In this document: in pieces, positions 1-64,000 of the stretch | Position numbering within the stretch: the stretch's first letter is position 1 | Layout: each line of letters opens with the position of its first letter | NCBI RefSeq assembly: GCF_002356295.1 | Contig: NZ_AP018042.1 | Location: 1,954,361-2,018,360, forward strand | DNA: 64,000 nt | Direction of reading: 5' to 3' | DNA from: Labilibaculum antarcticum | GTDB taxonomy: Bacteria; Bacteroidota; Bacteroidia; Bacteroidales; Marinifilaceae | Made by a program: the position numbers and the translations under genes | The notes under the pieces: generated by a model | Database searches by the model: none | What the model saw: the letters and a program-made list of their open reading frames with translations, nothing else | What the model was told of the DNA's origin: nothing

Positions 1-1
1 T

Positions 2-271
2 ATCCTATCCATTTTATCAAGAAATGATGCTTACGCTTCAGATATTATTAAAGAGCTAAAAGAGGCAAAAATGATTGTTGTAGAAGGAACGTTATATCCA
101 CTACTAACTCGTTTGAAAAACGACGGATTACTTAGCTACCGCTGGGAGGAATCAACTCAAGGTCCACCCCGTAAATATTATACGATTGCTGAATTGGGAA
201 GTAATTTCCTTAAAGAATTAGATCAATCGTGGCAAGATTTAGTTACTGCAGTAAATACAATTAAAAAGTAA
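2..271 (+). CDS. PadR family transcriptional regulator (5' truncated by window edge)
   Basis: The reading frame is open from base 2 to the stop at 271, so the gene begins outside the window. The visible 89 residues match the PadR winged-helix fold: a recognition helix region ending in GTLYPLLTRLKNDGLL, then the beta-wing with the PadR signature RKYYTI. A start at the internal ATG (71) would cut the DNA-binding domain in half, so the longer partial frame is preferred. It lies 21 bp before a PspC membrane protein. PadR-PspC pairs are common in Bacteroidota and Firmicutes, so it probably represses this downstream operon; the ligand is unknown. Confidence 0.9.
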   Translation: MLSILSRNDAYASDIIKELKEAKMIVVEGTLYPLLTRLKNDGLLSYRWEESTQGPPRKYYTIAELGSNFLKELDQSWQDLVTAVNTIKK

Positions 272-292
272 GACCCATAAACCGATATACAA

Positions 293-1879
293 ATGAAAAA
301 GACATTAACAATTAATATCAGTGGAAGCATATTCCATATCGATGAGGATGCTTTTGAAAAACTACAGGCTTATCTGCGGACTATCAATGCTCATTATGGA
401 TCTAGCGAAGAAGGTCGCGAAATAATAGCTGATATTGAAGCCAGAATTTCGGAAATTTTTCAGGAAAAACTGAGCACTAAAGATCAGGTGGTAAATGTTG
501 ATATGATAGAAGAAACCATATCCATCATGGGAAAACCTGAAGAGATATTTGCTATCGACGAAGACAGTATTGAGGACGAGTCGAATCAAGAAAGCGACAC
601 AAAAGACACTAATGGAAAGAAGAAAAGAAGATTATTCCGCGACCCCGACCACAGAGTTCTTGGCGGTGTTGCAAGTGGATTAGCTGCATATTTCGGAATT
701 GACGTAGTTGTAATTCGCCTCCTATTTGCATTATTCTTCTTCCTCGGATATGGATTTTCATTTCTACTTTACGTGATTTTATGGATTGCAGTACCCAAAG
801 CGGTTACTACAACTCAAAAATTGGAAATGAAGGGAAAGAAAGTCAATATTTCGAATATCGAAGAAACAATTAAAGATGAATACAAAGAGGTTAAAGAAAG
901 TTTCGAGAATATTAGAGACAAAAGCGGACCGCAAGTTCGTGACGGTTTCGACAGTGTAATTGATTTTCTTGGCACCGCACTTCGTCTCATCCTTAAAGTT
1001 TTTATCATTCTACTTGGAATCGGATTCGTATTTGCAGGTTTCGTTACCCTAATTAGCTTTATTGGCTCAATGATTTTCGTCAATAGTTTCTTTGGTCCAT
1101 TTTCAGACTTTCACTTCCCTGGTACAGTATTACCACACATGTTTCTTGACGGAAGCAGCATCACCCTATTCACAATTGGAGTGATTGTAGTGATAGGCAT
1201 TCCTTTGCTACTTTTGATTTTCGCAGGTCTAAAACTCCTTTTCAACTTTAAAACCAACAATAAAATAATTGGATTTTCAGCTCTTGCTTTATGGATACTT
1301 GGGATTATTCTTTTGGTAAGTTTAAGCTTCTCTCAAATAAAAGGATACATGCAAAGCAGTACCCGTTACTCGGAAAATATCGAATTACAAGCTACTCAAA
1401 CAGACACTCTTTATTTGAAAACAACTGACAATATCGATTTTGACTGGCATGACGGACACATCGGCTTAGACAATATTAAAATCATTGTTAAAGATGACAA
1501 GGAAATTATAATTGGAGAACCCACTCTTGATATCGAGAAAAGCAATACCGGTAAATTTGAAATTAAACTAAAAAAGAAATCCCGGGGAAGATCCAATGAA
1601 CAAGCCAGTGAAAATGCGGAAAACATTGAATACAAATGGACGCAAACTGATTCGGTGATCACCTTCAACCAATACTTCTCTCTGCCTGCAAGCAGCAAAT
1701 GGAGGAACCAAAAACTACACATCACAGTAAAAGTTCCAGAAGGAAAGGTTATCTATCTTGACAAGTCAATGAAAAAAATTATTCATGATATTGACAACAT
1801 AAGCAATACATGGGACTATGACATGCTTGATGAGATGTGGATCATGCAAAAAGAAGGTTTAAGCAAACTAGAAAAATAG
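293..1879 (+). CDS. PspC domain-containing multi-pass membrane protein
   Basis: This 528-residue protein begins with a roughly 90-residue charged cytosolic domain followed by an acidic linker. A PspC domain lies at about residues 113-173, containing the family signature LGGVASGLAAYFGID and a hydrophobic helix. At least three further membrane segments occupy roughly residues 235-350. The C-terminal 160 residues are polar, with many short beta-type stretches, and probably form a domain outside the membrane, as in LiaF-like proteins. PspC proteins sense or buffer envelope stress. It is the second gene of a PadR-led cluster and is followed by DUF4252 and a short PspC protein. No catalytic motif is visible, so a regulatory or membrane-integrity role is inferred. 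Confidence 0.88.
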   Translation: MKKTLTINISGSIFHIDEDAFEKLQAYLRTINAHYGSSEEGREIIADIEARISEIFQEKLSTKDQVVNVDMIEETISIMGKPEEIFAIDEDSIEDESNQESDTKDTNGKKKRRLFRDPDHRVLGGVASGLAAYFGIDVVVIRLLFALFFFLGYGFSFLLYVILWIAVPKAVTTTQKLEMKGKKVNISNIEETIKDEYKEVKESFENIRDKSGPQVRDGFDSVIDFLGTALRLILKVFIILLGIGFVFAGFVTLISFIGSMIFVNSFFGPFSDFHFPGTVLPHMFLDGSSITLFTIGVIVVIGIPLLLLIFAGLKLLFNFKTNNKIIGFSALALWILGIILLVSLSFSQIKGYMQSSTRYSENIELQATQTDTLYLKTTDNIDFDWHDGHIGLDNIKIIVKDDKEIIIGEPTLDIEKSNTGKFEIKLKKKSRGRSNEQASENAENIEYKWTQTDSVITFNQYFSLPASSKWRNQKLHITVKVPEGKVIYLDKSMKKIIHDIDNISNTWDYDMLDEMWIMQKEGLSKLEK

Positions 1880-1965
1880 TTGTAATTAAATCCATGTTTT
1901 GCACCGGTTCCTTTTCAACACACACTTTGCCGGTGCAAAGATGGTAAAACATAAAAAATAACGAC

Positions 1966-2472
1966 ATGAAAAAATTTGTAATAATAATTGCAGCTATCGT
2001 ATTTCCGATACTTGCACAAGCACAAACAAAAGGCGAGAAACTACATGCTAAGTATTCCAATTTAGATGGATTTAGCAGCTTTAGTTTTGCTGGAAGTTTC
2101 TTGAAAAACCTTGATTTTGATGTTGACGAAGACGAATTGGAAAAAAACATTACCGGAGATTGTAAAAACATCAAATTTCTTACTTTCAAACACGAAACCG
2201 GGAATGAAACTAAATTTATGAAGATCGTTTCTTCGGAACTTTCGAAAGGAGATGCCTACAAAGAAGTGTTAACAGATAGAGATGATAAAGATTCTGACGA
2301 AGTTCATTTCTTCGCTAAAGGAAAAGGAAAAAGATTCAGCGAATTTCATGTTCTGCACCACAATGAAAACAGAACCTCATTGGTTTCCTTTTTTGGTGAT
2401 TTTGAAGTTGAGGAGTTAAAAACATTATCGCATTTCACTTTTGATGATGAAGACGAAGAGCAATATCAATAA
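1966..2472 (+). CDS. DUF4252 domain-containing secreted protein
   Basis: This protein has 168 residues with a clear signal peptide (a lysine-led hydrophobic stretch ending AQAQ, cleavage near residue 20). The mature part alternates lysine-rich and acidic segments and ends in an acidic tail. Length, signal peptide and spacing fit the Bacteroidota family DUF4252, whose function is unknown; the assignment is by overall resemblance, not a diagnostic motif. It lies between two PspC genes and 86 bp after the first, suggesting a shared transcript and an envelope-stress role. Confidence 0.65.
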   Translation: MKKFVIIIAAIVFPILAQAQTKGEKLHAKYSNLDGFSSFSFAGSFLKNLDFDVDEDELEKNITGDCKNIKFLTFKHETGNETKFMKIVSSELSKGDAYKEVLTDRDDKDSDEVHFFAKGKGKRFSEFHVLHHNENRTSLVSFFGDFEVEELKTLSHFTFDDEDEEQYQ

Positions 2473-2490
2473 CCTCTAAAATTTTAAAAT

Positions 2491-2688
2491 ATGAAACGTT
2501 TAATTAGATCGAAGGAGAAAAAAATAGCAGGGGTTTGCGGAGGTATTTCTCAATACATCAATCCTGAACTCGACCCCATAATCGTAAGAGCCGCATGGCT
2601 GATACTTACGTTATTTAATCCGCTAATGCTTCTTGCCTACTTTATATTAGCACTGGTTTTGCCGGACTCTCCATACGAAACAGTATAA
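2491..2688 (+). CDS. Short PspC domain protein
   Basis: This 65-residue protein is essentially a single PspC domain. It has a basic N-terminus (KRLIRSKEKKIAGVCGGISQ), the glycine-rich turn, a short amphipathic part and one transmembrane helix (about residues 34-58). It starts 18 bp after the DUF4252 stop and ends before a strong terminator, so it is the last gene of the PadR-PspC operon. Single-domain PspC proteins are common partners of larger PspC proteins in Bacteroidota. The specific role is unknown. Confidence 0.88.
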   Translation: MKRLIRSKEKKIAGVCGGISQYINPELDPIIVRAAWLILTLFNPLMLLAYFILALVLPDSPYETV

Positions 2689-2795
2689 TACAAATATAAA
2701 ACAGTCTGATTTGAATGCTATTTTTACCCCAAATTTGGTTCTAAAGGTATTTAGTCTTTTTCATTAATATACAACTAAAGCATTCATCAGATTAG

Positions 2796-2828
2796 GGTTT
2801 CTCTTCCATTAGAGAAACCTTTTTTTTT
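2796..2828 (+). terminator. Rho-independent terminator after the PspC operon
   Basis: A 9-bp stem (GGTTTCTCT / AGAGAAACC) with a 6-base loop is followed by nine T residues. It lies 107 bp after the last operon gene. Confidence 0.9.
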
Positions 2829-2909
2829 GGTTGAAAAATTAAAATTTAACCAATACCAATTAAGATATTTCTTAAGATAATTGTACATTGGCAAGCGTAA
2901 AAACAAAAT

Positions 2910-4052
2910 ATGAAAAGATCATCAGTACAATTACTCATTATATTATTATTCCTGTTTACAAGCGAGTATCCTATATTGGCACAAGATTCCAATACTCCAT
3001 TTTTGCACTACAAAGAATTCCAAAAGGCTGACAGTAATAAATTATTTTTACGATTTGAAAATTTCAATTTTGTAAAAAACAACGAGTATTCTGGCGATTT
3101 CTCTAATGGAACAACGTGGATTGGTTATGTTGCAACACCAAAACTGGTGTATTACCCTTCTTCTAAAATTCGAATTGAAGCTGGAGTGCGCTTACATCAA
3201 TATTCGGGACGGACCAGCTACACTAAGACACAAGCCGTATTCTCGGCAAACTATCAAGCCTCGAGTAACGCGAATTTAATTTTAGGAAGCTTGAACCAAA
3301 ACAACAACCATATGCTTTCGGAACCCATGTTCGAACCAGAAAAGTTCTTTACCGATAAAGCAGAAAGTGGAATTCAATTTTTGTATCGCACAAAGCGATT
3401 AAACCTTGACACATGGATTAATTGGGAACAATTCATATTAAAAGGAGACCCGTTTCAGGAAAAATTTACTTTTGGAATTTCGAACAAGTATCAATTAAAT
3501 AATCCAAGCTCTCAAAACAACCTATCCATACCAGTTCAAATCCTTTTCACACATAGGGGAGGTGAAATCGACTCTTCTGACGGATCGGTCCAAACCATTG
3601 GCAACTTTTCTTCAGGACTTAATTTTTCGCGAAAAGTTGAGAATTCAGGTATTACCTCCTGGAATATCCAAGCTTTAGCTTATTACGTAAGCGACAACTC
3701 CTCTACTAGCGAATTCTTCTTTACTAAAGGACATGCTTTTTACCCACAAATTGGAGTTAATACAAAACATTCTCAATTTAAAGTAGGATATTGGAATGCA
3801 TATCATTTCATAGCCTCAAGGGGGTCTGAATTATTTCAATCAATATCCTATAGCATACCCAATTCTTATCAAAACAGAAGAGAACTTGTTACGTTTAAGT
3901 ATTTTTATGAGAAAAAGATAAGTAAAGGCATCCATTTAGGAGGAAAAGTAGATCTTTATTATGATCTAGTAAATTCAAATGCGAGTCATGCCACAGCAAT
4001 TTACCTTAGAATCAATGGAGATTTCTTTCTGAAAAAAGTGAACTGGAATTAG
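2910..4052 (+). CDS. Secreted protein, probable outer-membrane beta-barrel, function unknown
   Basis: This protein has 380 residues with a signal peptide (hydrophobic core LLIILLFLF, cleavage after the ILAQ near residue 25). The mature part has no membrane helices but many alternating, aromatic-rich strands of about 10 residues, and it ends in an aromatic-containing strand (FFLKKVNWN). This is the pattern of Bacteroidota outer-membrane barrels. I do not recognise a specific family. It stands alone after a terminator and converges on the glycosylase gene, overlapping its stop by 4 bp. Confidence 0.75.
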   Translation: MKRSSVQLLIILLFLFTSEYPILAQDSNTPFLHYKEFQKADSNKLFLRFENFNFVKNNEYSGDFSNGTTWIGYVATPKLVYYPSSKIRIEAGVRLHQYSGRTSYTKTQAVFSANYQASSNANLILGSLNQNNNHMLSEPMFEPEKFFTDKAESGIQFLYRTKRLNLDTWINWEQFILKGDPFQEKFTFGISNKYQLNNPSSQNNLSIPVQILFTHRGGEIDSSDGSVQTIGNFSSGLNFSRKVENSGITSWNIQALAYYVSDNSSTSEFFFTKGHAFYPQIGVNTKHSQFKVGYWNAYHFIASRGSELFQSISYSIPNSYQNRRELVTFKYFYEKKISKGIHLGGKVDLYYDLVNSNASHATAIYLRINGDFFLKKVNWN

Positions 4053-4582
4053 AACAAAGCTTTTTCAATTTTATATCGATACAATTTATTTCTCCAGATT
4101 TCACCTGAATATTCAATATTAATTCTTGGATGAGCAGTGTAATTATATAATTGCCCCTCATCTTCAATCCATAAACGGGTTGAACTTCCTAGATCCTCTC
4201 CATAAAAACTCTTATCCAACCTCAACTTCTTTCCGACTTTACCTGGACCCTCAATCCCGTCTAAGCTTCGAATTAATATAGCCTGAGGATCGTCCTTTTT
4301 CCCAGTTACAATATTTAGCAGCCAATAAACCCCATAAATCAGATAAATATAGACACTACCACCCTTAGAATACATCACCTCTGTTCTTTTGGTTCGACCT
4401 TTTGCCGCATGACACGCCAAATCCTCTTCTCCCACATACATTTCAATCTCTGTTATTCGAAATCGCTTTTCGATCCCCGTTTCATACTTTCTTACAATGA
4501 TTTTCCCCAGTAGTTGTTCGGCTACAATAGTAATATCTCTTATGTAAAAATCATTTTTCAATCGTTCATTCATTGCTTTCAT
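4049..4582 (-). CDS. DNA-3-methyladenine glycosylase (AAG/MPG family)
   Basis: This enzyme removes 3-methyladenine and related damaged purines by cleaving the N-glycosidic bond, starting base-excision repair. Family landmarks are an N-terminal VAEQLLGK, the catalytic-site segment ITEIEMYVGEEDLACHA carrying the active-site glutamate, then KRTEVMY, VYIYLIYGVYWLLNIV and GPGKVGKKL. The length (177 residues) is a little short but complete for this family. The frame is open to a TTG at 4603. The ATG at 4582 is preferred because conserved sequence begins only after a second ATG (4573). It converges with the upstream outer-membrane protein gene. Confidence 0.92.
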   Translation of the reverse strand: MKAMNERLKNDFYIRDITIVAEQLLGKIIVRKYETGIEKRFRITEIEMYVGEEDLACHAAKGRTKRTEVMYSKGGSVYIYLIYGVYWLLNIVTGKKDDPQAILIRSLDGIEGPGKVGKKLRLDKSFYGEDLGSSTRLWIEDEGQLYNYTAHPRINIEYSGEIWRNKLYRYKIEKALF

Positions 4583-4603
4583 ATATTTACGATTATTAAT
4601 CAA

Positions 4604-4895
4604 AAAAAATCCTTAGTTCCTGCATATCAAATCCTCCAATTGCAATTCTTTCTAAAAAAATAGCAAAAAGTAAGTCCAAAAATAAATTTATTTCATACTT
4701 TTGCAGAGAAATTGTGACGATGGGCTTATTAGTGAAGACTCCCAACCCCAACAACTTGATTCTACTACCCTTAGCAAGTACGGAATTCAACATTGGGAAA
4801 TGTATCAATTTGATTTTTTGACAGACTTAACTACTCCACATTACCCCGATTATCCACATCAGGTTAAGTTATTCATCAATAAATCATTAAAAAGG
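4604..4895. other. Intergenic region before rplM; no gene recognised
   Basis: Roughly 290 bp lie between the divergent glycosylase and rplM. A Bacteroidota -7 box TACTTTTG stands at 4696-4703, with no clear -33 TTG. The sequence that follows has a 69-codon open frame from a TTG at 4701, but no ATG near its start and no recognisable family, so I do not call it. The stretch may be a long 5' leader of rplM. On the minus strand a 9-codon ATG frame with a purine-rich AGGAGG-like site 5' of it (ATG at 4625) precedes the glycosylase. Confidence 0.4.
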
Positions 4896-4926
4896 TTGGT
4901 GTATTTATAGGATTCTTGTACTTTTG
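4896..4926 (+). promoter_or_regulatory. Promoter of rplM-rpsI
   Basis: A TTGG (-33 region) at 4896-4899 is separated by 19 bp from the -7 box TACTTTTG at 4919-4926. This matches the Bacteroidota primary-sigma consensus. Transcription would begin about 50 bp before the rplM start. Confidence 0.75.
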
Positions 4927-4981
4927 CAAGCCAAATTGGAATAATTGTATTAAAAAGTAATAATTATTAAAAAGTTTTAAC

Positions 4982-5437
4982 GTGGATACATTAAGTTACA
5001 AAACAGTTTCTGCAAACAACGCAACTGCTCAAAAAGAGTGGATTGTTATTGATGCAGCAGACCAAGTGTTAGGTAGACTTAGCTCTAAAGTAGCAAAGCT
5101 AATTAGAGGTAAATATAAGCCTAATTTCACTCCTCATGTTGACTGTGGAGACAACGTGATCATTATCAATGCAGAGAAAATACGTATGACTGGAAATAAA
5201 ATGACAGACAGAAAGTATTTTTCTTACACTGGACACCCAGGTGGACAAAAAGTTAAAACTCCAGCTGATCTTATGGAGAAATATCCAGAAAGATTAATTG
5301 AGCACGCTGTTAGAGGTATGCTTCCAAAGAATCGCTTAGGAAGAACTCTTTTCACAAACCTATATGTAAATGTAGGACCAGAGCACAAGCACGAAGCTCA
5401 AAAGCCAAAGAAATTAGATTTAAACACAATTAAATAA
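4982..5437 (+). CDS. rplM: 50S ribosomal protein L13
   Basis: L13 is an early-assembling protein of the large subunit that binds 23S rRNA. All 151 residues align by eye with L13: WIVIDAADQVLGRLSS near the N-terminus, GDNVIIINAEKI, KYFSYTGHPGG and AVRGMLPKNRLGR. The start is a GTG codon; the N-terminal MDTLSYKTVSAN is typical of Bacteroidota L13, and no nearby in-frame ATG would preserve it. It is followed 6 bp later by rpsI, the universal L13-S9 pair. Confidence 0.98.
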   Translation: MDTLSYKTVSANNATAQKEWIVIDAADQVLGRLSSKVAKLIRGKYKPNFTPHVDCGDNVIIINAEKIRMTGNKMTDRKYFSYTGHPGGQKVKTPADLMEKYPERLIEHAVRGMLPKNRLGRTLFTNLYVNVGPEHKHEAQKPKKLDLNTIK

Positions 5438-5443
5438 GTAGGT

Positions 5444-5830
5444 ATGGAAGTGATTAATGCTATTGGACGTAGAAAAGCAGCTGTTGCTCGCATATACGTT
5501 AGCGAAGGTAAGGGTCAGATTACCATCAACAAAAAAGAGCTTAACGAGTACTTTACTACCGGAACTCTTCAGTATATCGTAAGACAACCTTTAAACCTTT
5601 TAGAGGTAGCTGAAAAGTACGACATCAAAGTAAATCTTGATGGTGGTGGAGTTACAGGTCAAGCGGAAGCTCTTCGTTTGGCAATATCCAGAGCACTTGT
5701 AAAAATTGATGCGGAAGCAAAACCAGCGCTAAGAACTGCAGGTTTCATGACCCGTGATCCACGTGAAGTTGAACGTAAGAAACCAGGTCAGCCTAAAGCA
5801 CGTAAGAAATTTCAATTTAGCAAGCGTTAA
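5444..5830 (+). CDS. rpsI: 30S ribosomal protein S9
   Basis: S9 sits in the small-subunit head and its C-terminal arginine tail reaches the P-site tRNA. The 128-residue protein starts with the conserved INAIGRRKAAVARIYV, has the internal GGGVTGQAEALRLAISRAL block, and ends with DPREVERKKPGQPKARKKF followed by SKR, the P-site-contacting terminus. It is cotranscribed with rplM. The gap to rpsB contains a structured leader, so rpsB may be partly read through from here. Confidence 0.98.
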   Translation: MEVINAIGRRKAAVARIYVSEGKGQITINKKELNEYFTTGTLQYIVRQPLNLLEVAEKYDIKVNLDGGGVTGQAEALRLAISRALVKIDAEAKPALRTAGFMTRDPREVERKKPGQPKARKKFQFSKR

Positions 5831-5838
5831 AATTTTTG

Positions 5839-5898
5839 TGGCAGGTTTAGTATCTAAATTGGTAAGACTTCGATTTTCGGACTACTTAGCAATTGCCA
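5839..5898 (+). promoter_or_regulatory. Candidate structured leader of rpsB
   Basis: A multibranched fold can be drawn from the sequence. The outer stem is TGGCA (5839-5843) with TGCCA (5894-5898). Inside are hairpin TTTAG/CTAAA around a TAT loop (5846-5858) and a second arm TAAG/CTTA (5863-5888) topped by TTCGA/TCGGA around TTT. It ends 32 bp before the rpsB start. Ribosomal genes often carry autoregulatory leaders, so S2 binding is a reasonable but untested inference. Confidence 0.5.
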
Positions 5899-5930
5899 TA
5901 AAACGAATGTAAACGATTAAAAAAACAAAA

Positions 5931-6836
5931 ATGTCAAATACAACATTTGAAGAATTATTAGAGGCAGGTTGTCACTTTGGTCACTTGACCAGAAAATGGA
6001 ATCCAAAAATGGCTCCGTATATTTTTATGGAACGTAATGGAATTCACATTATTGACTTGCATAAAACTGCCGTAAAACTAGATGTTGCTGCCGCAGCAAT
6101 GAAACAAATCGCTAAATCAGGAAGAAAAATTCTTTTTGTTGCTACTAAAAAGCAAGCAAAATTAATTGTTGCTGAAAAAGTAGCAGCAGTAAACATGCCA
6201 TATGTAACTGAGCGTTGGCCAGGTGGAATGTTAACTAACTTCCCTACTATCAGAAAGGCTATTAAGAAAATGTCTACCATTGATAAAATGGAAGCTGACG
6301 GAACTCTTAATCACCTATCTAAAAGAGAAAGACTACAAGTATCTCGTCAAAGAGCTAAGATGGAAAAAAACTTAGGTAGTATTGCTGATCTGACCAGATT
6401 ACCGGCAGCTCTATTTGTAGTTGATGTAATGAAAGAATATATCGCTGTTAAAGAAGCGAACCGTTTGGATATTCCAGTTTTTGCAATGGTTGATACTAAC
6501 TCAAACCCAGAAGGTATTGATTTCGTAATTCCTTGTAATGATGATGCATCTAGCTCGGTTACTACTATTCTTGATATTGTAACCGCTGCCGTTAAGGAAG
6601 GTTTATCAGAAAGAAAAGTAGAAAAAGAAACTGAAGCATCTGATAAAAAAGTTGCTAAGCCTAAAAAGGCTAAAAAAGAAGAAGCTCCAGCTAAAGCTGA
6701 GCCTGCTGTAGAAGCAGCTCCTGCTGTAGAAGAAGCTCCTGTTGTAGAAGCTGCTCCTGTTGTAGAGGATTCTCCAGTTGCAGAAATTGCTCCAGAAGCT
6801 CCAGCTACTGAGGACGAAAAGAATGATAAGGAATAA
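5931..6836 (+). CDS. rpsB: 30S ribosomal protein S2 with long Ala/Pro/Glu tail
   Basis: S2 joins the 30S subunit late and bridges body and head near S1. The first ~225 residues are canonical: LLEAGCHFGHLTRKWNPKM, the WPGGMLTNF segment, and the IPVFAMVDTNSNPEGIDFVIPCNDDA block. A further ~75 residues form a low-complexity tail rich in Ala, Pro, Glu and Val with repeated EAAPVVE-like units, which makes the protein 301 residues against about 240 in E. coli. Such tails are seen in several Bacteroidota S2 proteins. tsf follows after 26 bp, the usual rpsB-tsf order. Confidence 0.98.
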   Translation: MSNTTFEELLEAGCHFGHLTRKWNPKMAPYIFMERNGIHIIDLHKTAVKLDVAAAAMKQIAKSGRKILFVATKKQAKLIVAEKVAAVNMPYVTERWPGGMLTNFPTIRKAIKKMSTIDKMEADGTLNHLSKRERLQVSRQRAKMEKNLGSIADLTRLPAALFVVDVMKEYIAVKEANRLDIPVFAMVDTNSNPEGIDFVIPCNDDASSSVTTILDIVTAAVKEGLSERKVEKETEASDKKVAKPKKAKKEEAPAKAEPAVEAAPAVEEAPVVEAAPVVEDSPVAEIAPEAPATEDEKNDKE

Positions 6837-6862
6837 TTAACTAACAAAAAATTTGATATATC

Positions 6863-7687
6863 ATGTCTATTAAAGCAGCAGACGTAGCCAAATTGCGTAA
6901 AGCAACTGGCGCAGGAATGATGGATTGTAAAAATGCTCTTGTTGAGGCTGAAGGTGATTTTGACGCAGCAGTAACGATTATTCGTAAAAAAGGAATGTCG
7001 ATTGCTAACAAACGTGCTGACAGAAGTGCAACTGAAGGTGTAGTACTAGCTAAAGTTTCTGAAGATAAGAAAAGTGGTGCAATGATTACTTTAAACTGTG
7101 AAACTGACTTCGTTGCGAAGAATGATAGTTTCGTAGAATTTGCCACCAAAATTCTTGATTTGGCTTTGACTAACATGCCTGCTGACCTTGAAGCTTTGAA
7201 AGCTTTAGATCTTGAAGGAAGAAAAGTTGAAGAGCACGTTACAGAGCAAACCGGTATTATCGGTGAAAAAATCGATTTAAGTTTCTTTGGTAAAATGGAA
7301 GCAGAATATGCTGTTGCCTATATCCACGCGGGGAACAAATTATCTACCATGATCGGTTTCAACAATACTCTTGAAGAGCAAATGGCTAGAGACGTAGCAA
7401 TGCAAGCTGCAGCTATGGCTCCTATTAGTATCGACAAGGATGATGTTGAAGCTGATGTAGTTGCAAAAGAACTTGAAATTGCAAAAGAAAAAGCTCGTAT
7501 TGAAGGAAAACCTGAAGCTATGCTTGACAAAATAGCAGCAGGCCGATTGGCTAAATTCTTTAAGGAATCAACATTATTGAATCAGGACTTTGTGAAGAAC
7601 AACAAGCAAACTATAAAACAGTACCTTGCTGAAGCTAACAAAGATTTAACGGTTACAAAAATGATGCGTTTCACATTAAATGCTTAA
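6863..7687 (+). CDS. tsf: Elongation factor Ts
   Basis: EF-Ts is the guanine-nucleotide exchange factor that recycles EF-Tu-GDP. This 274-residue protein begins with the UBA-like N-domain (KAADVAKLRKATGAGMMDCKNAL) and contains the core signature LNCETDFVAKND, whose TDFVA contacts EF-Tu. It ends with the KFFKES and C-terminal module regions. It is the last gene of the rpsB-tsf transcript; a terminator follows 24 bp after the stop. Confidence 0.98.
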   Translation: MSIKAADVAKLRKATGAGMMDCKNALVEAEGDFDAAVTIIRKKGMSIANKRADRSATEGVVLAKVSEDKKSGAMITLNCETDFVAKNDSFVEFATKILDLALTNMPADLEALKALDLEGRKVEEHVTEQTGIIGEKIDLSFFGKMEAEYAVAYIHAGNKLSTMIGFNNTLEEQMARDVAMQAAAMAPISIDKDDVEADVVAKELEIAKEKARIEGKPEAMLDKIAAGRLAKFFKESTLLNQDFVKNNKQTIKQYLAEANKDLTVTKMMRFTLNA

Positions 7688-7710
7688 TACAATTACTATT
7701 ATATATTAAA

Positions 7711-7740
7711 AAGAGTTCCCAAAAGGAACTCTTTTTTTTT
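7711..7740 (+). terminator. Terminator after tsf
   Basis: A 9-bp stem AAGAGTTCC / GGAACTCTT with a 5-base loop is followed by a T tract. It separates tsf from pyrH, although the four genes are often cotranscribed in other bacteria. Confidence 0.92.
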
Positions 7741-7786
7741 ATCTTTTCGTATAATTTTCTCAACTTTAGGTACAAAATCTGAAAGA

Positions 7787-8497
7787 ATGGTTAAATACAA
7801 ACGCGTACTGCTAAAATTAAGTGGTGAATCGTTAATGGGTGATCAACAATATGGAATTGATTCACAACGATTAAGTGACTATGCCGAACAAATAAAGGAA
7901 ATAACTGATCTTGGCGTGCAGGTCGGAATTGTAATTGGTGGCGGTAATATTTTCCGTGGATTAAGCGGTGCTGCTAAAGGTTTCGATCGCGTTAAAGGAG
8001 ATTCGATGGGAATGCTTGCAACAGTAATTAATAGCTTAGCACTTAACTCAGCTTTAGAAGCTATTCAATGCAAATCACGTGTTTTAACAGCTATTAGAAT
8101 GGAGCCAATTGGTGAATTCTACTCCAAGCAAAAAGCGGTAGACTACCTTGAAAATGGACATGTTACTATTTTCTCGGCAGGAACAGGAAATCCTTATTTT
8201 ACAACAGACACAGGTTCTTCCCTTCGTGGAATCGAAATTGAAGCTGATGTAATGCTCAAAGGAACTCGCGTTGACGGAATATATACAGCTGATCCGGAAA
8301 AAGATAGTAGTGCTACAAAATTTGAAACGATTACTTTCGATGAAATCTATCACAAAGATTTGAGAGTTATGGATTTAACAGCTACTACAATGTGTAAAGA
8401 AAACAATTTACCTATAATTGTTTTTGATATGGATACTAAAGGAAATTTAAAGCAAGTAATTGAAGGTGAAAATATTGGAACATTGGTTCACAATTAA
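7787..8497 (+). CDS. pyrH: UMP kinase
   Basis: PyrH phosphorylates UMP to UDP in de novo pyrimidine synthesis. It belongs to the amino-acid kinase fold and is unrelated to eukaryotic UMP/CMP kinase. Landmarks in the 236 residues are KRVLLKLSGESLMG at the N-terminus, VIGGGNIFRG for substrate phosphate contacts, FSAGTGNPYFTTDT, and the C-terminal VMDLTA plus PIIVFDM. The length is standard. It lies between tsf and frr, the order conserved in most bacteria, but a terminator before it implies its own promoter. Confidence 0.98.
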   Translation: MVKYKRVLLKLSGESLMGDQQYGIDSQRLSDYAEQIKEITDLGVQVGIVIGGGNIFRGLSGAAKGFDRVKGDSMGMLATVINSLALNSALEAIQCKSRVLTAIRMEPIGEFYSKQKAVDYLENGHVTIFSAGTGNPYFTTDTGSSLRGIEIEADVMLKGTRVDGIYTADPEKDSSATKFETITFDEIYHKDLRVMDLTATTMCKENNLPIIVFDMDTKGNLKQVIEGENIGTLVHN

Positions 8498-8630
8498 CAG
8501 CCATCAGCTCTTTACTGCCGTCACATTTTTGTTTAAATAAAAAAGAAGTATCTTTATTTCATTGTAGATTTTTGTTATTTTTACAAGTACTATACATTGA
8601 TCAATAAAAACATATTAAAATCTTTCTCCG

Positions 8631-9194
8631 ATGACTGAAGAAGTTCAAATGTATCTTGAGGATACAAAGGAAAAGATGGAAGCTGCTGTTGACCATCTTG
8701 AAAACGAATTATTGAAAATTCGTGCTGGAAAAGCAAATCCAAGCATGTTGAATGGTATAATGGTAGATTATTATGGTAGCATGACTGCACTATCTCAGAT
8801 TGCCAATCTTAGTGTGCCCGACCCTAGAACTATTGCAATTCAGCCTTGGGAAAGAGCAATGATTGCCCCTATTGAAAAGGCAATTATGAATTCAAATTTA
8901 GGATTTAACCCTGATAACAATGGAGAATATATCCGTATCAACATCCCAGCTTTAACTGAAGAGCGTAGAAGCGAATTGGTAAAACAAGCTAAAAGTGAAT
9001 GTGAACATGCAAAAGTGAGCATTCGAAACGTAAGAAGAGACACCAATGTTGAGTTAAAGAAATTGGTGAAAGAAGGTCTGTCTGAAGATCTTGAAAAAGA
9101 TGCTGAAGCAGAAGTTCAAAAACTTACTGATATTCACGGTAAAAAAGTGGATGACTTATTTGCTGAGAAAGAGAAAACTATAATGACCATATAA
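8631..9194 (+). CDS. frr: Ribosome recycling factor
   Basis: RRF splits post-termination ribosomes together with EF-G. The 187-residue protein shows the complete family: an N-terminal helix with LLKIRAGKANPSML, the hinge and beta domain NGIMVDYYG, LSQIANLSVPDPRTIAIQPWE, and helix III with RSELVKQAK and SIRNVRRD. The length matches the usual 185 residues. It follows pyrH by 133 bp and is closed by a bidirectional terminator shared with the convergent BtpA-like gene. Confidence 0.98.
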   Translation: MTEEVQMYLEDTKEKMEAAVDHLENELLKIRAGKANPSMLNGIMVDYYGSMTALSQIANLSVPDPRTIAIQPWERAMIAPIEKAIMNSNLGFNPDNNGEYIRINIPALTEERRSELVKQAKSECEHAKVSIRNVRRDTNVELKKLVKEGLSEDLEKDAEAEVQKLTDIHGKKVDDLFAEKEKTIMTI

Positions 9195-9202
9195 TAATTG
9201 AA

Positions 9203-9229
9203 AAAAGCTGCCGATTGGCAGCTTTTTTT
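9203..9229. terminator. Bidirectional terminator between frr and the BtpA-like gene
   Basis: The stem AAAAGCTGCC / GGCAGCTTTT with a GATT loop carries A residues on one side and T residues on the other, so it can stop both convergent transcripts. Confidence 0.92.
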
Positions 9230-9236
9230 GTTTGTA

Positions 9237-10028
9237 TCAGTTTCGTAACTGAGCAACGGTTTCCATAAATCTCCTCAAACGTTCTTCTGAAACCGGATTC
9301 TCCCAATATCCATCTTCCTTGAAGTGCGAACCAACAATAAAGGCAGAAGAATAATCCCAGTACTCCGAAAGATTCTCAGCAGTGATACCCGATCCAATTA
9401 AAACTGGACCATGAACAATATCTTTCAAACTCTTAAGCTCGTGCAAATAAACTGCTTTCCCTGTAGAAGAGCCTGTAACAATAACACCATCGCTTAGAAA
9501 GAACTCAGCCGCGTGAGCCGTTTCGGCAATATCAACATCCGAAGTAATTGCATGCGAGCTATGCTTCTTTTTTATATCCGTGAAAACGAGAATATCCTCA
9601 GCTCCAATTGATTTTCGGTAGCGCATTAATTCTCCTGCACAGGCATCAAAATATCCTTCATCGGCAACGTGTCCAAAAACAAACCCTTCGGCACGAATAA
9701 ATTGAAAATTTGCTGCTTTTGCGACTGCCAAGGCTTCTTTATTGGCTCCAGCAAGTATTTGTATTCCTAATGGTAATTTCACAGCATCTCGCACTGCTTT
9801 TGCAACAACTGCCATAGCTGCTGTAATTTCAGGACCAACGGAACCTTTTAGGTATGGAACATCATGCATATTCTCAATTATGATGCCATCCAATCCGGCA
9901 GATTCATATTGCTTGGCTTCTTGAGCAGCAATCTCACAAATCTCAGCGATGGAAAATTTGTTTCTCGGTGTTCCTGGCAATGCCTGAACATGCACCATTC
10001 CTATTATTGATTTGTTTAAGTTCATCAT
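9237..10028 (-). CDS. BtpA/SgcQ family TIM-barrel protein
   Basis: The 263-residue protein carries the BtpA/SgcQ family pattern: an N-terminal IIGMVHVQALPGTP, the segment GLDGIIIENMHDVPY, PLGIQILAGANKEALAVA, FIRAEGFVFG, and the C-terminal phosphate-binding type turns VTGSST and LIGSGI. BtpA is linked to photosystem I stability in cyanobacteria and SgcQ to a sugar locus in enterobacteria. In non-photosynthetic bacteria the substrate is not established. The fold and glycine-rich phosphate site suggest a sugar-phosphate or nucleotide-type ligand. It converges on frr and has no obvious operon partner. Confidence 0.88.
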   Translation of the reverse strand: MMNLNKSIIGMVHVQALPGTPRNKFSIAEICEIAAQEAKQYESAGLDGIIIENMHDVPYLKGSVGPEITAAMAVVAKAVRDAVKLPLGIQILAGANKEALAVAKAANFQFIRAEGFVFGHVADEGYFDACAGELMRYRKSIGAEDILVFTDIKKKHSSHAITSDVDIAETAHAAEFFLSDGVIVTGSSTGKAVYLHELKSLKDIVHGPVLIGSGITAENLSEYWDYSSAFIVGSHFKEDGYWENPVSEERLRRFMETVAQLRN

Positions 10029-10033
10029 ATCAT

Positions 10034-10058
10034 TAAGCTACAAGCTTCAAGTCACAAG
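10034..10058 (+). repeat. Left inverted repeat flanking the four-helix gene
   Basis: TAAGCTACAAG (10034-10044) and, after seven bases, TCACAAG (10052-10058) recur in inverse orientation on the far side of the four-helix gene (10482-10499), there without the seven-base spacer. The pair frames the gene as a unit of about 470 bp. Confidence 0.7.
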
Positions 10059-10103
10059 CATCAAGAATTCCGCCGATAGAATGAAACTCAATTTTTATAA
10101 TCA

Positions 10104-10454
10104 TTATATCAATTTATTCATCAATCCTTGTAACATTTTCTGAATTTCACAAGTTTGATCAATAATCATTTCAAGCTCACTTTCAACTAGCTTCAACTTT
10201 TGCATTATCAATAATTGGGTTTCTAATTCAAAAGAAGAACCTAATGCAATCTCTAAAAACCTCCTGAAATCTTTCTCTGAATGTCTACTACACCCTTCAG
10301 CTATATTACTAGGAATCGAAATTGCAGCTCTAGTAACCTGACTTCGCAAACCGTATCTTTCTTCGACAGGTAATTGCTTTGCAATTATATAAAGGTCTTT
10401 CACCAACACCATACTTTTCTGCCAAACGGTAAGCTTTTTGAAATTTTTCATCAC
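10104..10454 (-). CDS. Four-helix bundle protein (S23 / rRNA intervening-sequence family)
   Basis: The 116-residue protein matches the four-helix bundle family first seen in 23S rRNA intervening sequences. It has FKKLTVWQKSMVLVKDLY, then RYGLRSQVTRAAISIPSNIAEGCSR, FRRFLEIALGSSFELETQL, and a last helix. These are small basic helical proteins that assemble as rings and are related to Avd of diversity-generating retroelements; their role is unknown. No rRNA is nearby. The gene is bracketed by imperfect inverted repeats. A downstream ATG (10451) is an equally possible start. Confidence 0.92.
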   Translation of the reverse strand: MMKNFKKLTVWQKSMVLVKDLYIIAKQLPVEERYGLRSQVTRAAISIPSNIAEGCSRHSEKDFRRFLEIALGSSFELETQLLIMQKLKLVESELEMIIDQTCEIQKMLQGLMNKLI

Positions 10455-10481
10455 GCTAAATTCTAGTTCTAATTGGAAATA

Positions 10482-10499
10482 CTTGTGACTTGTAGCTTA
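10482..10499 (-). repeat. Right inverted repeat flanking the four-helix gene
   Basis: CTTGTGA directly followed by CTTGTAGCTTA is the reverse complement of the two blocks at 10034-10058. It supports a mobile or rRNA-insert-like origin for the enclosed gene. Confidence 0.7.
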
Positions 10500-10516
10500 C
10501 CCCTTGAAGCCTTGTA

Positions 10517-11527
10517 TTAATTTGATTCCAGTATTTTAAACAATTCATCCAATTTTGGAGTTAGAATTATTTCGGTTCTACGATTCTTACTACGACCATC
10601 TGCTGTGGCGTTAGTACCAATTGGCACATATTTACTGCGACCAGCAACAGTCAATCTTTCGGCATTAATTCCAGTATTTAATATCAATATTCGAACAATC
10701 GATGTGGCTCTCTTCACACTTAAATCCCAATTGTCTTTTAACTCACCACTACCGTTGTAGGGAACATTATCCGTATGTCCTTCTATCATCACATTAATAT
10801 CTTTGCTTTGAGCTAATACGCCGGCTAATTGACCTAACGCCTCCACTCCTCTTTGATCAACTTGATAACTTCCTGACTTGAAAAGAAGTTTCTCATCCAT
10901 GGAAACATAAACCTTTCCATTTTTTGTGGCGATAGACAAACCATTTCCGTCAAATCCTGTAAGGGCATTCATTACCTTTTGTTTTAAAGCCCGAACAGCC
11001 TCATCTTTCCGATTCAAGGCTGATTCCAACTCCTGCAAACGTTGATCCCTCTTATTCAATTCTGCTTGTAAGGTATCCAGAGTTCGTTTGCGGGCATCCA
11101 TCTCTTTTTCCAAAGCAAAAACTTCATCTTCACGTAATCTCAATTCATTTTGAGCTTTTTTAATCTGCTCTAACAATACTTTTGTTTCTTTCGCATTTCC
11201 GGCTTGCATTCCAGCCAACTGATTCAGTAAATTCTGATTGCTCTTTTCAATTCTGTTTAATCGTTCTCGTGCTGACTGAAGTCTTCTTGAAATTTGCATA
11301 GTATCAGCAAGAATACTTTTATATTTCTCATCTAAAACCTCCAATTTCCCACTCAATTCGTTATTCAACTCACTTAGGTTAAGGGTTTTTTCCTTTTCCA
11401 TCTCCAATTCATCCTGACAGTTTTGTTGCTTACTTTGAAGTTCTTGAAATTGTCTTGTAGGCACACAAGAAAAGCATAGAAAAATAGATGCTAAGATAAA
11501 TACCAGGACACTCGCTTTTTTAAACAT
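10517..11527 (-). CDS. OmpA family lipoprotein with coiled-coil stalk
   Basis: This 336-residue protein starts at the ATG at 11527, which places a lipoprotein signal (basic MFKK, hydrophobic core, lipobox LCFSC) at the N-terminus; the longer frame to 11575 would bury it. A long heptad-rich coiled coil fills about residues 30-200. An OmpA C-terminal peptidoglycan-binding domain follows at about 225-330, with IEGHTDNVPY, the helix SVKRATSIVRILI, VAGRSKYVPIG and the RRTEI end. The OmpA domain binds diaminopimelate in peptidoglycan, so it probably tethers envelope layers. It is a single gene. Confidence 0.93.
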   Translation of the reverse strand: MFKKASVLVFILASIFLCFSCVPTRQFQELQSKQQNCQDELEMEKEKTLNLSELNNELSGKLEVLDEKYKSILADTMQISRRLQSARERLNRIEKSNQNLLNQLAGMQAGNAKETKVLLEQIKKAQNELRLREDEVFALEKEMDARKRTLDTLQAELNKRDQRLQELESALNRKDEAVRALKQKVMNALTGFDGNGLSIATKNGKVYVSMDEKLLFKSGSYQVDQRGVEALGQLAGVLAQSKDINVMIEGHTDNVPYNGSGELKDNWDLSVKRATSIVRILILNTGINAERLTVAGRSKYVPIGTNATADGRSKNRRTEIILTPKLDELFKILESN

Positions 11528-11750
11528 TTTAAATTGTACTTTCGTTAGTAATAAAACATGTACTTCTACAGGCAAATATAAGAATCTGACATGGTATCGC
11601 CATCAATGAATGCAAGAATACTTTGGTTTTTATTATTATCTTCGTGCATTATTTTTCTTCCAGAATAATCTGCTCTAATACGATCAGTAAAATGGATGAC
11701 TGACAAACAAATTCTTATTCTGTTAAACGACTAAAAGGGGGATTTCGTAC

Positions 11751-13664
11751 ATGGCTAAGTCTAAAAAACAATTTTTAGATAAAATCAATTTTCCATCTGA
11801 TCTGAAAAAGGTGTCTGAAGACGATCTTATTCAGGTTTGTGAAGAGTTGCGCCAAGAAATTATTGAAGAGGTTTCCTGTAATCCCGGACATTTTGGTGCC
11901 AGTTTGGGTGTAGTAGAACTTACTGTTGCTCTTCATTATGTGCTAAATACTCCTTACGATAATCTTATTTGGGATGTGGGTCATCAGGCCTACGGACATA
12001 AAATCCTTACCGGAAGAAAAGATATTTTTCATACCAATAGAAAATACAAAGGAATAAGTGGTTTTCCAAACAGAAGCGAAAGCGAATACGATGCTTTTAC
12101 TGTTGGACACTCCTCTACTTCTATTTCTGCGGCACTAGGAATGGCTACCGCAGCACATTTAAATAATGAAATAGATCGAAAAACGGTTGCTGTAATAGGT
12201 GATGGATCGATGACTGCCGGATTGGCATTTGAAGGATTAAACAATGCTGCGAATAACAATGCAGATTTATTGGTGATTCTGAATGACAACAATATGGCTA
12301 TTGACCCAAATGTAGGTGGCTTAAATAACTACTTGCTGGATATCACTACTTCTCAAACCTATAACAAGGTAAGAAATGATGTTTGGAGATTTCTTGGTAA
12401 ATTGAACCGGCTGAATCCAAATACTCAAAAGATTTTTCAAAAGGTAGAACAAGGAATAAAAACCATTCTGCTGAAACAAAGTAATATTTTCGAAGCTTTT
12501 AACTTCAGATATTTTGGACCTGTTGATGGTCATGATGTGAATCACATGGTAAAGATTTTAAGTGATTTACAAAAAATCCCCGGACCAAAACTGCTGCATG
12601 TTATTACACAAAAAGGAAAAGGTTTTAAACTGGCTGAACAGGATCAGACCTACTGGCATGCTCCTGGGATCTTTGACAAAGTAACCGGTGAGATTTTACA
12701 AACAAAATCTACAAGTCCGCAAGCTCCTAAATTTCAAGATGTTTTTGGCAACACTTTGGTTGAGCTAGCTGAAATGAATGACAAAATTGTTGGAATTACA
12801 CCAGCAATGCCAACAGGCAGTTCATTAAATATCATGATGGAAAAAATGCCCGATCGTGCATTTGATGTGGGTATTGCCGAACAACATGCAGTTACTTTCT
12901 CGGGTGGATTGGCTGCAAAAGGAAAATTGCCTTTCTGTGCCATCTACTCTTCATTCATGCAACGCGCTTACGATCAGATGATTCATGATGTGGCTATACA
13001 AAATGTAAATGTTGTTTTTTGCTTGGATCGTGGTGGTGTGGTTGGTGCCGATGGTGCAACTCATCATGGTGTTTACGACCTTGCCTTTATGCGATGTGTT
13101 CCGAACATGACCATTGCTTCTCCGCTAGACGCCATCGAACTGAGGAATTTGATGTTTACTGCTCAGCAAGAAAACATGGGACCTTTCTCTATCCGTTATC
13201 CAAGAGGAAAAGGACGAATTATAGACTGGCATAAACCTTTCAAAATTCTTCCAGTTGGAAAAGGTCAAAAACTAAAGGATGGTAATGATCTTGCGATTCT
13301 TTCAATAGGACCAATAGGAGTAGAAGCCATGGATGCCATTGAAGAATTAGAAAAGGACGGTTATTCTGTAGCCCATTACGACATGAGATATTTGAAACCC
13401 ATAGATACCGACATACTGCATGAAGTGTTTGGAAAACACAATCAAATTATCACTGTTGAAGATGCTTGTATTATTGGTGGATTAGGTTCTGCAGTAATCG
13501 AGTTCGTAAATGACAATAATTATCGAGCTAAGGTAACACGTTTGGGAGTACCTGATAAATGGGTTGAACAAGGCACACAGCAGGAATTATACCGTGAGTG
13601 TGGATACGACAAATTAGGAATTACTGAAACGGTAACTGAGATTTTAGCTAAAACCGAAGGCTAA
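11751..13664 (+). CDS. dxs: 1-deoxy-D-xylulose-5-phosphate synthase
   Basis: Dxs condenses pyruvate with glyceraldehyde 3-phosphate using thiamine diphosphate, the first step of the MEP isoprenoid pathway. Visible motifs are [11 protein letters not shown], the thiamine-binding [17 protein letters not shown] ending in [16 protein letters not shown], the transketolase pyrimidine domain with [17 protein letters not shown], and [22 protein letters not shown]. At 637 residues it is full length. It overlaps the convergent small gene by 4 bp. No other MEP gene is in the window. Confidence 0.97.
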
Positions 13665-13930
13665 GGGCTCTCTCTATATCCATCAGAATACGGATCAAGG
13701 TCTTCAAAGTCTCCTGTAAAAGAGTCTATTCTAGCTTGTAACTCTTGATTCATCTTAATCAGATAAACAGTATCTTCAGTACGCAACTCAACGACATTAA
13801 TTTTATCGCCATTTGGTTTGGTAACACTAATTAAATCATCTTCATAAATACCATCGGGGAAGGTTCTTATTAAACGTTGAATTAACTCCGGCCCAATACT
13901 TTTGTAGTCCTTAATTACTCTTTTCATCAC
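13661..13930 (-). CDS. Conserved hypothetical protein, about 90 residues
   Basis: This small soluble protein has 89 residues and no signal or membrane segment. It starts with a basic [18 protein letters not shown], carries a mixed beta-rich centre ([19 protein letters not shown]), and ends with an acidic tail ([10 protein letters not shown]). I do not recognise a named domain; it resembles short uncharacterised proteins of Bacteroidota. It runs toward dxs and overlaps its stop by 4 bp, so the two cannot share a terminator between them. Confidence 0.7.
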
Positions 13931-14232
13931 TCACTGATTAATAACTTCTATCAATCTTTTTCGCACTCCCGGAAACGAATCAGGGTAAATAAGAGTTTCA
14001 ATACAAGATCACTTATCTTCGTTTACTACTCTCAATTTAAGGAATTTGAGAGTATGAAAAAAAATATTCTTGACAATTAGCCACTATTTAAATACGCGCA
14101 AATCATTAAATAGAATAATGATTTGCCCTGTAACCCACTCTCCGAAACATGTTACGCAGCATATATATCGTTTCCGGTCAAATAAAAAATAATTCTTTAA
14201 TACAATGTAAGTGTTGCTAAAAATTAAAAGCC
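13931..14232. other. Intergenic region before the SulP gene
   Basis: About 300 bp of AT-rich sequence contain no open frame of interest, no strong hairpin and no recognised RNA. The only clear signal is the promoter box at its end. Confidence 0.5.
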
Positions 14233-14240
14233 TAGTTTTG
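14233..14240 (+). promoter_or_regulatory. -7 box of the SulP transporter gene
   Basis: TAGTTTTG matches TAnnTTTG and lies 31 bp before the ATG. The nearest upstream TTG (14214-14216) is 16 bp away, slightly closer than ideal. Confidence 0.5.
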
Positions 14241-14270
14241 CCGCCTTAATCAAAATTTTGATGTGAAAAG

Positions 14271-15881
14271 ATGGTAGATTTTTTTAGAAAGAAAGCAGCA
14301 AATTCAAAAGATGATATTTTATCGGGATTAACTGTAGCTCTTGCACTGGTGCCAGAAGCGGTTGCCTTTTCTTTTGTTGCGGGAGTAGATCCTTTGGTTG
14401 GACTATACGCAGCCTTTATGGTTGGTTTAATTACTTCCGTTTTTGGTGGTCGTCCAGGAATGATTTCCGGTGCTACAGGAGCCATGGCAGTTGTTTTAGT
14501 AAGCCTTGTAAAAGAAGGAAACGATATGGGAATGGCAATGGCTAACCCAATTCAAGATATGGGATTGAACTACTTGTTTGCTACGGTTGTACTGGCTGGT
14601 GTTCTTCAGTTTTTAGCGGGTACTTTTAAGTTTGGTAAATTCGTCAGACTCATTCCCCACCCTGTTATGATGGGATTTGTGAATGGTTTGGCAATCGTAA
14701 TTTTCATGTCACAACTAGGCATGTTTAAAGATGTTTCGGGCGGAGAACCAACTTGGTTACAAGGCATAGATCTGTATACTATGATTGGTTTGGTTGTCTT
14801 AACCATGGGTATCATGTATTTTCTTCCAAAAATCACAACTAAAATACCTGCAGCTCTAATTGCTATATTAAGCGTTTCAGCCATTGCTATATTTGGTGGA
14901 TTAGATGTTAGTACTGTTGGATCATTTATTAGAGATGGAGGCGGTACTGGTCTAAAAGGTGGTTTGCCAACTTTCCAAAGTCAGTTATTTGCTATGGTAC
15001 CTTTAAACTGGACCACGATTACATTTATATTGCCTTATGCCGCAATTCTGGCCGCAATTGGATTAATTGAATCTTTAATGACCTTGAATTTACTAGATGA
15101 AATTACCAACACTCGTGGAAATGGAAACCGCGAATGTATGGCTCAAGGTGCTGCGAATATAGTAACCGGATTTTTCGGTGGTATGGGTGGATGTGCCATG
15201 ATTGGTCAATCGCTGATTAATGTAAAATCAGGTGGACGAGGAAGATTATCGGGTATTGTTGCTGCCTCGACCTTATTAATATTTATTCTTTTTGCCTCTC
15301 CTTATATCGAAATGGTGCCAATCGCAGCACTTGTAGGTGTAATGTTTATGGTTGTAATCGGAACATTTGCCTGGGCTACCTTTAACGTACTGGGAAAAAT
15401 ACCAAAAGCCGATGCCTTTGTACTGATTTTGGTAACTGGCTTAACCGTTGTCTTCGACCTTGCTATTGCTGTATTGGTTGGTGTTATTGTTAGCGCACTT
15501 GCCTTTTCATGGGACAATGCCCGTAAAATTCGTGCAAGAAAATCGATTCGAGAAAATGGAACTAAAGTGTATGAAATCTGGGGTCCTTTGTTCTTCGGAT
15601 CCATCACTACTTTCAATAACAAATTTGATGTGGAAAACGATCCAGAGTCTGTCGAAATTGATTTTATAGAATCGCGTGTGGCTGACCATTCGGGAATAGA
15701 AGCAATTAGTAATTTGGTTCAAAAGTATGAAAGTGCAGGAAAAACTATTAAATTGAAACACTTAAGTCATGACTGTATTATCTTACTGCAACGTGCTGAT
15801 GATCATTTCAAAACTGTGATCTTACGAGATATAGATGATCCTAGATACTATGTTGTTACCGATAAAGCTAAAATTGGCTAA
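14271..15881 (+). CDS. SulP family anion transporter with STAS domain
   Basis: This 536-residue inner-membrane protein has about 10-12 hydrophobic segments and a cytosolic C-terminal STAS domain (about residues 435-536). SulP landmarks are LSGLTVALALVPEAVAFSFVAGVDPLVGLYAAF near the N-terminus, GRPGMISGATGAMAVVL, and LIESLMTLNLLDEITNTRGNGNRE followed by a glycine-rich NIVTGFFGGMGGCAMIGQS. Family members carry sulfate, bicarbonate or other anions. The lack of sulfur-assimilation genes nearby leaves the substrate open, and bicarbonate is equally possible. It is monocistronic, with its own promoter and terminator. Confidence 0.93.
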   Translation: MVDFFRKKAANSKDDILSGLTVALALVPEAVAFSFVAGVDPLVGLYAAFMVGLITSVFGGRPGMISGATGAMAVVLVSLVKEGNDMGMAMANPIQDMGLNYLFATVVLAGVLQFLAGTFKFGKFVRLIPHPVMMGFVNGLAIVIFMSQLGMFKDVSGGEPTWLQGIDLYTMIGLVVLTMGIMYFLPKITTKIPAALIAILSVSAIAIFGGLDVSTVGSFIRDGGGTGLKGGLPTFQSQLFAMVPLNWTTITFILPYAAILAAIGLIESLMTLNLLDEITNTRGNGNRECMAQGAANIVTGFFGGMGGCAMIGQSLINVKSGGRGRLSGIVAASTLLIFILFASPYIEMVPIAALVGVMFMVVIGTFAWATFNVLGKIPKADAFVLILVTGLTVVFDLAIAVLVGVIVSALAFSWDNARKIRARKSIRENGTKVYEIWGPLFFGSITTFNNKFDVENDPESVEIDFIESRVADHSGIEAISNLVQKYESAGKTIKLKHLSHDCIILLQRADDHFKTVILRDIDDPRYYVVTDKAKIG

Positions 15882-15927
15882 GCTCTAAAGATATCTGTGA
15901 TGGAAATTCGTTTCCATTGCTTTTTTT

Positions 15928-15959
15928 CACCTCCTTCCCACGCGGGAGGAGGTGTTTTT
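15928..15959 (+). terminator. Terminator after the SulP gene
   Basis: A GC-rich hairpin (CACCTCC / GGAGGTG, extended inward by TCCC / GGGA with one bulged T) and an ACGC loop is followed by five T residues. Confidence 0.88.
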
Positions 15960-16150
15960 GTTTCTACTCGAGCCATATAAACTAAGGCCAAACTTCCTGT
16001 TTTGTAAGTAAAGCTTACTGAATCCAATTACACTAAAATTATAAACTGGCTATGTTATTTTTGTTAGCTCATCAAGCCTGAAGTTTCTATGTAACACCAC
16101 GACTCCATAATTCATTTGCTATTCATGGGGAAATCATTAATTCAGACCTA

Positions 16151-16184
16151 AAAAATGGGCTTGAATTTTCATCCAAGCCCATTT
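16151..16184 (-). terminator. Terminator of the C1 peptidase gene
   Basis: On the minus strand the stem AAATGGGCTTG / CAAGCCCATTT ends in a T run. It lies 17 bp after the peptidase stop. Confidence 0.88.
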
Positions 16185-16200
16185 CCTACTTATTTAAATT

Positions 16201-17397
16201 TTATTTCAACCCCAATTTCTTGGCGATCTCAGCAGGAATAGCATCTTTATGAAGCAACAAGCCTATAGTTTTGTACTGCACAAATGCTTTCGATGCATAA
16301 AAATACCCTCCGTGAGAATTGTTATCTGTTCCCCACGAGTTCTTAATTAAGTAGTACTTACTGCCGTTTTGATCTTTCGCAGTTCCTACCATGTGCATCA
16401 AATGATCCTCGGTTGATTCGTAGTTGTCGAAAGCCTTTTGGCGCATTGCCTGAGTAATCACTTTTTCCTCGACAGGAAAATCCAAGCCGTAAGCCGATTT
16501 TTCATCTTTGCTCATGGTCTCCCATTTCGAAATTTCAGCGTCATCCATGCTCTTGGTTTCGGTTTCGGGAACTACAGCAACACCTTTTCGATGAGAGAAT
16601 CCTTTTTCGCTCACATCACTTCCCCAGGCAAGACTGTATCCATTCTCGATGGCGTTATCAACAACCTGCATCATTTCGTCCATCGGCAAGTTGTAAACCT
16701 CTCCTAACGACCAGTTGTCCGGTCCTTCGAAAATAAAGCTTTCGTAAAACGGATGGTGAGTATAAGAGGTAATTGTAATGTAATCGTCCATATTCAAGCC
16801 CAGGTTATCGCGAAACGATTTAGGCGTATATTCTTTTCCTTCAACAGTGAAAGTCTCAGGAATCTCTCCTAAATAAGCGTCCAGAATGCCATCAAATCCT
16901 TTCATCCAAACCGGAGTAATCTTCTTGTTCTTATTTTTTACAACAGCATCAACATAGGCTTTCAAAACCTCATCCATCTCACCATGCACAGGCATTGTTT
17001 CATCGAAAGTATTTCCTGAATAAGCCGACTGCGGTATCAAACCAAAATCCTTTACCACATTCAGAACATCCCAGCCTTCTGCTCCGGCAGAAAAACTTTT
17101 CATCCCGTGAAAACGGACATAATCTGTTGCGCGTAAATGATAGTTCCGGTTCACGATAAACATCTCCGAAAGATCCATCTCCTCTTTTCCCAAACGAATG
17201 ATTTCCGATTCCAGAAATGAAATTGTTGCATAAGACCAGCAAGTTCCCGAACGGTTCTGATTTTTAACAGGCGTTGCCTTCAATTGTTTGTCGATAGTAA
17301 ATTGATAGCTTTTCTTTACATCTTTCTTTTTTTGGGCCGAAGATGTTTGTAATAGTGCAAAAACAAGGATGATTGCAATTAAAAATCTGTTCTTCAT
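16201..17397 (-). CDS. Secreted C1 family cysteine peptidase (bleomycin hydrolase / PepC-like)
   Basis: The papain-fold triad is complete in this 398-residue protein: Cys53 in SGTCWSYATISFLESE, His335 in DHLMHMVG and Asn353 in LIKNSWGTD. The wide spacing between Cys and His and the KNSWG ending match the C1B (aminopeptidase C / bleomycin hydrolase) branch rather than classic papains. Unlike cytosolic PepC it has a signal peptide (residues 1-21, ending SSAQ), so it acts in the periplasm or outside, probably trimming peptides for uptake. It is monocistronic and divergent from an M49-like metallopeptidase, suggesting a small peptide-degrading locus. Confidence 0.92.
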   Translation of the reverse strand: MKNRFLIAIILVFALLQTSSAQKKKDVKKSYQFTIDKQLKATPVKNQNRSGTCWSYATISFLESEIIRLGKEEMDLSEMFIVNRNYHLRATDYVRFHGMKSFSAGAEGWDVLNVVKDFGLIPQSAYSGNTFDETMPVHGEMDEVLKAYVDAVVKNKNKKITPVWMKGFDGILDAYLGEIPETFTVEGKEYTPKSFRDNLGLNMDDYITITSYTHHPFYESFIFEGPDNWSLGEVYNLPMDEMMQVVDNAIENGYSLAWGSDVSEKGFSHRKGVAVVPETETKSMDDAEISKWETMSKDEKSAYGLDFPVEEKVITQAMRQKAFDNYESTEDHLMHMVGTAKDQNGSKYYLIKNSWGTDNNSHGGYFYASKAFVQYKTIGLLLHKDAIPAEIAKKLGLK

Positions 17398-17573
17398 TTT
17401 ATAATTGTTAGGTTGTTTAAGTTAATTATTGCCAGGTAAATCTTGATAAAACAATTCTTTGCTGTATTTTTGATTACTGACAGAAGATCATGCAATGTAA
17501 AAAACAATTCTACAATTTAATCGATGAAACAATAAGAACCAACAACATATTCTAACTTAAATTTCATACTCAA

Positions 17574-19214
17574 ATGAAAAAAACCGCATCTATTGCATTA
17601 TTGCTGGCCATGACTTTAGGCTTTGTAGCATGTAATGAAAAACCAGCCAAACAAGCTGAGGTTACCCCAACACAAAAATTAGTGAATCAATATGCCGAAG
17701 TTGAATTAACAACTGACATAAGTATACTAAGCGAAAATGAAAAGCAGATGCTTCCTATTCTAATGGACGTTGCTGATATCATGGAAGAATTATTCTGGAT
17801 GGATGCAGTTGGCAATAAAGCTGATTTTTTGGCTAAGCTTACCGATCCTGCTGCAATTGAATATTCAAAAATAAACTATGGTCCTTGGGATCGTTTGAAT
17901 AATAACGAAGCTTTCCTTTCCGGATTTGAGGCAAAACCTAAAGGTGCTAACTTTTATCCTGCCGACATGACTCAAGAGGAGTTTGATGCAATTGATAACG
18001 AGATGAAAACCGATTGGTACACCAAAATTCAGCGCGATGAAAATGGGGAACTAAAAGTAGTTCCTTACCATGTAGCTTACCAGGAACAACTTAAAAAAGC
18101 TTCCAAATTATTAATACAAGCTTCTGAATTAGCTGAAGATGCCGGTTTAAAAAATTATCTGGAATTGCGTGCTGACGCCCTTCTTACTGATAATTACCTT
18201 GCTTCTGATTTAGCTTGGATGGACATGAAAAACAACACAATCGATTTTGTTGTTGGTCCTATCGAAACTTACGAAGACGCTCTTTACGGATACAAAGCTT
18301 CACATTCAGGTCAGATTTTAGTAAAAGATAAAGTTTGGAGTGAAAAACTATCAAAATTTGCTTCTTTACTACCTCGTCTTCAGGAAGGTCTTCCTGTTCC
18401 TGCCGAGTACAAAGCCGAAAAAGCGAACGCTAATGCGGACATGAATGTTTACGATGAAATTTATTCTGCAGGTGACTGTAATGCGGGTAGCAAGAATATT
18501 GCGATTAACCTTCCTAACGATCCTCGTGTTCACGCACAAAAAGGGTCAAGAAAATTGCAATTGAAAAATGTAATGAAGGCTAAATTCGATAAGATCTTAG
18601 TTCCTATTTCTGATTTACTGATGGATGAGAGCCAACGTAAAAACATAACTTTTGATGCTTTCTTCGAGAATGTAATGTTTCATGAAGTGGCTCACGGTTT
18701 GGGAATTAAATACACATTGAAAGATCAGGAAAGTGTTCGTAAAGTATTGAAAGATACTTACACCTCTATTGAAGAAGGGAAAGCTGACATTCTTGGTTTA
18801 TATATGATTACTCAAATGGCTGAATGGGGCGAATTGGATGCCGACAAGTTGATGGACAATTATGTGACCTTCATGGCCGGAATTTTCCGTTCTGTACGTT
18901 TCGGAGCTTCCAGTGCTCACGGAAAAGCGAATATGATTCGTTTCTATTTCTTCGAAGAGCAAGGTGCTTTTACCCGAAATGCTGAAACCGGAACTTACAA
19001 AGTAAATTTCGAAAAAATGAAAGCAGCGATGAACGAATTGGGAAAACAAATCCTAATTATCCAAGGTGATGGTAACTACGAAGCTGCGAAGCAAATGATT
19101 GCTGACAGAGGTTTTATTCGTGAAGATCTTCAAAAAGATTTGGATCGTGTAAACAATGCTGGTATCCCTAAAGATATCGTTTACAAGCAAGGAGTTACAG
19201 TTTTAGGATTGTAA
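17574..19214 (+). CDS. M49-like (dipeptidyl-peptidase III related) zinc metallopeptidase lipoprotein
   Basis: This 546-residue protein has a lipoprotein signal (lipobox FVAC, Cys20). The zinc site is readable: HEVAHG at residues 370-375 and the third ligand region EEGKAD starting at 400, followed by ILGLYM. This resembles peptidase family M49 (DPP III), which normally has HExxGH and EExRAE about 50 residues apart; here the gap is about 25 and the second His is one residue earlier (HExxHG). It is therefore a divergent M49-like branch often labelled Zn-dependent hydrolase in Bacteroidota. Expected substrates are short peptides, but this is not proven. It is divergent from a C1 peptidase and followed by a terminator. 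Confidence 0.8.
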   Translation: MKKTASIALLLAMTLGFVACNEKPAKQAEVTPTQKLVNQYAEVELTTDISILSENEKQMLPILMDVADIMEELFWMDAVGNKADFLAKLTDPAAIEYSKINYGPWDRLNNNEAFLSGFEAKPKGANFYPADMTQEEFDAIDNEMKTDWYTKIQRDENGELKVVPYHVAYQEQLKKASKLLIQASELAEDAGLKNYLELRADALLTDNYLASDLAWMDMKNNTIDFVVGPIETYEDALYGYKASHSGQILVKDKVWSEKLSKFASLLPRLQEGLPVPAEYKAEKANANADMNVYDEIYSAGDCNAGSKNIAINLPNDPRVHAQKGSRKLQLKNVMKAKFDKILVPISDLLMDESQRKNITFDAFFENVMFHEVAHGLGIKYTLKDQESVRKVLKDTYTSIEEGKADILGLYMITQMAEWGELDADKLMDNYVTFMAGIFRSVRFGASSAHGKANMIRFYFFEEQGAFTRNAETGTYKVNFEKMKAAMNELGKQILIIQGDGNYEAAKQMIADRGFIREDLQKDLDRVNNAGIPKDIVYKQGVTVLGL

Positions 19215-19278
19215 AAATAAAGTATAAGTGGTGAGTAATTGATCGTGAGACTTTTTACAGCTGCAAAAATAAAAAAGG

Positions 19279-19310
19279 GAGGCTGAATCGATTTTGATTC
19301 AGCCTCTTTT
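19279..19310 (+). terminator. Terminator after the M49-like gene
   Basis: An 11-bp stem GAGGCTGAATC / GATTCAGCCTC is followed by TTTT, 64 bp past the stop. Confidence 0.92.
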
Positions 19311-19356
19311 GCTTTTCACCAGACCTAAACTAAAACGTTTCATTTTTGAATTGAGT

Positions 19357-19385
19357 AAAAAAAATCGCCCCCGAAGAGGCGATTT
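19357..19385 (-). terminator. Terminator of the nitric oxide reductase gene
   Basis: On the minus strand the stem AAATCGCC / GGCGATTT is followed by a run of T residues, 34 bp past the stop. Confidence 0.88.
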
Positions 19386-19418
19386 AAGGTGTATTAATCC
19401 TTATTAGTAAACTATTTA

Positions 19419-21665
19419 TTATTTTTTCTTTTCTATTGTCCAACCAAATTTTAATCCAAAGATATGATAAGCCAAAGCAAACATACCCGCGGCAAATATG
19501 GTATCACCAAAAACCCGCATCCATTTTAGTGTAGACATATAATCTTGTTGCATGAATTCTGCCGAACGTGCATACCACAAACCGACTTCTACACTTGCCC
19601 ATGTTTGTGCCAATCCTATTGGTAACACACTAATCAAAACCATTAGCAGGAGACCAATATTAATCGCCCAGAAGGCAAATTTAATTGGCCCTTCTTTCCA
19701 TTTCACAGTCAAATCCATGTCACGCAATACGAACAACATCAAACCAATTCCCAGAAATCCATAAACTCCAAAGAGAGCTGTGTGACCGTGAACCGCAGTT
19801 GTGTTCAATCCTTGCATGTAGTACAATGCAACGGGAGGATTAATTAAGAATCCAAAGATTCCTGCTCCCAGAAAATTCCAAAAGGCTACTGCCACGAAAC
19901 AATAGATTGGCCATTTGTAAGCATCTATCCAATTCCCTGAACGAGTAAGCTTGATGTTATGGTAAGCCTCAAAACCCATGAAAACAAGAGGTACAACTTC
20001 AAGAGCACTAAAACTGGCTCCTAATGCCAAAACAGCTACCGGTGTTCCCGAGAAGTATAAATGATGGAAAGTTCCAAGAATACCTCCACTTAAAAATATA
20101 ATGGTCGTGAATAACACCGTTGTGGTTGCAACTTTAGCACCAATTAACTTCATTCGAACAAATAAGAATGCAATAATTACAGTCGCAAATACCTCAAAAA
20201 AGCCCTCAACCCATAGGTGAACAACCCACCATCTCCAGTATTCTGCAATAGCTAGGTGAGTTTGTTGTCCCCACATTAATCCAGCTCCGTAAAAAGAAGC
20301 GATTGCCAATGAGGCGATCAAAAACATGATTAGAAGATTTCTGTTTTCAGTACGTTGTCTTAGTGCTGGAAGTAAAGCTCTAGCCATTAAGCCAAGCCAG
20401 ATAAATAATCCTGCAAAAAGGAATATTTGCCAGAAACGACCCAAATCAACGTATTCATATCCTTGGTGCCCGAACCAAAAGTTTTCAGTATAACCTAATT
20501 TTTGCATAATTCCCATCCACTGTCCGGCAAGGGAACCAACAACAATAACCAATAAGGAGATAAAAAGAATATTCACTCCCAGTTTCTGATATTTAGGGTC
20601 TTTACCTGCAATTGCCGGGGCAAAGAATAAACCTGTTGCCAACCACGATGTCGCAATCCAGAAAATTCCAATTTGTACATGCCAGGTTCGGGTTACGGAA
20701 TAAGGTAACCATTGATCCAGAGGAATTCCGTAAAAAGCACTGCCCTCTACTCCGTAGTGTGCCGTTATTACCCCGGCCGTTATTTGCACCAGCATCAGTA
20801 AAGTCACAACCCAAAAATATTTTAAAGTTGCTTTCATCGATGGAAACATCTTTGTGCCCATTATTGGATTTTCCAGCGGCATATCAATGTGTTCCTCTTT
20901 ATCTCTATTTGTTGCATAAAACCAGCCCATCCAGCCAATTCCTGCCAAAAGTATAATGATACTAAAGCCTGTCCAGAGTAGTAATGCACTGGTAGGTCTG
21001 TTGCCAACCAATTTTTCGGGTGGCCAGTTATTCGTATAGGTAATTTCCTGTCCGGGCCTCTCAGTAACCGTAGCCCATGTTGCCCAAAAGAAAAAAGCAT
21101 TCATCTTTTCCATTCGCGCCAGATCTTTAACGGTATTTGCAGGAATAGCATAAGCATCACGCAATTTTGCCTGCGCTTCGCCATCCATAAAAACGCCGGT
21201 GAAATGATCGCCAATGGCTTTAATTCCTTTTGCTCTTAAGTCTGAAATCACCAGATTCCTTGACGTAACATCATAAGTATTCGTACGCATTTCTTTCTGC
21301 ACACGAGCCTCTAAGGCTGCTTTCTGTTCGTTATTTAAACCTTCGTAGTTAGTGCCAAAATCAGCATTTCCCCAGAAGTCCAACAAAAACATTGCTTCAC
21401 GATGCAACCAGTCGGCTGTCCAATCGGGAGCTTGGTAAGCTCCGTGTCCCCAGATAGAGCCGACTTCCTGCCCTCCTATGGATTGCCAAACATTTTGTCC
21501 ATCCCTAATATCCTGACCACTTACAATCACTTCTCCCGAAGAAGTAACAATTTGATCTGGAATTGGAGGCTTTTCACGATAAATCTCCCGTCCAAAATAA
21601 AGAAGAACTGCAAATGATAAAACCATCACCGCAATAAATCCGTACCATAATCTCTTGGTTTTCAT
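19419..21665 (-). CDS. norB: Quinol-dependent nitric oxide reductase (qNor)
   Basis: qNor reduces two NO to N2O at the inner membrane using quinol. The 748-residue protein has the N-terminal qNor extension (QDIRDGQNVWQSIGGQEVGSIWGHGAYQAPDW, with no CxxCH heme c site) followed by about 14 membrane segments of the heme-copper oxidase superfamily. Visible metal ligands include WVEGFFEVFA with the NOR-type glutamates, the HH pair in TFHHLYFSG, and VHGHTALFG. The length separates it from the two-subunit cNor. Divergent ric and an Rrf2 regulator place it in NO detoxification; no nitrite or nitrous-oxide reductase is in the window, so complete denitrification is not shown. Confidence 0.96.
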   Translation of the reverse strand: MKTKRLWYGFIAVMVLSFAVLLYFGREIYREKPPIPDQIVTSSGEVIVSGQDIRDGQNVWQSIGGQEVGSIWGHGAYQAPDWTADWLHREAMFLLDFWGNADFGTNYEGLNNEQKAALEARVQKEMRTNTYDVTSRNLVISDLRAKGIKAIGDHFTGVFMDGEAQAKLRDAYAIPANTVKDLARMEKMNAFFFWATWATVTERPGQEITYTNNWPPEKLVGNRPTSALLLWTGFSIIILLAGIGWMGWFYATNRDKEEHIDMPLENPIMGTKMFPSMKATLKYFWVVTLLMLVQITAGVITAHYGVEGSAFYGIPLDQWLPYSVTRTWHVQIGIFWIATSWLATGLFFAPAIAGKDPKYQKLGVNILFISLLVIVVGSLAGQWMGIMQKLGYTENFWFGHQGYEYVDLGRFWQIFLFAGLFIWLGLMARALLPALRQRTENRNLLIMFLIASLAIASFYGAGLMWGQQTHLAIAEYWRWWVVHLWVEGFFEVFATVIIAFLFVRMKLIGAKVATTTVLFTTIIFLSGGILGTFHHLYFSGTPVAVLALGASFSALEVVPLVFMGFEAYHNIKLTRSGNWIDAYKWPIYCFVAVAFWNFLGAGIFGFLINPPVALYYMQGLNTTAVHGHTALFGVYGFLGIGLMLFVLRDMDLTVKWKEGPIKFAFWAINIGLLLMVLISVLPIGLAQTWASVEVGLWYARSAEFMQQDYMSTLKWMRVFGDTIFAAGMFALAYHIFGLKFGWTIEKKK

Positions 21666-21703
21666 ACATTTTCAATTTAATGGATATTCTACTCTTTTAT
21701 TAT

Positions 21704-21738
21704 TTTGTTGCAAATGTAGAAATAAAATTCTACTTTTG
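21704..21738. promoter_or_regulatory. Divergent norB/ric promoter with shared inverted repeat
   Basis: Plus strand: a TTG at 21708-21710, then 20 bp to TACTTTTG (21731-21738), reading into ric. Minus strand: TACATTTG (21718-21711) reads into norB. Between and overlapping both -7 boxes is the inverted repeat GTAGAA (21716-21721), six bases, TTCTAC (21728-21733). A further TTCTAC half-site lies at 21687-21692. One bound regulator could shut both genes. Confidence 0.65.
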
Positions 21739-21803
21739 ACGATCAGAAGATCCTTTTATCTTCTTTTAGAGGAGTCAGTTATTTACAAATAAAGAATTAT
21801 ACC

Positions 21804-22529
21804 ATGATTAGTCAGGAAACACATGTTGGAGATATTGTGAGAAGTCATTTTCAAACAGTTAAGATATTTGATGATCATCAGATCGATTTTTGCTGCGGGG
21901 GAAAACAGAGTGTACGTGAGGCATGTGAGAAACAATCTCTTGATCCAAATGAAGTAATTGAAAAGCTGGAAGCAGCAATTAAAAGCCCAGCAGATGCACC
22001 CGAATTCGATAAAATGCCACTTGGAGAGTTGATTCAATACATTAAAGAGAATCATCATTCCTATGTTCGCGAACAAATACCAATGATTTCTAAATTTCTG
22101 AACAAAATTGAAGAAGTTCACGGAAGTAAACACCCTGAAATTGAAATGATAAATTTGCATTTTAAAGAATCAGCGAAACAATTAAGCGTGCACATGGATA
22201 AAGAGGAAACTGAACTATTTCCATTCATTGAAAAATTAGTGAAATTAACATCAGGCGAGCTTTTTGATTCCTTATCAGTAGAGATTAGTGCAGAAGAAAC
22301 AATTTATTCATTAATACAGGAGCATGAGAAGGAAGGAGATCGATTCGAAGAAATTTCGCGATTAACACTTGGCTATCAACCGCCACAAGGAGCCTGTAAT
22401 ACATTTCGTGCGGCTTACCAAAACTTGCAGGCTTTTGAAAAAGATTTGCACAGACATGTTCATTTGGAAAATAACATCCTATTTCCAAAGGCAATTATAT
22501 TAGAACAGGATATCAGGAAAAATAATTAA
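21804..22529 (+). CDS. ric: Iron-sulfur cluster repair di-iron protein Ric (ScdA/YtfE)
   Basis: Ric restores iron-sulfur clusters damaged by NO or oxidants. The 241-residue protein has the ScdA N-terminal domain with its DFCCGGKQSVREAC cysteine segment (about residues 29-42). A hemerythrin-like four-helix domain follows, with the expected His/Glu ligands in ENHHSYVREQIP, NLHFKESAKQLSVHMDKEETELFPFIE, the EHEKEGDRF helix and DLHRHVHLENNILFPKA. The length is standard. It diverges from qNor across a shared operator and is followed 22 bp later by an Rrf2 regulator, a classic nitrosative-stress arrangement. Confidence 0.94.
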   Translation: MISQETHVGDIVRSHFQTVKIFDDHQIDFCCGGKQSVREACEKQSLDPNEVIEKLEAAIKSPADAPEFDKMPLGELIQYIKENHHSYVREQIPMISKFLNKIEEVHGSKHPEIEMINLHFKESAKQLSVHMDKEETELFPFIEKLVKLTSGELFDSLSVEISAEETIYSLIQEHEKEGDRFEEISRLTLGYQPPQGACNTFRAAYQNLQAFEKDLHRHVHLENNILFPKAIILEQDIRKNN

Positions 22530-22551
22530 TTTAGCATTTCAAGATACAGAT

Positions 22552-22992
22552 ATGCTCTCAAAAACTGCTGAATATGCTATTCGTGCATTGGTTTACATCC
22601 AATTGCAAAACTGGGAAGGAAAACGTCCAGGCTTTAAAGAAATAGCTAAAAATATTGAATCTCCAGAACACTTTACGGCTAAAATACTGCAGATACTAAC
22701 GCGTTTCGAACTTATTAAAAGTTTTAAAGGTAGAAATGGCGGATTTTTCTTCGATCAGGATAGCGAGGAATTACAATTGCATCGAATTATTGTTGCAATT
22801 GATGGTGAAAAATCGTTTACACGATGCAGTTTTGGTTTGAAAAGTTGTGATGAGAATAATAAATGTCCGTTACACGATGATTTTTCGGAGCTAAGAAATA
22901 ATTACGCGGCTCTTGTTAAAGAAAAAACAATTCAAACTCTGGCAAAAAAGATTCTTAATGGAGAAGCAGTTTTAACACAGAAAGTTAATTAA
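22552..22992 (+). CDS. Rrf2 family transcriptional regulator (NsrR-like)
   Basis: This 146-residue protein has an N-terminal winged helix opening with MLSKTAEYAIRALVYI and the recognition region ESPEHFTAKILQILTRFELI. The C-terminal half has cysteines in CSFGLKSCDENNKCPLHDDF, the three-Cys spacing used by NsrR, IscR and related proteins to hold an iron-sulfur cluster. It shares a transcript with ric and faces norB, so NO sensing by cluster damage is the likely function. NsrR is a reasonable but not proven name. It probably binds the inverted repeat between norB and ric. Confidence 0.88.
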   Translation: MLSKTAEYAIRALVYIQLQNWEGKRPGFKEIAKNIESPEHFTAKILQILTRFELIKSFKGRNGGFFFDQDSEELQLHRIIVAIDGEKSFTRCSFGLKSCDENNKCPLHDDFSELRNNYAALVKEKTIQTLAKKILNGEAVLTQKVN

Positions 22993-23019
22993 GAACAGTT
23001 ATATATCTGTTTAAAATAA

Positions 23020-23057
23020 AAAAAGGTCACAAGCTAATAAGCTTTGCGACCTTTTTA
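23020..23057 (+). terminator. Terminator after the ric-rrf2 operon
   Basis: A long hairpin with outer arms AAAAAGGTC / GACCTTTTT and an inner AAGCT / AGCTT helix ends in T residues. It can also act on the minus strand. Confidence 0.85.
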
Positions 23058-23178
23058 TTTGTTCTGTCTCGTCCTGTAATAAGTTGACAGTAGGCCGACT
23101 AATTTGTTCGCCGACTTACGAGATAATCCTTCCGTCTTCAATAAAAAAGAAAATCTCAAAGAACCTATCCTAATGATT

Positions 23179-23916
23179 TTAGAATAATTTCAAAGACATT
23201 TTAGCAGCCATTAATAACAGAATAACTGCAAGAATCTTTTTTACCAAACTAGGATTTAATTTCTTTTGCATAAAAATGGTTCCCAAAGTTGCTCCTCCTA
23301 TTCCTCCAACAGATACAACAGCAAGTATTGACCAGTTTATTGCACCCATTGACCAATAAGTTAAAAAAGCAGAAAAGGCAGAAAAAGGAACTACAAATGC
23401 TGTTATGGCCGCTGTTTTTTTCGGGTTAAAACCAAGCATGAGCATTAATGGAGAAATAATGCCTCCTCCGCCAATACCCAATACCCCAGACAGCAAACCA
23501 GCAATAGCTCCTATTAACGAAAGCTTAATTATTGGTCTGTCTTCCCTATAATTACCCAAGCCTTTTGATTTGAAGAACAAAAACATAAGACCCGAAAATA
23601 TCAGGAAACAGATAAATAATATTACGATTTGACGATTTGGAATAAACTTGCTTGCATAAGCACCAACCGCAGCAAAAATGAATGAGAAAATGATCAGAGG
23701 TATCCCCAATCTAAAATCTAAACGTTTATTTTTTATATTCGAAATACTTGCCCCTGTTAGACTAACCGTATTATAAAACAATCCGATTGGTTTTGCTGCT
23801 GATATAGGAATTCCAAGCGATACCATCGCCGGAATTAATATAATAGCCGCTCCAACACCACCCAAAGCAAAAATAAATGCCGCAACAAAAGAAATCCCAA
23901 ACAACAGATAATCCAT
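23179..23916 (-). CDS. TauE/SafE family membrane transporter (sulfite exporter type)
   Basis: This 245-residue protein has about eight membrane helices and the two TauE/SafE half-repeats. The first has GVGAAIILIPAMVSLGIPISAA and the second GVLGIGGGGIISPLMLMLGFNPKKTAAITAFVVPFSA. Family members export sulfite, sulfoacetate or other anions. The start at the ATG at 23916 is preferred because the frame upstream would run into the FmdE gene. It follows that gene by 9 bp and clearly belongs to its operon, under an ArsR-type regulator, so the exported compound may be a thiol or sulfur species sensed by that regulator. Confidence 0.9.
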   Translation of the reverse strand: MDYLLFGISFVAAFIFALGGVGAAIILIPAMVSLGIPISAAKPIGLFYNTVSLTGASISNIKNKRLDFRLGIPLIIFSFIFAAVGAYASKFIPNRQIVILFICFLIFSGLMFLFFKSKGLGNYREDRPIIKLSLIGAIAGLLSGVLGIGGGGIISPLMLMLGFNPKKTAAITAFVVPFSAFSAFLTYWSMGAINWSILAVVSVGGIGGATLGTIFMQKKLNPSLVKKILAVILLLMAAKMSLKLF

Positions 23917-23924
23917 AATGTCTA

Positions 23925-24533
23925 TTAAATTATTTTTGCCGCACAAGGCTGACACATCACTTTACCATCAATAATTTTAGAGGCATTGTCGAACACAATT
24001 TCGTTACACTTAGAACAATTGTGCCAATCAAAAGTCCCTTTTGGTAATTGTACATTATTTTCGAAAATTTCACTCACTGTAAAAATCATATTTTCATCTG
24101 CTTTTTTTACATTTTCAATGAGTGGAGTAAGTATCTCTGGTTTAATATCATTTGGATGCACATTTTGTTTGCGCAACTGCACAAATTCCGAGTTTAGTGC
24201 TTTTTCGAAAAACTCAGGCCTCATGGAAACCCTAACCGCCTTTTTAGTTTTTAAATCAACTAAAGTAATTGCATTTTTACCATAGTTTAGCTTTTCAACA
24301 TTGCCCTTTCCGTAAGTACATCCGGTAGATGACATTACACCATCTAGAAAGCAAGCCGCAGCATGTGCTGGTCCATTTTCACAAATTAAATAAAGTTCTT
24401 TATTACTCGCCTTTTCAACTCCAAGTTTTGCCATTGCCGTTAAACCTGCGCGATATCCTATTGGCATTGCCGGACATTTATGTCCATGAAATTCATAAGC
24501 CCATTCGGGAATTTCTACGATTATATTTTTCAT
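23925..24533 (-). CDS. FmdE family protein with C-terminal zinc ribbon
   Basis: This 202-residue protein has an FmdE domain (about residues 1-150) with the signature EFHGHKCPAMPIGYRAG, a Cys-containing GPAHAAACFLDGVMSSTGCTYGKGN, and the beta segment KAVRVSMRP. The C-terminus forms a zinc ribbon, CSKCNEI followed by a second CQPC pair. FmdE was named from a methanogen molybdenum formylmethanofuran dehydrogenase operon, but bacterial members occur without that enzyme and their function is unsettled. The conserved His/Cys pocket may hold a metal. Coupling to a TauE/SafE exporter and an ArsR regulator suggests metal or sulfur-compound handling. Confidence 0.9.
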   Translation of the reverse strand: MKNIIVEIPEWAYEFHGHKCPAMPIGYRAGLTAMAKLGVEKASNKELYLICENGPAHAAACFLDGVMSSTGCTYGKGNVEKLNYGKNAITLVDLKTKKAVRVSMRPEFFEKALNSEFVQLRKQNVHPNDIKPEILTPLIENVKKADENMIFTVSEIFENNVQLPKGTFDWHNCSKCNEIVFDNASKIIDGKVMCQPCAAKII

Positions 24534-24569
24534 TTTTTTAAATTTTACTGATTCAAAAATTGTTCGCTA

Positions 24570-24585
24570 TTCGCAAAACAACGAA
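24570..24585. promoter_or_regulatory. Probable ArsR-type operator before the fmdE-tauE operon
   Basis: Read on the minus strand, the site is TTCGTTGTTTTGCGAA. It shares TTCGTT, TTT and CGAA at identical spacing with the palindrome in front of the arsR-type gene (24917-24932). It lies 37 bp before the FmdE start, between the two genes. Confidence 0.65.
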
Positions 24586-24602
24586 TGATTTTGATAAATT
24601 TT

Positions 24603-24902
24603 TTAAAGTCCTAAAAATTGTTTAAAAAGCTGTTGTGCTTCTTTCCAGTTTTCTTTATTGATACAATACTTAATTCGTGGCGATTCAATCTCACCCTGAA
24701 TCAATCCTGCATCTTTCAACTCTTTAAGATGCTGAGACAAAGTAGATTTTGCTATCGGAAGCTCATCACTTAAATCTCCACTGTAACAGCAGCTTTGTTT
24801 TGAAAGCAATTCCAAAACATACATTCTCACGGGATGCCCCATTGCTTTAGCATAGCGCGCAACTTTTTGCTGTTCTTCTGTCATGATTTTTTTGATTGTC
24901 AT
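24603..24902 (-). CDS. ArsR family winged-helix regulator
   Basis: This 99-residue ArsR-type repressor has helix KAMGHPVRMYVLELLSKQ, a vicinal cysteine pair (QSCCYSGDL) just before the recognition helix KSTLSQHLKELKDAGLI, and a beta wing ending IKYCINKENW. The adjacent cysteines plus the wing cysteine could bind a metal(loid) or act as a thiol switch, as in several ArsR members. The frame offers ATGs at 24902 and 24884; the first is 14 bp from the operator. It is the first gene of a cluster with the FmdE and TauE genes and probably controls both itself and them. Confidence 0.92.
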   Translation of the reverse strand: MTIKKIMTEEQQKVARYAKAMGHPVRMYVLELLSKQSCCYSGDLSDELPIAKSTLSQHLKELKDAGLIQGEIESPRIKYCINKENWKEAQQLFKQFLGL

Positions 24903-24916
24903 GGCTGTAATTATCG

Positions 24917-24940
24917 TTCGTTAATTTACGAACAAAGGTA
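24917..24940 (-). promoter_or_regulatory. Autoregulatory promoter/operator of the ArsR-type gene
   Basis: On the minus strand the -7 box TACCTTTG (24940-24933) directly abuts the palindrome TTCGTAAATTAACGAA (24932-24917). A repressor bound there would cover the transcription start. Confidence 0.7.
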
Positions 24941-25089
24941 TCGCCTTTTTTTAATTTAGAACCATTATCCTTACTTTTTTTTTGAAGCTTAAGAAAAAGG
25001 GCTTTCACATCATCAATGTTCGAAACTCAGAAGTAATATATAAACAGCACACAATTAACGCAGGACATTTATACATCAGTTTAAAATAA

Positions 25090-25455
25090 CAAAACGCCCC
25101 TGGAAGAACTCGTACGCTGTCGTCCTTGCGGATATGTAATGAAAAAAGATAAATTAAACGGATTTTGTCAGGCCTGTGGAGTACTCAATAAAGTCTTAAA
25201 GCCAATCGTGAAAAAGGATCACCAAATCGTTTATTCATCCTAAACCTGGATTTACATCTCGCAATGTTTTATTGCATTTGTTCATTTCCTTTTAGAAATT
25301 ATTGGGCTATTTCCTGAATTTCATACAGATCAATTAAAGCTTGTTACAGGATTTATGATCACACTTTTCCTTTGGCTTTGGCTTTTATCTCAGGAACTAT
25401 TGAAGGAATTACGCGAGTTAAAAGTTTACGACCTCCTCTTTGGTGAAATAATATA
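25090..25455 (+). pseudogene. Decayed zinc-ribbon membrane protein gene
   Basis: One frame encodes a zinc ribbon, CRPC followed 16 residues later by CQAC, and then stops at 25240-25242. A shifted frame overlapping that stop reads LFILNLDLHLAMFY, which resembles the conserved LDLH start of a membrane domain attached to such ribbons. The first frame resumes after its stop with hydrophobic sequence containing KLVTGFMITLFLWLWLL and a further stop. At least one frameshift and internal stops are therefore present. I infer a dead gene for a ribbon-plus-membrane protein (DUF2231-like). The remainder up to 25747 shows no feature. Confidence 0.55.
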
Positions 25456-25747
25456 ATCCACAGTAACCTACTATCAATCATATCCGTAGTATTGCTGTTA
25501 GTAGCCATGAAATCTGAATCTTTACTATAACAATTATTTGTGCGTTTTGTACGCTTTTGAAGTAATGCTTGGATCGATAGAAAAAAGTTAATTCAATGTA
25601 ATTCTGCCCGGAAAAAAACCCACAGAAAAAAGTACAAACTAAATTAAGCGAAGCTGAGAAAAATGGGTATTTTACAGCATAGCATATCATGGTTAGCCTT
25701 TGTATCTTACCCATCCATCAGAATCGATCCGGTGAACCTATTTTACG

Positions 25748-28492
25748 ATGGCAAAGTATAAATTACGTATGAGTAATATTAATCACATTTTTTGGAAAAC
25801 CAGCATCCTGCTTTTTTTCATTTTCCTTTTTGGATTCCAGGCTTCTGCCCGGAAACAAAGAGTACTCGTTCTGCATTCCTACCATCAGGGATTGAATTGG
25901 ACAGATAATGTGAGTGCGGGTATTCAATCGGTTTTAGGAAGTGAAGACAATGTTGAGCTGATGTTTGAGTACATGGATACCAAGCGAAACTCAAATCCTG
26001 AATATTTACAAGAATTCGCTAAGCTTTATGGTCTCAAACACTTAAAAAATAAATTTGAAGCCATTATTGTCTCCGATAACAATGCCTTGGATTTCGTAAG
26101 AAAATATTACTCCGAATTCTTTAAAGCAACTCCAATAATTTTTTGTTCGATCGATAAATTTTCTGATAATTTAATAGAAGGAATTGCGCATGTTTCGGGT
26201 GTTACCGAAGAAATAGACTCCCAAAAAACCATAGAAGTAGCCTTAGGCTTGCACCCGAAAGCAACAAAATTGGTTGTTATCAATGACAATCAAACTCAAT
26301 CGGCAATATTAAATAGAAATAACATTAAATCTTTTTGGCCTAATTTAAAAACTGATGTTGAACTTGTTTTTATAGAGAATTTACTCATTGATGAATTAGT
26401 TGATCAGGTTAAAAATCTTGATCCCAACAGCATTATCTACCTCATCAATTTTAGTCGTGATAAAGAAGGTAATTTTATCTCTTACAAGGAAAACATTGAA
26501 ATTATCAGGAAAGCGACCAAATTACCAATATATAGTAGCTGGGAATTCTATTTTAACGAAGGTATTGTTGGAGGAATGCTCACTAGTGGTTACAAAGAGG
26601 GAGAACTTGCGGCGAAAATTGCTCTTCAAGTGCTAAATGGAAAAGAAATTAACGAAATTCCTATTGTTCGATCGGGATACAACAGTTTCAAATTCGATTT
26701 CGAACAAATGAAACGTTTTGGAATTCTCCCCAAACAACTTCCAAAGGGTAGCATCATAAGAAATCAGCCACCTCCAATTGTTCCCCAATACCAAACGTCA
26801 TTATTCGTAATAATCATATTTGGTTTAATCATTGCAATCATTTTACGATACTCAAAATTGAAAAGGGAGCAGAATGAGGAAAAACTGATTCAGGAGAATG
26901 AAGAATTAGACCGAAGAGTAGCCAACAGGACAAAAGAAGTTGTATTCGCCAACGAAAAGCTGGAACTGCAGACGGAACAAATCATCAAACAAAATAAGGA
27001 ACTGGAAGATCATAGATACAATCTGCTGGAACTTGTTAAGATTCGGACTGAAAATTTGGAAGAGGCAAATCTGGAACTGAAAAGCAGCAGAAACAGGCTT
27101 CTACGAATGCTTGATGCAAATTCAGACGGAGTTTGGGAGCATAATTTTGCCAACGATCAAACCTACATTAGTAAAATCATCTGGGATAAATTGGGCTATG
27201 AATCTGTAACCATTTCCAACACAAAAGATCTTCTCTGCAAATTGATTCATCCTGAAGATTTAATTATCATCAAACAAAAACACCGACAAAACAAACTGGG
27301 TTACAGCGCATTATTTATTGTAGAATTTAGAATATTCACAAAAAACAAGGACTGGATGTGGTTTAAAGCCAAAGGCCTAATTCTTGATTATGATGCAAGT
27401 GATAAACCATTAAACATTGTTGGCACACTAACCAATATTACACAGCGAAAAGAAGCCGAAAAAAAGATTCGAAGTGAAGAACAAAAATTGAGAGTCTCAG
27501 AAAAAAGATGGCGCTCTTTAATTGAACAAGCATCCGATGGAATATTAATTTACAATACCGATGGGAATATTCTGGATGCCAATTCAGCGGCATGCAATTG
27601 GCTGGGCTATTCAACCGATGAAATTCTTTCACTTAATTACAGCGAAATAGACTCGAGACACAGCAGTTCGGAATTGCATAATTATTGGCGAAAATTAAAT
27701 GCATCCAATCCTTCTCTTACCTTTGAATCGGTACAAAAAAGAAAAAACGGAAGCAGTTTCCCTGTAGAAATTCATTTGAGCTTAATTGAACTGCAGGATA
27801 GCAAACTAATTCTATCTTTGGTGAATGATATCAGCCTGCGCCAGGAAACTGAGCGTAAAATATTGAATGCTGTAATTAATACTGAAGAGAGTGAACGCAA
27901 GCGATTCGCAACCGATTTGCATGATTCTATTGGCCCTTTACTTTCGAGCATCAACCTGTACCTGTCCTCATTAGACAAATTTGATTCGGAAGAAGAGAAA
28001 GGGAACATTATTAAAGCTTCGGTTGATGCAGTAAATGAGGCTTTGGTGAGTATTAAAGAAATTTCGAATAATCTGAGTCCGCACATTTTAAATGATTTTG
28101 GACTGGATAAAGCCATTCGTTCCTTCACCAATAAAATTAATCTATCGCAAACCATCAGTATTAGCTTTTACGCCGAAAACATGGAGGAGCGGATTAACCA
28201 GCAGGTTGAAGTTGTGATATTTAGGGTTGTAAGTGAATTAATTAACAATACAATTAAGCATGCACAAGCCACAAATATTGAAATAAACCTCTCGAGAGAA
28301 GGTAATTTAGTTTCTCTTATTTATATTGACAACGGAATTGGTTTTGATGCAAAAGCAATTAATGCCGGAACATCAACAGGGATGGGATTGTATAATGTAT
28401 TTAGCCGAATTCGGTCGTTAAATGGATCGCACAAAATTAAAAGTCACCCAAAACGTGGCGGAATGATGGCAGTAGTTGAGATTAATCTGTAA
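25748..28492 (+). CDS. Sensor histidine kinase with ABC-type periplasmic ligand domain and PAS domains
   Basis: This 914-residue kinase has an N-terminal signal/anchor, then a periplasmic domain (about residues 35-345) of the ABC substrate-binding (PF04392-like) type, starting KQRVLVLHSYHQGLNWTDN. One membrane helix lies near 352-370. A coiled coil, two PAS domains (about 455-570 and 590-700), a HisKA_3 phosphoacceptor helix with His725 in FATDLHDSIGPLLSS, and a NarL-family HATPase domain ending the protein complete it. The ATG at 25769 may be the true start. A NarL-type response regulator follows 11 bp later as the evident partner. The ligand is unknown; a small secreted or imported solute is likely. 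Confidence 0.93.
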   Translation: MAKYKLRMSNINHIFWKTSILLFFIFLFGFQASARKQRVLVLHSYHQGLNWTDNVSAGIQSVLGSEDNVELMFEYMDTKRNSNPEYLQEFAKLYGLKHLKNKFEAIIVSDNNALDFVRKYYSEFFKATPIIFCSIDKFSDNLIEGIAHVSGVTEEIDSQKTIEVALGLHPKATKLVVINDNQTQSAILNRNNIKSFWPNLKTDVELVFIENLLIDELVDQVKNLDPNSIIYLINFSRDKEGNFISYKENIEIIRKATKLPIYSSWEFYFNEGIVGGMLTSGYKEGELAAKIALQVLNGKEINEIPIVRSGYNSFKFDFEQMKRFGILPKQLPKGSIIRNQPPPIVPQYQTSLFVIIIFGLIIAIILRYSKLKREQNEEKLIQENEELDRRVANRTKEVVFANEKLELQTEQIIKQNKELEDHRYNLLELVKIRTENLEEANLELKSSRNRLLRMLDANSDGVWEHNFANDQTYISKIIWDKLGYESVTISNTKDLLCKLIHPEDLIIIKQKHRQNKLGYSALFIVEFRIFTKNKDWMWFKAKGLILDYDASDKPLNIVGTLTNITQRKEAEKKIRSEEQKLRVSEKRWRSLIEQASDGILIYNTDGNILDANSAACNWLGYSTDEILSLNYSEIDSRHSSSELHNYWRKLNASNPSLTFESVQKRKNGSSFPVEIHLSLIELQDSKLILSLVNDISLRQETERKILNAVINTEESERKRFATDLHDSIGPLLSSINLYLSSLDKFDSEEEKGNIIKASVDAVNEALVSIKEISNNLSPHILNDFGLDKAIRSFTNKINLSQTISISFYAENMEERINQQVEVVIFRVVSELINNTIKHAQATNIEINLSREGNLVSLIYIDNGIGFDAKAINAGTSTGMGLYNVFSRIRSLNGSHKIKSHPKRGGMMAVVEINL

Positions 28493-28503
28493 AAATAAAG
28501 AGC

Positions 28504-29148
28504 ATGAGTGAATGCAGGGTAATGATTGTGGATGACCACAAAATGTTTAGAAGTGGATTGCGCTTTCTTTTGAATAATGTTCCCACAATTGAAATAGTTG
28601 GGGAAGCTTCGAATGGTAAAGAATTTCTGGAAATAGCTGAAAATATTCAGATGGATATTGTTCTGATGGACATTAACATGCCCGAAATGAATGGAATTGA
28701 AGCCACACGACTAGCTCTTGAGAAATATCCAGACCTGAAAGTGATTGTTCTATCCATGCATGGAGAAGAGGAATACTATGATCAGATGTTGGATGCGGGC
28801 GTTAAAGGTTTTCTGCTTAAAAACTCCGATGCGGATGAATTAATATCGGCTTTGGAAGCTGTTATGGCAGGAAAAAGCTACTTCTCACAGGAACTTTTGG
28901 TTAATATTCTCGATCAAAAAAGACTGCATAAATTTAGAACCGAAACCGTAAAATTGTCGCAAAGGGAATTGGAAGTTTTAAGGCTGATTTGTGATGGATA
29001 CAGTAATGCTGAAATTGCAGAGGAATTGTTTATCAGCCAAAGAACAGTTGACCGTCACCGCTCCAATTTACTGAGCAAAACCGCTTGTAAAAACTCAACC
29101 TCCCTGGTTATGTATGCAGTGAAAAATAAGATTATTGAAATTGACTAA
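28504..29148 (+). CDS. NarL/FixJ family response regulator
   Basis: This protein has 214 residues: a receiver domain (about 1-120) with the phospho-acceptor Asp56 in VLMDINMPEMNG, the acidic pocket VDDHK, the conserved Lys in FLLKNSD, and a LuxR-type HTH (about 148-210) with LSQRELEVLRLICDGYSNAEIAEELFIS and RTVDRHRSNLL. It pairs with the upstream HisKA_3 kinase on one transcript ended by the terminator at 29284. Confidence 0.96.
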   Translation: MSECRVMIVDDHKMFRSGLRFLLNNVPTIEIVGEASNGKEFLEIAENIQMDIVLMDINMPEMNGIEATRLALEKYPDLKVIVLSMHGEEEYYDQMLDAGVKGFLLKNSDADELISALEAVMAGKSYFSQELLVNILDQKRLHKFRTETVKLSQRELEVLRLICDGYSNAEIAEELFISQRTVDRHRSNLLSKTACKNSTSLVMYAVKNKIIEID

Positions 29149-29283
29149 CTTGCAGACTATATTTTAGTCATCACGAAAATTAAGCTTCAAATATACAAAC
29201 GTATTTTTTTATAAGTGGCCTGTAAAAAAAGTCCATACCAAACTTCAGCTGCAAGAGCAGTAAAACAAAAATAATCAAGTACA

Positions 29284-29324
29284 AACAGATCAGGGTTCTC
29301 AGAAATTCTGATCTGTTCTTTTTT
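29284..29324 (+). terminator. Terminator after the two-component operon
   Basis: A 10-bp stem AACAGATCAG / CTGATCTGTT with a 14-base loop is followed by a T-rich tract. Confidence 0.9.
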
Positions 29325-29414
29325 AAATCAAATTCAATTAATCTTACATAAATTTCCATTTGAATCCCATTAACATTTTGTATTTTTAGTTTTTCAAAAA
29401 CTGATGTTTATAAA

Positions 29415-31901
29415 ATGGAAAGTAATTTACAACTGGATCTGGCTCACAAGTTTGTACGATTCACAAACACCACAATTTTCTTAACGGGTAAGGCCGGTAC
29501 CGGAAAAACTACCTTTTTACGTCAGTTAAAAGGGGAACTGCCCAAGCGAATGGTTGTTGTTGCACCAACTGGTGTGGCGGCCATTAATGCAGGTGGTGTA
29601 ACTATTCATTCCTTTTTCCAGTTGCCTTTTGGCCCCATATTACCGGGACAAATTCTTAATGAGGAGAAAAACCCCAAAAAGGAATCCAATTCACCAATCC
29701 GGAAATACCGAAAAGAAAAAATCGATATTATAAAATCTCTCGACCTTCTGATTATTGATGAAATTAGTATGGTTAGGGCCGATTTGCTGGATGGAATTGA
29801 CGAAGTTCTGCGCAAATTTAAAAACAGAAACCTGCCTTTTGGTGGTGTTCAGATTTTGATGATTGGCGATTTACAACAATTGCCTCCGGTAGTGAAAAAT
29901 GAAGAATGGAGTTTGCTTCGGAATCATTACGAAACCCCTTTCTTTTTTAGCAGTCGTGCATTTCTGCAATCACAACACATCAGTATCGAACTGCAACATG
30001 TATATCGTCAAAACGATGAGAAGTTTATTAATATTCTGAACGAAATACGAAACAATAAGCTCTCCCAAGCATCTTATCAGGAATTGGAAAAGAGATATTT
30101 ACCCAATTTTAATCCGACCGATAAGGATGGCTACATTACCCTAACAACACACAATGCCAGAGCTCAAAAAATAAATGAAGAAAAACTGAAGCAAATAAAG
30201 GGAAAGTCGCAACAGTTTAAAGCTAATATTACAGGAATATTTCCCGAATACTCCTTTCCCACCGAAGAGCAATTGCAACTTAAAGTAGGTGCACAGGTAA
30301 TGTTCGTGAAAAATGACAGTTCGCCTGAAAAACTATTCTTTAACGGCAAAATAGGAACGGTTAGCAGTTTTGGCGATGACGTAATTCATGTGAAATGTGA
30401 AACCGATAATTTCGAAATTGATGTGTATCCGGAGGATTGGCACAACGTTAAATACAGTATCAACGAGGCAAGTAAAGAAATTGAAGAAACAATTTCGGGC
30501 GGTTTTTCACAGTTCCCATTAAAGCTGGCCTGGGCAATTACCATTCATAAAAGTCAGGGATTGACTTTCGAAAGAGCAGTGATCGATGCCAATGCAGCCT
30601 TTGCCCACGGACAAGTTTACGTGGCCTTGAGTCGCTGTAAATCACTGGAAGGATTGGTTCTTAAATCAACCTTAAGTAAATCGGGCATTATTTGCGATAC
30701 TGCCGTATCAAAATTCACACAAAATATTGAAGCAAATCCTCCGGGGGAAGCAAATCTGGATAATTCCATTCGCAAGTATCAGTTTCAGCTTCTCGAAGAA
30801 CTGTTTTCTTTTCATGATATCTACCGAATCTGCAACTATTGCAACAAGCATTTACAGGAAAACAGGAACAGTATTCAGGGAAATTTGCCCGATAAGATGA
30901 ATGCGGCCTTTCCATTTCTGGGACCGGAAATTTTGGTGATGGGAGAAAAATTTATTCCATCCTTAAAACGGTATTGTACCGATAGTGAGGGCATTCATGA
31001 ACACAAAGAGGCGCAGGAAAGAATCAGTAAAGCATCGGCCTACTTTGTGGGTAAACTAGAGGAACATCTGCAATCAGTTCTAAAAGATTTTAGTTTCGAC
31101 AGCGATAATCAGGGTATAAAAAAAGTAATTGAGGGTCATTTGAAACAGTTGAATGAAAAGCTAAGTGTTAAGCTTGTTAGTTTAAAATCGTGTTTGAAAA
31201 AATTCGATACTGCGGCTTATCAAACTGTGCGGGCCAAAGCTCATTTCGAGAAGCAAGCTTTCCATTTAAAGAGCCCCAAAGATGTCGTTGATGAGAATGT
31301 AAAACATCCGAATTTATTTCGAATACTAAAGAAATGGAGAAAGAATCTGGCCGATAAAATAAATGCGCCGGTTTATTACATTGCTTCGCAGCAAAGTCTG
31401 GTTGATATTGCCAACAATCTGCCCTACACTGCCGAACAGCTGAAAGATGTGAAAGGCTTTGGAAAGAAAAAAATTGAGCGATACGGGGCTGATGTGATCC
31501 GAATGGTTTCGGAATATCGCCAGGGACAAAATTTGGGTTTGTTGAATTTTACGGCTGCAGCACCATCTGCGGCAAAAACACCAACAAAAAAACCAGCCAC
31601 CAAACAAGATACGAAAGAGGTGAGTTTGGAAATGTATCAGGATGGAAGAAATGTAAGGGAGATTGCGGCCTTTCGGGATCTTACTGTGGCTACCATCGAA
31701 AAACATTTAGCCCATTACGTTGGCTTGGGCATGCTGTCTCTCGATAAATTTGTAGAAAAAAAGAAGATCAAAAAAATTAAAAAGCAGCTTGAAAAAGAAG
31801 GCATTGAAAGCCTAAATGAGTGCAAAAAAGAACTTGGTTCTGATTACTCCTACTCTGAAATTAGATATGTTCAGGCTTTTTTGAAAAATGCAAAATCGTA
31901 G
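29415..31901 (+). CDS. PIF1-type superfamily 1 helicase with HRDC and C-terminal HTH domains
   Basis: This protein has 828 residues. The N-terminal 430 form a PIF1/RecD-like SF1B helicase: Walker A GKAGTGKTTFLRQL, Walker B LLIIDEISMV, the GDLQQLPPVV sensor, and motif VI VYVALSRCKSLEGL. After a linker with a CNYC pair comes an HRDC-like domain (about 640-705, YIASQQSLVDIANNLPYT, then a helix-hairpin turn VKGFGKKKIERYG). A low-complexity hinge leads to an HTH_40-type domain (about 735-828). It probably unwinds DNA or forks; G-quadruplex or recombination roles are family-based inference. The last ~20 codons are copied several times downstream in the adjoining repeat array. Confidence 0.93.
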   Translation: MESNLQLDLAHKFVRFTNTTIFLTGKAGTGKTTFLRQLKGELPKRMVVVAPTGVAAINAGGVTIHSFFQLPFGPILPGQILNEEKNPKKESNSPIRKYRKEKIDIIKSLDLLIIDEISMVRADLLDGIDEVLRKFKNRNLPFGGVQILMIGDLQQLPPVVKNEEWSLLRNHYETPFFFSSRAFLQSQHISIELQHVYRQNDEKFINILNEIRNNKLSQASYQELEKRYLPNFNPTDKDGYITLTTHNARAQKINEEKLKQIKGKSQQFKANITGIFPEYSFPTEEQLQLKVGAQVMFVKNDSSPEKLFFNGKIGTVSSFGDDVIHVKCETDNFEIDVYPEDWHNVKYSINEASKEIEETISGGFSQFPLKLAWAITIHKSQGLTFERAVIDANAAFAHGQVYVALSRCKSLEGLVLKSTLSKSGIICDTAVSKFTQNIEANPPGEANLDNSIRKYQFQLLEELFSFHDIYRICNYCNKHLQENRNSIQGNLPDKMNAAFPFLGPEILVMGEKFIPSLKRYCTDSEGIHEHKEAQERISKASAYFVGKLEEHLQSVLKDFSFDSDNQGIKKVIEGHLKQLNEKLSVKLVSLKSCLKKFDTAAYQTVRAKAHFEKQAFHLKSPKDVVDENVKHPNLFRILKKWRKNLADKINAPVYYIASQQSLVDIANNLPYTAEQLKDVKGFGKKKIERYGADVIRMVSEYRQGQNLGLLNFTAAAPSAAKTPTKKPATKQDTKEVSLEMYQDGRNVREIAAFRDLTVATIEKHLAHYVGLGMLSLDKFVEKKKIKKIKKQLEKEGIESLNECKKELGSDYSYSEIRYVQAFLKNAKS

Positions 31902-32100
31902 AGAAAAACATGATATTTTAAGTTTCCTTAACTTTAATTCAATCCTTTTAGCACTCCAATGCACTACATTTGGAAGGTAGAAACTGTAGAGTTTTTTCAT
32001 AGATTAGGTTTAGGTTAGTAATTAGGATTAGAGAAAATCCCAGGCTTCACAGTCTGGGATTTTTCTATTTATTGGAAATCATTTTATGTGTATTCTATTC
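31902..32100 (+). repeat. Repeat unit A of the helicase-tail array (candidate small RNA)
   Basis: This is the first unit, directly after the helicase stop. It contains a conserved block around TTAAG TTTC CTTAA, a -7 box TACATTTG (31965-31972) and a short hairpin AAACT/AGTTT around GTAG (31981-31994). A stretch rich in TTAGGTTAG follows, then a 12-bp terminator hairpin (32035-32062) with T tail. Promoter box to terminator would give an RNA of about 85 nt without an open frame. No clear -33 TTG is present. Confidence 0.6.
32035..32064 (+). terminator. Terminator hairpin of repeat unit A
   Basis: The arms AAATCCCAGGCT and AGTCTGGGATTT (one G-T pair) close a TCAC tetraloop and are followed by T residues. 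It serves the helicase transcript or a small RNA. Confidence 0.85.
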
Positions 32101-32402
32101 AACCTAGTTCTGATCCCTCCTACTCTAAAATAAGTTTTGTTCAGGCTTATCTGAAAAATTAGAATATAAAACAATACCAATACGAACGTCAAAACATAAA
32201 TGGGTTCAGCTGATGATCTTTTAAGTTTCCTTAACTTTAATTCAATCAATTTAGCACTCCAATACACTAGATTTATATCAGACAATAAGAGATAGTTTTT
32301 TCATAGATTAGATTTAGGTTAGTAATTTAGGTTAGAGAAAATCCCAGGCTTCACAGTCTGGGATTTTTCTATTTATTGGAAATCATTTTATGTATATTCT
32401 AT
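32101..32402 (+). repeat. Repeat unit B of the helicase-tail array
   Basis: It opens with a copy of the helicase 3' end (32107-32163) that still encodes S-Y-S-K-I-x-F-V-Q-A-Y-L-K-N before a TAG. The small-RNA-like block follows, but its -7 box has decayed to TAGATTTA (32268-32275). The terminator hairpin (32339-32368) is intact. The distance from unit A is 303 bp. Confidence 0.75.
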
Positions 32403-32712
32403 TCAACCTAGTTCTGATCCCTCCTACTCTAAAATAAGTTTTGTTCAGGCTTATCTGAAAAATGCAAATACAAAATAATACCAATACTCGCTTCATCACA
32501 TAAATGGGTTCAGTTGATGATCTTTTAAGTTTCCTTAACTTTAATTCAATCCTTTTAGCACTCCAATGCACTATATTTATATCAGACAAAAAGAGATAGA
32601 TTTTTCATAGATTAGATTTAGGTTAGTAATTAGGTTTAGAGAAAATCCCGGGCTTCACAGCTCGGGATTTTTTGATTCCCCCTACTCGATTCCCTCCATT
32701 CTAAAATTTAAA
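32403..32712 (+). repeat. Repeat unit C of the helicase-tail array
   Basis: It again begins with the helicase tail (ending L-K-N-A-N-T-K and a stop). The -7 position reads TATATTTA. The terminator hairpin at 32643-32673 has changed at several positions, yet every pair is kept: an A-T pair became G-C and a G-T pair became G-C. It is 304 bp downstream of unit B. Confidence 0.75.
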
Positions 32713-32738
32713 ATGCCACAAAATCACATGCAAAATAC

Positions 32739-32776
32739 TTGTCATGACAATTAAAACCATATATTTGTCATGACAA
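32739..32776 (+). promoter_or_regulatory. marR promoter with two identical palindromic operators
   Basis: The perfect 12-bp palindrome TTGTCATGACAA occurs at 32739-32750 and 32765-32776. The first contains the -33 TTG and the second overlaps the -7 box TATATTTG (32760-32767). Transcription would start near 32775, after the upstream ATG at 32770. Confidence 0.8.
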
Positions 32777-32787
32777 ATACTTACAGT

Positions 32788-33234
32788 ATGAACAAAGTAA
32801 ACTTAGAAACATCAGTAAACCACCATATTGCAATAAGTGCAATCATGATAAAACGAGTCTTCTTTAAAATATTAAGCAGAAACAAACTCAACATTACACC
32901 CGAGCAATGGAATGTTTTATATCACTTAACAGAATCGGATGGCATGACAATAGGTGAATTAAGCGGACTTACCTACAAAGATTTTGCAAACATGAGTAGA
33001 ATGACTCAAAAGCTTGAAATTGCCGGTTTTATAGAAAAAAAAAGAGATGAAACTGACAAAAGAATATTCAAATTATTTATTAGCCCCAAAGGCAAAGAGA
33101 TAAATGAACAAGTTCAGCAATGTGCTTTCGAATCAACAAATATTGCTTTAGAAGGAACTGATGAAGCAAGCAAAGAAATACTGCTTAAAAGTCTTAAACA
33201 AGTCATTGTCAACACCGAAACATTTCTAAAATAA
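32788..33234 (+). CDS. MarR family transcriptional regulator
   Basis: This 148-residue winged-helix protein has the MarR core: LNITPEQWNVLYHLTESDGMTIGELS, the recognition helix ANMSRMTQKLEIAGFIEKKRDETDKR, and the wing RIFKLFISPKGKEI, flanked by dimerisation helices. The frame also has an ATG at 32770, but that lies within the operator and before the expected transcription start, so 32788 is chosen. Two 12-bp palindromes over the promoter indicate autorepression. It is followed 5 bp later by a membrane protein, and the pair sits between repeat units C and D. Confidence 0.92.
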   Translation: MNKVNLETSVNHHIAISAIMIKRVFFKILSRNKLNITPEQWNVLYHLTESDGMTIGELSGLTYKDFANMSRMTQKLEIAGFIEKKRDETDKRIFKLFISPKGKEINEQVQQCAFESTNIALEGTDEASKEILLKSLKQVIVNTETFLK

Positions 33235-33239
33235 AATAC

Positions 33240-33746
33240 ATGAAACAACTGTCGATCACCCAAAAGAAATGGCTTAAATCAATCCATCTTTTAGCCGCTG
33301 GAATATGGATAACAACAGGCTTAATCATGTTCCTTTTGCACTTTATGCACAACGAAGTACAAACTGGAGATCAATTGCATCTGCTAAATAAAATCATCCA
33401 TTTTATTGATATGAAAATCCTGGTTCCATCAGCAGTAGTAAGCTTACTCACCGGATGGATTTATTCGCAATTTACAAAATGGGGATACTTTCAACATGGC
33501 TGGATCACATTTAAATGGATCATTACTTTACTGATAATTATACTTGGTTCCATATATTCAGGACCCTGGATAGCCGAAATGGTTAAAATATCAGGTGAAC
33601 TGGGCATGGCTGCACTTAGCAATACCGAATACCAATGGTATGACAAATGGCAAACAGTAATGGGAATCTGCATGAATGGCACACTAATTTTCACCATTTT
33701 CTTATCCGTATTTAAACCTTGGAAATCAAACAAGAAAATATCTTAG
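33240..33746 (+). CDS. Four-helix integral membrane protein (DUF2269-like)
   Basis: This 168-residue protein has four hydrophobic segments (about 14-33, 58-77, 88-107 and 138-157). The N-terminal KKWLKSIHLLAAGIWITTG resembles the DUF2269/CopD-like pattern with a conserved His in the first helix; this family assignment is moderate. It is cotranscribed with the MarR gene and is the only other gene of that operon, so it is the likely regulated target. Such membrane proteins are of unknown function; no transport or enzymatic motif is seen. Confidence 0.7.
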   Translation: MKQLSITQKKWLKSIHLLAAGIWITTGLIMFLLHFMHNEVQTGDQLHLLNKIIHFIDMKILVPSAVVSLLTGWIYSQFTKWGYFQHGWITFKWIITLLIIILGSIYSGPWIAEMVKISGELGMAALSNTEYQWYDKWQTVMGICMNGTLIFTIFLSVFKPWKSNKKIS

Positions 33747-33847
33747 TTCAATCTTGAATCAACCCAATTAACCAGATAGTTTTCAAGCTTTAAGCAATTA
33801 TGCTATTCGTTCAATTTAAACAACAACCTATTTCTACAAAAGCCAAT

Positions 33848-34115
33848 GAACTTTTAAGTTTCCTTAACTTTAATTCAATCCTTTTAGCACTACTATGCAC
33901 TACATTTGTAAGGTAGAAACGGTAGCGTTTTTTCATAGATTAGATTTAGGTTAGTAATTTAGGTTAGAGAAAATCCCAGGCTTCACAGTCTGGGATTTTT
34001 CTATTTATTGGAAATCATTTTATGTATATTCTATTCAACTTGATTCTGATCCCTCCTACTCTAAAATAAGATTTATTCAGGTTTATCTGAAAAATGCGAA
34101 TATAAAATAATGGAT
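33848..34115 (+). repeat. Repeat unit D of the helicase-tail array
   Basis: It has an intact -7 box TACATTTG (33901-33908) and a 5' hairpin AAACG/CGTTT around GTAG (33917-33930), in which a T-A pair of unit A has become G-C. The terminator hairpin lies at 33971-34000. A further helicase-tail copy follows (34041-34110), still ending L-K-N-A-N-I-K and a stop. Confidence 0.75.
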
Positions 34116-34214
34116 CAGGAGATAATTTTGGGTCTCCTTACTAATCAGGCATAAATTGCAGTCAAGCGAAAAGGGAAGTATTTTACATTCATCCTTTTGT
34201 TATCATTTTTTCTC

Positions 34215-34276
34215 GAGCCTGAAGGGCTCATATATAATAGCCCAGGGTAAATGAGCACAGCGAATGCCACCCTGGG
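34215..34276. repeat. REP-like double hairpin
   Basis: A small hairpin GAGCC/GGCTC (34215-34229) is followed by arms CCCAGGGT (34241-34248) and ACCCTGGG (34269-34276). Paired palindromes of this kind are typical of intergenic REP-like elements; no transposase is nearby. Confidence 0.5.
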
Positions 34277-34784
34277 ATATTAATGTGATAGTAAGTCCAG
34301 ACGCAAGGAAAAAAAACATTTGGAAAGCAATTCACATTTGCGTCGGAATAGCAAAAAACTTATTCTCAAAGCTTGAAAAGTTGGAATCTAGACCTTAGGA
34401 CAGTTCCGATAATTCGTGAGTCAAAGCTTGATTTTAGGATGGTTTTGAATGTTACCAATTTTCAATAAAAGGAGTGAACCTCATTATTTCTTGCTTGTCC
34501 TTTAGCCGGACGGGCTTTTCATTTTTTCTAGGATAAAAAACGAAACAAAAAATCATTGACAACGTCCTCAATCACCCGTTACTAGTTCGATTGCTAAACA
34601 AAAAGAACTCGCTACGCTCAAACAACTTTTTGTTCTTAACGCTCTCTTCACTAAACGGGTCCCGATCTCCGGACTCAATGTCGAATCTACATCCTCGAAA
34701 GATTGCGATTTTGCATATTCATGAACTTAAAATTATAGCTAATTCAAATCTCAGGCCCAACTTTTACCGGTGATCCAAAATAAT
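34277..34784. other. Noncoding stretch between repeat units D and E
   Basis: About 500 bp with no supported gene. A 60-codon open frame at 34591-34773 has no recognisable family and unlikely composition. A hairpin around AAAAAGAAC ... GTTCTT-type sequence near 34600-34640 is reminiscent of intergenic repeats. Confidence 0.4.
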
Positions 34785-34972
34785 ACCAATACGAACTTCA
34801 TCACATAGATGAGTTCATCTGATGATCTTTTAAGTTTCCTTAACTTTAATTCAATCCTTTTAGCACTTCAATGCACTACATTTGGAAGGTACAAAGACAA
34901 GAAAATATTTTCATAGGTTAGATTTAGGTTAGAGAAAATCCCAGACTTCGCAGTCTGGGATTTTTCTATTTA
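34785..34972 (+). repeat. Repeat unit E of the helicase-tail array
   Basis: It has the conserved block with an intact -7 box TACATTTG (34877-34884), a shortened TTAGGTTAG region, and a terminator hairpin (34936-34965) whose 12-bp stem is fully Watson-Crick: the G-T pair of unit A is A-T here, with loop TCGC. The helicase-tail part is reduced to flanking remnants. It lies about 105 bp before the DUF1289 gene. Confidence 0.72.
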
Positions 34973-35077
34973 AAATATCTACTGCTCCTGCTAATTGGTA
35001 AAAGCATGTATAATCTCCTTGTAATTTCAGATTCTTTTTTCTTTATTTGTATTCAATTTAAATAACACAAAACTATT

Positions 35078-35272
35078 ATGGAAGATATACAATCACCATG
35101 CATTAGCATTTGCCGACAAGATAGCAACGGCGTTTGTTTTGGATGCCGAAGAACAACTGAAGAAATTGGAAACTGGTCGCTTTATACCAATCCCGAAAAA
35201 GAAGCTGTCATTAAAAAAGCTGCCGACCGAAGAAATGCTCCCGATACAGAAACAGGAACTTTTTTCAGATAA
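35078..35272 (+). CDS. DUF1289 family small cysteine protein
   Basis: This 64-residue protein begins with the DUF1289 pattern PCISICRQDSNGVCFGCRRT, with four cysteines (C-x3-C-x7-C-x2-C) able to hold a metal or iron-sulfur cluster, then EEIGNWSLYTNPEKEAV. Family proteins are small, widespread in Proteobacteria and less so here, and of unknown function. The gene stands alone between repeat unit E and a degenerate repeat-rich region. Confidence 0.88.
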   Translation: MEDIQSPCISICRQDSNGVCFGCRRTTEEIGNWSLYTNPEKEAVIKKAADRRNAPDTETGTFFR

Positions 35273-35289
35273 AAAAAACAAAATTAAAA

Positions 35290-35545
35290 ACTGGAAAACC
35301 ACATGGAAGCCACGTGTAGGGCAACCTCTTACCTCTAAAGAGCATGTTTTTGTAAGGAATACCAAAACATGTAAGGTATCTGTATTTAGCTGTAAGGGGA
35401 TCAAATCAATTGTAAGCAATATCCATTTACCTGTAAGGCATTATTAATTACAGTAAGGATTGCAAATTCGACCAATTTGAGTCATAAATCTTCACTTACC
35501 CGCGAGCAATAATGACTGAACAGCCTATATCTGTTGACTCGTTTT
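35290..35545. other. Repeat-rich noncoding DNA after DUF1289
   Basis: The heptamer TGTAAGG and close variants recur at irregular spacing between about 35355 and 35460. From 35451 to 35548 the sequence is a diverged copy of 39138-39235, the region just after the DUF5715 gene. No gene is supported. Confidence 0.55.
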
Positions 35546-35688
35546 GCTACAGGAGGGTGTTTTTGGCTACAGAAGCCTAATTTATGCTACAGGCGTTCCA
35601 TTTTAGCTACAGGAGCCCTAATTTATGCTACAGGCGTTCATTTTTGGCTACGGAAGTCATACTTTATCCTACAGGCGTTAAAAATGGA
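35546..35688 (+). repeat. Tandem repeat, seven units of about 20 bp
   Basis: Units start at 35546, 35566, 35586, 35606, 35627, 35647 and 35668. Each begins with GCTACAGG or a one-base variant. Two unit types alternate, one continuing with CGTT and the other with AG or AAG then a C-rich end, giving a higher-order period of about 41 bp. Confidence 0.85.
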
Positions 35689-35763
35689 CAACAGGAATAC
35701 CAATGCGAACAATGGAAATTGTTTTTTTTTCATTTGTGTTGCTAAAATATCGACCTGAATAAA

Positions 35764-35818
35764 AGAAAAAAAGGATTGCAAAAAACCTTTGGTTTCAAAA
35801 GACGAGCATAAAGCAAAC
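35764..35818 (+). pseudogene. Fragment of a DUF5715-type coding sequence
   Basis: This segment matches 38625-38678 inside the DUF5715 gene with only a handful of differences, including one inserted base that shifts the frame. It is an orphan piece, not expressed as a protein. Confidence 0.7.
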
Positions 35819-35918
35819 AGATAAGTCGAATAGTGATTGTGCGACTATTCCAATTCATATTTTTATTCCAACGAAATTAATAGTTAACTAAAAAGTTCAG
35901 ATAATAATAAAAATTACC

Positions 35919-35953
35919 TATATTTATATCGCACACGACATAAACGTACACGA
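35919..35953 (+). promoter_or_regulatory. Probable promoter and operator of the doxX-ohrR operon
   Basis: A -7-like box TATATTTA (35919-35926) is followed by two 9-bp direct repeats, CGCACACGA (35930-35938) and CGTACACGA (35945-35953), 15 bp apart. They lie where a repressor would block initiation. Confidence 0.45.
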
Positions 35954-35968
35954 TTAAAATAAAGAGAT

Positions 35969-36400
35969 ATGCAAAAACAAGTTAAAACGACATTGATACA
36001 AAATATTTTTAGAATTCTATTGGCCCTTTTTATGGTCTATGCCGGATTTAGCCACCTTACTTTTAACCGAATAGAATTTCAGGCACAAGTTCCTGATTGG
36101 ATTCCCTTAAGCAAAGACTTAATTGTAATATTATCAGGTATCGTTGAAATAGGACTAGGCCTTGGTGTGGCTTTTTGGAAAAATAAACGCGCAAGATTTG
36201 GTTGGGCATTGGCCTTATTTTTTGTCTTGATCTTTCCGGGCAACATTGCGCAATACCTTGATAGCAAAGATGCCTTTGGTGTTTTAAATTCAGATGGAGC
36301 ACGTTTAATACGTCTATTTTTTCAACCTGTACTCATCATTTGGGCCTTATGGTCTACAGGCTCGTGGAAAGCATGGAGAACCAATAAAACGAAGGACTAA
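35969..36400 (+). CDS. DoxX family membrane protein
   Basis: This 143-residue protein has four membrane helices. The N-terminal FRILLALFMVYAGFSHLTF and the central LSGIVEIGLGLGVAFW fit the DoxX family, whose members are small membrane proteins linked to thiol and oxidative-stress responses or quinone-type electron transfer. Its stop overlaps the MarR gene start by one base, showing translational coupling. The cluster with a peroxide-type MarR, a nitroreductase and Tpx argues for a redox-stress function. Confidence 0.87.
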   Translation: MQKQVKTTLIQNIFRILLALFMVYAGFSHLTFNRIEFQAQVPDWIPLSKDLIVILSGIVEIGLGLGVAFWKNKRARFGWALALFFVLIFPGNIAQYLDSKDAFGVLNSDGARLIRLFFQPVLIIWALWSTGSWKAWRTNKTKD

Positions 36401-36864
36401 TGGATGATAAACAATTGCGATTAAGTAGTCAGATTTGCTTCCCTATCTATTCCGCTTCTCGCCTTATTACGAAAGCTTACAAGCCTTACTTAGACGAAAT
36501 AGGTCTTACTTATCCTCAATATTTGGTACTTCTGGTATTGTGGGAAAACGATGAATTAACTGTAAATCAAATTTCAGAAAAGTTGCTCCTGAACACAAAT
36601 ACCCTTTCACCTTTGCTTAAACGCATGGGGAAAATGGAACTTTTGGAACGCAATCGCTCCCATGAAGATGAAAGAAGTGTTATCGTTCAATTAACCGAAA
36701 AAGGAAAGCAATTAAAAATGAAGGCACTTCCTATTCCTGAGAAATTAGTAATGGAATTGCTATCAGACAATATAAAAATTGAGGAGATGTTGAAATTGAA
36801 AGATATACTTAGTAAATTGATTTTTTTGCTCACCAATAAGAGTGGATCATCAGATAAAGCATAA
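36400..36864 (+). CDS. OhrR-like MarR family regulator
   Basis: This 154-residue protein is close to OhrR/SarZ. The N-terminal QICFPIYSASRLITKAYKPYLDEIGLTYPQYLVLLVLWE contains the single reactive cysteine position of the OhrR family (Cys13), followed by recognition helix TNTLSPLLKRMGKMELLERNRSHEDERSV. In that family, oxidation of the cysteine by organic peroxides releases DNA. It is coupled to the doxX gene and precedes a nitroreductase and Tpx, genes it may control. Confidence 0.93.
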   Translation: MDDKQLRLSSQICFPIYSASRLITKAYKPYLDEIGLTYPQYLVLLVLWENDELTVNQISEKLLLNTNTLSPLLKRMGKMELLERNRSHEDERSVIVQLTEKGKQLKMKALPIPEKLVMELLSDNIKIEEMLKLKDILSKLIFLLTNKSGSSDKA

Positions 36865-36931
36865 ACGGAATGCGGATTTCTAATCAATGAAAATTGATAA
36901 TTAGAGCTTAACACATATTAAAATAGAGAAA

Positions 36932-37564
36932 ATGGTATTATTAGAAAAATTAAATTGGCGTTATGCAACCAAGGCCATGAATGGCACAAAAGTGGCACAA
37001 AATAAAATAGATACAATTATTGAAGCCGCTTCAATGGCTCCAACATCAAGTGGCTTACAACCTTTTGAAATTATGGTGATCACCAATCAAGAGTTAAAAG
37101 AAAAAATAAGAGCTATTGGTTGGGATCAATCAGTAATTACAGATTGTTCTCATTTATTGGTATTCGCAGCCTGGGATACATACACTCCTGAGCGAATCAA
37201 TAAAATGTTTGACCTGACCAATACGATTCGGGGTTTTAAAAATGAAGGATGGGAAAACTATCGTCAAATGTTATTGAGCTCTTATCCACAACGAGATGCT
37301 GAAGTGAATTTTAATCATGCAGCAAGACAAGCTTATATCGCATTTTCGCAAGCTATAGCTGCTGCAGCCTTTGAGGAAGTAGACAGTACTCCTATGGAAG
37401 GTTTTGACGCCGATGCATTGGACGAAATTTTAAATCTAAGAGAAAAAGGACTTCGAAGCTGTGTGATTCTACCTCTGGGTTACAGAGACACAGAAAATGA
37501 CTGGTTAGTCAATCTTACTAAAGTTCGAAAAAGTAAGGAAGATCTGGTAACTGTTTTTGAATAG
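36932..37564 (+). CDS. Nitroreductase family NAD(P)H-dependent flavin oxidoreductase
   Basis: This 210-residue FMN-dependent oxidoreductase is of the NfsB type. It has LNWRYATKAMNGTKV with FMN-phosphate contacts near the N-terminus, EAASMAPTSSGLQPFEIMVI, a FSQAIAAAAFEEVDSTPMEGFD segment, and the C-terminal LPLGYRDTENDW before KVRKSKEDL. These enzymes reduce quinones or nitro compounds with NAD(P)H and form a homodimer. It lies 67 bp after the OhrR-like gene and before tpx, in a stress cluster. Confidence 0.93.
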   Translation: MVLLEKLNWRYATKAMNGTKVAQNKIDTIIEAASMAPTSSGLQPFEIMVITNQELKEKIRAIGWDQSVITDCSHLLVFAAWDTYTPERINKMFDLTNTIRGFKNEGWENYRQMLLSSYPQRDAEVNFNHAARQAYIAFSQAIAAAAFEEVDSTPMEGFDADALDEILNLREKGLRSCVILPLGYRDTENDWLVNLTKVRKSKEDLVTVFE

Positions 37565-37660
37565 TTAGCAAAAGAAAGCAGCAATTAGTAATATGTATAA
37601 GTAATAATGGCCTGGGATGAATCCAAAACGGCTTTTAGGAAATTAAATAAAAAAATAAAA

Positions 37661-38173
37661 ATGGCAAAAATTACATTAAAAGGAAACGAAATTAATACAA
37701 GTGGCGAATTACCAAAAATTGGAAATCTGGCAAAGGACTTCAGTTTGACTGCTACCGATTTATCTATCAAAACACTGAATAACTTTAGTGGAAAGAATTT
37801 AGTGTTAAATATTTTTCCAAGTATCGATACAGGAACGTGTGCGGCATCTGTTCGCAATTTTAACAAAGCTGCAGCAAATTATACAAATACAAGTGTTTTG
37901 TGTATTTCTAGAGATTTACCTTTTGCACAAGCTAGATTCTGTGGTGCTGAAGGAATTGAAAACGTGGTAATGTTATCTGATTTTAATAGTGGAAAATTTG
38001 GGAAAGACTATGGCTTAGAGATTATAGATGGTCCTTTAGCAGGTTTAAATTCAAGATGTATTGTAGTAATTAATACTGAAGGTAAAATTATTTATACTGA
38101 ACAAGTAGCAGAAACGACTGAAGAGCCCAACTACGATTTAGCTTTAGCCAATTTATCAGGCCAGTTGAAATAA
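37661..38173 (+). CDS. tpx: Thiol peroxidase (atypical 2-Cys peroxiredoxin)
   Basis: Tpx reduces peroxides using thioredoxin. The start at the ATG at 37661 gives 170 residues beginning MAKITLKGNEI, the family's typical N-terminus; the longer frame from 37607 adds unrelated residues. The peroxidatic cysteine is in DTGTCAASVRNFN and the resolving cysteine in ARFCGAEGIENV, the Tpx arrangement. LNSRCIVVIN near the end also matches the family. It closes the redox-stress cluster and is followed by a strong terminator. Confidence 0.96.
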   Translation: MAKITLKGNEINTSGELPKIGNLAKDFSLTATDLSIKTLNNFSGKNLVLNIFPSIDTGTCAASVRNFNKAAANYTNTSVLCISRDLPFAQARFCGAEGIENVVMLSDFNSGKFGKDYGLEIIDGPLAGLNSRCIVVINTEGKIIYTEQVAETTEEPNYDLALANLSGQLK

Positions 38174-38216
38174 CTGTAACTCTTTTAGAGAAAAAAATAG
38201 TCTGAAATAGAAGATA

Positions 38217-38254
38217 AAATACCGGTAATCATTTACAATTACCGGTATTTTCTA
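38217..38254 (+). terminator. Terminator after tpx
   Basis: A 12- to 13-bp palindromic stem with arms AAATACCGGTAAT / ATTACCGGTATTT and an 8-base loop is followed by a T-rich stretch. Confidence 0.9.
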
Positions 38255-38420
38255 TTTTATCAGAATTCAATATCTATATCTACTTCGAAAACACAACCTG
38301 TTGTATAAACCATCATTTGAAAGAATAGCCAACTTATAGTATTCATCCAACAAAATAAAGGAAAGGGTGTAAATGATTCAAATTTGGTTTTTTTTACCTT
38401 TGCGTTCCTAAAAGATTGAC

Positions 38421-39128
38421 ATGACTAAAAGAAAATTAAAACCTAAGGTTCGTAAATTTCTAATTGCAGCGGCACTATTCGCTGGTATTCTATTTTTACT
38501 ATTTATTTTTAAAACCCTAACACCAAAAGGCAAAACTGTAGATCAGGTCTCCGTTTCGGTACTAACAAAAGATGAAAGTAGAGCGCTGCGCCGCTATAAC
38601 AATAATTATCATCTTAAAGTAGCCCGAAAAAAAGGCTTGCAAAAGCCTTTGCTTTCAAAAGACGAATATAAAGCAAACGCCAAAGAGTTTGCTTCCCGTT
38701 ATCAGCTTGACAAAATAACCGATAACAAGTACTATGAAATACCCCATTTAACGAATTCTCTGCCTTACCTGCAAGAACCAGCAGTAGAATTTTTAGACCT
38801 GCTTGGCGAAAAATTTTGCGATCGACTCGAAGAATTAGGCATGACAAAATATCGGTTTTCAGTTACTTCAGTATTACGAACCCTCGAAGATCAAAAATCG
38901 CTGCGCAAGAAAAATGTTAACGCTACGCCAAATAAATCATCGCATTATTATGGACGAACCTTTGATATTTCGCAGACACGTTTTTTTGAGAGAGGTAATA
39001 GCAAACCTGTTTATACGTACCGCCTTCGAAATTTATTAGTGCGTGAATTAATTAAAATGCAGGATGAAGGTAGATGTTACGTTCTTTTGGAAGGGCAAAC
39101 AAAATGCATTCATGTAACGGTACGGTAA
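38421..39128 (+). CDS. DUF5715 family protein (M15-like peptidase fold)
   Basis: This 235-residue protein has a basic start and one N-terminal membrane anchor (about 12-31). The C-terminal half resembles D-Ala-D-Ala peptidases of family M15: SVTSVLRTLEDQKSL, the metal-ligand-like SSHYYGRTFDIS and a terminal CIHVTV. Assignment to DUF5715 is by these motifs. It would act at the periplasmic face on peptidoglycan, but activity is unproven. A -7 box TACCTTTG (38395-38402) precedes it. Pieces of this gene and of its downstream region are duplicated near 35.5-35.8 kb. Confidence 0.8.
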   Translation: MTKRKLKPKVRKFLIAAALFAGILFLLFIFKTLTPKGKTVDQVSVSVLTKDESRALRRYNNNYHLKVARKKGLQKPLLSKDEYKANAKEFASRYQLDKITDNKYYEIPHLTNSLPYLQEPAVEFLDLLGEKFCDRLEELGMTKYRFSVTSVLRTLEDQKSLRKKNVNATPNKSSHYYGRTFDISQTRFFERGNSKPVYTYRLRNLLVRELIKMQDEGRCYVLLEGQTKCIHVTVR

Positions 39129-39137
39129 TTTTAATTG

Positions 39138-39235
39138 CAGTAAGAAATACAAATTCAACCCATTTAAATCGTAAAAATTGAGAGTGCACACCAGTGAAAA
39201 TTACTGAACACACTATATCTGTTCACTTGTTTTGC
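39138..39235 (+). repeat. Parent copy of a duplicated segment downstream of DUF5715
   Basis: This stretch is similar over its length to 35451-35548. The best-kept parts are ACTGAACA...CTATATCTGTT and CAGTAAG followed by CAAATTC. Function is unknown. Confidence 0.65.
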
Positions 39236-39413
39236 AAAGGAGCATCTTCGGGCCTACCGAAGTCCTAAATCGAGCAAGGGGAGTTATCTTACCTTAAAAT
39301 AGCATGACAGATTATTACTTGATTTTTTTATCCATCTGCCCTTAAACAAAATTATTAAAATCTTTTTCCTGTTTTCTGTCCTGCAAAAGATTCTTACTTC
39401 GACCCATACATAA

Positions 39414-39439
39414 CAGTTTCAGGCTGAAGCCTGAAACTG
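39414..39439. repeat. Perfect 11-bp hairpin, REP-like
   Basis: The arms CAGTTTCAGGC and GCCTGAAACTG close a TGAA loop. There is no T tract on either side close enough to call a terminator with confidence; it lies 52 bp after the end of the minus-strand lipoprotein gene. Confidence 0.7.
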
Positions 39440-39490
39440 GCAGATATAAGTTTTTCATCATTTTTGAATTGACTTTAAAACAACAAATAT

Positions 39491-39931
39491 TTATTTTTTA
39501 TTTTCAACGGTTAAGTCTTTAAAAGCCTTACCCAATTTATTCATGTCGTGGTTAAACTCATTTTTAAAGCTATCCCATTTGTCTTGTCCATCATTTTTAA
39601 AGTCTGCCAATTTCTTTTTTAATTCGTTGTTCTTACTTTCCAACTCAACCAACTTTTTACTATAGTCGCCATTGATTTCCTTTTTTTCACTTGCCATTTT
39701 ATCCTTAAGTTCCTTGATGTTATTCTCCTGAGCAATAATTACCTTTTCAGCTTCTATTTTGAATTGCTCATACTTACTAATAGTATCCAGCCTGATATCG
39801 GCCAAATCCATTTTAGCATCCTGTACTTTCTCTTCCGCCTTTTTCTCTTTTTTTGCTGATGATTGGCAACTGGAAAGTAATGTTGCACTTAGTAAAAGGA
39901 TACTCATTAGGACTAAAATTGAATTTTTCAT
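39491..39931 (-). CDS. Small lipoprotein with coiled-coil body
   Basis: This 146-residue protein starts at the ATG at 39931, which begins a lipoprotein signal (MKNSILVLMSILLL to lipobox LLSSC). The longer frame to 40012 would precede the signal and overlap the stress-protein gene. The mature part is almost entirely lysine/glutamate-rich heptads (about 30-125), with no catalytic motif. It resembles short periplasmic coiled-coil lipoproteins. It is downstream of the UspA gene in the same direction. Confidence 0.85.
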   Translation of the reverse strand: MKNSILVLMSILLLSATLLSSCQSSAKKEKKAEEKVQDAKMDLADIRLDTISKYEQFKIEAEKVIIAQENNIKELKDKMASEKKEINGDYSKKLVELESKNNELKKKLADFKNDGQDKWDSFKNEFNHDMNKLGKAFKDLTVENKK

Positions 39932-39989
39932 ATTTTTGAATATTAATTTGTTACTTATTTTATTTCTCTGTTTACCCCAAGAGAGCTTA

Positions 39990-40472
39990 TTATTGCTTTT
40001 TAGTAGGAACAATAAATAAGGGAATATCGCTTTCGTGCAACACTTTTTCAGTTACACTTCCCAATAGTATATTTTCCAACATTTTTTTGCTGTGCGATCC
40101 CATTACAATAATATCTGCATTTTGTTTTTTTGCCGTATTTATTATTGATTCGGCAAAATCGCCCTCCAGAACAATGGTTTTTATAGCCTTATCACCCAAG
40201 TGATCTTTCATTGTATCAAGAAAATGATTTGAAGCATGAATTAAACTTCCAATACTGTCCTTTTTTACTTGATTCAAGGCCATCATACCGGTATATCCTA
40301 CAATTGGAGAATAGGCCAATGATGAATAATATTTTATATCAGTAATTACATGCACCAGAATAACTTCGGCTTTCATTGCTGCTGCTAAAGCAAAACCAAT
40401 TTCAGCTACTTTTTGTGCTGTTGGATCATAATCAAGTGCGATCATAACCTTTTCCATTTTAAGTGTTTGCAT
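39990..40472 (-). CDS. Universal stress protein (UspA family)
   Basis: This 160-residue single Usp domain has VMIALDYDPTAQKVAEIGFALAAAMKAEVILVHV at the start, then a long alpha segment, NADIIVMGSHSKKMLENILLGSVTEKVLHESDIPLFIV at the end. The G-x2-G-x9-GS type phosphate motif is present in altered form (MGSHSKKMLENILLGSV), so ATP binding is likely but not certain. An internal ATG (40457) is an alternative start. The gene lies upstream of the coiled-coil lipoprotein gene, and a small membrane protein is upstream of it. Confidence 0.95.
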   Translation of the reverse strand: MQTLKMEKVMIALDYDPTAQKVAEIGFALAAAMKAEVILVHVITDIKYYSSLAYSPIVGYTGMMALNQVKKDSIGSLIHASNHFLDTMKDHLGDKAIKTIVLEGDFAESIINTAKKQNADIIVMGSHSKKMLENILLGSVTEKVLHESDIPLFIVPTKKQ

Positions 40473-40611
40473 GTTACAAAAGAGTTTTAAATAAAATTTA
40501 ATTATTGTGTATTAAAGTTAAAAATGCCGATGGTGACACTTCGAATTTCAGGTGATTTTTTACAATGCAATTAAAAGAGTTCAACTGCATTATGTTCTTT
40601 TAAATTAATGA

Positions 40612-40767
40612 TTAAAATATTTTTTTCCCTCTAATAATCCTCAGAATAACAGAGACAAGTGCTATTACCAAAAGTATGTGAATAATACCACCTAAATTAT
40701 AACCAATAAAGCCTATGGCCCATGCTATAAGCAAGAATACTGCGATGACATAAAGAAAATTTCCCAT
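40612..40767 (-). CDS. Lmo0937-type small membrane protein
   Basis: This 51-residue protein has two short membrane helices: MGNFLYVIAVFLLIAWAIGF, then a glycine turn GYNLGGIIHILLVIALVSVILRII and a basic end RGKKIF. This matches the lmo0937/DUF5670 family of tiny stress-induced membrane proteins. It lies 139 bp upstream of the universal stress gene on the same strand. Confidence 0.85.
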   Translation of the reverse strand: MGNFLYVIAVFLLIAWAIGFIGYNLGGIIHILLVIALVSVILRIIRGKKIF

Positions 40768-40799
40768 AATTTAATTTTTAATCTGTTTATCATTTATAA

Positions 40800-40865
40800 C
40801 TATAAATTTTTATCCAATCTTAAACGATATCCACTGATTTTTTCCTCTTCTTTGTATTCATCCAT
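40800..40865 (-). CDS. Possible 21-residue peptide
   Basis: An ATG frame encodes a highly charged peptide (MDEYKEEEKISGYRLRLDKN-L) just upstream of the small membrane protein gene. The frame stays open for 19 codons before the ATG. There is no homologue I recognise; it may be a leader peptide or chance. Confidence 0.25.
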   Translation of the reverse strand: MDEYKEEEKISGYRLRLDKNL

Positions 40866-41515
40866 TTTTTTTAGTTCAGATTTTATTGACGCAAATGGAG
40901 ATACAGTTGTGAATAAAGTTTCACCCTATAAAGGTCAGGCTAAACACCCAACAAACCATTACATAACTTTGGGGATGAGTTACATTATTCCCACTTTTGC
41001 GTAATGGAAATATTTTTGACTGTTAATTAGATAATTTAAAATGTGCTTGTAAAGAATGTTGCAATAAACAATTCAGACAAACAGAAAAATTTGCAATTCG
41101 ATTTGACTGCTTTTCAGACAATTACTAACAGCACTGAACTAATACAGCACCAACGCAAATGAGAACTGCAAAAAAACAATCAAAACTAAATATTGATAGT
41201 CAAAGGATAAACGATCAATCGCCAGGTGTATCCATTTCAACTATTATTCTGCCTGCAAAATAGAATGAATAGTAAAACAGGTAATTAGAACAAAAATATC
41301 AAAGGCTCGGGCTAAGATGTTTACGATTATTTGGTAAATTTAGGAGGCATTATATTATGGTTTTTGCAAACAAAGAACTCATTTTGTCGTAATAAATCAA
41401 CGAAACACATACGGTAAATATCATAATCCAGCGAGGATTACATACGGAATAACCCATGCAAAGAGAACAAACTGCCTTTTGAGGGTAGTAAATAAATTAC
41501 TAACTTTTACTAAAA
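40866..41515. other. Intergenic region before the CheB-CheR fusion gene
   Basis: About 650 bp hold no supported gene. A -7-type box TAACTTTG is at 40964-40971. Nothing else stands out, and no small RNA is recognised. Confidence 0.5.
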
Positions 41516-44137
41516 ATGAAAACTGAAAAGACCAAAAAAGAAAATCCATCTGCAAAACCAACAGAACCGAAGATTTCCAATCAAATTGGTTTCCCAATTG
41601 TTGGTATTGGAGCATCGGCGGGAGGATTGGAAGCCCTGGAGCAATTTTTTGGCAATGTTCCGAAAAATTGTGGTTTTGCATTTGTGGTAATTCAACATCT
41701 CGACCCAAACCATGTAGGCATGATGCCGGAAATTTTGCAAAGAACAACCCCAATGAAAGTTATTCAGATAACTGACCATATAAAGGTGTTGCCAAATCAT
41801 ATATATATAATTCCTCCAAATAAAAGCACTTCACTTTTAAACGGATATTTGCATTTGTTTAAGCCTGTTGAATTGCGTGGTTTGAAGCTACCCATCGATT
41901 TCTTTTTACGTTCATTAGCCGATGATCGAGAAGATAAAAGTATTGGTGTTATTCTTTCGGGGATGGGATCGGATGGTAGTTCAGGTGTGAAAGCGATAAA
42001 AGAAAAGGGCGGAATTGTTGTGGTGCAAGACCCCTTGACTGCAAAATTTGACAGTATGCCACAAAGTGCTGTCGATGCCGTGAATGTTGACATTCTAGAT
42101 TCAGCCAATGAACTTCCGGCTAAATTGATTGAATTTCTTAAAACGAGTCCGGCCATTATGCCGAAACCCGAAATTAACGACAAAAACAAAAGTAATCTCG
42201 AGAAAATCATTATTCTGCTTAGAACGCAAACCGGACACGACTTTTCATTATACAAAAAAAACACGTTATACCGACGTATCGAAAGGAGAATGAGCGTTCA
42301 CCAAATTGATAAGATTGCCAATTACATCCATTTTATACAGGAAAATCCAACTGAGCTGGATATCCTTTTCAAGGAATTGTTAATTGGTGTGACCAGTTTT
42401 TTCCGTGATGCCATGGTATGGGATAAACTAAAAGAAAGTGTATTGCCGCGCTTATTTAATGAATTGCCAAACGGTTATTCGCTGCGGGCATGGATTACAG
42501 GTGTATCCACTGGAGAAGAGGCATATTCCCTGGCAATTATATTTAGGGAAGCCTATGAAAAAATTAAACCGGACAAAAATTTTACACTTCAGATATTTGC
42601 TACTGATATTGATACCAATGCCATTGAGAAGGCCCGAAAAGGTATCTATACTCATAATATTGTAAGCGATGTTTCGCCAGAGCGAATCAACCGCTTTTTC
42701 ATAAAAGAAGGAGACTATTTTCGAGTGAACAGTTCCATTCGCGAAATGGTGGTTTTTGCACCGCATAATGTAACTAAGGACCCGCCATTCACTAAATTAG
42801 AACTTCTTTTATGCCGGAATTTATTAATTTATATGGAACCCGAATTGCAAAAGAAACTAATGAATGTGTTCCATTACAGTCTGAATAAAAACGGTATAAT
42901 GGTACTTGGCAGCGCTGAGAATGACAATTCTCAAAACATGCAATTTGTACCGCTAGATGCCAAATTGAAAATATACGCACACGCTGTAAAAACCACATAC
43001 ACAGCGCCACTGGATTTCCCGGCTTCTTTTTCATCTAAAATAGAACAAGTATCAAACGAAATTAAAAGCGTGAAAGTTAGCGAAAACATTCAGGTACTTG
43101 CCGACCAAATTTTACTGCAACAATTTGCACCTTCCAGTGTGTTGGTAAATCAGGATGGCGATGTATTGTATATTACAGGGCGTACTGGTAAATATTTAGA
43201 ACCGGCAGCAGGAAAAGCAAACTGGAATATCTTCGCCATGGCACGCGAAGGATTACAGAACGAACTTCCCAGTGCTATTCGAAAGGCAAAGCAAAATTAC
43301 TCTAAGATAAGATTGCGTAAAGTTAAAGTTGGGACAAATGGTGGAACTCAAATTGTAGATATCACACTTCAACAGATTGAAAAACCCGAAACAATTAAAG
43401 GGACAATCATGATTGTTTTTGACGATGTTGCCGACAATCCAAAACCAATAATCAGAAAATCAAAAAAAGAAAATCCAAATTCAACAATTAGGGAACAGGA
43501 ATTAGAAAATGAACTGCTGCGCAAAAGTGACGAGCTTCAAAGTACTCGTGAAGAGATGCAAACAACCCAGGAAGAGTTAAAATCTACCAACGAAGAAATA
43601 CAATCAACCAACGAAGAATTACAATCAACCAACGAAGAACTTACCACATCGAAAGAAGAAATGCAAAGTCTGAATGAAGAACTGCAAACGGTTAACGTTG
43701 AGTTGCAAAATAAGGTAAGCGATTTGATTTTGGTAAATAGCGATATGAAAAATCTTTTAAACAGCACCAATATTGCAACACTGTTTCTCGACAGAGATTT
43801 AAATATTCGCCGCTTCACCGATAAATTAACAAAACTTTTCAAATTAAGGCCAATTGATATTGGCCGGCCATTTACCGACATGGTGACTGATTTGGAATAT
43901 CCTGAAATGACTAATGACGCCAATGAAGTTCTGCGAACCCTTATATATAAAGAAATTGCCATCCCTGCAAAAGGACAAAAATGGTTCACTGTACGTATTA
44001 TGCCCTATCGAACTTTAGACGACCGCATCGACGGGATTGTGATCACATTTATTGATGTCACCGAAACAAAAAAAATGGAGGATGAATTAAGCAAAGCCAA
44101 AGCCATAATTCATGAACATAAGCTAAGGAAGTCATGA
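41516..44137 (+). CDS. CheB-CheR-PAS fusion protein
   Basis: This protein has 873 residues. A CheB methylesterase domain (about 25-205) keeps the catalytic Ser in GIGASAGGLEALE, the His in VIQHLDPNH and the Asp in LSGMGSDGSSG. A CheR methyltransferase (about 225-490) has RTQTGHDFSLYKKNTLYRRIERR, the SAM loop ITGVSTGEEAYSLAI and LLLCRNLLIYM. A glutamate-rich coiled coil with repeated STNEELQ heptads (about 660-725) precedes a PAS domain (740-860). Such fusions act in sensory signalling outside flagellar chemotaxis. The stop overlaps the next kinase by 4 bp (ATGA), so both are translated together. Confidence 0.95.
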   Translation: MKTEKTKKENPSAKPTEPKISNQIGFPIVGIGASAGGLEALEQFFGNVPKNCGFAFVVIQHLDPNHVGMMPEILQRTTPMKVIQITDHIKVLPNHIYIIPPNKSTSLLNGYLHLFKPVELRGLKLPIDFFLRSLADDREDKSIGVILSGMGSDGSSGVKAIKEKGGIVVVQDPLTAKFDSMPQSAVDAVNVDILDSANELPAKLIEFLKTSPAIMPKPEINDKNKSNLEKIIILLRTQTGHDFSLYKKNTLYRRIERRMSVHQIDKIANYIHFIQENPTELDILFKELLIGVTSFFRDAMVWDKLKESVLPRLFNELPNGYSLRAWITGVSTGEEAYSLAIIFREAYEKIKPDKNFTLQIFATDIDTNAIEKARKGIYTHNIVSDVSPERINRFFIKEGDYFRVNSSIREMVVFAPHNVTKDPPFTKLELLLCRNLLIYMEPELQKKLMNVFHYSLNKNGIMVLGSAENDNSQNMQFVPLDAKLKIYAHAVKTTYTAPLDFPASFSSKIEQVSNEIKSVKVSENIQVLADQILLQQFAPSSVLVNQDGDVLYITGRTGKYLEPAAGKANWNIFAMAREGLQNELPSAIRKAKQNYSKIRLRKVKVGTNGGTQIVDITLQQIEKPETIKGTIMIVFDDVADNPKPIIRKSKKENPNSTIREQELENELLRKSDELQSTREEMQTTQEELKSTNEEIQSTNEELQSTNEELTTSKEEMQSLNEELQTVNVELQNKVSDLILVNSDMKNLLNSTNIATLFLDRDLNIRRFTDKLTKLFKLRPIDIGRPFTDMVTDLEYPEMTNDANEVLRTLIYKEIAIPAKGQKWFTVRIMPYRTLDDRIDGIVITFIDVTETKKMEDELSKAKAIIHEHKLRKS

Positions 44138-46257
44138 AAAAACGAAAAGAAAATTTAGCCGATGCTGAAATTCTTCGGCAAAAGGCGGAAAAGCAGCTGG
44201 TAGAGCAATCGAAAAAAACAAAATTGACTGCATCTGATGCCGATATCTTAAAACTTTTGCATGAATTACAAGTGCATCAGATTGAATTGGAAATGCAAAA
44301 CGAAGAACTTTTGATTGCAAAGAAGAAATCGGAACTTGCAGAAAAACGATATTCCGAATTGTATGATTTCGCACCTTCAGGTTATCTTACTCTTTCGGAA
44401 ATAGGCGAAATTACAGAACTTAATTTTGCTGCCGCCCGCATGCTTGGCAAAGAACGTTCACGCTTAATAGATAATCGATTTGGTCTTTTTATATCTTCTA
44501 ATACGCTAACGACTTTTAATCATTTTTTCAGGGAAGTATATACAAGCAAGGAAAAACAGACCTGTGAAGTAATCATTTCAATCGGAGAAAATTCGCCAAT
44601 TTATGTGATACTTAACGGCACGATCAGTCCCTGCGGCAACTTTTGTTTTTTAACATTGGTAGATATTACAAAGAGAAAACTGGCTGAAATAGATTTATTG
44701 GAATCCACTATAAAAATTGAAGAAAGCGAAAATAGATTTCAACAACTTGCTGCAAATATAGATGAGTGTTTTTGGCTTCGTGATGACAGTAAAATGTTAT
44801 ATGTAAGTCCTGGATTTGAAAAAATATGGGGATTACCTTGCCAATCTTTATACGACGATCCTCAGTTATTTACCAAGACAGCTCATCCTGAAGACAAGCC
44901 TGTGGTTATGGAATTTCTTCAGTCGAATGATTTTATAAAAAATGGATTTCTTGACTACAACTACCGAATTATAAGAGAAGATAAAGAAACCCGCTGGATA
45001 AATGCAAAGATTTTTCCTGTAATGGATAATAATGGCGTAATTATCAGGAGTGCCGGGATAACAACAGATATAACTGAAAAAATTCAAAAACATCAGGAAC
45101 TAATAAAAGCTAAGGAAGAAGCTGAAAAAAACGACCTTCTGAAATCCGCTTTTCTGGCCAACATGAGCCACGAGATCAGAACTCCGATGAATGGTATTTT
45201 AGGCTTTGCTCACCTGTTGGATAACCCGGAACTGACATACGACAAGCAACTTAAGTATATTCGAATCATTGAAAAAAGTGGAGCTCGTATGCTTAATATC
45301 ATCAATGATATTATTGACATTTCGAAAATTGAAGCTGGTCTGATGGGACTTGAAATTAAGGAATCAATTATAAACGAACAAATCGAATACATTTATACCT
45401 TTTTCAAGCCTGAAGTGGAAGCTCAGGGAATGTTGCTGTCTTTCAAAAATCACCTGCCCAAAGAACAATCCACTATTAATACAGACCCTGAAAAAATTTA
45501 CGCAATTCTCACTAACCTTGTTAAAAATGCCATTAAGTACAGCAAAAAAGGCGAAATAGAATTTGGCTATTTAAAAAAAGGAGATTTCCTTGAATTTTAT
45601 GTAACAGACAACGGAATTGGGATTCCAGAAGATCGGCAAACAGCAATTTTTGAACGATTTGTTCAAGCTGACATTAATGACTTGCAGGCACTACAGGGCG
45701 CAGGCTTGGGTTTGACGATTTCCAATGCTTACGTGGAAATGCTTGGGGGTAAATTGTGGGTGAAAAGCGAAAAGGGAAAAGGCTCAACCTTTTACTTTAC
45801 GATTCCCTACACCATTACACCGCAGAAAACAGTGGAAATGACAACTCGTAATAACAACAAAGAGAAGAGCGTTCGAAATGAAAACCTGAAAATACTAATT
45901 GCTGAAGACGACGAAACATCGGATTTGCTCATTAGTATTATGCTCTCAGAAATAAGTAGAGAACTCATTCATGCAAAAAACGGACTTGAAGCCGTTGAAC
46001 TTTGTCGTCATAATCCTGATTTGGATTTGATATTGATGGATATTAAAATGCCGGCAATGAACGGATATGAAACGACCCAGCAAATACGACAATTTAATAA
46101 AGATGTAATTATAATTGCTCAAACATCTCAAGGTCTTACTTATGACAGAAAAAAAGCAATAGAAGCTGGATGTGATGAATATCTTTCAAAACCAATTAAT
46201 AAAAATAAATTAATGTCGTTGATACAGCAAAGCTTTGCTAAAAAAAAGAAGACTTAA
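44134..46257 (+). CDS. Hybrid histidine kinase (PAS-PAS-HisKA-HATPase-REC)
   Basis: This 707-residue soluble kinase starts with a heptad-rich helix resembling the end of the upstream fusion protein. PAS domains occupy about 75-185 and 200-325. HisKA carries His346 in NMSHEIRTPMNGIL, followed by a HATPase with NLVKNAIKYS, DNGIGIPE and GAGLGLTIS. A C-terminal receiver has Asp636 in LILMDIKMPAMNG and the Lys in YLSKPINK. No membrane anchor is present, so input probably comes from the CheB-CheR-PAS protein with which it is translationally coupled. The output partner is not in the window. Confidence 0.95.
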   Translation: MKKRKENLADAEILRQKAEKQLVEQSKKTKLTASDADILKLLHELQVHQIELEMQNEELLIAKKKSELAEKRYSELYDFAPSGYLTLSEIGEITELNFAAARMLGKERSRLIDNRFGLFISSNTLTTFNHFFREVYTSKEKQTCEVIISIGENSPIYVILNGTISPCGNFCFLTLVDITKRKLAEIDLLESTIKIEESENRFQQLAANIDECFWLRDDSKMLYVSPGFEKIWGLPCQSLYDDPQLFTKTAHPEDKPVVMEFLQSNDFIKNGFLDYNYRIIREDKETRWINAKIFPVMDNNGVIIRSAGITTDITEKIQKHQELIKAKEEAEKNDLLKSAFLANMSHEIRTPMNGILGFAHLLDNPELTYDKQLKYIRIIEKSGARMLNIINDIIDISKIEAGLMGLEIKESIINEQIEYIYTFFKPEVEAQGMLLSFKNHLPKEQSTINTDPEKIYAILTNLVKNAIKYSKKGEIEFGYLKKGDFLEFYVTDNGIGIPEDRQTAIFERFVQADINDLQALQGAGLGLTISNAYVEMLGGKLWVKSEKGKGSTFYFTIPYTITPQKTVEMTTRNNNKEKSVRNENLKILIAEDDETSDLLISIMLSEISRELIHAKNGLEAVELCRHNPDLDLILMDIKMPAMNGYETTQQIRQFNKDVIIIAQTSQGLTYDRKKAIEAGCDEYLSKPINKNKLMSLIQQSFAKKKKT

Positions 46258-46750
46258 ATTAAGAACAGCATAGTAATGCCACGGTAATAAAAAATTCTTT
46301 TGACAACGAAACTCTTATTGATAAAGAATTAAAAGCAATAGAGATGCTGTAAAGGAGTTACTTACAGGTTGTTTGATTCATGATTGAATCAGGCTTAGAC
46401 ATGATAAATTGTCACCCCTTCTCATGCAAACACATTGGCTGGTTGCAAAGACAGGTGCACACCGTTTCAACTCTTGTTATCTTCCCCCATTCCCCCATTC
46501 CCCCAAAATTAAAATAAACCACATAAAAAAAATCCGGCAAACGATTATGACTGTCGTTCTAATAAATAAAACAACGAGCAACTCATACACTCGTTACACC
46601 CCATTGAAATAAATCAATAATTATTTGTACTAACGAAATACAAATCATGTGCTTTTAGTAAATGAAATAGGGTCATATAGGACGATCTTTATTTTTTTGT
46701 AGAATGAATAACATATCTTTGGCTTCAGATTAATTAGAAGCATATTTTCG
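46258..46750. other. Intergenic region before the AraC-type gene
   Basis: About 490 bp hold no supported gene or strong hairpin. The octamer CCCCCATT is repeated in tandem near 46484-46505. A tRNA-like look to part of it did not fold into a cloverleaf. Confidence 0.45.
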
Positions 46751-47668
46751 ATGTATGGCTTACTAAAAAAAGATAGCATGATTAAAAATGAAGCTAATTC
46801 GAAATATTCTACAAAAAAAAGAATTGACCATTTTAATAGAGGCGTTAGAGATTATTCCTGCATTCGAGTAGAGGAATTTCTTCCAAATCTAAAGATACCT
46901 GTTCCCCCAATAAAAGAAAATAGTGTTTCGCTAATCTATATTACAGAAGGAGTTTTAAATATTAAGGTTGGATATAGTGATTATACCATATGTCAAAGTG
47001 AGTTACTTATCATCCAGCCCTTCAAACCATACTCAATCGAAAAAGAATCTTCCAATGCAAAAGGAATTATCTTGCAAATTACGGCAGATGGAATGATTGG
47101 CACCATGGGAAGTCACTCTCTAATATTCAATCTCGATATTTTAGAAACATGGAGCCGATCCAAATATAGTATTGACAAGAAATTGTCCCATTTTATTGAA
47201 AATATATTTGAAAGAATATATCTGGAGTATTGTGGCGGAATAAACAACCTTATGCTGGTAAACGCATACGCTATCACGTTGATACTTGAGTTAAATGGAA
47301 TCAGTAAAAATCTATCAAAATTCAATAGTGCTGCAATAGATCTCACACATAGGTTTAAAAAAGAAGTCTATAATCGACTGGAGATTAATTTACCTATTTC
47401 TGAATATGCAAAACATCTTTCGGTAACACCTAACCACCTTAACAAATCTATTAAGCTTGTAACAGGAGAATCAACAAGCTCTCTACTTAGCAAAATTAAG
47501 CTAACCGAAGCAAAGTACTTGTTGTTTATGGCTGAACTCACCATTGCTGATATAGCAGATAAGTTGGGTTTTGATGATTCATCGTATTTTAGTCGTTTTT
47601 TCAAAAAACATGAAGGCATATCACCAGTTGAGTATAGAAGTAAGTCTAGATTTATCGCTAATGAGTAA
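46751..47668 (+). CDS. AraC family transcriptional regulator
   Basis: This 305-residue protein has a cupin-like N-terminal sensor (about 30-180, with IYITEGVLNIKVGYSDYTI and QPFKPYSI) and a C-terminal double HTH (about 205-300). The latter contains LPISEYAKHLSVTPNHLNKSIKLVTGES, LLFMAELTIADIADKLGFDDSSYFSRFFKKHEGISPVEYRS, the AraC signature. The ATG at 46781 is an alternative start. It stands alone; its target is unknown, though the NapH-type gene follows 365 bp later. Confidence 0.94.
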   Translation: MYGLLKKDSMIKNEANSKYSTKKRIDHFNRGVRDYSCIRVEEFLPNLKIPVPPIKENSVSLIYITEGVLNIKVGYSDYTICQSELLIIQPFKPYSIEKESSNAKGIILQITADGMIGTMGSHSLIFNLDILETWSRSKYSIDKKLSHFIENIFERIYLEYCGGINNLMLVNAYAITLILELNGISKNLSKFNSAAIDLTHRFKKEVYNRLEINLPISEYAKHLSVTPNHLNKSIKLVTGESTSSLLSKIKLTEAKYLLFMAELTIADIADKLGFDDSSYFSRFFKKHEGISPVEYRSKSRFIANE

Positions 47669-48032
47669 GAAATTTTACATTTATACTCTGCACTGATAAA
47701 ATATTTCTCCACTTTCAATGAATGATTGATTTGTCCTGTCATCCCCCCTTTTTGTTCTAACATCCCTACTCTATTCTTCTTTATTTTTGCACCAAAAGTT
47801 ATTCCCACTAATAAGTATATAAGAGGATGTGAAGATGGTATCCTATTTTATAAAATTATCGGATGTGCTTATTTTGAACCCAAAAATATGATGTTGCCAA
47901 CTTTGTTGAGACACATACTTTTTTTTGGTTTTCACCCTAAAATAACTTGAGTATATAGCCGAAGTACAAATTTTATTTTAGAAAAGAATAGTCTAAAATT
48001 AGAAAACCAATTAAGCTTAAATTACACAACAG
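47669..48032. other. Intergenic region between araC-type and ferredoxin genes
   Basis: About 360 bp of AT-rich DNA contain one short open frame without resemblance to any family. No feature is supported. Confidence 0.4.
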
Positions 48033-49043
48033 ATGATAGCATTGATTAAAAAAAAGGGAGCCTTACAAAAATGGCGGCTTTTGATACAAGTAATTTTTGT
48101 GCTTCTATGTGTATGGATTGGGCTTGATTTTTATTTTTTCAACCAATATCTGGCAACAGATGGTTTGACTGCCTTTCATAGCCGGCCTCCAGGTGTGGAT
48201 GCCTTTCTGCCTATTAGTTCATTGTTAAGCTTGATCTTTTTTTTAAAAACCGGCCTTATTCATTTGGCTCACCCTGCAGGCTTAATCCTCTTAATCAGCT
48301 TCTTACTAATGTCTTTTGTTTTTCCCAAGTCATTTTGTAGTTGGATATGTGTGTTTGGAACCCTATCTGAAAAACTGGCTGATTTTGGCGAATTCGTTTT
48401 TGGAAGAAAAATAGAAATGCCCAAAATTATGGACATAATTCTTAGATCTCTAAAATATCTATTGTTACTATTTATGGCTGTTGCCTTTTTAGGAATGACA
48501 ACACCAGTATTAAAGAATTTTCTCGATGGAGATTTTAATATGATCTGCGACATTAGGATGTACGATTTCTTTGCTGATATTAGCAGTTTGTCTATTGTGA
48601 TTTTTTCTATTTTAATCCTTCTATCAGTTGTTTTCAGAGGCTTTTGGTGTAGATATTTATGTCCTTTCGGAGCTATTATGAATATAATGGGTCTTTTAAG
48701 TCCTAATAAAATAAGAAGAAATAGTGAATCGTGTATCAATTGCAATAAGTGTTCGCAGGTTTGTCCTTCGTTCATAAAAGTTGCCACCCTTAAAACTGTT
48801 GTTTCAGATGAATGCTCATCGTGCATGAAGTGTCTGGATATTTGCCCTGTTAAAAACACACTAACGATTAAACCAGTAGCTTCCAATAAAACAATTTCAA
48901 AAAAATGGGTTGCAATATCAGTTATTGTCATCTTTCTAAGCATCACCTTTATCGCTATATTATCAGGCAAATGGCAAAACAACATAACAAAAGAAGAATA
49001 TCTGGATGTATATCCGCACAGGAATGAACTAAAACACAATTAA
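48033..49043 (+). CDS. NapH/NosR-type membrane ferredoxin
   Basis: This 336-residue protein has five or six membrane helices in its first 220 residues, including paired cysteines SFCSWICVFGTL and FWCRYLCPFGAI of the CxxxCP type. Two 4Fe-4S clusters follow in a cytosolic loop, CINCNKCSQVCP (about 233-244) and CSSCMKCLDICP (about 260-271). A last helix and a short tail complete it. The family (NapH, MauN, NosR C-domain) passes electrons between quinone and periplasmic reductases. No nap, nos or other reductase gene is adjacent, so the partner is unknown. Confidence 0.9.
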   Translation: MIALIKKKGALQKWRLLIQVIFVLLCVWIGLDFYFFNQYLATDGLTAFHSRPPGVDAFLPISSLLSLIFFLKTGLIHLAHPAGLILLISFLLMSFVFPKSFCSWICVFGTLSEKLADFGEFVFGRKIEMPKIMDIILRSLKYLLLLFMAVAFLGMTTPVLKNFLDGDFNMICDIRMYDFFADISSLSIVIFSILILLSVVFRGFWCRYLCPFGAIMNIMGLLSPNKIRRNSESCINCNKCSQVCPSFIKVATLKTVVSDECSSCMKCLDICPVKNTLTIKPVASNKTISKKWVAISVIVIFLSITFIAILSGKWQNNITKEEYLDVYPHRNELKHN

Positions 49044-49118
49044 TTACTCTTGATTATTTAATACTGTTGACTGGCAATATATTGAATATGAAAAAAACTC
49101 ACGGCAAACATATAAGTA

Positions 49119-49213
49119 AGCTACCACCAGACTATTAGTCTCGCGGTAAACATCTCATGCCACCATAAACTTCGCAAGCTCAACGCAAACCAAGCGGATT
49201 TATTCATAAATAT
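49119..49213 (+). repeat. Hairpin repeat family 2, copy 1
   Basis: This element lies 75 bp after the ferredoxin gene. Its core hairpin is AGACT / AGTCT around ATT (49129-49141), flanked by CCACC and GCGG, followed by a CTCATG-type segment and ending CGGATTTATTCATAAAT. Copies 2 and 3 lie at 51501 and 56541. Compared with copy 2, a G-C pair is replaced by A-T. Confidence 0.65.
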
Positions 49214-49391
49214 TTTTTGCGATAAGGAATCCAGATGGGCTTCACCGGAGCCCATGATTCATAAAACACATATTTTCAGGGGAATTCGTTCCTCATTGCA
49301 TGAACAAGACCATGCATAGGCTTGCCTTGCTGAACAACTAAGCCTTCAAGATCCTGTAAAAATTGGAACGAAGCTGTCTTTTGACGATCAG
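49214..49391 (-). other. Region after the phospholipase gene with possible gene remnant
   Basis: On the minus strand from about 49389 to 49281 a frame reads codon-like sequence (FQFLQDLEGLVVQQGKPMHG) ending in a stop, without a start of its own. It may be the tail of a lost gene. Nothing else is recognised. Confidence 0.3.
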
Positions 49392-50261
49392 TTATTTCGA
49401 CCTTTTCCGTTTCAAAAAATTCAGTTCGCTGCTCTTTATTACATAGCCTAATCGAAGCATACTAATAGATTCCTGGTAATTACCCAGACCTTCTCCTTGT
49501 CCAACATACCATTCCAGCATCAAATACTGGTTTGACCTGTTCTTGAAAGGATTGTAATAAATTCGGGGGCGAAGAGTACCGGTCCACTCCCATTTCAATC
49601 CTTTTCTCATCATAATTTCAAAGTAAAGCTGTTTCGGAACGGCCTCGTAGGAAAGCGATAGTTCCCCGAGCCCCCGATAATCCAGAATGTCCGGATTACC
49701 TGATTTATAGCCAAATGGCATCCAAACTTTTATCTTTCCCAAAATCGTACGACTGAATTTGGTTGTGTATTCCGCACTAATTCTATTCCAACTTCTGGAA
49801 AAGGTACTGTCTCTTCCATTTGATTCGTGCTCTAAGCTCAAAACACCCAAGCCATTCAGGTTATGGTTTTTATCAAAAAAAGCCCTGCCTATGCTTATCG
49901 TAGGGTTAAAATCTATCGCTTTAAAAGGTAACGATTCCGCATAAATATCCCAAAAAGCCGTTTGACTGTAGGTCATAAAAAGATAAGTGTCCCAAGGCAT
50001 GATACGTCTTGAGATCATCTGCTTAAAACTGATCTGGTATTTTGCGTTGGCCGAATTTCTGTTGATGCTCCCATTGGTGGGAACGCCCGAAATAAAATAA
50101 TTATCCTTATAAATGGAAAAATAGGGCATTTTACCAATCGAATCCTTGAATGTCTCTTTCGTCAGTTCTTGTGCGTTCACTTTTTGGAACTGGGTACAGA
50201 TAAATAGGAATAGACCAAAAAGGAGAACGTTCTTTGCATAATTTTCATAATTCATAGTCAT
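49392..50261 (-). CDS. pldA: Outer-membrane phospholipase A
   Basis: This 289-residue protein has a signal peptide (to about residue 30, VNAQ). The OMPLA signature LEHESNGRDSTFSRSWNRI contains the catalytic His-Ser-Asn group (H-x-S-N-G). Amphipathic strands throughout and a closing strand with YLMLEWYVGQGEGLGNYQESISMLRLGY match the 12-strand barrel. The enzyme is a calcium-dependent dimer that hydrolyses phospholipids mislocalised to the outer leaflet. The start may be the ATG at 50255. It is a single gene. Confidence 0.92.
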   Translation of the reverse strand: MTMNYENYAKNVLLFGLFLFICTQFQKVNAQELTKETFKDSIGKMPYFSIYKDNYFISGVPTNGSINRNSANAKYQISFKQMISRRIMPWDTYLFMTYSQTAFWDIYAESLPFKAIDFNPTISIGRAFFDKNHNLNGLGVLSLEHESNGRDSTFSRSWNRISAEYTTKFSRTILGKIKVWMPFGYKSGNPDILDYRGLGELSLSYEAVPKQLYFEIMMRKGLKWEWTGTLRPRIYYNPFKNRSNQYLMLEWYVGQGEGLGNYQESISMLRLGYVIKSSELNFLKRKRSK

Positions 50262-50755
50262 TGTTTTAGAGCATTTTGCCGAGCCTTTGCTGAGAGCTCA
50301 TAAAATTTTCTTCTCATTGTAGTTGAGGCTATTGCATACAAAATGCCTTTGCTTACCACATATCCTTATCAGTAACTTTGCCACGTTAAAATACAATTAC
50401 AGTTTAAGACTTAAAAGTTAGTCCCGTTTTGGTGCACATAAGTAGATGTTTACTGATTTGGAGGTAAATGTAATCATTTATTGTTGTAGAAATTGGTTGG
50501 ATTATTACTTGCTTTTAACGTGAATCACACTTGTAATTATTTGGTCGAATTTAAATTCATCTTTTAAGGTTTTGGGTGTATTGATTGCTGCAAAATGTGT
50601 TGAAACGAAGCTAATTAGTAGAAGTAAACAAAAAGAAATTGAACTAAAAAAGGGACAATCAATAGAAATTGATTGCTAATAAAAAATACGACCGCCCAAT
50701 CGAGTAAAAAATGGCTCCCATTTGTTCGTTGCACAATAAACCATTTAAATGCAAC
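50262..50755. other. Intergenic region upstream of the phospholipase gene
   Basis: About 490 bp without a supported gene. A minus-strand stretch near 50515-50640 reads like a short secreted-protein remnant (hydrophobic LLLLISFVSTHFAA) but lacks a start codon. The rest is AT-rich. Confidence 0.35.
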
Positions 50756-50811
50756 GCATAAAATATCCATGAATCATCTCTGACTATCGGATTTTTTGCT
50801 TTTATTTTTGC

Positions 50812-50911
50812 GTCAAATCGCTTCGAGAACATTTGCTCTTCCCCGTTTTTTGCGTATCAAAGTTTGTTATCGAAGAGCTTGGCTATATTTCTCAGGAAGA
50901 TCATACACAAA
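50812..50911 (-). pseudogene. Duplicated fragment of the hemN 3' end
   Basis: On the minus strand this encodes MIFLRNIAKLFDNKL, then a stop, then YAK-x-G-E-x-x-MFSK, paralleling the last ~30 residues of HemN at 56697-56790. An arginine codon CGA has become TGA. The copy extends downstream (to about 50752) through a decayed version of the hemN terminator. Confidence 0.8.
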
Positions 50912-51057
50912 TAAGAACCTTAATTCTATTTCTATGTATCCTTAAAACCGCTATATTTAAAACTTAATTGAGCCGTTTAATAAGTTCTTAGAGAGACTGC
51001 CCTTATTGGCTATTCAACAAATAAATCGCAACCAACTTAAATTACTACTTATTTAAT

Positions 51058-51483
51058 ATGAAGAAAATATTTATCTTATTTTGTGTGGCTCAAATTTGTT
51101 TGCTTGGATGCAAATCAAATAAAATAACGAATACAGAAGTGATCACACTAGTCAAGACGACTAAAAGTTGGAATGGCACACCACTTCCAAAATATCTTGA
51201 TGGTAATCCCGAAATAACCATTTTGAAAATAATTATTCCTCCAAAAACAAAATTGGAATTACATAAACATCCGGAAATTAACGCTGGCCTTGTACTAAAG
51301 GGTGAATTAACTGTAATTAGTGAAACGAATGATACACTTTATCTTAAAGCGGGTGAACCAATCGTAGAATTAGTAAACACATGGCATTTTGGGCGAAATG
51401 ATAGCAATAAGCCTGTGGAGATAATTGTTTTTTACGCGGGAATTAAAGAAACCCCAATCACTATATTAAAAAAACAGGATTAA
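51058..51483 (+). CDS. Cupin-domain lipoprotein
   Basis: This 141-residue protein has a lipoprotein signal (MKKIFILF to lipobox LLGC, Cys18). The mature part is a single cupin: motif 1 around LELHKHPEINAGLVLKGELTV (metal-binding histidines H-x-H) and motif 2 around LVNTWHFGRN. This places a probable metal-binding beta-barrel in the periplasm. The substrate is unknown; such cupins bind small molecules or act as simple oxygenases. No operon partner is present. Hairpin repeat copy 2 follows 18 bp after the stop. Confidence 0.88.
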   Translation: MKKIFILFCVAQICLLGCKSNKITNTEVITLVKTTKSWNGTPLPKYLDGNPEITILKIIIPPKTKLELHKHPEINAGLVLKGELTVISETNDTLYLKAGEPIVELVNTWHFGRNDSNKPVEIIVFYAGIKETPITILKKQD

Positions 51484-51500
51484 TCGAACCAGCTAAAGAA

Positions 51501-51600
51501 GTAGGCTCCCACTAGGCTATTAGCCTTGCCGAAAACCGCTCACACCAACAGATACCTCGAAAATCAGGTACAAACCAATCGGGTTTATTCATAAATAATT
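51501..51600 (+). repeat. Hairpin repeat family 2, copy 2
   Basis: The core hairpin is AGGCT / AGCCT around ATT (51534-51546), in the same flanks as copy 1 (CCCAC before, GCCG after). The same end sequence, CGGGTTTATTCATAAATA, is shared with copy 1. It follows the cupin gene directly. Confidence 0.68.
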
Positions 51601-51728
51601 TCAATCAAAATGGCATTGCCTTTGGGCTTACATGCTAATTTATTTGGCATTTTATTTTCATGCTTTGTTTTTGTCTTTATCCAAATATCCCCTAAGAGAG
51701 AACATTTATAAAAATGTTCTTAACTTTG

Positions 51729-52103
51729 CATATGAGGGAATTGCAAAAATATCCCGAACTTTCCAATAATGAGTTGAATCCTTCAGGGCGGATCATCAAC
51801 TTTAATAAAATAATCCTTTAAAAAGAAAGTTTTGCGTTTGGATCAAAAGGGATGCCAAATAAGCTTAGAGGAAAAATAGCCCATGTCGCCGAACATCAAA
51901 ATGGAATCGGTCCTGCTTATGCCATTTCTCAAATTATAAATGTGTTGATGTAATTGAACAATAAGCAGAACAAATAGGTTTGCAAGTCGAGCACTTGAAA
52001 ACGCCTTTAAAGGATCGGAAGATTTTGGCTATTTTAGTGATCAACTTAATTATGAAGTGTTGGTTCATTTATCAGAGTCCATTAAAAGAATAGTAATATA
52101 AAT
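51729..52103 (+). pseudogene. Decayed M20 amidohydrolase/peptidase gene
   Basis: The start reads LHMRELQKYPELSNNE, resembling the conserved LHxxPELSxxE opening of M20D amidohydrolases. The end, in another frame, reads AFKGSEDFGYFSDQ, resembling the family's GSEDFxYF active-site region near the C-terminus. Most of the ~390-residue protein is missing and stops intervene. It lies just before argB; M20 enzymes include ornithine deacetylases, so an earlier functional link is possible. Confidence 0.55.
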
Positions 52104-52135
52104 AATCATAACTTTTATAATCTATAAAACGAATA

Positions 52136-52963
52136 ATGATAGAAAATATAATATTATTTAAATATGGCGGCAATGCCATGACGAATCAAAATCTTAAATC
52201 GAAGATATTAGCAAATATTTGCTCTTTGAAAGACAAAGGATATCAAGTTGTGATTGTTCACGGTGGTGGCCCTTTTATTAAAGAAACACTTAAAATTGCC
52301 AATATCGAATCAGAATTCGTTGATGGATTACGAAAAACAACACCTGAAGCAATGGAATATGTCGAAATGGCATTGAAAGGAAAGGTCAATGGAAGTCTGG
52401 TTTCAATAATAAATGAAATGGGCCATAAAGCTGTTGGCTTGTCGGGTAAAGATGGACAAAGCGTTCTTGCTAAAAAACATATGCATGAGCACAAAACAAA
52501 CGGAAAAGTTGAACTTGTTGATTTAGGACAGGTGGGAGATGTCGCAAGCGTTGACACTTCCTTAATCGAATTGTTATTAGAAAATAATTTCATTCCTGTA
52601 ATCACTTGCATTGCTTCTGATAAAAAGGGACTTGATTATAATATTAACGGCGATTTGTTTGCAGGTCATTTAGCTGGTGCACTTTCAGCAGAACAATATG
52701 TTATTTTAACAGATGTTGACGGATTAAGGCTCGAGAAGAACGATCCAGCTTCCATTATCCATGAACTTAAGGTAACTGAAATAGATCGACTTAAAGAAAT
52801 AGAATGTATCCAAGGAGGGATGATCCCAAAAATAGATTCTTGTAAAATTGCCTTGGAAAAAGGAGCTAAACTTGCAAGAATCATCAATGGAACAGTTCCA
52901 GAACAAATTGCAAGTCTTTTTGAAAATAAAGAAGTTGGAACAGCAATCAGTACCAAATTTTAA
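52136..52963 (+). CDS. argB: Acetylglutamate kinase
   Basis: ArgB phosphorylates N-acetylglutamate, the second step of arginine synthesis. The 275-residue protein belongs to the amino-acid kinase fold: FKYGGNAM, VIVHGGGPFIKETL, the substrate-site FVDGLRKTTPEAMEYVEM, YNINGDLFAGHLAGAL and the VLTDVDGL-type ILTDVDGLRL. The C-terminal GGMIPKIDSCKIALEKG is typical. Bacteroides uses the succinylated analogue; presence of argJ in the same operon argues for the acetyl form here. It is the first gene of argBDCJ. Confidence 0.95.
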   Translation: MIENIILFKYGGNAMTNQNLKSKILANICSLKDKGYQVVIVHGGGPFIKETLKIANIESEFVDGLRKTTPEAMEYVEMALKGKVNGSLVSIINEMGHKAVGLSGKDGQSVLAKKHMHEHKTNGKVELVDLGQVGDVASVDTSLIELLLENNFIPVITCIASDKKGLDYNINGDLFAGHLAGALSAEQYVILTDVDGLRLEKNDPASIIHELKVTEIDRLKEIECIQGGMIPKIDSCKIALEKGAKLARIINGTVPEQIASLFENKEVGTAISTKF

Positions 52964-52973
52964 AACAAAAATA

Positions 52974-54170
52974 ATGATACAGAAATTGAATAGAACATAC
53001 GATGATCTTGATAAAAAGTATTATTTACAAACTTTTAAACGTTACCCTTTAACTTTCGATCATGGGAAAGGCTCCCATATCTGGGATGTGGAAGGCAACG
53101 AATACATTGATATGTTGGGAGGTATCGCTGTTAATAGTGTTGGACATAGTCATCCAAAAGTGGTAAAAGCAATTCAGAATCAGGCAGCCAAACTAATTCA
53201 CATTTCAAACTTTTATTTGAGTGAGCCACAGGTGATGCTTTCTAAAAAGCTAGTGGAATTATCAGGTTTAGATCGGGTGTTTTTTGCGAATAGCGGAGCC
53301 GAATCTGTTGAAGGAGCTATTAAAATAGCACGTAAATATGCACATAGTATTGGACGGGGAGGAAATGTTATTTCTTTTGAAAACTCATTTCACGGACGCA
53401 CATTGGCAACTATTGCAACTGGTAAAAAGGCATATCAAAAAGGATTTGATCCTATTCCACAAGGATTTTCTCAAGTGCCTTTTAATAATATTGAAGCCAT
53501 AAAAAAAGCAGTCGATAAGAATACTGCAGCCATCATTATAGAGCCTATTCAGGGAGAAGGAGGTGTAAATGTTGCCAATAAAACTTTCTTAAATCAATTG
53601 AGAACTTTTTGTGATGAACAGGATATTGTGTTGATTTTCGATGAAATTCAGTGTGGTATTGGACGGACAGGAAAAATGTTTGCCAAAGAACATTTTGGGG
53701 TACAACCTGATATTATGACTTTAGCCAAAGCATTGGGCGGAGGTGTTCCAATTGGCGCCATTCTTTCGAATCAAAAAATAAGTGCAGCGATTGATTTTGG
53801 TGATCATGGAACTACCTTCGGAGGAAACCCTTTGGTGTGCGCAGCTTCATTGGCAACATTAGAAGTTATTGAAACAGAAAAATTATTGAAACAGTCGGAG
53901 GAAAAAGGCAATTGGTTAAAATCGGAAATTGCAGCAATGGAAAATCCGGATATCAAAAAAATCCGAGGACTAGGATTGATGATTGGCATAGAATTTAATT
54001 TTGAAACAAAGCCTTTAGTACAGAAAATGCTTGAAAATGGCGTGTTGGCAAATTCTACTTCCGATACTGTTTTACGCTTGGTACCGCCTTTAAATATAAG
54101 TTATGAAGATTTGGGAAAGGCAATGGACGTATTAAAAAAATCATTAAAAGAAATAAAAGGCAATGACTAA
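52974..54170 (+). CDS. argD: Acetylornithine aminotransferase
   Basis: ArgD transfers an amino group from glutamate to N-acetylglutamate semialdehyde. The ATG at 52974 gives 398 residues and lies 10 bp after argB; the frame is open upstream within argB but has no homology there. Motifs of class-III PLP aminotransferases are [64 protein letters not shown], and the Schiff-base Lys252 in [13 protein letters not shown]. The gene overlaps argC by 8 bp. Confidence 0.95.
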
Positions 54171-55200
54171 AAAGAAAATAGGAATTATCGGCGCAACTGG
54201 TTATACCGGATCAGAACTGGTGCGTATTCTTACCAATCACCCCGATGTTGAGATTAGCATGATTACTTCTGAAAGCCGGACAGGAGAATTATTTTCTGAT
54301 GTGCATCCTTTTTTACAGGGAATTGCGGATCAAAAATTGGTATCGGTTAATCAAATAGATGAATACGAACTTGATCTTGTTTTTCTTGCTTTGCCACACG
54401 GCGTTTCCATGGATTTTGTGAAACGTTTTAAAGACAAATCTTTTAAAATTATTGATCTTTCCGGGGATTTCCGTTTGAGTACACAAGAGGTTTATGAAGA
54501 ATGGTATAAAATTCCGCATATCTATCCAAAAGGCATTGAAAAAGCTGTTTTCGGGAGTCCTGAATTGTATTTTGATGAAATTAAACAAGCACATTTAATT
54601 GCGAATCCAGGCTGTTTTCCCACAAGTGCAATTTTAGGTCTGGCGCCTCTACTAAAAGCCAACCTGATTGAAACAGATCGAATTATTGTGGATTCAAAAA
54701 CGGGTGTTACAGGAGCAGGAATAAAAGCTAAAACAGTAAACCTTTATTCGAACGTAAATGATAATTTTAAGGCATACGGATTAAAAAATCATCGCCATAC
54801 GATTGAAATACAAGGAGTGTTGGATAAAGTTTCAGGAAAAAATACCTGCATTCAATTTACACCGCATTTATTGCCGGTTGACAGGGGAATCCTGACATCA
54901 ATTTATGTGCGCCCAACTGAAAAACTGGATGAAATCAAACTAAAAGAACTTTATGCTGACTTTTACGCAAATGCGCCTTTTGTCAGATTGAGAAAGCAGG
55001 AACCAGCTATTAAAGATGTGAGGGGAACCAATTATTGTGATTTATATGTAACGTATGATGAGCGCACTAATATGGTGATTATTATTAGTGTTATTGACAA
55101 CCTTATTAAAGGAGCTGCAGGACAAGCAGTTCAAAATATGAATATCATGTTTGGTCTGGAAGAAACCAAAGGATTAAATCTAATTCCACTAAACCCTTAA
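54163..55200 (+). CDS. argC: N-acetyl-gamma-glutamyl-phosphate reductase
   Basis: ArgC reduces acetylglutamyl phosphate with NADPH. The 345-residue protein has the Rossmann start KIGIIGATGYTGSELVRIL, the HPFL-containing segment, the catalytic Cys151 in ANPGCFPTSAILGLAPLL, DSKTGVTGAGIK, and the C-terminal FTPHLLPVDRGILTSIYV and NLIKGAAGQAVQNMNIMFG. The length is standard. It overlaps argD by 8 bp and lies 36 bp before argJ, so it is translated from one message. Confidence 0.96.
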   Translation: MTKKKIGIIGATGYTGSELVRILTNHPDVEISMITSESRTGELFSDVHPFLQGIADQKLVSVNQIDEYELDLVFLALPHGVSMDFVKRFKDKSFKIIDLSGDFRLSTQEVYEEWYKIPHIYPKGIEKAVFGSPELYFDEIKQAHLIANPGCFPTSAILGLAPLLKANLIETDRIIVDSKTGVTGAGIKAKTVNLYSNVNDNFKAYGLKNHRHTIEIQGVLDKVSGKNTCIQFTPHLLPVDRGILTSIYVRPTEKLDEIKLKELYADFYANAPFVRLRKQEPAIKDVRGTNYCDLYVTYDERTNMVIIISVIDNLIKGAAGQAVQNMNIMFGLEETKGLNLIPLNP

Positions 55201-55236
55201 TTTTTTAATTAAAAAAAATAAACATCTACAATATTT

Positions 55237-56454
55237 ATGGATATGATTAAAAATATAACAAACGTAAGAGGAATATCCTGCTGGGGAGCACATACAGGTG
55301 TCAAATCTATGCGTAGGGATTTAGCCATCATTTATTCGAGTGTTCCGGCAAGTGCCGCTGCGGTATTTACGCAGAACCAGGTAGTGGCGGCACCAGTTAC
55401 CGTATCGAGAAATAATATTGCTGATGGTAAAGCGCAGGCAATTGTAATAAATGCAGGAAATGCCAATGCAGCCACAGGAAAACAAGGAATGGAAGGCGCA
55501 AAAGCAATGACAAATGCATTGGCTGAAGAGTTGGGTATTGACGAGAATTTAGTATTAGTAGCATCTACTGGTATTATAGGCGTAAAATTTCCAACTACAG
55601 AAATTGTTGAAGGTATTCGGGAAAATGCAAAAAATATAACCAACAGATCCAACGCAGGATCATTTGTTGCAAATGCGATTTTAACCACCGATACATTTGC
55701 CAAAGAAGGCTTCATGGAGTATGAAGTTGATGGACGTGAAATTAATATGGGCGGAATTGCGAAAGGCTCTGGAATGATTCATCCCAATATGGCCACGATG
55801 TTGGCGTTTATTGTTACGGATATCGCCATTGAACCTAAACTTTTAAAAACTGCAGTAAAGGAGACGGTTGATAAATCATTTAATATGATTACGGTGGATG
55901 GCGATACTTCAACCAATGATATGGTTATTGTATTGGCTAATGGTTTGGCTCAAAATGAGATGATCAAATCAACAAAAGACAAAGATTACGCCATTTTCAA
56001 AAAACATCTTGAAGAAATGATGATCCATTTGGCTCAGCTTATCGTTTCAGATGGGGAAGGAGCCTCAAAGTTTATCGAATATGAAATAGTGAATGCACCA
56101 TCGGAGGATTATGCAAGAACAATGATTCGAAAAATTTCAGATTCTGCCCTTGTTAAAACAGCCATGTATGGCCGCGATCCAAATTGGGGTAGAATTATCA
56201 GTGCTGCAGGGAATGCAGGTCTTCCTTTTGATTATGAAAAAATGGATCTTTTTATTGGTTCGGATAAAAAATTGGAAAAGGTTCTTGAAAAGGGCACTCC
56301 TTTAGAATTCGACTATAACTATATTAAAAAATTATTGAGGGAATCACATCTTAAAATTTTGCTGGATCTTCACGATGGAAAAGCCAAATCGAAAGGATGG
56401 GGAACCGATTTAACAACCGATTATGTGTTGTTTAATTCTGTATACACAACTTGA
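55237..56454 (+). CDS. argJ: Bifunctional ornithine acetyltransferase / N-acetylglutamate synthase
   Basis: ArgJ recycles the acetyl group from acetylornithine to glutamate. The 405-residue precursor self-cleaves at the Ala-Thr bond within HPNMATMLAFI (Thr187, N-terminal nucleophile of the second subunit). Other landmarks are VTQ-type INAGNANAATGKQG, GIIGVKFPTTEI, TVDGDTSTNDMV, SDGEGASKF and GRDPNWGRI. It may also make acetylglutamate from acetyl-CoA (bifunctional type), which cannot be told from sequence alone. It ends the operon. An ATG at 55243 is an alternative start. Confidence 0.96.
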   Translation: MDMIKNITNVRGISCWGAHTGVKSMRRDLAIIYSSVPASAAAVFTQNQVVAAPVTVSRNNIADGKAQAIVINAGNANAATGKQGMEGAKAMTNALAEELGIDENLVLVASTGIIGVKFPTTEIVEGIRENAKNITNRSNAGSFVANAILTTDTFAKEGFMEYEVDGREINMGGIAKGSGMIHPNMATMLAFIVTDIAIEPKLLKTAVKETVDKSFNMITVDGDTSTNDMVIVLANGLAQNEMIKSTKDKDYAIFKKHLEEMMIHLAQLIVSDGEGASKFIEYEIVNAPSEDYARTMIRKISDSALVKTAMYGRDPNWGRIISAAGNAGLPFDYEKMDLFIGSDKKLEKVLEKGTPLEFDYNYIKKLLRESHLKILLDLHDGKAKSKGWGTDLTTDYVLFNSVYTT

Positions 56455-56540
56455 TATGTAAACTTAGAAAAAAACTAAAAGCAAATTTTGATTTTCTCAA
56501 TGCTCTTTTTAAAAAGAGTGATATTGAATGGTGTATAGTG

Positions 56541-56640
56541 TAATAGGCTGCCACTAGGTTATTAGCCTAGCGGATAAGCTCTCTCACAACTTTAACAAAC
56601 ACCAGCGAGCTACTAGAATTGGTTTGTTCAAAATAAAACG
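56541..56640 (+). repeat. Hairpin repeat family 2, copy 3
   Basis: The core CTAGGTT / AGCCTAG around ATT (56554-56570) is a seven-pair stem with one G-T. Flanks GGCTGCCA and GCGG align with copies 1 and 2. It lies about 87 bp past argJ and just before the shared terminator. Confidence 0.68.
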
Positions 56641-56643
56641 CAT

Positions 56644-56681
56644 AAAAAATCCGGTAGTCATTTCTGACTACCGGATTTTTT
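56644..56681. terminator. Bidirectional terminator between argJ and hemN
   Basis: The 17-bp arms AAAAAATCCGGTAGTCA / TGACTACCGGATTTTTT close a TTTC loop. It stops both transcripts. Confidence 0.93.
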
Positions 56682-56696
56682 GATTTTATTCTTGCC

Positions 56697-58061
56697 TTAA
56701 ATCGACTTCGAGAACATATTGTCTTCCCCGCTTTTTGCGTATCGAAGTTTGTTATCGAATAACTTGGCTATATTTCTCAGGAAGATCATACCCAAATCGG
56801 TTACGATCAATTTTTCATTGTCAACAGTAATAATTTTCTCATCAGCCAATACCTGCAGTTCTTCCTTGATTGTTGCCGGCAAATAAGCCTTTAAATCGTC
56901 TGTAAAACTCAATTCGCGACGACAGGTAATATCCAGTATCGCTCGTTTCACAATCACATCCTCATCGCTTAAGAAGTAGCCTTTCTCCAAATTAAGCTTA
57001 TCGTTCATCGAAGCCTCTTCGTAAGCCTTAATCAGCTTAATATTTTGTGCGTAGGCATACTTTGCATCAGAAATAGAAGATGCTCCCAAACCGACTAACA
57101 ATTCGGTGTGCGAAGTGTTGTATCCCATGAAATTACGGTGCAGTCGCTTCGCCTCGCGGGCAATATACAATTCGTCGTGAGGCAAGGAAAAATGATCCAT
57201 TCCCACATCGCTGTAGCCAAGTTCTGCCAGTTTTTCGTTTCCCAAGTCGTACAAAGCACGTTTCCCGGCACTATCAGGAATATCAGCATCGGTAAATATC
57301 CGCTGACCTTTGGTTTTCCAAGGTACATGAGCGTATGAATAGTAAGCAATTCGGTCTGGCATTAACTCCGAAACTTTATCGAAAGTATCACTAACAGAAC
57401 TCAATTGCTGTTTTGGCAGTCCGTAAATTAAATCGAAGTTTACCGAATGATATCCAATCTCACGAGCAGCTAAAGTTACTTCCTTAACGGTTTCGAAACT
57501 TTGCGGGCGGTTAATTACTCTTTGTACCTCCGGATCGAAATCCTGAACTCCATAGCTCACTCTGCGAAATCCTACGTCGTACAATGCTTGTAAATGCTCA
57601 CGAGTGGTATTATTCGGATGTCCTTCGAAACTAAATTCATGTTCAGGATGCAATTTTGAATTCTGCTTCAAGCCATTGATTAATCTTTGCAGATTTTCAG
57701 GCTTGAAAAAAGTTGGTGTTCCACCTCCTAAATGAAGCTCACGAATAATTGGCTTTTCTTGAAAAGTATCCAAATAAATTTGCCATTCCTTCAACAAAGC
57801 ATCAATATATTGATCTTCTACGCCATGATTACGGGTAATCACTTTTGTGCATGCACAGTAAGTACAAAGCTTTTCGCAGTAAGGCAAGTGCACATAAACA
57901 CTAATTCCATTCGAAACATTCGATTCATCAAAAGTGCGTTTCACCACCTTCAACCAATCTTCCACTTCTGGCCGTTCATTCCCCCAAAAAGGAACGGTTG
58001 GGTAACTTGTGTACCGAGGTACCGGCACATTATATTTTTCTATTAAAGATTCTCTGTCCAT
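56697..58061 (-). CDS. hemN: Oxygen-independent coproporphyrinogen III oxidase
   Basis: HemN is a radical-SAM enzyme that decarboxylates coproporphyrinogen III to protoporphyrinogen IX without oxygen. The 454-residue protein has a YTSYPTVPFW N-terminal region, the radical-SAM cysteines in YVHLPYCEKLCTYCACTK, LHLGGGTPTFF, FSFEGHPNNT and the C-terminal HemN domain with TCRRELSF. The length is standard for genuine HemN. It suits a facultative anaerobe. The last ~30 codons have a decayed copy at 50.8 kb. Confidence 0.96.
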   Translation of the reverse strand: MDRESLIEKYNVPVPRYTSYPTVPFWGNERPEVEDWLKVVKRTFDESNVSNGISVYVHLPYCEKLCTYCACTKVITRNHGVEDQYIDALLKEWQIYLDTFQEKPIIRELHLGGGTPTFFKPENLQRLINGLKQNSKLHPEHEFSFEGHPNNTTREHLQALYDVGFRRVSYGVQDFDPEVQRVINRPQSFETVKEVTLAAREIGYHSVNFDLIYGLPKQQLSSVSDTFDKVSELMPDRIAYYSYAHVPWKTKGQRIFTDADIPDSAGKRALYDLGNEKLAELGYSDVGMDHFSLPHDELYIAREAKRLHRNFMGYNTSHTELLVGLGASSISDAKYAYAQNIKLIKAYEEASMNDKLNLEKGYFLSDEDVIVKRAILDITCRRELSFTDDLKAYLPATIKEELQVLADEKIITVDNEKLIVTDLGMIFLRNIAKLFDNKLRYAKSGEDNMFSKSI

Positions 58062-58395
58062 AACTAAATCATCTTATCGGATTAATACCGTACAAAGATA
58101 TCTTTTTTTATAAGATAACGATCTTCGAGGACTTTACAATTGCATGAAAGCTTTGTAAATATGCGAGTTCGTCGACTTTTATCGTATATCTCACTGAAAG
58201 TAATAAGCACCCAATAAGTTCAGATGATTTCAGAAACTATTTAAATTTGTTTTTAGTATTAATTATCGGTAAAAATGAAGAATGACAAGGCAAATCTTAT
58301 ACGAATAGTGGTTCTATTTAAATGGAATTTAATACAGTTAGGCTTTATTGCTACCTATAAAAAAACGAAAGGATAAATTTTAAACAGTTTCTAAG
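58062..58395. other. Intergenic region upstream of hemN and DUF169 genes
   Basis: About 330 bp of AT-rich DNA between divergent genes. No gene, hairpin or recognised RNA is seen. It probably holds both promoters. Confidence 0.4.
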
Positions 58396-58426
58396 TTGGC
58401 ATTCAATCAAACATATCTGATATTTG
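58396..58426 (+). promoter_or_regulatory. Promoter of the DUF169 gene
   Basis: A TTGG at 58396-58399 and the -7-like box GATATTTG (58419-58426) are separated by 19 bp. The predicted start of transcription lies past the first in-frame TTG/ATG candidates, which supports translation from 58451. Confidence 0.5.
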
Positions 58427-58450
58427 TATAGGTACCAATCTGCTAAAGCG

Positions 58451-59173
58451 ATGAAAAAAGAACTTCAACAAGAATTTATAGCAAAGTGGGGGAAATATTT
58501 CGGAAAGGATACCGAATTACCTATTTGTTTCTGGTATGGTAATGATAGAGTTCAGGATCAGGAAATTGTAGCCAAATCGTGGAACTGCATCATTGGTTTG
58601 TTGCATAAAATTCGCAAAGGATTTTCAGCCAGCTTTTCAGCCGATTCAATTGGATGCATGGAAGGCAAATGTTATTCTGGTTTTGCAGGCCGTCCTGCCG
58701 GACTAAACATGTTTCTGTCCACAGGTAAGGAGAAATATTTAAAGACCCCAGAAATAGCACAAAAAGCCATCGATCTGTTTCCTGTGTTTACTAGTCCTGC
58801 AAAATACATTACTTTTAAAACTTGGGATCAGCTGAACGAAACTGACGAACCCGAGGTTGTCATTTTCTTTGCTACTCCCGATGTTCTTTCCGGCTTGTTT
58901 ACCCTTGCCAATTTCGACCAGACTGATCCTTTTACCAACATTGCGCCTTTTTCATCGGGTTGTGGATCAATAATCTCCTACCCTTTTCAGGAATGCAAAA
59001 AGGAAAACCCTAGAGCTATTTTAGGGATGTTTGATGTTTCGGCAAGACCCTATGTTCCAGAAAATACATTGAGCTATGCCATTCCGATGAAAAAATTTGA
59101 ACAAATGATTCAAAACATGGACGACAGTTTTTTAACTACTGAAGATTGGGAAAAAGTAAAAAAGCGCATCTAA
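58451..59173 (+). CDS. DUF169 family protein
   Basis: This 240-residue soluble protein is of the DUF169 family. Conserved patterns include an early PICFWYGNDRV, GCMEGKCYSGFAGRPAGLNMFLSTG (two cysteines), FTSPAKYITFKTWDQL, VVIFFATPDVLSGLFTLANFD, FSSGCGSIISYPFQE with another cysteine, and a C-terminal SYAIPMKKFEQM. The function is unknown; the conserved cysteines hint at a metal or cluster. The start at 58451 follows the promoter; the frame runs back to 58424. It precedes buk by 71 bp. Confidence 0.87.
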   Translation: MKKELQQEFIAKWGKYFGKDTELPICFWYGNDRVQDQEIVAKSWNCIIGLLHKIRKGFSASFSADSIGCMEGKCYSGFAGRPAGLNMFLSTGKEKYLKTPEIAQKAIDLFPVFTSPAKYITFKTWDQLNETDEPEVVIFFATPDVLSGLFTLANFDQTDPFTNIAPFSSGCGSIISYPFQECKKENPRAILGMFDVSARPYVPENTLSYAIPMKKFEQMIQNMDDSFLTTEDWEKVKKRI

Positions 59174-59244
59174 TTCAAATGTATAATACGTCTTACCATC
59201 AAGCTATCTTCTCAAATTACATCTTAAACACAACAATCATTTTT

Positions 59245-60318
59245 ATGAATTCGAACGAAATTGTCATTGTTATCAACCCAGGATCAACATCTACTAAAAT
59301 CGCCTTATACAACAGAACGGAACTAATTAATGAACTTATTGTTCGTCATTCGCAAGTTGATCTTGATCAATTTCAAAAAGTTACCGATCAATTCGAATAC
59401 CGATACCAAATGGTAGAAGATGGATTGGATGAAATGCTATCAAAAGAGGATCTGCATGTAGTCGGTATCGTTGGACGCGGAGGAATTGTAAAACCTCTTG
59501 AAGGAGGAACTTACAGAATTAACAACAGTTTTCTTGAAGATGCCAAAACGGGAAAATACGGTGATCATGCGTCTAATTTAGGCAGTATGCTGGCTAATAA
59601 GCTAGCCAAACACTTTAATTTGGATGAAAGTTTTACCGTAGATCCAGTATCTGCCGGCAATATTTGGGAAAAAGCACGTATTTCGGGCGTACCAGGAATC
59701 GAACGAAACCGAAGAGGGCATCCTTTAAACATGAAAATGACTGCCCGTAAAACTGCCAAACAACAAAACATTACTTTCGAAGAAGCAAAATACGTGATTG
59801 CACATTTGGGTGGTGGAATTTCGATTGCTTCGGTTGATGGTGGCAAAATTGTTGATGTAAACGATGCACTAATGGGAATGGGACCATTCTCTCCCAACCG
59901 AGCCGGCGCTTTGCCAAGCCGAGGAGTAATGGATTTGTGTTACTCCATGCCAAGAAATGAAGTTGAAGCACTACTCAGTAAAAACAGTGGTTTAAAAGCT
60001 TATCTGGGTGTAGATGATCTTCGGGATGTTTTCAAATTAATCGACTCAGGCAATGAAAAGGCACAACTCATTTACGATGCATTTGTCTATCAAATCGCGA
60101 AGGAAATTGGAGCTTATCATGTTGCCCTTAAATGCAAGGCGAATGGAATCATCATAACTGGTGGCATAGCCTATTCGGAGCGCTTCATTTCTGATTTAAA
60201 AACCTATGTTGAAAAACTGACAAACTTCTTTGTATATCCGGGTGAAAACGAGATGGAAGCGCTTGCCGAAGGTGCGTTTCGGGTGATCGATGGAAAAGAG
60301 ATGGCTTTGGAATATTAA
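59245..60318 (+). CDS. buk: Butyrate kinase
   Basis: Buk interconverts butyryl phosphate and butyrate with ADP/ATP, yielding ATP in fermentation or activating fatty acids. The ATG at 59245 gives 357 residues starting with the acetokinase-fold phosphate loop IVIVINPGSTSTKIALYN. Other motifs are GRGGIVKPLEGGTY, DPVSAGNIWEKARISGVPGIER, YVIAHLGGGISIASVDGGKIVDVNDAL and TGGIAYSERF. The length is typical (about 355). No phosphotransbutyrylase gene (ptb) is adjacent, so branched-chain or other short acids remain possible substrates. Confidence 0.94.
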   Translation: MNSNEIVIVINPGSTSTKIALYNRTELINELIVRHSQVDLDQFQKVTDQFEYRYQMVEDGLDEMLSKEDLHVVGIVGRGGIVKPLEGGTYRINNSFLEDAKTGKYGDHASNLGSMLANKLAKHFNLDESFTVDPVSAGNIWEKARISGVPGIERNRRGHPLNMKMTARKTAKQQNITFEEAKYVIAHLGGGISIASVDGGKIVDVNDALMGMGPFSPNRAGALPSRGVMDLCYSMPRNEVEALLSKNSGLKAYLGVDDLRDVFKLIDSGNEKAQLIYDAFVYQIAKEIGAYHVALKCKANGIIITGGIAYSERFISDLKTYVEKLTNFFVYPGENEMEALAEGAFRVIDGKEMALEY

Positions 60319-60479
60319 GTAAGGATATCCCTTTAACTTATTTAATTTCTTTACTCACAAACGGACATCTTGATAACAAATATTAGGTAAAATGCAAAGA
60401 AATAGCTAAAAACTGCACGGTATCGCAGGTTAATTTTATTAACTTAGTAAGAATTCACTCAACTAACTTTTTTTGTGCA

Positions 60480-63257
60480 ATGACCACCCCAAACCAAAAG
60501 CACACCGATTTATACAAATCATTAGTCCTTAATTCAGGAGATGCGATGTATTTATCAAATTTTAACGGGAAATTAATAGAAGTCAACAAACAGGCTTGTG
60601 CTAATTTGGGATACTCAAGAGAGGAGCTTCTTTCTCTTTCACTTTCTGATATTGACAACGAATATAAGACCGAAGAACAGATTGGTAATTTTTTCACTAT
60701 TCTGGAACATGAGAAATATTGTAAGATAACCACACATCACAAACGAAAAGATGGTTCAATATTCCCTGTTGAAATTAGTGTCTCGTTACTAAATGAAAAT
60801 GGCAGTAAACTCATACTTGGCATTTCCCGTGACATTACTGATCATGTTGAGGCTAAACAAAATCTATTCTCGTACATAGATACTTTAGAAAAAATAAACC
60901 CAATAATTCAGAACTCTAATGATGTAGAGAAAATGATTTGGGATGTACTGAATGTTGTACAGGAAGTCTTTAAAACAGATCGAACTTTTCTTCTTTCAGC
61001 TCCCAATACAAAAGATCGTTTTCAATTTCCCCCTGTTGAACTTATTAAATCCGGTGTATCATGCATCTCGATACTTGACAAAAGCGAAATAGCACACACT
61101 TATCAGAAAGAACTCTTCGAGAAAAGAAAGTGTGACGACAATGAAGTTTTCACATCAAATTTTTCACAATCAGAAAAAAATGAATCCTTTGCAAAAGAGC
61201 TTCTTATTAAATCGGAAATGATAGTTGCGATACCTAACGTAAATAACACAAATTTTTTATTAGGAGTTCATCAATGTTTCAAATTACGGGAATGGACTAA
61301 ACTTGAGGAAAAATTATTTATTGAGATTAGTAGACGATTAGGTAATGCAATTAAACAATTAATAACTTATCACAACTTAAAGCAAAGTGAGAAAAAATAC
61401 AAAACTCTTTTCGACAATGCTCCTCTGTCCTATCACTCTTTAAATAGAGATGGCGATATAATTGATGTCAATAATACATGGCTAAGTTTTCTTGGCTACA
61501 ATAAAGAGGACGTACTTGGCAAGAATTACGGTGATTTCCTTCATCCTGATTGGCAACAGGTTTTTGATACAAATTTTCAGAAATTTAAGACTCTGGGCTA
61601 TGTAAATGACGTTCATTTTAAGATTAGACACCAAAAAGGGCATTACAAATACATCTCGCTTCAGGGTTGTACTGGTTGCCATCCCGATGGCACTTTTAAA
61701 CAAACCTATTGTGTATTTCAAGACATTACAGCAAAAAAGAAAGCCGAAGACAAACTAAAGGAAAGTGAAGAGAAGTATAGATTATTGATGGAACAATCTC
61801 CTTTTGTTGTTGAGGTATATGATTTAGATGGCGTACAAATATCAGTTAACAAAGCTTACGAAGAACTTTGGCAAATCCCAAAAGAACTTACTATTTTCAA
61901 GTTCAACATACTCAAAAGTCCTCAAGTCCACGTAAATGGATTTATAGATTATCTAAAGCGTGCATACGCAGGTGAATCCTTAGATTTACCAGACCATTTA
62001 TATAAATCAGAAATTGAGGCTGATTCAAATTACGAAGCCCGGAGTCGTTGGTTAAGAACACGTGTGTATCCCATAAAAGACGAACTTGATGCAGTCACTC
62101 ACATTGTTGTAGTTCACACAGACATTACCGATCAGAAAGAAGCACGAAAGGCATTAATAAAAAGTCAAGATCAATTTAAAATATTTATTCAACAAGCTCC
62201 ACTCCCACTTAGTCATGTAAGCAATATAACAGGAGAGGTGAAATATATCAATAAGCGATTTTTAGATGTATTTGGATATACTCATGATGATGTTTCTACC
62301 ATGGAGAAATGGTGGCAACTTGCATATCCAGATCCTGAGTATCGGAAATTTGTAATTGAAAATTGGGGGAAAGCTGTAGAAGTAGCAACAAAAAACAAAA
62401 CAGATATAATTCCTGAAATATATAATATATCATGTAAAGATGGAAGTGTTAAGCAAATATTAGTGTCAGGAATTACTCTTGGTGATGATTTTTTATCGAT
62501 GCTGGTAGATTTAACGGCTCAGAAAAAAATTGAACAGGAATTAATAACAGCAAAAGAAAAAGCGGAAGAAAATGAGAAATTGAAGACTGCATTTTTGGCC
62601 AATATGAGTCACGAAATAAGAACTCCTATGAATGGAATTATGGGTTTTGCAGACCTATTGCAAACACCAGAACTTAGTTCTGAAAAGCGTGAAAAATACA
62701 TTCGAATAATTTTACAAAGTGGTGAGAGAATGCTTACTACAATCAATGCTATTATTGAAATTTCAAAAATAGAAACCAAACAAATAGTTCCATTCATAAC
62801 TGAAATTAACCTTGCCGAACTTATCCAAAATCAACATGCCTTTTTTACTCCAGAGGCAAATAAAAAAGATATTACCCTTTATTGCAAACCATTAACAGAT
62901 AAAAAATTCATTTTCTCAACAGATTTAACATTGTTAAATTCCATTTTCACCAACCTGATTAATAATGCCATAAAATATACAAATTCCGGCTCTATCGTAT
63001 TTGGCTGCACAAAAAGAAACGATTTGCTGGAATTTTTTGTAAAAGATACAGGAATTGGAATCCCTAAAAACGTACAGCACAACATATTTGATCGATTCAC
63101 ACGAGTCGACCAGGAAAATACGAAAGCCATCGAAGGTTCGGGACTTGGCTTATCAATTACCAAATCTTATGTGGAATTACTCGGAGGTAAAATATGGATG
63201 GAATCGGAAGAAGGTATTGGTTCTAAATTCTTTTTTACCCTTCCAATTAAAAGCTAA
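60480..63257 (+). CDS. Multi-PAS/GAF sensor histidine kinase
   Basis: This 925-residue protein has no membrane anchor. It has PAS (about 10-125), a GAF-like segment (about 140-300) and three further PAS domains (about 305-425, 430-560 and 570-690), then a HisKA with His711 in NMSHEIRTPMNGI. A HATPase follows, with LINNAIKYT, DTGIGIPK and SGLGLSITKSY. It ends at the ATPase with no receiver, so it must phosphorylate a separate response regulator not seen here. The tandem PAS domains suggest cytosolic redox, gas or small-molecule sensing. Its stop overlaps the convergent acyltransferase by 4 bp. Confidence 0.94.
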   Translation: MTTPNQKHTDLYKSLVLNSGDAMYLSNFNGKLIEVNKQACANLGYSREELLSLSLSDIDNEYKTEEQIGNFFTILEHEKYCKITTHHKRKDGSIFPVEISVSLLNENGSKLILGISRDITDHVEAKQNLFSYIDTLEKINPIIQNSNDVEKMIWDVLNVVQEVFKTDRTFLLSAPNTKDRFQFPPVELIKSGVSCISILDKSEIAHTYQKELFEKRKCDDNEVFTSNFSQSEKNESFAKELLIKSEMIVAIPNVNNTNFLLGVHQCFKLREWTKLEEKLFIEISRRLGNAIKQLITYHNLKQSEKKYKTLFDNAPLSYHSLNRDGDIIDVNNTWLSFLGYNKEDVLGKNYGDFLHPDWQQVFDTNFQKFKTLGYVNDVHFKIRHQKGHYKYISLQGCTGCHPDGTFKQTYCVFQDITAKKKAEDKLKESEEKYRLLMEQSPFVVEVYDLDGVQISVNKAYEELWQIPKELTIFKFNILKSPQVHVNGFIDYLKRAYAGESLDLPDHLYKSEIEADSNYEARSRWLRTRVYPIKDELDAVTHIVVVHTDITDQKEARKALIKSQDQFKIFIQQAPLPLSHVSNITGEVKYINKRFLDVFGYTHDDVSTMEKWWQLAYPDPEYRKFVIENWGKAVEVATKNKTDIIPEIYNISCKDGSVKQILVSGITLGDDFLSMLVDLTAQKKIEQELITAKEKAEENEKLKTAFLANMSHEIRTPMNGIMGFADLLQTPELSSEKREKYIRIILQSGERMLTTINAIIEISKIETKQIVPFITEINLAELIQNQHAFFTPEANKKDITLYCKPLTDKKFIFSTDLTLLNSIFTNLINNAIKYTNSGSIVFGCTKRNDLLEFFVKDTGIGIPKNVQHNIFDRFTRVDQENTKAIEGSGLGLSITKSYVELLGGKIWMESEEGIGSKFFFTLPIKS

Positions 63258-64000
63258 ATTCCATATTTTTCTTTCAAAGGCTGATTGATAACATCCTTAA
63301 GTTGTGCTGACAGAGCTTCGGCATCCTTTTTTGTAAGTCCTGTAGTAGGAATAAGTGGATGAATGATTACCTCTGCAATACCTGGACTTGCATTGCCTTT
63401 AAACATGGTTCCCCTTTGTAATCTTTTCCAATTGGTTGTTTGTGTTATTGGCAATATAGGAATTCCCATTTGAATGGCAATGGCTACCGCACCTGGCTTA
63501 AACTCTCCCAAATTCGGGGCATTTTGAGGAATCGTTCCCTCAGGAAGAATCACGAGAGGTTTTCCTTCAGAAATTACCTCCATCATTTTCTTGAAACTTT
63601 TTAATGCTCCAATTCGATTGTATCTATCCACCAAAATATTCATTCCTGAAGTATAAAAAATGTGGAACAAAGGCCATTTTTCAATTTCTTGTTTGCCTGT
63701 AAAAACAAAATATTGATCGAAAATGATATACAGAGTTGCCGGATCGATAAAGGAGCTGTGATTTGAGCAAATTAAGAAGGGTTGATCAGTAAGTATATTC
63801 TCTCTTCCCTTAACACGTAGAAATATTCCTGAACCATAAAGCCATACCTTCGCATATACTTTAGTCACCTTAAAAGCCATTGGAAATCGCTCCTTCTTTG
63901 CTAAAAAGAATTTAAGTATTGGATAGAACAACATCAAGCTTAAAACGAAATAAAGGAAGAAGTAGAGCTTGTATAAGAATCGGATTGGAAATAGTAAAAC
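63254..64000 (-). CDS. 1-acyl-sn-glycerol-3-phosphate acyltransferase (5' truncated by window edge)
   Basis: This is a PlsC-type enzyme that makes phosphatidic acid. The HX4D motif NHSSFID and the LPEGTIPQNAP block define the acyltransferase; FKPGAVAIAIQMGIPILPI and a C-terminal lysine-rich helix follow. ATG starts exist at 63934 and later, but the frame stays open upstream to the window edge, with hydrophobic sequence (FLYKLYFFLYFVLSLM) typical of the family's N-terminal anchor, so the true start is outside. It converges with the multi-PAS kinase, overlapping by 4 bp. Confidence 0.9.
   Translation of the reverse strand, partial: VLLFPIRFLYKLYFFLYFVLSLMLFYPILKFFLAKKERFPMAFKVTKVYAKVWLYGSGIFLRVKGRENILTDQPFLICSNHSSFIDPATLYIIFDQYFVFTGKQEIEKWPLFHIFYTSGMNILVDRYNRIGALKSFKKMMEVISEGKPLVILPEGTIPQNAPNLGEFKPGAVAIAIQMGIPILPITQTTNWKRLQRGTMFKGNASPGIAEVIIHPLIPTTGLTKKDAEALSAQLKDVINQPLKEKYGI

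Follow-up and report, generated by a model that had tools for sequence, protein, structure and literature searches.

The five repeat units located 3' of a PIF1-like helicase gene in the single-contig 5.72-Mb genome of Labilibaculum antarcticum probably represent genes of trans-acting small RNAs, which constitute a Marinifilaceae branch of the RNAs carrying the FopS/GibS seed, are organised in tandem arrays with a promoter of their own and would repress susC genes without the involvement of RbpB. They are therefore regarded as a new branch within an already known kind of small RNA and not as something categorically new. The following features were delimited in the window, the 64,000-nt stretch of DNA that was analysed, and outside of it:

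29415-31901, + strand: PIF1-like helicase gene neighbouring the array, with HRDC and HTH_40 domains
31916-31972, + strand: unit A promoter, phased TTAA-type blocks at 31916-31964 and TACATTTG box at 31965-31972
31973-32064, + strand: unit A predicted transcript span (start approximate), leader with 5' hairpin, seed at about 31992-32031, terminator at 32034-32064
32219-32275, + strand: unit B promoter, box TAGATTTA at 32268-32275
32276-32368, + strand: unit B predicted transcript span (start approximate), seed at about 32296-32335, terminator at 32338-32368
32523-32579, + strand: unit C promoter, box TATATTTA at 32572-32579
32580-32673, + strand: unit C predicted transcript span (start approximate), seed at about 32600-32639, terminator at 32642-32673
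32770-33234, + strand: MarR-family gene between units C and D
33240-33746, + strand: small membrane-protein gene between units C and D, DUF2269 match just below the cut-off
33852-33908, + strand: unit D promoter, box TACATTTG at 33901-33908
33909-34000, + strand: unit D predicted transcript span (start approximate), 5' hairpin, seed at about 33928-33967, terminator at 33970-34000
34828-34884, + strand: unit E promoter, box TACATTTG at 34877-34884
34885-34965, + strand: unit E predicted transcript span (start approximate), shortened core, terminator at 34935-34965; the weakest unit (64 bits)
near 2.0475 Mb: unit pair, detected by the DNA search of the own genome
near 4.0015 Mb, - strand: second array of six units and one decayed unit

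The five-copy array proposed in the first-pass annotation is real, as each of the units A to E could be delimited from promoter block to T tail. Aligned with each other, they have in common the promoter region, a variable leader, a conserved TTTTCATAG.TTAG.TTTAGGTTAG core and the terminator. The box was indeed found intact in units A, D and E, with the deviating versions listed above in B and C, and the distance from its end to the T tail amounts to 81-94 nt. That the units encode a small peptide was considered and rejected, since according to the ORF list of the window no plus-strand ORF of at least 60 aa lies inside any unit. ORFs of 62-68 aa that overlap with units A-C are present on the minus strand. 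Pieces of the helicase 3'-end are repeated at positions 32101, 32405 and 34037 (83% identity), and since they recur between the units, the array appears to be the product of tandem duplications that comprised the helicase end together with a unit. An orthologue of the helicase adjoins units in nine of the 61 loci searched, two of which (L058 and L079) represent one place, while the MarR-family gene and the small membrane-protein gene are also present in L093, L097, L099 and L106.

Each of the five units has a more stable predicted fold than its own shuffles (z -2.7 to -4.8). Searching the own genome at the DNA level revealed seven further places; the terminator stems outside the window consist of other letters, with the core unchanged. 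A family model built from 12 own-genome units produced 17 matches in this genome at E<=0.1, and 15 units of at least 43 bits were located, a multicopy state like that of FopS. Ten of these lie outside the window (six in L013, two in L014, and L027 and L028), where they adjoin other genes, most of them with the same promoter. On these grounds it was rejected that the hairpin is only the terminator of the helicase gene, the reading which the first-pass annotation had itself named as its refutation. The search with a covariance model, which had also been suggested there, detected matches in 93 of 115 genomes (stricter filters, 41 candidates scored per genome), with 4-17 matches in each of the nine genomes of the genus and 9-19 in the same-family genera g5, g7, g9 and g10; the copy number thus differs among relatives. 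Among named records the exact core occurs in 32 stretches, originating from Marinifilum, Labilibaculum, Ancylomarina and one Marinifilaceae MAG. A phage-borne repeat was also considered and rejected, since none of the viral contigs contained the exact core pattern, a search which divergent copies would escape. Judged by their sequences, the units look like a family of small-RNA genes.

The 13 base pairs of the terminator are kept in 96.4% of the cells in an alignment of 101 distinct sequences, and 11 of them are changed on both sides. The covariation score was 0.654, whereas shuffles reached 0.273 and slid partners did not exceed 0.175; the score is favoured by the fitting of the alignment to the model, and some genomes are included twice under two names. 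Quite different terminator stems are plain in the alignment rows. Within the window, the stem changes noticed at first sight hold: one position is a G-T pair in unit A, A-T in unit E and G-C in unit C, and a further A-T pair of unit A is G-C in unit C. As terminators must pair in any case, the covariation supports termination and not a particular function. The 5' hairpin is common among the leaders, its 3' arm extending into the stretch of U residues in the seed, and those of units A and D differ in one compensatory pair, as had been observed before. The mean folding energy of 57 distinct leaders was -2.4 kcal/mol, that of base shuffles -1.0 kcal/mol; 49 leaders were below their own shuffle mean and 32 reached -2 kcal/mol or lower. 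The seed UUUUUUCAUAGAUUAGAUUUAGGUUAGUAA is nearly invariant while the terminator letters vary.

The upstream regions of 11 own-genome units align without a gap and display TTTTA, TTAAC, TT..A and TTA.C blocks located about one helical turn apart from each other, the first of which starts 49 nt from the TAnnTTT[GA] box. Compared with the canonical Bacteroides sigma promoter this box is present, whereas the usual -33 TTG is absent and the units have upstream blocks of their own instead. The missing TTG, previously regarded as a weakness of the proposal, is confirmed; a TTAGC/TTAAC block occupies its place, preceded by more TTAA-type blocks at constant spacing. A promoter model based on the upstream stretch alone, with the RNA core excluded, had 14 matches at E<=1e-4, all of which precede a unit. 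Besides 12 known sites these include two new ones (L027 and L028), which were found by the promoter alone and each proved to carry a unit; the next match followed at E 0.4. Since the search scored 150 of 7663 first-look candidates, weaker promoter sites at other genes could be missed. Among the relatives, 150 aligned matches (of 173) yielded 121 distinct upstream-plus-unit stretches. The box is present within the searched span in 98 of them, and 93 of these 98 keep at least 12 of 18 block positions. Many of the 23 boxless stretches derive from Ancylomarina-type loci, which have a longer leader and similar blocks visible by eye. We take the upstream blocks and the box as a putative dedicated control element, which would provide a handle on the inducing signal.

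In the sections of the FopS report drawn on here, FopS (BTncRNA_FopS, RF04319) is described as a Bacteroidaceae family which acts with the RRM protein RbpB, is bound by this protein in B. thetaiotaomicron and comprises 12-15 copies in Bacteroides (PMC11697453). The RNA has a length of about 65-70 nt and is reported to be induced by bile salts (PMC11697453, PMC7366714). The units of Labilibaculum resemble FopS as multicopy small-RNA genes with a terminator, with susC start regions as predicted targets and with the seed UUUUUCAU.G..AUUAGAUUU.AGGUUA.UAA in a corresponding position. They differ from it in scoring below the Rfam threshold, in the extra 5' hairpin leader, the different promoter element and the tandem arrays, in a seed prolonged on its 3' side by another GGUUAG part, in the distance of 81-100 nt from box to T tail as compared with the shorter FopS RNA, and in an RRM protein not being found in nine genomes of the genus. 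GibS, likened here by its published description, has the R1 seed in common with FopS, has a long unstructured 5' seed and pairs over start codons, as is predicted for the units; unlike them it is a 145-nt RNA from a single intergenic gene with the promoter PM2 and a second seed R2 (PMC7366714, PMC11697453).

Searching the window with the RF04319 model returned no match at the gathering threshold (56 bits). With permissive thresholds four of the five window units were detected at 24.7-27.9 bits (E 0.22-0.93), unit E not being listed, and the second array at 24.4-29.5 bits; the best match listed for the own genome reached 29.6 bits, still below the threshold. The model aligned over its full length (positions 1-71), with the R1/R1' seed and the terminator following in order. 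Of the 115 genomes, 61 gave a FopS-model match at E<=0.1 and ten gave one above the threshold, including the same-family genome G050, where the 13-kb contig may be a contamination. In array-bearing genomes several of the FopS-model matches coincide with arrays, for instance three of them at G016:C41 and another three at G016:C11. Conversely, the 12-unit model matched the loci of all ten over-threshold genomes at the position of FopS, with rough E-values of 0.0007-0.1 for 28 kb searched in all. In G084, a genome from outside the family with one RRM gene, ten matches were obtained with the 12-unit model and nine with the FopS model. We read this as probable common descent of the units and FopS with strong divergence. 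Thus, of the undescribed small-RNA family originally proposed, the structured small-RNA gene family is supported; that it is undescribed is not supported, as its seed is that of the FopS and GibS RNAs, even though all scores remain below the Rfam threshold. Other Rfam names appearing in the permissive scans (rteR, BTnc231, STnc260, Acido-Lenti-1, MicC, BSnc120 and others) were all below threshold. In the literature collection searched no paper on both Labilibaculum and sRNA was found, and Marinifilaceae was absent from the matches listed for a search combining this name with small RNA and sRNA.

The seed head UUUUUUCAU is antisense to AUGAAAAAA. Over bulk gene starts (1084 crudely called starts in 1.6 Mb) the seed pairing was not clearly above that of shuffles keeping the seed head, with 48 starts at -18 kcal/mol or lower as compared with a mean of 35 and a maximum of 54 in 60 shuffles. 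SusC-type transporters were frequent among the best of these pairings. A test of five SusC genes recognised by a regular expression was mixed, as 7 of 39 and 6 of 31 shuffles attained its rank measure but none its mean difference, and it was replaced by a set based on TIGR04056 (57 own-genome matches, 32 above the cut-off, 30 used; start codons crudely called). The start regions of these 30 genes (-35 to +18) paired with the seed version W at a mean of -18.8 kcal/mol, compared with -11.1 kcal/mol for 250 of 1079 other genes and -12.6 kcal/mol for 150 of 155 signal-peptide-like genes; 24 reached -16 kcal/mol or lower and six fell short. Because SusC genes are paralogues, the effective number is smaller than 30. 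None of 86 and 79 shuffles of two seed types was as extreme on any of five measures. Using 200 shuffles and three seed versions, in both the own genome and Marinifilum G016 (24 SusC above the TIGR04056 cut-off) no shuffle was as extreme by mean energy and 0-2 were by the count at <=-16 kcal/mol. The same-family genome G043, which has RRM genes and is without strong units, showed a slight, not significant lean (21-52 of 200 by mean energy, 24-52 by count). The signal is located at -35 to -1 (0/200) and is absent at -60 to -26 (40/200) and at +10 to +60 (151/200). Furthermore, the antisense pattern, allowing up to three mismatches, had 27 matches, 12 of which are the small-RNA genes themselves; 12 of the other 15 mark the beginning of ORFs with 150 aa or more (GTG in one case) as compared with 4 of 13 for one scrambled pattern, a bias that is suggestive only.

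Regarding potential protein partners, no RRM_1 match was detected in this genome and the eight other genomes of the genus, where a divergent RRM could be missed, while 70 of the 115 genomes have matches. Within the family (56 genomes) an RRM is present in none of 24 genomes with a strong unit match as compared with 28 of 32 others; strong refers to a best E<=1e-6, a limit set once the table had been inspected, and the absences are partly derived by subtraction, as 25 genomes without match were not listed. By genus this amounts to only 7 versus 10, so that the exclusion may represent a single event, and at the level of the order RRM and units coexist (G084). No Hfq was found in any of the 115 genomes.

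If the units were a separate small-RNA family without a FopS ancestor, the similar seed would be a convergence of two families with a common target, the start codons of susC genes. It is conceivable that a seed antisense to AUGAAAAA emerged repeatedly, the 5' leader hairpin is an addition, the Rfam scores are low and the promoter model has no match in ten FopS loci. However, seed, spacing and terminator are collinear in both search directions, and multi-copy genomes outside the family such as G084 match both models, so that we consider convergence unlikely. Even less credible is that the units are repeats without a small-RNA function, either terminators of neighbouring genes or spreading intergenic elements. 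The duplicated helicase 3'-end pieces demonstrate that DNA does duplicate in the array and the copy number varies across relatives, but own promoters at constant spacing, a seed that stays constant while the terminator letters change, three conserved gene neighbourhoods and the complementarity to susC leaders make this reading highly improbable.

Between these two in probability, and in our view rather improbable, is a sponge, in which many UUAG-rich single strands would titrate an RNA-binding protein or a different RNA, the pairing with susC leaders being secondary. The very high copy number and the almost invariant UUAG-rich strand would fit such a role, and UUAG/UAGG resembles motifs of RRM proteins. 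However, no RRM protein was found in the nine genomes of the genus. A protein sponge moreover predicts no antisense complementarity confined to susC leaders, and the mimic orientation in the SusC leader was no more extreme than 119 of 200 shuffles.

The favoured reading, trans-acting RNAs of the FopS/GibS-seed branch, would comprise the following steps. The dedicated promoter, with its phased TTAA-type blocks and the TAnnTTT[GA] box, presumably responds to an inducing signal common to the units and yields many near-identical RNAs of about 75-95 nt. According to folding and covariation, these would consist of a 5' hairpin in many copies, a long, largely single-stranded seed and the terminator. 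As the seed is complementary to the start codon and the preceding 35 nt in most of the susC-type genes examined, it should block ribosome entry and lower the SusC uptake systems, by analogy with the measured action of FopS. Action without RbpB, and presumably without a chaperone, is suggested by the lack of detectable RRM protein in nine genus genomes and of Hfq in 115 genomes. A more far-reaching version is put forward as tentative and is somewhat doubtful: a chaperone-free FopS system of marine Marinifilaceae in which the RRM protein is absent or was lost, the arrays multiplied under a dedicated regulator, one signal represses most SusC systems by direct pairing and the leaders co-evolved with the seed. 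If the chaperone-free reading were true, the action of FopS would be separable from RbpB and perhaps older than it.

A FopS-type seed is now found in another Bacteroidales family, amplified in arrays and with matching susC leaders. Whether the long-seed small RNAs of Bacteroidota depend on a chaperone thereby becomes testable, and the findings point towards a broad switch that controls the uptake of glycans by marine bacteria. The arrangement in the genome is also similar to that of LhrC1-5 in Listeria, where several near-identical small-RNA genes, mostly located in one tandem array, have a common pairing mode; phylum, sequence and targets differ.

The second array of the L. antarcticum genome (locus L013, minus strand near 4.0015 Mb) carries in terminal position a decayed seventh unit (L013 2260-2333, minus strand, 30 bits), which suggests that the unit copies undergo birth and death. 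A sub-type of the units with a longer leader was detected at the loci L063, L064, L066-L068 and L103, where the long leader apparently folds into either a single strong hairpin or two such hairpins 5' of the seed.

In the window, two near-palindromic TTGTCATGACAA-type repeats (32733-32782) are located immediately upstream of the MarR-family gene at 32770 and probably represent its operator. Two GC-rich hairpins were found between units D and E (34215-34276, minus strand), against which the Rfam family Acido-Lenti-1 scored 24.2 bits, below the threshold of 37. The degenerate 41-base direct repeat (GCTACAGG..) at 35536-35698 bears no relation to the units.

Furthermore, the L. antarcticum genome (G000) contains a SusC-type gene that is interrupted by a single in-frame TAA (locus L250, G000:C1:5506931-5509990) and whose start resembles that of the gene at locus L244.
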